Shown: one piece after another, positions 1-10,006 of the stretch
How the letters are laid out: the number at the start of each line of letters is the position of its first letter
Numbering within the stretch: the stretch's first letter is position 1
Assembly (NCBI GenBank): GCA_027063755.1
Contig: JAMORD010000066.1
Coordinates: forward strand, 1 to 10,006
From: a bacterium
GTDB taxonomy: Bacteria > Coprothermobacterota > Coprothermobacteria > Coprothermobacterales > JAADFF01
Direction of reading: 5' to 3'
Length of the DNA: 10,006 nt
The notes under the pieces: generated by a model
What the model saw: only the letters and a program-made list of their open reading frames with translations
What the model was told of the DNA's origin: nothing
Databases searched by the model: none
Translations under genes and position numbers: made by a program

Positions 1-1
1 T

Positions 2-2548
2 GGCCATGAAACAGAGGTAGCAGATCTTGGTGAGTATCTTGATGATATGGGATTACTTGGCAAGGAGGCCTTAAGAGATATAGATGTTGTCAGAAATGTT
101 ATCCAAAGCTGGGATAGACAAGAAATAGACAGATTGGCACGCAAGATGTGGCAATCTGATATAGCCAGTAAAGCGGATATTGCCGATACCCTTGTATGGC
201 TTTACTCCTTTATAGATGAGAAGAAGGCCGATTTCTATAGAAAGCTGTCGCTTTTATTACGACGCAACCGTTCGGAACATCAGGTAGCCCTGGCAAGGGG
301 CATGGAGGTTATAAAGACAAGTGAACTGTCTACCGAGAATGTTCTTGACATGGAGATTATTAAACTATCCAATACGGCCGATTACTATCCCCGTGAGGTA
401 AGAGAAAAATTTAGAGTTTACAGAATAAGAAAGCCATTTACCGCATTTCACACATATATGTGGAGTGTAAGAAACCTTAAACCTATTGCTCATATACCCG
501 CTGTGGCCTATGGTATGCTTCAAAATGAAAAATTGTCCCATAGGAGGTTGTATCTTGTTACGGTAATTCTGAAGAGTAAATATCTTCATACCAGTAAACA
601 TGAAATAGGTGAAAAGATACTTCTTCGCTTGAGAAATGAAATATTGGATATGTTACCCCATATTGAATATGCCCAGAAAGACATTGTTCTTCATGCAGGT
701 ATTTCTGCCGGCACAAGTTTTACTGAAAAGTATCCTGATGCCTCTGTTGCAATTATGCGAGACATGATATATAAGGCAAAGGAATGGAATATGCCATCTC
801 TTGAGGCTTCCGCTCTTAACAACATGGCTACCGCTATAATGCGAATGGATGTATCACAGGCTATGATTAGAGGACTTTACGAAGACGCTATGATGGTTAT
901 GCTTTCCAGTGGTGGCGGTAGTATGCTCTTACCTATTATCCTCAATAACTATACTATCCATATGATAGGTGGGAGAAAATACGATGTCGTGCAGTGGCTT
1001 AACCATATCACGGCAACTCTGTTTCCTCTTAGGAAGTTTTTCTCGGAGGTATTGGAGATATTTCTTCATCTTGTTCGTGGTTATGATGTTAGAGATGAAC
1101 TCATGCGACTAATAGAGGATTTACAGAATACATCTATTAACAATAAAAGGCGTTTTACCGAATTTCTGTTTTATCAGATGACATATGTTACGCGCAATAA
1201 AGATGTTATTAAAATACTTGCAGACTACGTGAAAAAAGGACCTATAGTATTGCTCTATAAGGCTATGACTGGTGAAGAGATAACGGAAAATGATCTATCT
1301 CGTGTTAGTGAGATTTTTGCCTATAGATTGATGTTTGAAAAATATGCTTATAGTGGGGACTATGATAATGCCATACTATATGGAGAAAAATTGGCGTCTG
1401 CTCATCTTAGATACGGCAACATGCTATTTCATGGCACGGTGAAAGAATGGTTAGGAGATATTTATCTTAGGACGGGAGATTATAATAAAGCCTCTTTGAG
1501 TTTTGCCCGTGCTGTTTACATATACGAGATGTTGGGTTATTCTGCCAAGACGCAAAAAGTGCTTGATAAGATGAAAATTCATCATAGAAAATGGGATAGT
1601 CCTATAAAGTGGGCTATATTTGGAGTATTAGAAGAATCTCTTCGTAAAGATATCAATCTTGATCTTATAACTTCGTTGTCCAGTGAAGTGGATATTGAGA
1701 GTTTGTTTAGAAGTGCTTTATGGCATATGGCTAATTTCTTGCCATTTTGGCAGGCATTTGTTGTTTTGTATACCGATGGAAAAGAAGAGTATGTGTATAG
1801 CATGGATATTAGTGGGAAAAGAGATATACCTTTGAATGAATTTCAGTATTGCAAGGCTTCGCTTGGTAAGGTTATAGTGCAAGGTGATTGTATGGAAAGC
1901 ATATTCCCTGTCTCCTACAATCGTACACTTAAAGTTCATATAGAGAGGGCATTTGGAGGAAAGAAATTTACATCAATGCAAAGATTATTGTTTGAAGAGT
2001 TTGTCTCATCGCTTGCCAGTGTTACAGCCAGCGTTCTTGTTAAGGAAAGGGGTATTGTAGATAGCTTGACAGGTGTGTATACAAGGTGGTATATACTGAG
2101 ACGACTTGATGAGCTTCTGAAGGCCCGCTCTCGCACGGGAGAGCATGTGTCTGTGCTTTTTATAGATGTTGATAATTTTAAGATGATCAATGATATATAT
2201 GGACATCGTATCGGAGATATGGTTTTGCGTCAGATAGCTACAGCTATTAAGGATAGTGTGAGAACTACTGATATTGTAGGTAGATATGGTGGCGATGAGT
2301 TTATTGTTGTAATGCCATCTACAGATATGCAAAGTGCCATGGTTGTAGCCCAGCGTATAATTGATACAGTAACCCGATATCTTGGTAATATCAATGAAGC
2401 CACAGGTATCTCTGTTTCTATTGGTATATCGGGCACGGAGCTGCATGGGGAGGTGCCACCACAAGTGCTTGTGGAATTTGCAGATAAAGCCATGTATGCA
2501 TCCAAAATGGCAGGTAAGGGTAGGGCTACAATGTATAATGGGAGATAG
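2..2548 (+). CDS. TPR / GAF-like / GGDEF diguanylate cyclase, 5'-truncated by the window edge
   Basis: Predicted soluble diguanylate cyclase, making c-di-GMP from two GTP. The frame is open from base 2 through the first ATG at 47, and those 15 upstream codons align with the downstream paralogue (its residues from about 255), so the gene very likely starts outside the window and lacks about 255 N-terminal residues. Numbered from the Met at 47: a long helical body with TPR-like repeats, the clearest at about 468-500 (WLGDIYLRTGDYNKAS); a GAF-like alpha/beta region at about 545-660, assigned by pattern only; and a GGDEF domain from about 668 to the end at 833. The domain has DSLTG at 672, the metal/GTP-site Asp707 in FIDVDNFK, YGH, GGDEF at 748-752 and the inhibitory-site RTTD at 739-742, five residues before GGDEF. 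The spacing from Asp707 to GGDEF matches active cyclases such as PleD. No membrane segment or signal peptide is visible. The TPR and GAF-like parts probably sense a partner or ligand, which is unknown. The stop codon abuts the next gene, so the two are probably co-transcribed. Confidence 0.88.
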   Translation, partial: GHETEVADLGEYLDDMGLLGKEALRDIDVVRNVIQSWDRQEIDRLARKMWQSDIASKADIADTLVWLYSFIDEKKADFYRKLSLLLRRNRSEHQVALARGMEVIKTSELSTENVLDMEIIKLSNTADYYPREVREKFRVYRIRKPFTAFHTYMWSVRNLKPIAHIPAVAYGMLQNEKLSHRRLYLVTVILKSKYLHTSKHEIGEKILLRLRNEILDMLPHIEYAQKDIVLHAGISAGTSFTEKYPDASVAIMRDMIYKAKEWNMPSLEASALNNMATAIMRMDVSQAMIRGLYEDAMMVMLSSGGGSMLLPIILNNYTIHMIGGRKYDVVQWLNHITATLFPLRKFFSEVLEIFLHLVRGYDVRDELMRLIEDLQNTSINNKRRFTEFLFYQMTYVTRNKDVIKILADYVKKGPIVLLYKAMTGEEITENDLSRVSEIFAYRLMFEKYAYSGDYDNAILYGEKLASAHLRYGNMLFHGTVKEWLGDIYLRTGDYNKASLSFARAVYIYEMLGYSAKTQKVLDKMKIHHRKWDSPIKWAIFGVLEESLRKDINLDLITSLSSEVDIESLFRSALWHMANFLPFWQAFVVLYTDGKEEYVYSMDISGKRDIPLNEFQYCKASLGKVIVQGDCMESIFPVSYNRTLKVHIERAFGGKKFTSMQRLLFEEFVSSLASVTASVLVKERGIVDSLTGVYTRWYILRRLDELLKARSRTGEHVSVLFIDVDNFKMINDIYGHRIGDMVLRQIATAIKDSVRTTDIVGRYGGDEFIVVMPSTDMQSAMVVAQRIIDTVTRYLGNINEATGISVSIGISGTELHGEVPPQVLVEFADKAMYASKMAGKGRATMYNGR
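2540..2544 (+). promoter_or_regulatory. Ribosome binding site GGGAG that decides the start of the second GGDEF gene
   Basis: GGGAG lies inside the last codons of the upstream gene. It is 3 bases from a GTG at 2548, which overlaps the upstream stop as TAGTG, and 9 bases from an ATG at 2554 in the same frame. The longer spacing is within the usual range, which favours ATG 2554. The GTG start remains possible through stop/start coupling. Confidence 0.5.
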
Positions 2549-2553
2549 TGAAG

Positions 2554-5500
2554 ATGGAACTGAAGAAACTTATATTCAAGCTAAAGCACCCCAATCCTGG
2601 TATAAATATCTATGAGGTCATAATGCCTGATATTCATACAGATTATCTTGTATCATTGTTGAAATTACCCTCTGATACCCCTGTTATCAACCTATCTAAA
2701 TTTAGTGGCAATATAGAAAGGCGTCTGACAACGACACTGCTTTCTCTTGTGTCAGATGATGTGATATCACGCACAGAAAACATGTTTTTTGGCACAATGA
2801 AATATGTACTGGGAAGCATGGCTCCAGATGACACGCGGGTACCTACAGATACTGATTATAAATTTCCCATTCCACCATTTGCAGCATCGGTTATCATGAC
2901 ACTGTTTCAGCAAGATGAGAGTTATCCTCAAAATGTTATTATTAGGGTGCCCCATACCGACCTTGCACTGTCTGTGTATAGGATACTCATTAATATGATA
3001 GACTACTACGGAAGTAATCTTAAACCTCTTAATCTTATACTGGTCTTTGACGAAAAAAATTACATGCTTCCTGGAGATCCACTTTATGTTCTTGATGTTT
3101 CCACTATGAAGTTTTTGAGATATGCCCCACTAAATATGTATAGGATATCGGAGGGAAAACCTTTGCTTGGATATATATATGCCAAAGCAAGAAAATATCC
3201 TGAAGATATGAATAGATTAAACACACCAGACTTTTATCTACTGCTTCTTATGTCTGTGATGTTTGACAAGGAAATGTTTCATGAGATGCTTGAAATTGTA
3301 TCTGACAATGAAGATATAAACGAACTTAATGAGCTGGCCCAGTTTTTCGGTATCTTAGATGAATATGGGCACAGTCTTAGTTATACATTTACCTCACGAA
3401 TGCTTGAGAGTATGCCTGAGGATACCTTAGATAAATTTATGAAGTATGCAAGGAGACTATATGACGAGATACCAGAAGAAAAGAAAGGGCAACTGCTTGA
3501 TGCCATAGGAAATGCCCTGTTTTTTATAGGGGACAAACGGTATCTTGTATATAGAATACTTGCCATGAGGAAGTATAAGCAAGTTGGTGAGTATACGCTT
3601 GCTATACACAGGGGAATATTGCTTCTTGTGTCAAGTAAGCGGAAATATAAGCGGATAATGGTTGAACTGGAAAGGCTCGCCAATATGCAAAGATATGTGC
3701 CGCCAGAGTTTGAGACAAGAGAGAATAAAGTGTTTTCTGTGGGTAGTCCTATACATATGCTTCATTCTGTGTGGATTAAGAATGCCTATTTTGAAGAGAA
3801 AGATATTATTACCACTGGTTTCCGTTCGCGGTGGCGTGATGTGCTCTTGCATATGCCTAAAACACGGGCTATTTATGTACTTGCACTGCTGCTGGCAACT
3901 GATGTCTTTACCGGTAGTGTAGAAGAAGAAACTGTTGATATTGCCCGAACACTTGAAAAATTTTTGTTGGAGATAGATTCTATGCCATATATTGCACGAG
4001 ATCTTGTCGTGTATGGTTATCTTGTTCTTGCTCTATACTATGAGTCGGAAAACTTTAGGGAAAAGTCTATGGCCACATATCAAAAACTCATATCTATTGC
4101 CTCGGATAAGGCCGTTCATGTTGTTGAGGGTATAGCCTATAACAATATGGGTGTACTTTTAGGAACGGAGGACTTGCCACTTCGCTCATATGAGCGTTTT
4201 TATAGGCTGGGTATTACAGCCATTATCAAAGCAGGTGGTGCATCTGGACTGATGTCAATAGCTATGCTTAATTATCTTAGTATTGTCAATGCATATGAGG
4301 CAAAGTCTATTGTAGATAACCTGTTTGACAGTTTTAGGTATTTCATATACCCTAAGACAATAGAACGGAATCGTAATAACTACTATGTGCTCAAGGCAAA
4401 TTATCTCGTTAAGCATGGTTACATAGAAGAGGCTATCCAGATAGAGAGAAAACATATTAGAGGAAAAGTGCTTTCTGAAAACATACTAAACAGCTATGCC
4501 AATCTTCTACTTGACCTTGCCTATAAAACAGAGGACCTTTCCTATCTTGATCATATACCTGAAGCATATAAGCTCCACGAAAAAGATTGGCGTGACAATA
4601 GATTTGTATTTATGGCCGTCCGTGCCATGCGTGGAGAAGATGATTTTCTAACAATGCTTGATCAGGAAACAGATTTTGATGACATACAGGTTGCCGTGTT
4701 GAAGAAGATATATTACAAGGCAACAGAACAGTATCCTCTTATGCTTGCGGAGCAAAAGAAACTTATTACTTACAGTGTACAGGTAGGAGACACACTTTCT
4801 GTTGCCGAAGAGGAGATGGAAATGGGACTTGTTCATCTAAAAATGAAAGATGATAGGGCCGCTTATGAGCATCTAAGAAGAGCTTTAGAGATATACAAAA
4901 ACATTGGTAGCCAGAAAATGGTAAATATTGTTCAAGATGCCATCTCGCAGGTAGGAGTAGTGAATACGAGATCGTTTATATTTGATGCCATGGTAATGGA
5001 GATGTTTGTCTATAACATAGTGAAGATAGCCACACTCACAGCTCCCGATAGATTGTTATCTGATATATTAGATATGCTTATCTCGCTGACACCGGCATAT
5101 CAAGGTATTGTGGGTATATACAAAGAAGGGCAGTGGCAGGAGTATGCCGCCCGGGATATTACCGGAAATATAGATATTAGACCTGATATCTTTCATATCA
5201 ACTGGGATATTGTGCCGGAACATGCTTATATATCTAAAGACCATAGTAGCATTACGGTTATTAGCGACTTTAAAGATAAAAAGATTGTTGTTCACTTGGA
5301 AGACCCTATGTATAGCGGTGAGTTTGAAGAGAAAGACAAAGTTATTGTGGAACATATTGTCGCCTTGATGCCCTCGTTAATAGAGGATATGGAACTCAAG
5401 CGCAGAAGCTTGTTTGATAGTTTGACGGGGCTATATGCCCGTTGGTATCTCATGCGTAGGCTTGAGGACATTATTTCCGAAGCCAGTCGCGATGAGGATA

Positions 5501-5898
5501 ATGTGTCTATTCTCTTTATAGATGTAGACAACTTCAAAAAGATCAACGATACTTATGGCCATGATATGGGAGATGTCATATTGAAGGAAATAGCCACGCG
5601 TATAAAAGAGGCTGTGAGAACTACAGATATTGTGGGTAGATATGGTGGAGATGAGATTGTTGTTGTCATGAGGCATGCGGGAACTGACGAAGCTGTTAAA
5701 GTTAGTGAGCGCATTAGAAGAGAAATTATGGGTATAAGGAAGAAATATCCAGAGGCCTCTAAAGTATCCCTGTCTATAGGTATTGCCTCATCTGAGATAT
5801 TTGGTTATGACCATGAAAAGTTGTTAAAGGCTGCCGATCAAGCTATGTACAAGGCGAAGTCACTTGGTAAAAATCGTATTTATATAGCCCATTACTGA
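2554..5898 (+). CDS. Large TPR / GAF-like / GGDEF-family protein (GGDEI variant), paralogue of the preceding gene
   Basis: Probable diguanylate cyclase of 1114 residues from ATG 2554 (1116 from GTG 2548). Residues 1 to about 250 form a mixed alpha/beta region I do not recognise. It contains a Walker-B-like LILVFDE (Asp166, Glu167) but no P-loop. Next comes a helical body with TPR-like repeats near 520-553 (AYNNMGVLLG) and 751-786, then a GAF-like region at about 832-948, and a GGDEF domain from about 951 to the end. That domain has DSLTG at 955, Asp990 in FIDVDNFK, YGH, RTTD at 1022-1025 (intact I-site) and GGDEI at 1031-1035. The GTP- and metal-binding residues are therefore present and only the motif's last residue differs (Phe to Ile), so activity is likely but unproven. 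From residue about 253 onward it aligns along its length with the preceding gene, so the pair arose by tandem duplication. No membrane segments are visible. It is probably in one operon with the upstream gene. Its 3' end overlaps the convergent CLC gene by 7 bases. Confidence 0.9.
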   Translation: MELKKLIFKLKHPNPGINIYEVIMPDIHTDYLVSLLKLPSDTPVINLSKFSGNIERRLTTTLLSLVSDDVISRTENMFFGTMKYVLGSMAPDDTRVPTDTDYKFPIPPFAASVIMTLFQQDESYPQNVIIRVPHTDLALSVYRILINMIDYYGSNLKPLNLILVFDEKNYMLPGDPLYVLDVSTMKFLRYAPLNMYRISEGKPLLGYIYAKARKYPEDMNRLNTPDFYLLLLMSVMFDKEMFHEMLEIVSDNEDINELNELAQFFGILDEYGHSLSYTFTSRMLESMPEDTLDKFMKYARRLYDEIPEEKKGQLLDAIGNALFFIGDKRYLVYRILAMRKYKQVGEYTLAIHRGILLLVSSKRKYKRIMVELERLANMQRYVPPEFETRENKVFSVGSPIHMLHSVWIKNAYFEEKDIITTGFRSRWRDVLLHMPKTRAIYVLALLLATDVFTGSVEEETVDIARTLEKFLLEIDSMPYIARDLVVYGYLVLALYYESENFREKSMATYQKLISIASDKAVHVVEGIAYNNMGVLLGTEDLPLRSYERFYRLGITAIIKAGGASGLMSIAMLNYLSIVNAYEAKSIVDNLFDSFRYFIYPKTIERNRNNYYVLKANYLVKHGYIEEAIQIERKHIRGKVLSENILNSYANLLLDLAYKTEDLSYLDHIPEAYKLHEKDWRDNRFVFMAVRAMRGEDDFLTMLDQETDFDDIQVAVLKKIYYKATEQYPLMLAEQKKLITYSVQVGDTLSVAEEEMEMGLVHLKMKDDRAAYEHLRRALEIYKNIGSQKMVNIVQDAISQVGVVNTRSFIFDAMVMEMFVYNIVKIATLTAPDRLLSDILDMLISLTPAYQGIVGIYKEGQWQEYAARDITGNIDIRPDIFHINWDIVPEHAYISKDHSSITVISDFKDKKIVVHLEDPMYSGEFEEKDKVIVEHIVALMPSLIEDMELKRRSLFDSLTGLYARWYLMRRLEDIISEASRDEDNVSILFIDVDNFKKINDTYGHDMGDVILKEIATRIKEAVRTTDIVGRYGGDEIVVVMRHAGTDEAVKVSERIRREIMGIRKKYPEASKVSLSIGIASSEIFGYDHEKLLKAADQAMYKAKSLGKNRIYIAHY

Positions 5899-7220
5899 TC
5901 CTTATTTTCCTCCTCTTCCATAATATGTCTTGCCGTATTGATACGATAGACATCTTTAGTTACTTTAACAATCTGAGATGGGTATATGCTTCGTGGTCCG
6001 ACAATCTCAAATGCAATAAACACAGCCATAGCTGCTGGCAGAATCATATTGGCACCGAACAGTTCGCTAACCATAACCATTGTTGCCAGTGGTGCGTTGG
6101 CTGCCGCTCCCGCCACAGCTGCAAATCCCAATGCTGCACCAAATGATACAAATGGTACTCCCAGTAATCTGGCGATGATATTGCCACTTGTGGCTCCAAC
6201 GAAAAATAGAGGAGTCATGAGACCACCGGAACCACCTACCGATAATGTTAAAGATGTTAATACGATTTTTCCCAGTGGATCAATGAGTGGAATGTACTCT
6301 CCATTGAGTGCTGCTGTAATAGTCTCGGTGCCCAGTCCATGCCACCTTTGATGTCCCACAAGAGCTCCCAATAAAGCGATAATGACTCCACCTACAAATG
6401 CTTTGATATATGGAGAGACATGCCATCGGGCAAGTGTTTCTTCTGTGAAATCTTTGAAGTCTATGAATAACCTCGCCAATATCCCAAAAGTGATGCCTCC
6501 TACGACAACAAGAAGTATAACCTTAGGACCCATTGGGGGAACATTGATATGGGGAAAGTGGATATAAGTAAGATTGTAAAGATGCTTGGCTACATATAGT
6601 GCACTATATCCTGATATGAGGCTGGGATATAGCATGTTGTATGGGAAATAGTTCATATACACAACTTCAAGTGCAAACAGTCCTCCGGCTACCGGAGTGC
6701 CAAATACCGTGGCAAATGCCCCGCTGATACCTAACATGATAAACCATTTGTTGTCTTCTGAGGGCATTTTAATACCTATAGATTTTAGAAGGGACCTGGT
6801 TAAATTACCTAGCAAAGCAGAAAGAGAGGCACCAATATATCCGGCAGGACCAGCTTTTCCTGCAGAACCGCCAAATCCTATCGTGAGAACTGTAGTGATA
6901 AAAATAATGATAAATCCTATGTGATTGATTGTTGCATTTCTCTTGTGTATGAGCTTTATCACCTGTTCTATACTGGCACCACGGGCTGAAGGGAAGAACT
7001 TTCTTGAGAGAAAAAGAGATAGTGTTAGTGCAAATGGCAGTAGTGCGAGTCTTTCAGGTTTGCCAGACATGGCATCTATTGTTTTATATAAAGTGAGCAA
7101 AAAACCACCTACAACTACTCCTGTGATTACACCTACAACAACACCGGCCACTGTCCATTTAATTAGCCAGTCAAATAAATATTTCAGTTGGTGGGTGTAT
7201 ATCTTTGCTCTTTTTATCAT
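5892..7220 (-). CDS. CLC-family chloride channel/transporter lacking both coupling glutamates
   Basis: Integral membrane protein of 442 residues, close to the bacterial CLC size, without CBS domains and with a short acidic tail (EEEENKDQ). Family marks in order: ARGASIEQ at 79-86, the degenerate counterpart of the GSGIP chloride-binding loop; GGSAGKAGP at 117-125, the counterpart of G(K/R)EGP; VAGGLFALEVV at 177-187; GGLMTP at 332-337, the counterpart of GIFAP; and SIYPSQI at 411-417, where Tyr413 matches the chloride-coordinating Tyr445 of E. coli ClcA. The external gating glutamate (ClcA Glu148) is Ala123, codon at 6852-6854. The internal proton glutamate (ClcA Glu203) is Val186, the residue usual in CLC channels. 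From established CLC work this predicts uncoupled, passive anion conduction. The start ATG overlaps the glgA stop (ATGA) with almost no Shine-Dalgarno of its own, so translation probably depends on glgA. An in-frame TAG lies just upstream, which supports this start. Membership in the CLC family is secure; channel behaviour and ion selectivity are inferred. Confidence 0.92.
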   Translation of the reverse strand: MIKRAKIYTHQLKYLFDWLIKWTVAGVVVGVITGVVVGGFLLTLYKTIDAMSGKPERLALLPFALTLSLFLSRKFFPSARGASIEQVIKLIHKRNATINHIGFIIIFITTVLTIGFGGSAGKAGPAGYIGASLSALLGNLTRSLLKSIGIKMPSEDNKWFIMLGISGAFATVFGTPVAGGLFALEVVYMNYFPYNMLYPSLISGYSALYVAKHLYNLTYIHFPHINVPPMGPKVILLVVVGGITFGILARLFIDFKDFTEETLARWHVSPYIKAFVGGVIIALLGALVGHQRWHGLGTETITAALNGEYIPLIDPLGKIVLTSLTLSVGGSGGLMTPLFFVGATSGNIIARLLGVPFVSFGAALGFAAVAGAAANAPLATMVMVSELFGANMILPAAMAVFIAFEIVGPRSIYPSQIVKVTKDVYRINTARHIMEEEENKDQ

Positions 7221-8593
7221 CTCATTACATATCTATAAACCTCTAAGTATTTTTCTGCCGAACGGTCCCATGAGAAATCTTGCTCCATAGCCACCTTCAT
7301 ATTATATCCGTAGTTTTCGCTAATAAAGTGCTTGTATGCCCTTAGCATAGCTTTTACCAGCGGTAGTGGGTGTGGTCCCTCAAATAAGAATCCTGTTCCC
7401 TCAGCATTCTCTGTGATGTCTATGATTGAGTCTTGGAGCCCTCCTGTACGGGTGGCTATGGGTAGAGCTCCATATCTCATAGCTATCATAGCGGCAAGAC
7501 CTCCCGGTTCAAATCGTGACGGCATCATGAAGTGTGTTGCAGCTGCGTATATCTGGTGTGCTTTCTTCTCAGAATATTCATTAATAAAGACTACATCACC
7601 GGGAAGGCGTGCTACCGCTTTTCTTACCTCTTTTTCTATATCGTCTTCACCTGTTCCCAGTATAACCACCTGAAAACCCAGCTCTACGGCAATGTCGGCC
7701 GTTTCAAGAAATATGTCAATGCCTTTTTGGTGGGTTAACCTTGAAACAATACCCAGCAGAGGAGCATTCTCCCTATCTGTTAGTCCAAACTCCCGCCTCA
7801 GAGAACGCCTGTTTACGGCCTTACTTTCCAGCGCATCTTCTATGTCGTATGGTGCCCATATATGGGGATCTGTTAAGGGATTCCAATATGTTGTGTCTAT
7901 GCCGTTGAGTATACCGATAAATGTACCCTCTTCATATCTCTTCTTTAAACATTCATGGAGTGGAGCAGCATACTTGGGAGTTGTCAGTTCTTTGGCGTGG
8001 CTGGGTGATACTGTGGTAACAAAGTCGGCAAGCACAATACCACCCTTTAGTATGTTGGCATCGGTACCTATTCTCAGAGCGTTCCATAAATATTCAGGTA
8101 AAAAGAAGATGAGTCTTACGGGACTTGCCTGTCCTTGAAATGCTATGTTGTGTATGGTCAGCACCGTCTTTATGTCTATGTTCATATATTTTAGTGCAAC
8201 GACGGTGAAAGCTGTATGCCAATCGTTCATATGCACAATATCGGCCCCTATATGTTTAGCCAGTGAGGCAACTCCTACACTAAATATTTGAAATAGCTCA
8301 AACTCGTCGGGTTCTTTGTATATCTCGTTTCTATTGGTATATGATGGATGGGCTAAAAAGTGATATGTGACACCGTCTTTGTCTTTCCACATATGAACAA
8401 AATCTCCGACAGATGAGTGCATATCTTCCTTACCATGAATATCTCCTATCTCTACCTTTCTTGTTAGAGGTATAACAACATCTATATCTACCGATAATTT
8501 TTTCAATGCGTAGGGAAGACTTCCCAAAACATCTCCCAAACCACCTACCTTGTAAAATGGAAATGCCTCTGCCCCAGCCATTAGTATTTTCAT
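7217..8593 (-). CDS. glgA: Glycogen synthase, GT5 family
   Basis: Cytoplasmic glucosyltransferase that extends alpha-1,4-glucan chains from a sugar nucleotide, normally ADP-glucose in bacteria. From ATG 8593 it is 458 residues, near the usual bacterial length (E. coli 477). The N-terminal half has MKILMAGAEAFPF and KVGGLGDV, with Lys15 at exactly the E. coli position, then HMNDWHT at 121-127 and TIHN with His148. The C-terminal half has ILNGID, SRLTHQKG with Arg285 and Lys290, PSRFEPGG with catalytic Glu362, RTGGLQD, and the typical ending FSWDRSAEKYLEVY. All main catalytic residues are present. The loop after Glu362 reads PGGLAAM rather than the common PCGLTQL. In-frame starts also exist at GTG 8602 and ATG 8599, but AAGGGTGAT is placed correctly only for 8593 and the family N-terminus begins there. 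It is the first gene of an operon with the CLC gene (ATGA overlap) and is divergent from the FapA-type gene. Donor preference, ADP- or UDP-glucose, cannot be settled by eye. Confidence 0.95.
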   Translation of the reverse strand: MKILMAGAEAFPFYKVGGLGDVLGSLPYALKKLSVDIDVVIPLTRKVEIGDIHGKEDMHSSVGDFVHMWKDKDGVTYHFLAHPSYTNRNEIYKEPDEFELFQIFSVGVASLAKHIGADIVHMNDWHTAFTVVALKYMNIDIKTVLTIHNIAFQGQASPVRLIFFLPEYLWNALRIGTDANILKGGIVLADFVTTVSPSHAKELTTPKYAAPLHECLKKRYEEGTFIGILNGIDTTYWNPLTDPHIWAPYDIEDALESKAVNRRSLRREFGLTDRENAPLLGIVSRLTHQKGIDIFLETADIAVELGFQVVILGTGEDDIEKEVRKAVARLPGDVVFINEYSEKKAHQIYAAATHFMMPSRFEPGGLAAMIAMRYGALPIATRTGGLQDSIIDITENAEGTGFLFEGPHPLPLVKAMLRAYKHFISENYGYNMKVAMEQDFSWDRSAEKYLEVYRYVMR

Positions 8594-8597
8594 AAGC

Positions 8598-8606
8598 ATC
8601 ACCCTT
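8598..8606 (-). promoter_or_regulatory. Ribosome binding site of glgA
   Basis: On the minus strand the sequence AAGGGTGAT resembles the anti-16S stretch AGGAGGTGAT and ends 4 bases before ATG 8593. It overlaps the alternative GTG 8602 and ATG 8599 starts, which argues against both of them. Confidence 0.55.
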
Positions 8607-8702
8607 ATTTATTGTATACCACTCTCATTATGTTATTATTACTACGGGGAGAGTTAAAGTTGGTTGGTTCATAATGTTAAAAGAGGAAGTTTTGTTAAGT
8701 TG

Positions 8703-8711
8703 AGGGGGGAG
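8703..8711 (+). promoter_or_regulatory. Ribosome binding site of the FapA-type gene
   Basis: A purine run AGGGGGGAG ends 4 bases before ATG 8716. It supports this start over any internal Met (the next is at residue 86, inside a conserved domain). Confidence 0.65.
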
Positions 8712-8715
8712 CATT

Positions 8716-10006
8716 ATGTCTACCCAGCAAGAGGGCAAAGAGGTAACGATAGGTCCTATATCCATAAAAGTGGATACGGAGGGGACCTATCTGAAAATCA
8801 ATCAAACAATTAATGATGCCTTACTAACGGCTATTCTGAAAAAAGAAGGATTACCTACTTTGGAACCTAAGGTTTCTGCAACCCTTCGTAAACATCTTGG
8901 TGAGTGGATAAAAATTACCGATAGGAAACTTCATAGAGATGCGTTTGTTGAGGTAGTGGAAAGCCCCGACATGTTGAAAGCCCGACTTATCTATCATCCA
9001 GCCATAGGAGGGGGAAAGGATCTTACCCCGGAAGAGGTTATGAGTATTCTTATAGAGAGAGAGGGAATAGTTCCAGAATTTATAGATCCTAATGCCGTGA
9101 AAAATGCTATATCAAAGCCCGGCAATGCGGTGGTTGTTGCTGAAGGAATACCACCAAAACCCGGATTAGATGCCAAGATTGTTATTGTGCCAATGCAGAA
9201 AAATGCTTCCGAAGACGATGAGGCAGCTCATAAGAGATTGGATTGGCATGAGGCATCATCTTCGGTTATCACCGTGAAGGCCGGTGAGCCTGTGGTGGAA
9301 AAAGTACCGCCTACGGAGGGAGAGCCAGGAACCGGTGTAAAAGGGGAGGTAATACCACCGACACCTGGTAAGGATATAGATCTGCAAACAGTGCAGGGCA
9401 AGGGACTGGAGCTTGAAGAGAACATAAGGCTTGTGGCTACGCGAACAGGTATTTTGAAACAAGAAGATGGCAGGTTTCATATAGATGAGATATTTGTCGT
9501 TGAAGGAGATCTTGATTTTGAAGTGGGAAATATTAAAGATGTAAAACATATAGAGATTAGAGGAAATGTACTCCCGGGGTTCTATATCAGGGTTGATGGC
9601 ATGGTTATTGTTGGGGGAAGTGTGGAAAATGCCACTATTGAGGCCGGCGATAGTGTTTATGTGAGAGGAATTGTTGTGGGTGATAAGGGGGGCTATATTA
9701 AGGCTGGGGGCTTTGTATATGCAAAGGAGTTTATATCTGCCAATGTTGATGCAGGAGACACTGTATATACAGACAGTGGTTTTAGGCATAGTAATATTGT
9801 AGCCGGTAAGCATATCATTGCTACTAATCCTAAAAGCAGGACATCAGGTGGTTCATTGAAAGCACGGTGTAGTGTGTATCTTGGTATTGTTGGTAATTTA
9901 CATGGAACGAAGACAGAGATAAGGGCTGGTTATGTGGAAGATTTGAAAGAAAGAATCACTACTATAAATGAAGAAATAGAGGCATTAAAGGGAAAGAAAG
10001 AGGGTT
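8716..10006 (+). CDS. FapA/DUF342-family beta-helix protein, 3'-truncated by the window edge
   Basis: The frame is open from ATG 8716 to the window end, giving 430 complete codons with no stop. Residues 1-85 are an unassigned N-terminal stretch. Residues about 86-163 fit the FapA N-terminal domain: MLKARLIYHPAIGGG, then DLTPEEVMSILIEREGI, then VVVAEGIPPKPGLDA. From residue 187 the text is the classic FapA core: VKAGEPVVEKVPPTEGEPG, then GNIKDVKHIEIRGNV near 271, followed by glycine-rich short repeats predicted to form a right-handed beta-helix to about residue 400 (NATIEAGDSVYVRG, GYIKAGGFVYAKEFI, SNIVAGKHIIA, GGSLKA). A coiled coil begins near residue 407 (LKERITTINEEIEALKG), as usual in the family. 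There is no signal peptide or membrane segment, so it is probably cytoplasmic. Proteins of this family are linked to flagellar assembly or cell envelope functions in some bacteria, but no flagellar gene is visible here, so its role is left open. It is divergent from glgA. Confidence 0.92.
   Translation, partial: MSTQQEGKEVTIGPISIKVDTEGTYLKINQTINDALLTAILKKEGLPTLEPKVSATLRKHLGEWIKITDRKLHRDAFVEVVESPDMLKARLIYHPAIGGGKDLTPEEVMSILIEREGIVPEFIDPNAVKNAISKPGNAVVVAEGIPPKPGLDAKIVIVPMQKNASEDDEAAHKRLDWHEASSSVITVKAGEPVVEKVPPTEGEPGTGVKGEVIPPTPGKDIDLQTVQGKGLELEENIRLVATRTGILKQEDGRFHIDEIFVVEGDLDFEVGNIKDVKHIEIRGNVLPGFYIRVDGMVIVGGSVENATIEAGDSVYVRGIVVGDKGGYIKAGGFVYAKEFISANVDAGDTVYTDSGFRHSNIVAGKHIIATNPKSRTSGGSLKARCSVYLGIVGNLHGTKTEIRAGYVEDLKERITTINEEIEALKGKKEG

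Follow-up and report, generated by a model that had tools for sequence, protein, structure and literature searches.

The bacterial CLC gene described here, found in a stretch of DNA of 10,006 nucleotides (hereafter the window), probably encodes a functional anion pathway of the CLC fold, no longer coupled to protons. Ala123 occupies the place of the gating glutamate (Glu_ex, E148 in ClcA) and has been retained under strong selection by another species of the same genus, and therefore chloride probably passes through the protein without proton movement.

The window CLC and its pore

The gene translates without interruption into a 442-residue protein that belongs to the CLC superfamily by its match to Pfam Voltage_CLC (PF00654; 202.8 bits, E 1e-59, against a curated cut-off of 24.8). 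This is the only domain in the Pfam scan of the protein, the C-terminal CBS domains being absent. The nearest solved structures by sequence are entries for the CLC-F fluoride antiporter (120 bits), with ClcA-type entries reaching at most 44 bits. An AlphaFold model made from five sequences (pTM 0.73, mean pLDDT 71) has CLC-F as its best PDB match (Z 48.3 over 394 residues, 2.8 Å); other CLCs match it at Z of about 37-40, and all the top fold matches are CLCs. No second CLC was found in the genome, a draft assembly of 251 contigs that is about 88% complete. The features that matter for the argument are given below, where counts refer to 158 CLCs from outside the window genus, a sample biased towards relatives of the query, or to 43 members of the subfamily closest to the window protein.

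7217-8602, minus strand: glgA-type glycogen synthase gene (TIGR02095, above cut-off)
5892-7220, minus strand: clc gene, 442 aa, no CBS domains (Pfam match; CLC fold by model and PDB match)
6963-6986, minus strand: filter loop ARGASIEQ, in which Ser83 replaces a conserved Gly
6975-6977, minus strand: Ala82, at the position of the ClcA filter serine, Ser107
6852-6854, minus strand: Ala123 (GCT), at the gating-glutamate position, in GSAGKAGP
6837-6839, minus strand: Tyr128 (His in the congener), where GxEGPxxQ has its conserved Gln (143 of 158 outside CLCs)
6702-6704, minus strand: Phe173, retained equivalent of Phe_ex (ClcA F190; 154 of 158 outside CLCs have Phe)
6666-6668, minus strand: Glu185, counterpart of ClcA E202, kept
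6663-6665, minus strand: Val186 (GTT), at the ClcA E203 (Glu_in) position, in FALEVV
6210-6227, minus strand: GGLMTP, counterpart of ClcA GGIFAP
6219-6221, minus strand: Leu334, at the position of the extra glutamate of CLC-F, E318
6006-6008, minus strand: Glu405, an acidic residue specific to the genus, eight residues ahead of the inner tyrosine (36 of 43 subfamily members have Leu)
5982-5984, minus strand: Tyr413, counterpart of the inner-gate Tyr445, kept

An insertion of about nine residues separates the Glu_ex helix from the one that follows it in both species of the genus (window 6760-6800, around residues 141-154); the subfamily lacks it. The stop of glgA overlaps the clc start by four bases (ATGA), and the congener keeps both the glgA-clc order and this overlap. 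At its other end clc shares seven bases (window 5892-5898) with the 3' end of a convergent GGDEF gene, and a facing GGDEF gene adjoins the matching clc end on another contig of the congener. Positions 2-2548 and 2548-5898 encode adjacent long proteins with a one-base overlap, each with a C-terminal GGDEF domain (motifs GGDEF and GGDEI), and both have counterparts in the congener. Beyond glgA, and divergent from it, lies a gene for a FapA-type beta-solenoid protein (8716-10005), where the congener has two tandem FapA-like genes beside glgA (locus L025, 1144-4352).

Outside the genus the closest relatives form a CBS-free bacterial subfamily with a GHGTEK filter loop (for example L032, L058 and L029), mostly at 34-38% identity, with 35-38% over nearly the full length for members such as these. 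Its members share with the window protein the Val at Glu_in, the GG[I/V]xTP motif and the inner tyrosine, but have Glu at Glu_ex, in GKEGP, and His in the filter loop, where the window protein has Ala at both places (GKAGP and GASIEQ). In a tree from which the trait column was left out, the two fall in one clade of 52 rows, with CLC-F inside it (99% SH-aLRT, from a quick search). The branching order of the window genus is unsure because of its long branch, at 1.5 changes per column. On its sequence, the window protein is a divergent sister lineage of the GHGTEK-type subfamily, not a standard member of it.

Which of the substitutions, then, are unusual? The first-pass annotation of this DNA had placed Ala123 and Val186 exactly, as translation confirms, and ARGASIEQ, GGLMTP and Tyr413 are as it described them. 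The weight to be given to each nevertheless differs. Among the outside CLCs the Glu_ex column holds Glu in 155 cases and Val in three, with no Ala, but at the E203 position Val (111), Ile (34) and Leu (6) together account for 151 of the 158 and Glu for only two. Val is found there in all 43 subfamily members and likewise in CLC-F, which is an F-/H+ antiporter, so Val186 is uninformative on coupling, and its earlier interpretation as the mark of a channel has to be given up. The same applies to GGLMTP, which had been taken as a special alteration and follows the subfamily norm GG[I/V]xTP. The third element, an altered filter loop, is borne out: His and the following Gly are each present in 42 of 43 subfamily members, and the change from GHG to GAS is genuinely specific to the genus. 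The pore changes peculiar to the genus are thus Glu to Ala123, His to Ala82, Gly to Ser83 and Gln to Tyr or His128, and in the 17 columns that are at least 95% conserved across these CLCs the window protein departs only at 83 and 123. Whether the changes were unique or shared had been left undecided; the alignment shows that Ala123 and Ala82 are limited to the two species of the genus, with Val186 and the GGLMTP-type motif being subfamily-wide. The proposal of uncoupling through two sites consequently stands for Ala123, fixed in the genus under purifying selection, and falls for Val186.

Proposed transport without the gating glutamate

The proposed mechanism begins with the Glu_ex side chain, which in other CLCs moves in and out of the outer anion sites and is the carrier of the proton. 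With Ala123 in its place the outer gate would be permanently missing, and no carboxylate would be there to shuttle H+. The filter loop is also trimmed, His or Ser giving way to Ala82, with Tyr413, Phe173 and Glu185 retained. Anions, most likely chloride, would then cross passively down their electrochemical gradient, either by slow uniport, with the inner gate as the limiting step, or through a channel of small conductance. Fast channel activity is not indicated, as Leu326 and Leu334 keep bulky, transporter-marking residues at the places of ClcA F348 and I356. The loss of Glu_ex together with the small Ala82, set against these leucines and the retained tyrosine, leads to the prediction that anions move uncoupled from protons and probably slowly, not as through a fast pore. 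The protein may serve the cell as an osmotic or charge shunt, and might be expressed together with glycogen synthase.

Precedents come from CLCs already studied. In ClcA, removal of the Glu_ex carboxylate abolishes H+ transport whilst Cl- movement persists (PMC3519907, which also covers the role of E202), and the E148A mutant, which like the window protein has Ala at Glu_ex, turns over about 974 ions/s (PMC7274781). The equivalent E203A change in AtCLCa gives an uncoupled conductance (PMC8839641), and in ClC-K the natural Val in place of the glutamate gate is alone enough to make the protein inert to H+ (PMC6019066). In all three cases H+ coupling is abolished when the glutamate is absent, as the first-pass annotation stated for Ala in ClcA. 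When Ser107 of ClcA is trimmed, coupling falls and flux increases, with a threefold drop in coupling for S107G, and S107G combined with F348A and E148A increases Cl- throughput about 25-fold over E148A (PMC6019066); Ala82 matches this trimming effect and is counted for uncoupling. ClcA shares with the window protein the CLC fold (Z about 40) and the counterparts of E202 and Tyr445, but the two are only about 20% identical, and E148, Ser107, E203 and F357 of the antiporter are replaced by Ala123, Ala82, Val and Met. Against this, the background subfamily is distant from ClcA, and transport measurements for it were not found, which makes the transfer from ClcA to the window protein an inference.

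Natural loss of the gating glutamate is also seen in kidney ClC-K (Val) and plant CLC-g (Ala). The apple CLC-g has its Ala in the same GKAGP motif (PMC10249150), and plant CLC-g with GKAGP is deemed a channel on sequence and complementation evidence (PMC10249150; PMC8839641). As in these proteins, the glutamate is absent in the window genus from a conserved gene under selection. However, ClC-K and CLC-g belong to eukaryotic lineages with CBS domains, which the window protein lacks, and CLC-g, unlike the window protein, retains the proton glutamate and the filter serine. The likeness is convergent, and would extend only to how the proteins work.

Could the protein still be a proton-coupled antiporter, with Glu_ex replaced in function by Glu405, the His or Tyr at 128 or a chain of bound water? 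Glu405 is one of four acidic residues specific to the genus in the alignment with the subfamily (with Glu56, Asp314 and Asp423), is present in both species and may be a substitute carboxylate. The congener has His at 128, and the proton path is flexible given that coupled CLCs lacking the usual inner glutamate exist (PMC3519907). Yet the two species differ at 128, Tyr against His, so there is no conserved proton carrier at this site, and in the CLCs that have been studied no other residue replaces Glu_ex. Retained coupling is thus unlikely, though it is the best placed of the alternatives to passive chloride transport.

Fixation of Ala123 and the question of substrate

Just one close relative was found, the orthologue of the congener (JAADFF010000029.1, 84% identity), and the scan of the named genome collection likewise returned the congener alone. 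Ala123 is encoded by GCT in the window gene and by GCA in the congener. Between the two genes dN/dS is 0.06 at a dS of 1.85 (Nei-Gojobori, with dS near saturation), similar to the values for the neighbouring glgA (0.047), GGDEF (0.043) and FapA (0.064) genes. Identity between the species is 98% in five pore segments, 101 residues in all, and 80% in the rest of the protein (Fisher p 8e-7). A decaying, non-transporting relic or an assembly error might be suspected from the long branch and the fragmented draft assembly. However, the second assembly has its Ala by a different codon, the frame is intact, selection is strong and the pore is more conserved than the rest, with nearly all of the highly conserved columns unchanged. 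Ala123 is therefore not a sequence error, a pseudogene is rejected, and the relic reading as a whole is improbable.

A functional protein that passes anions passively might have been adapted to an anion other than chloride (nitrate, bicarbonate or an organic one), with the altered GAS loop setting the selectivity. The Ser107 place does set the Cl-/NO3- preference in plant CLCs, where Ser and Pro are the alternatives (PMC10249150), and within the subfamily it is Ala uniquely in the window genus. No neighbouring gene, however, points to another anion, the partner being glgA, and the chance of such a substrate is judged slim, a shade below that of a relic.

The likeness to CLC-F brings fluoride into consideration. 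No solved structure comes closer in sequence or in fold than CLC-F (PDB 6d0j, Enterococcus), which has the same Val at Glu_in and a retained Tyr. It is a 1:1 F-/H+ antiporter with an extra glutamate, E318 (PMC12035849), and it has the Glu_ex residue E118, E318 within GGEVTP and another filter loop, all three of which the window protein lacks; GGEVTP is present in 15 of 15 CLC-F-type rows, where the window protein has Leu334. Fluoride riboswitches are frequent, though not universal, at CLC-F genes, and none was found anywhere in the window at the Rfam gathering score, by the same search that found one at the CLC-F gene L044. Membership of CLC-F is rejected on the absence of E118, E318, the loop and the riboswitch, and export of fluoride is unlikely as the task of the protein given that there is no riboswitch and that the genome has a separate gene for the CrcB fluoride channel. 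A fluoride exporter of the CLC-F kind with a passive route is accordingly the least probable of the readings, and a very remote one.

CLC-F-type genes were also seen on mobile or viral-filed DNA. Of two scans of viral sequences the first gave no match and the second only four CLC-F-like loci, on IMG/VR contigs (L098, L099, L100 and L101) that are filed as viral and may be host DNA. Another lies on a Klebsiella pneumoniae plasmid (L023, NZ_CP032169.1, 2662-4340), directly followed by a DUF190 gene and near Tn3 transposase and recombinase genes.

Recurrent loss of the gating glutamate in bacteria

The fewest changes of Glu_ex state on the CLC tree number three, one to Ala in the window genus and two to Val elsewhere. 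The first Val pair, with motif GNVGP, comes from two species of one genus (L164, G681:C1:939665-940855, and L183, G669:C20:26938-28128). In these proteins Ile also replaces the inner tyrosine (HRSVIPTQ), so that both gates are naturally missing. The second, with motif GFVGP, is a separate lineage on a very long branch (L111, G281:C32:20942-22162, and L115, G144:C1:19609-20823) and has Glu at the filter-serine place (GEG). Both pairs are under purifying selection, with dN/dS of 0.21 and 0.07, respectively. It is tentatively suggested that, through loss of the gating glutamate, CLC anion channels uncoupled from protons may have arisen in bacteria on three or more occasions, with L164 and L183 as a natural version of the engineered, doubly ungated ClcA E148A/Y445A.

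No bacterial CLC naturally without its gating glutamate was found in the open-licence literature, which is weak evidence of absence; such proteins are rare in bacteria and, as far as this literature goes, undescribed there. The transition from CLC antiporter to channel is one of the long-standing questions of the family, for which natural glutamate-less members are known mainly from ClC-K and CLC-g. The small, CBS-free bacterial versions would be convenient for asking whether loss of the gate alone makes a channel, and what further alterations of the pore have to come after it. They prompt one to ask, too, how a passive leak of anions might benefit a bacterium.
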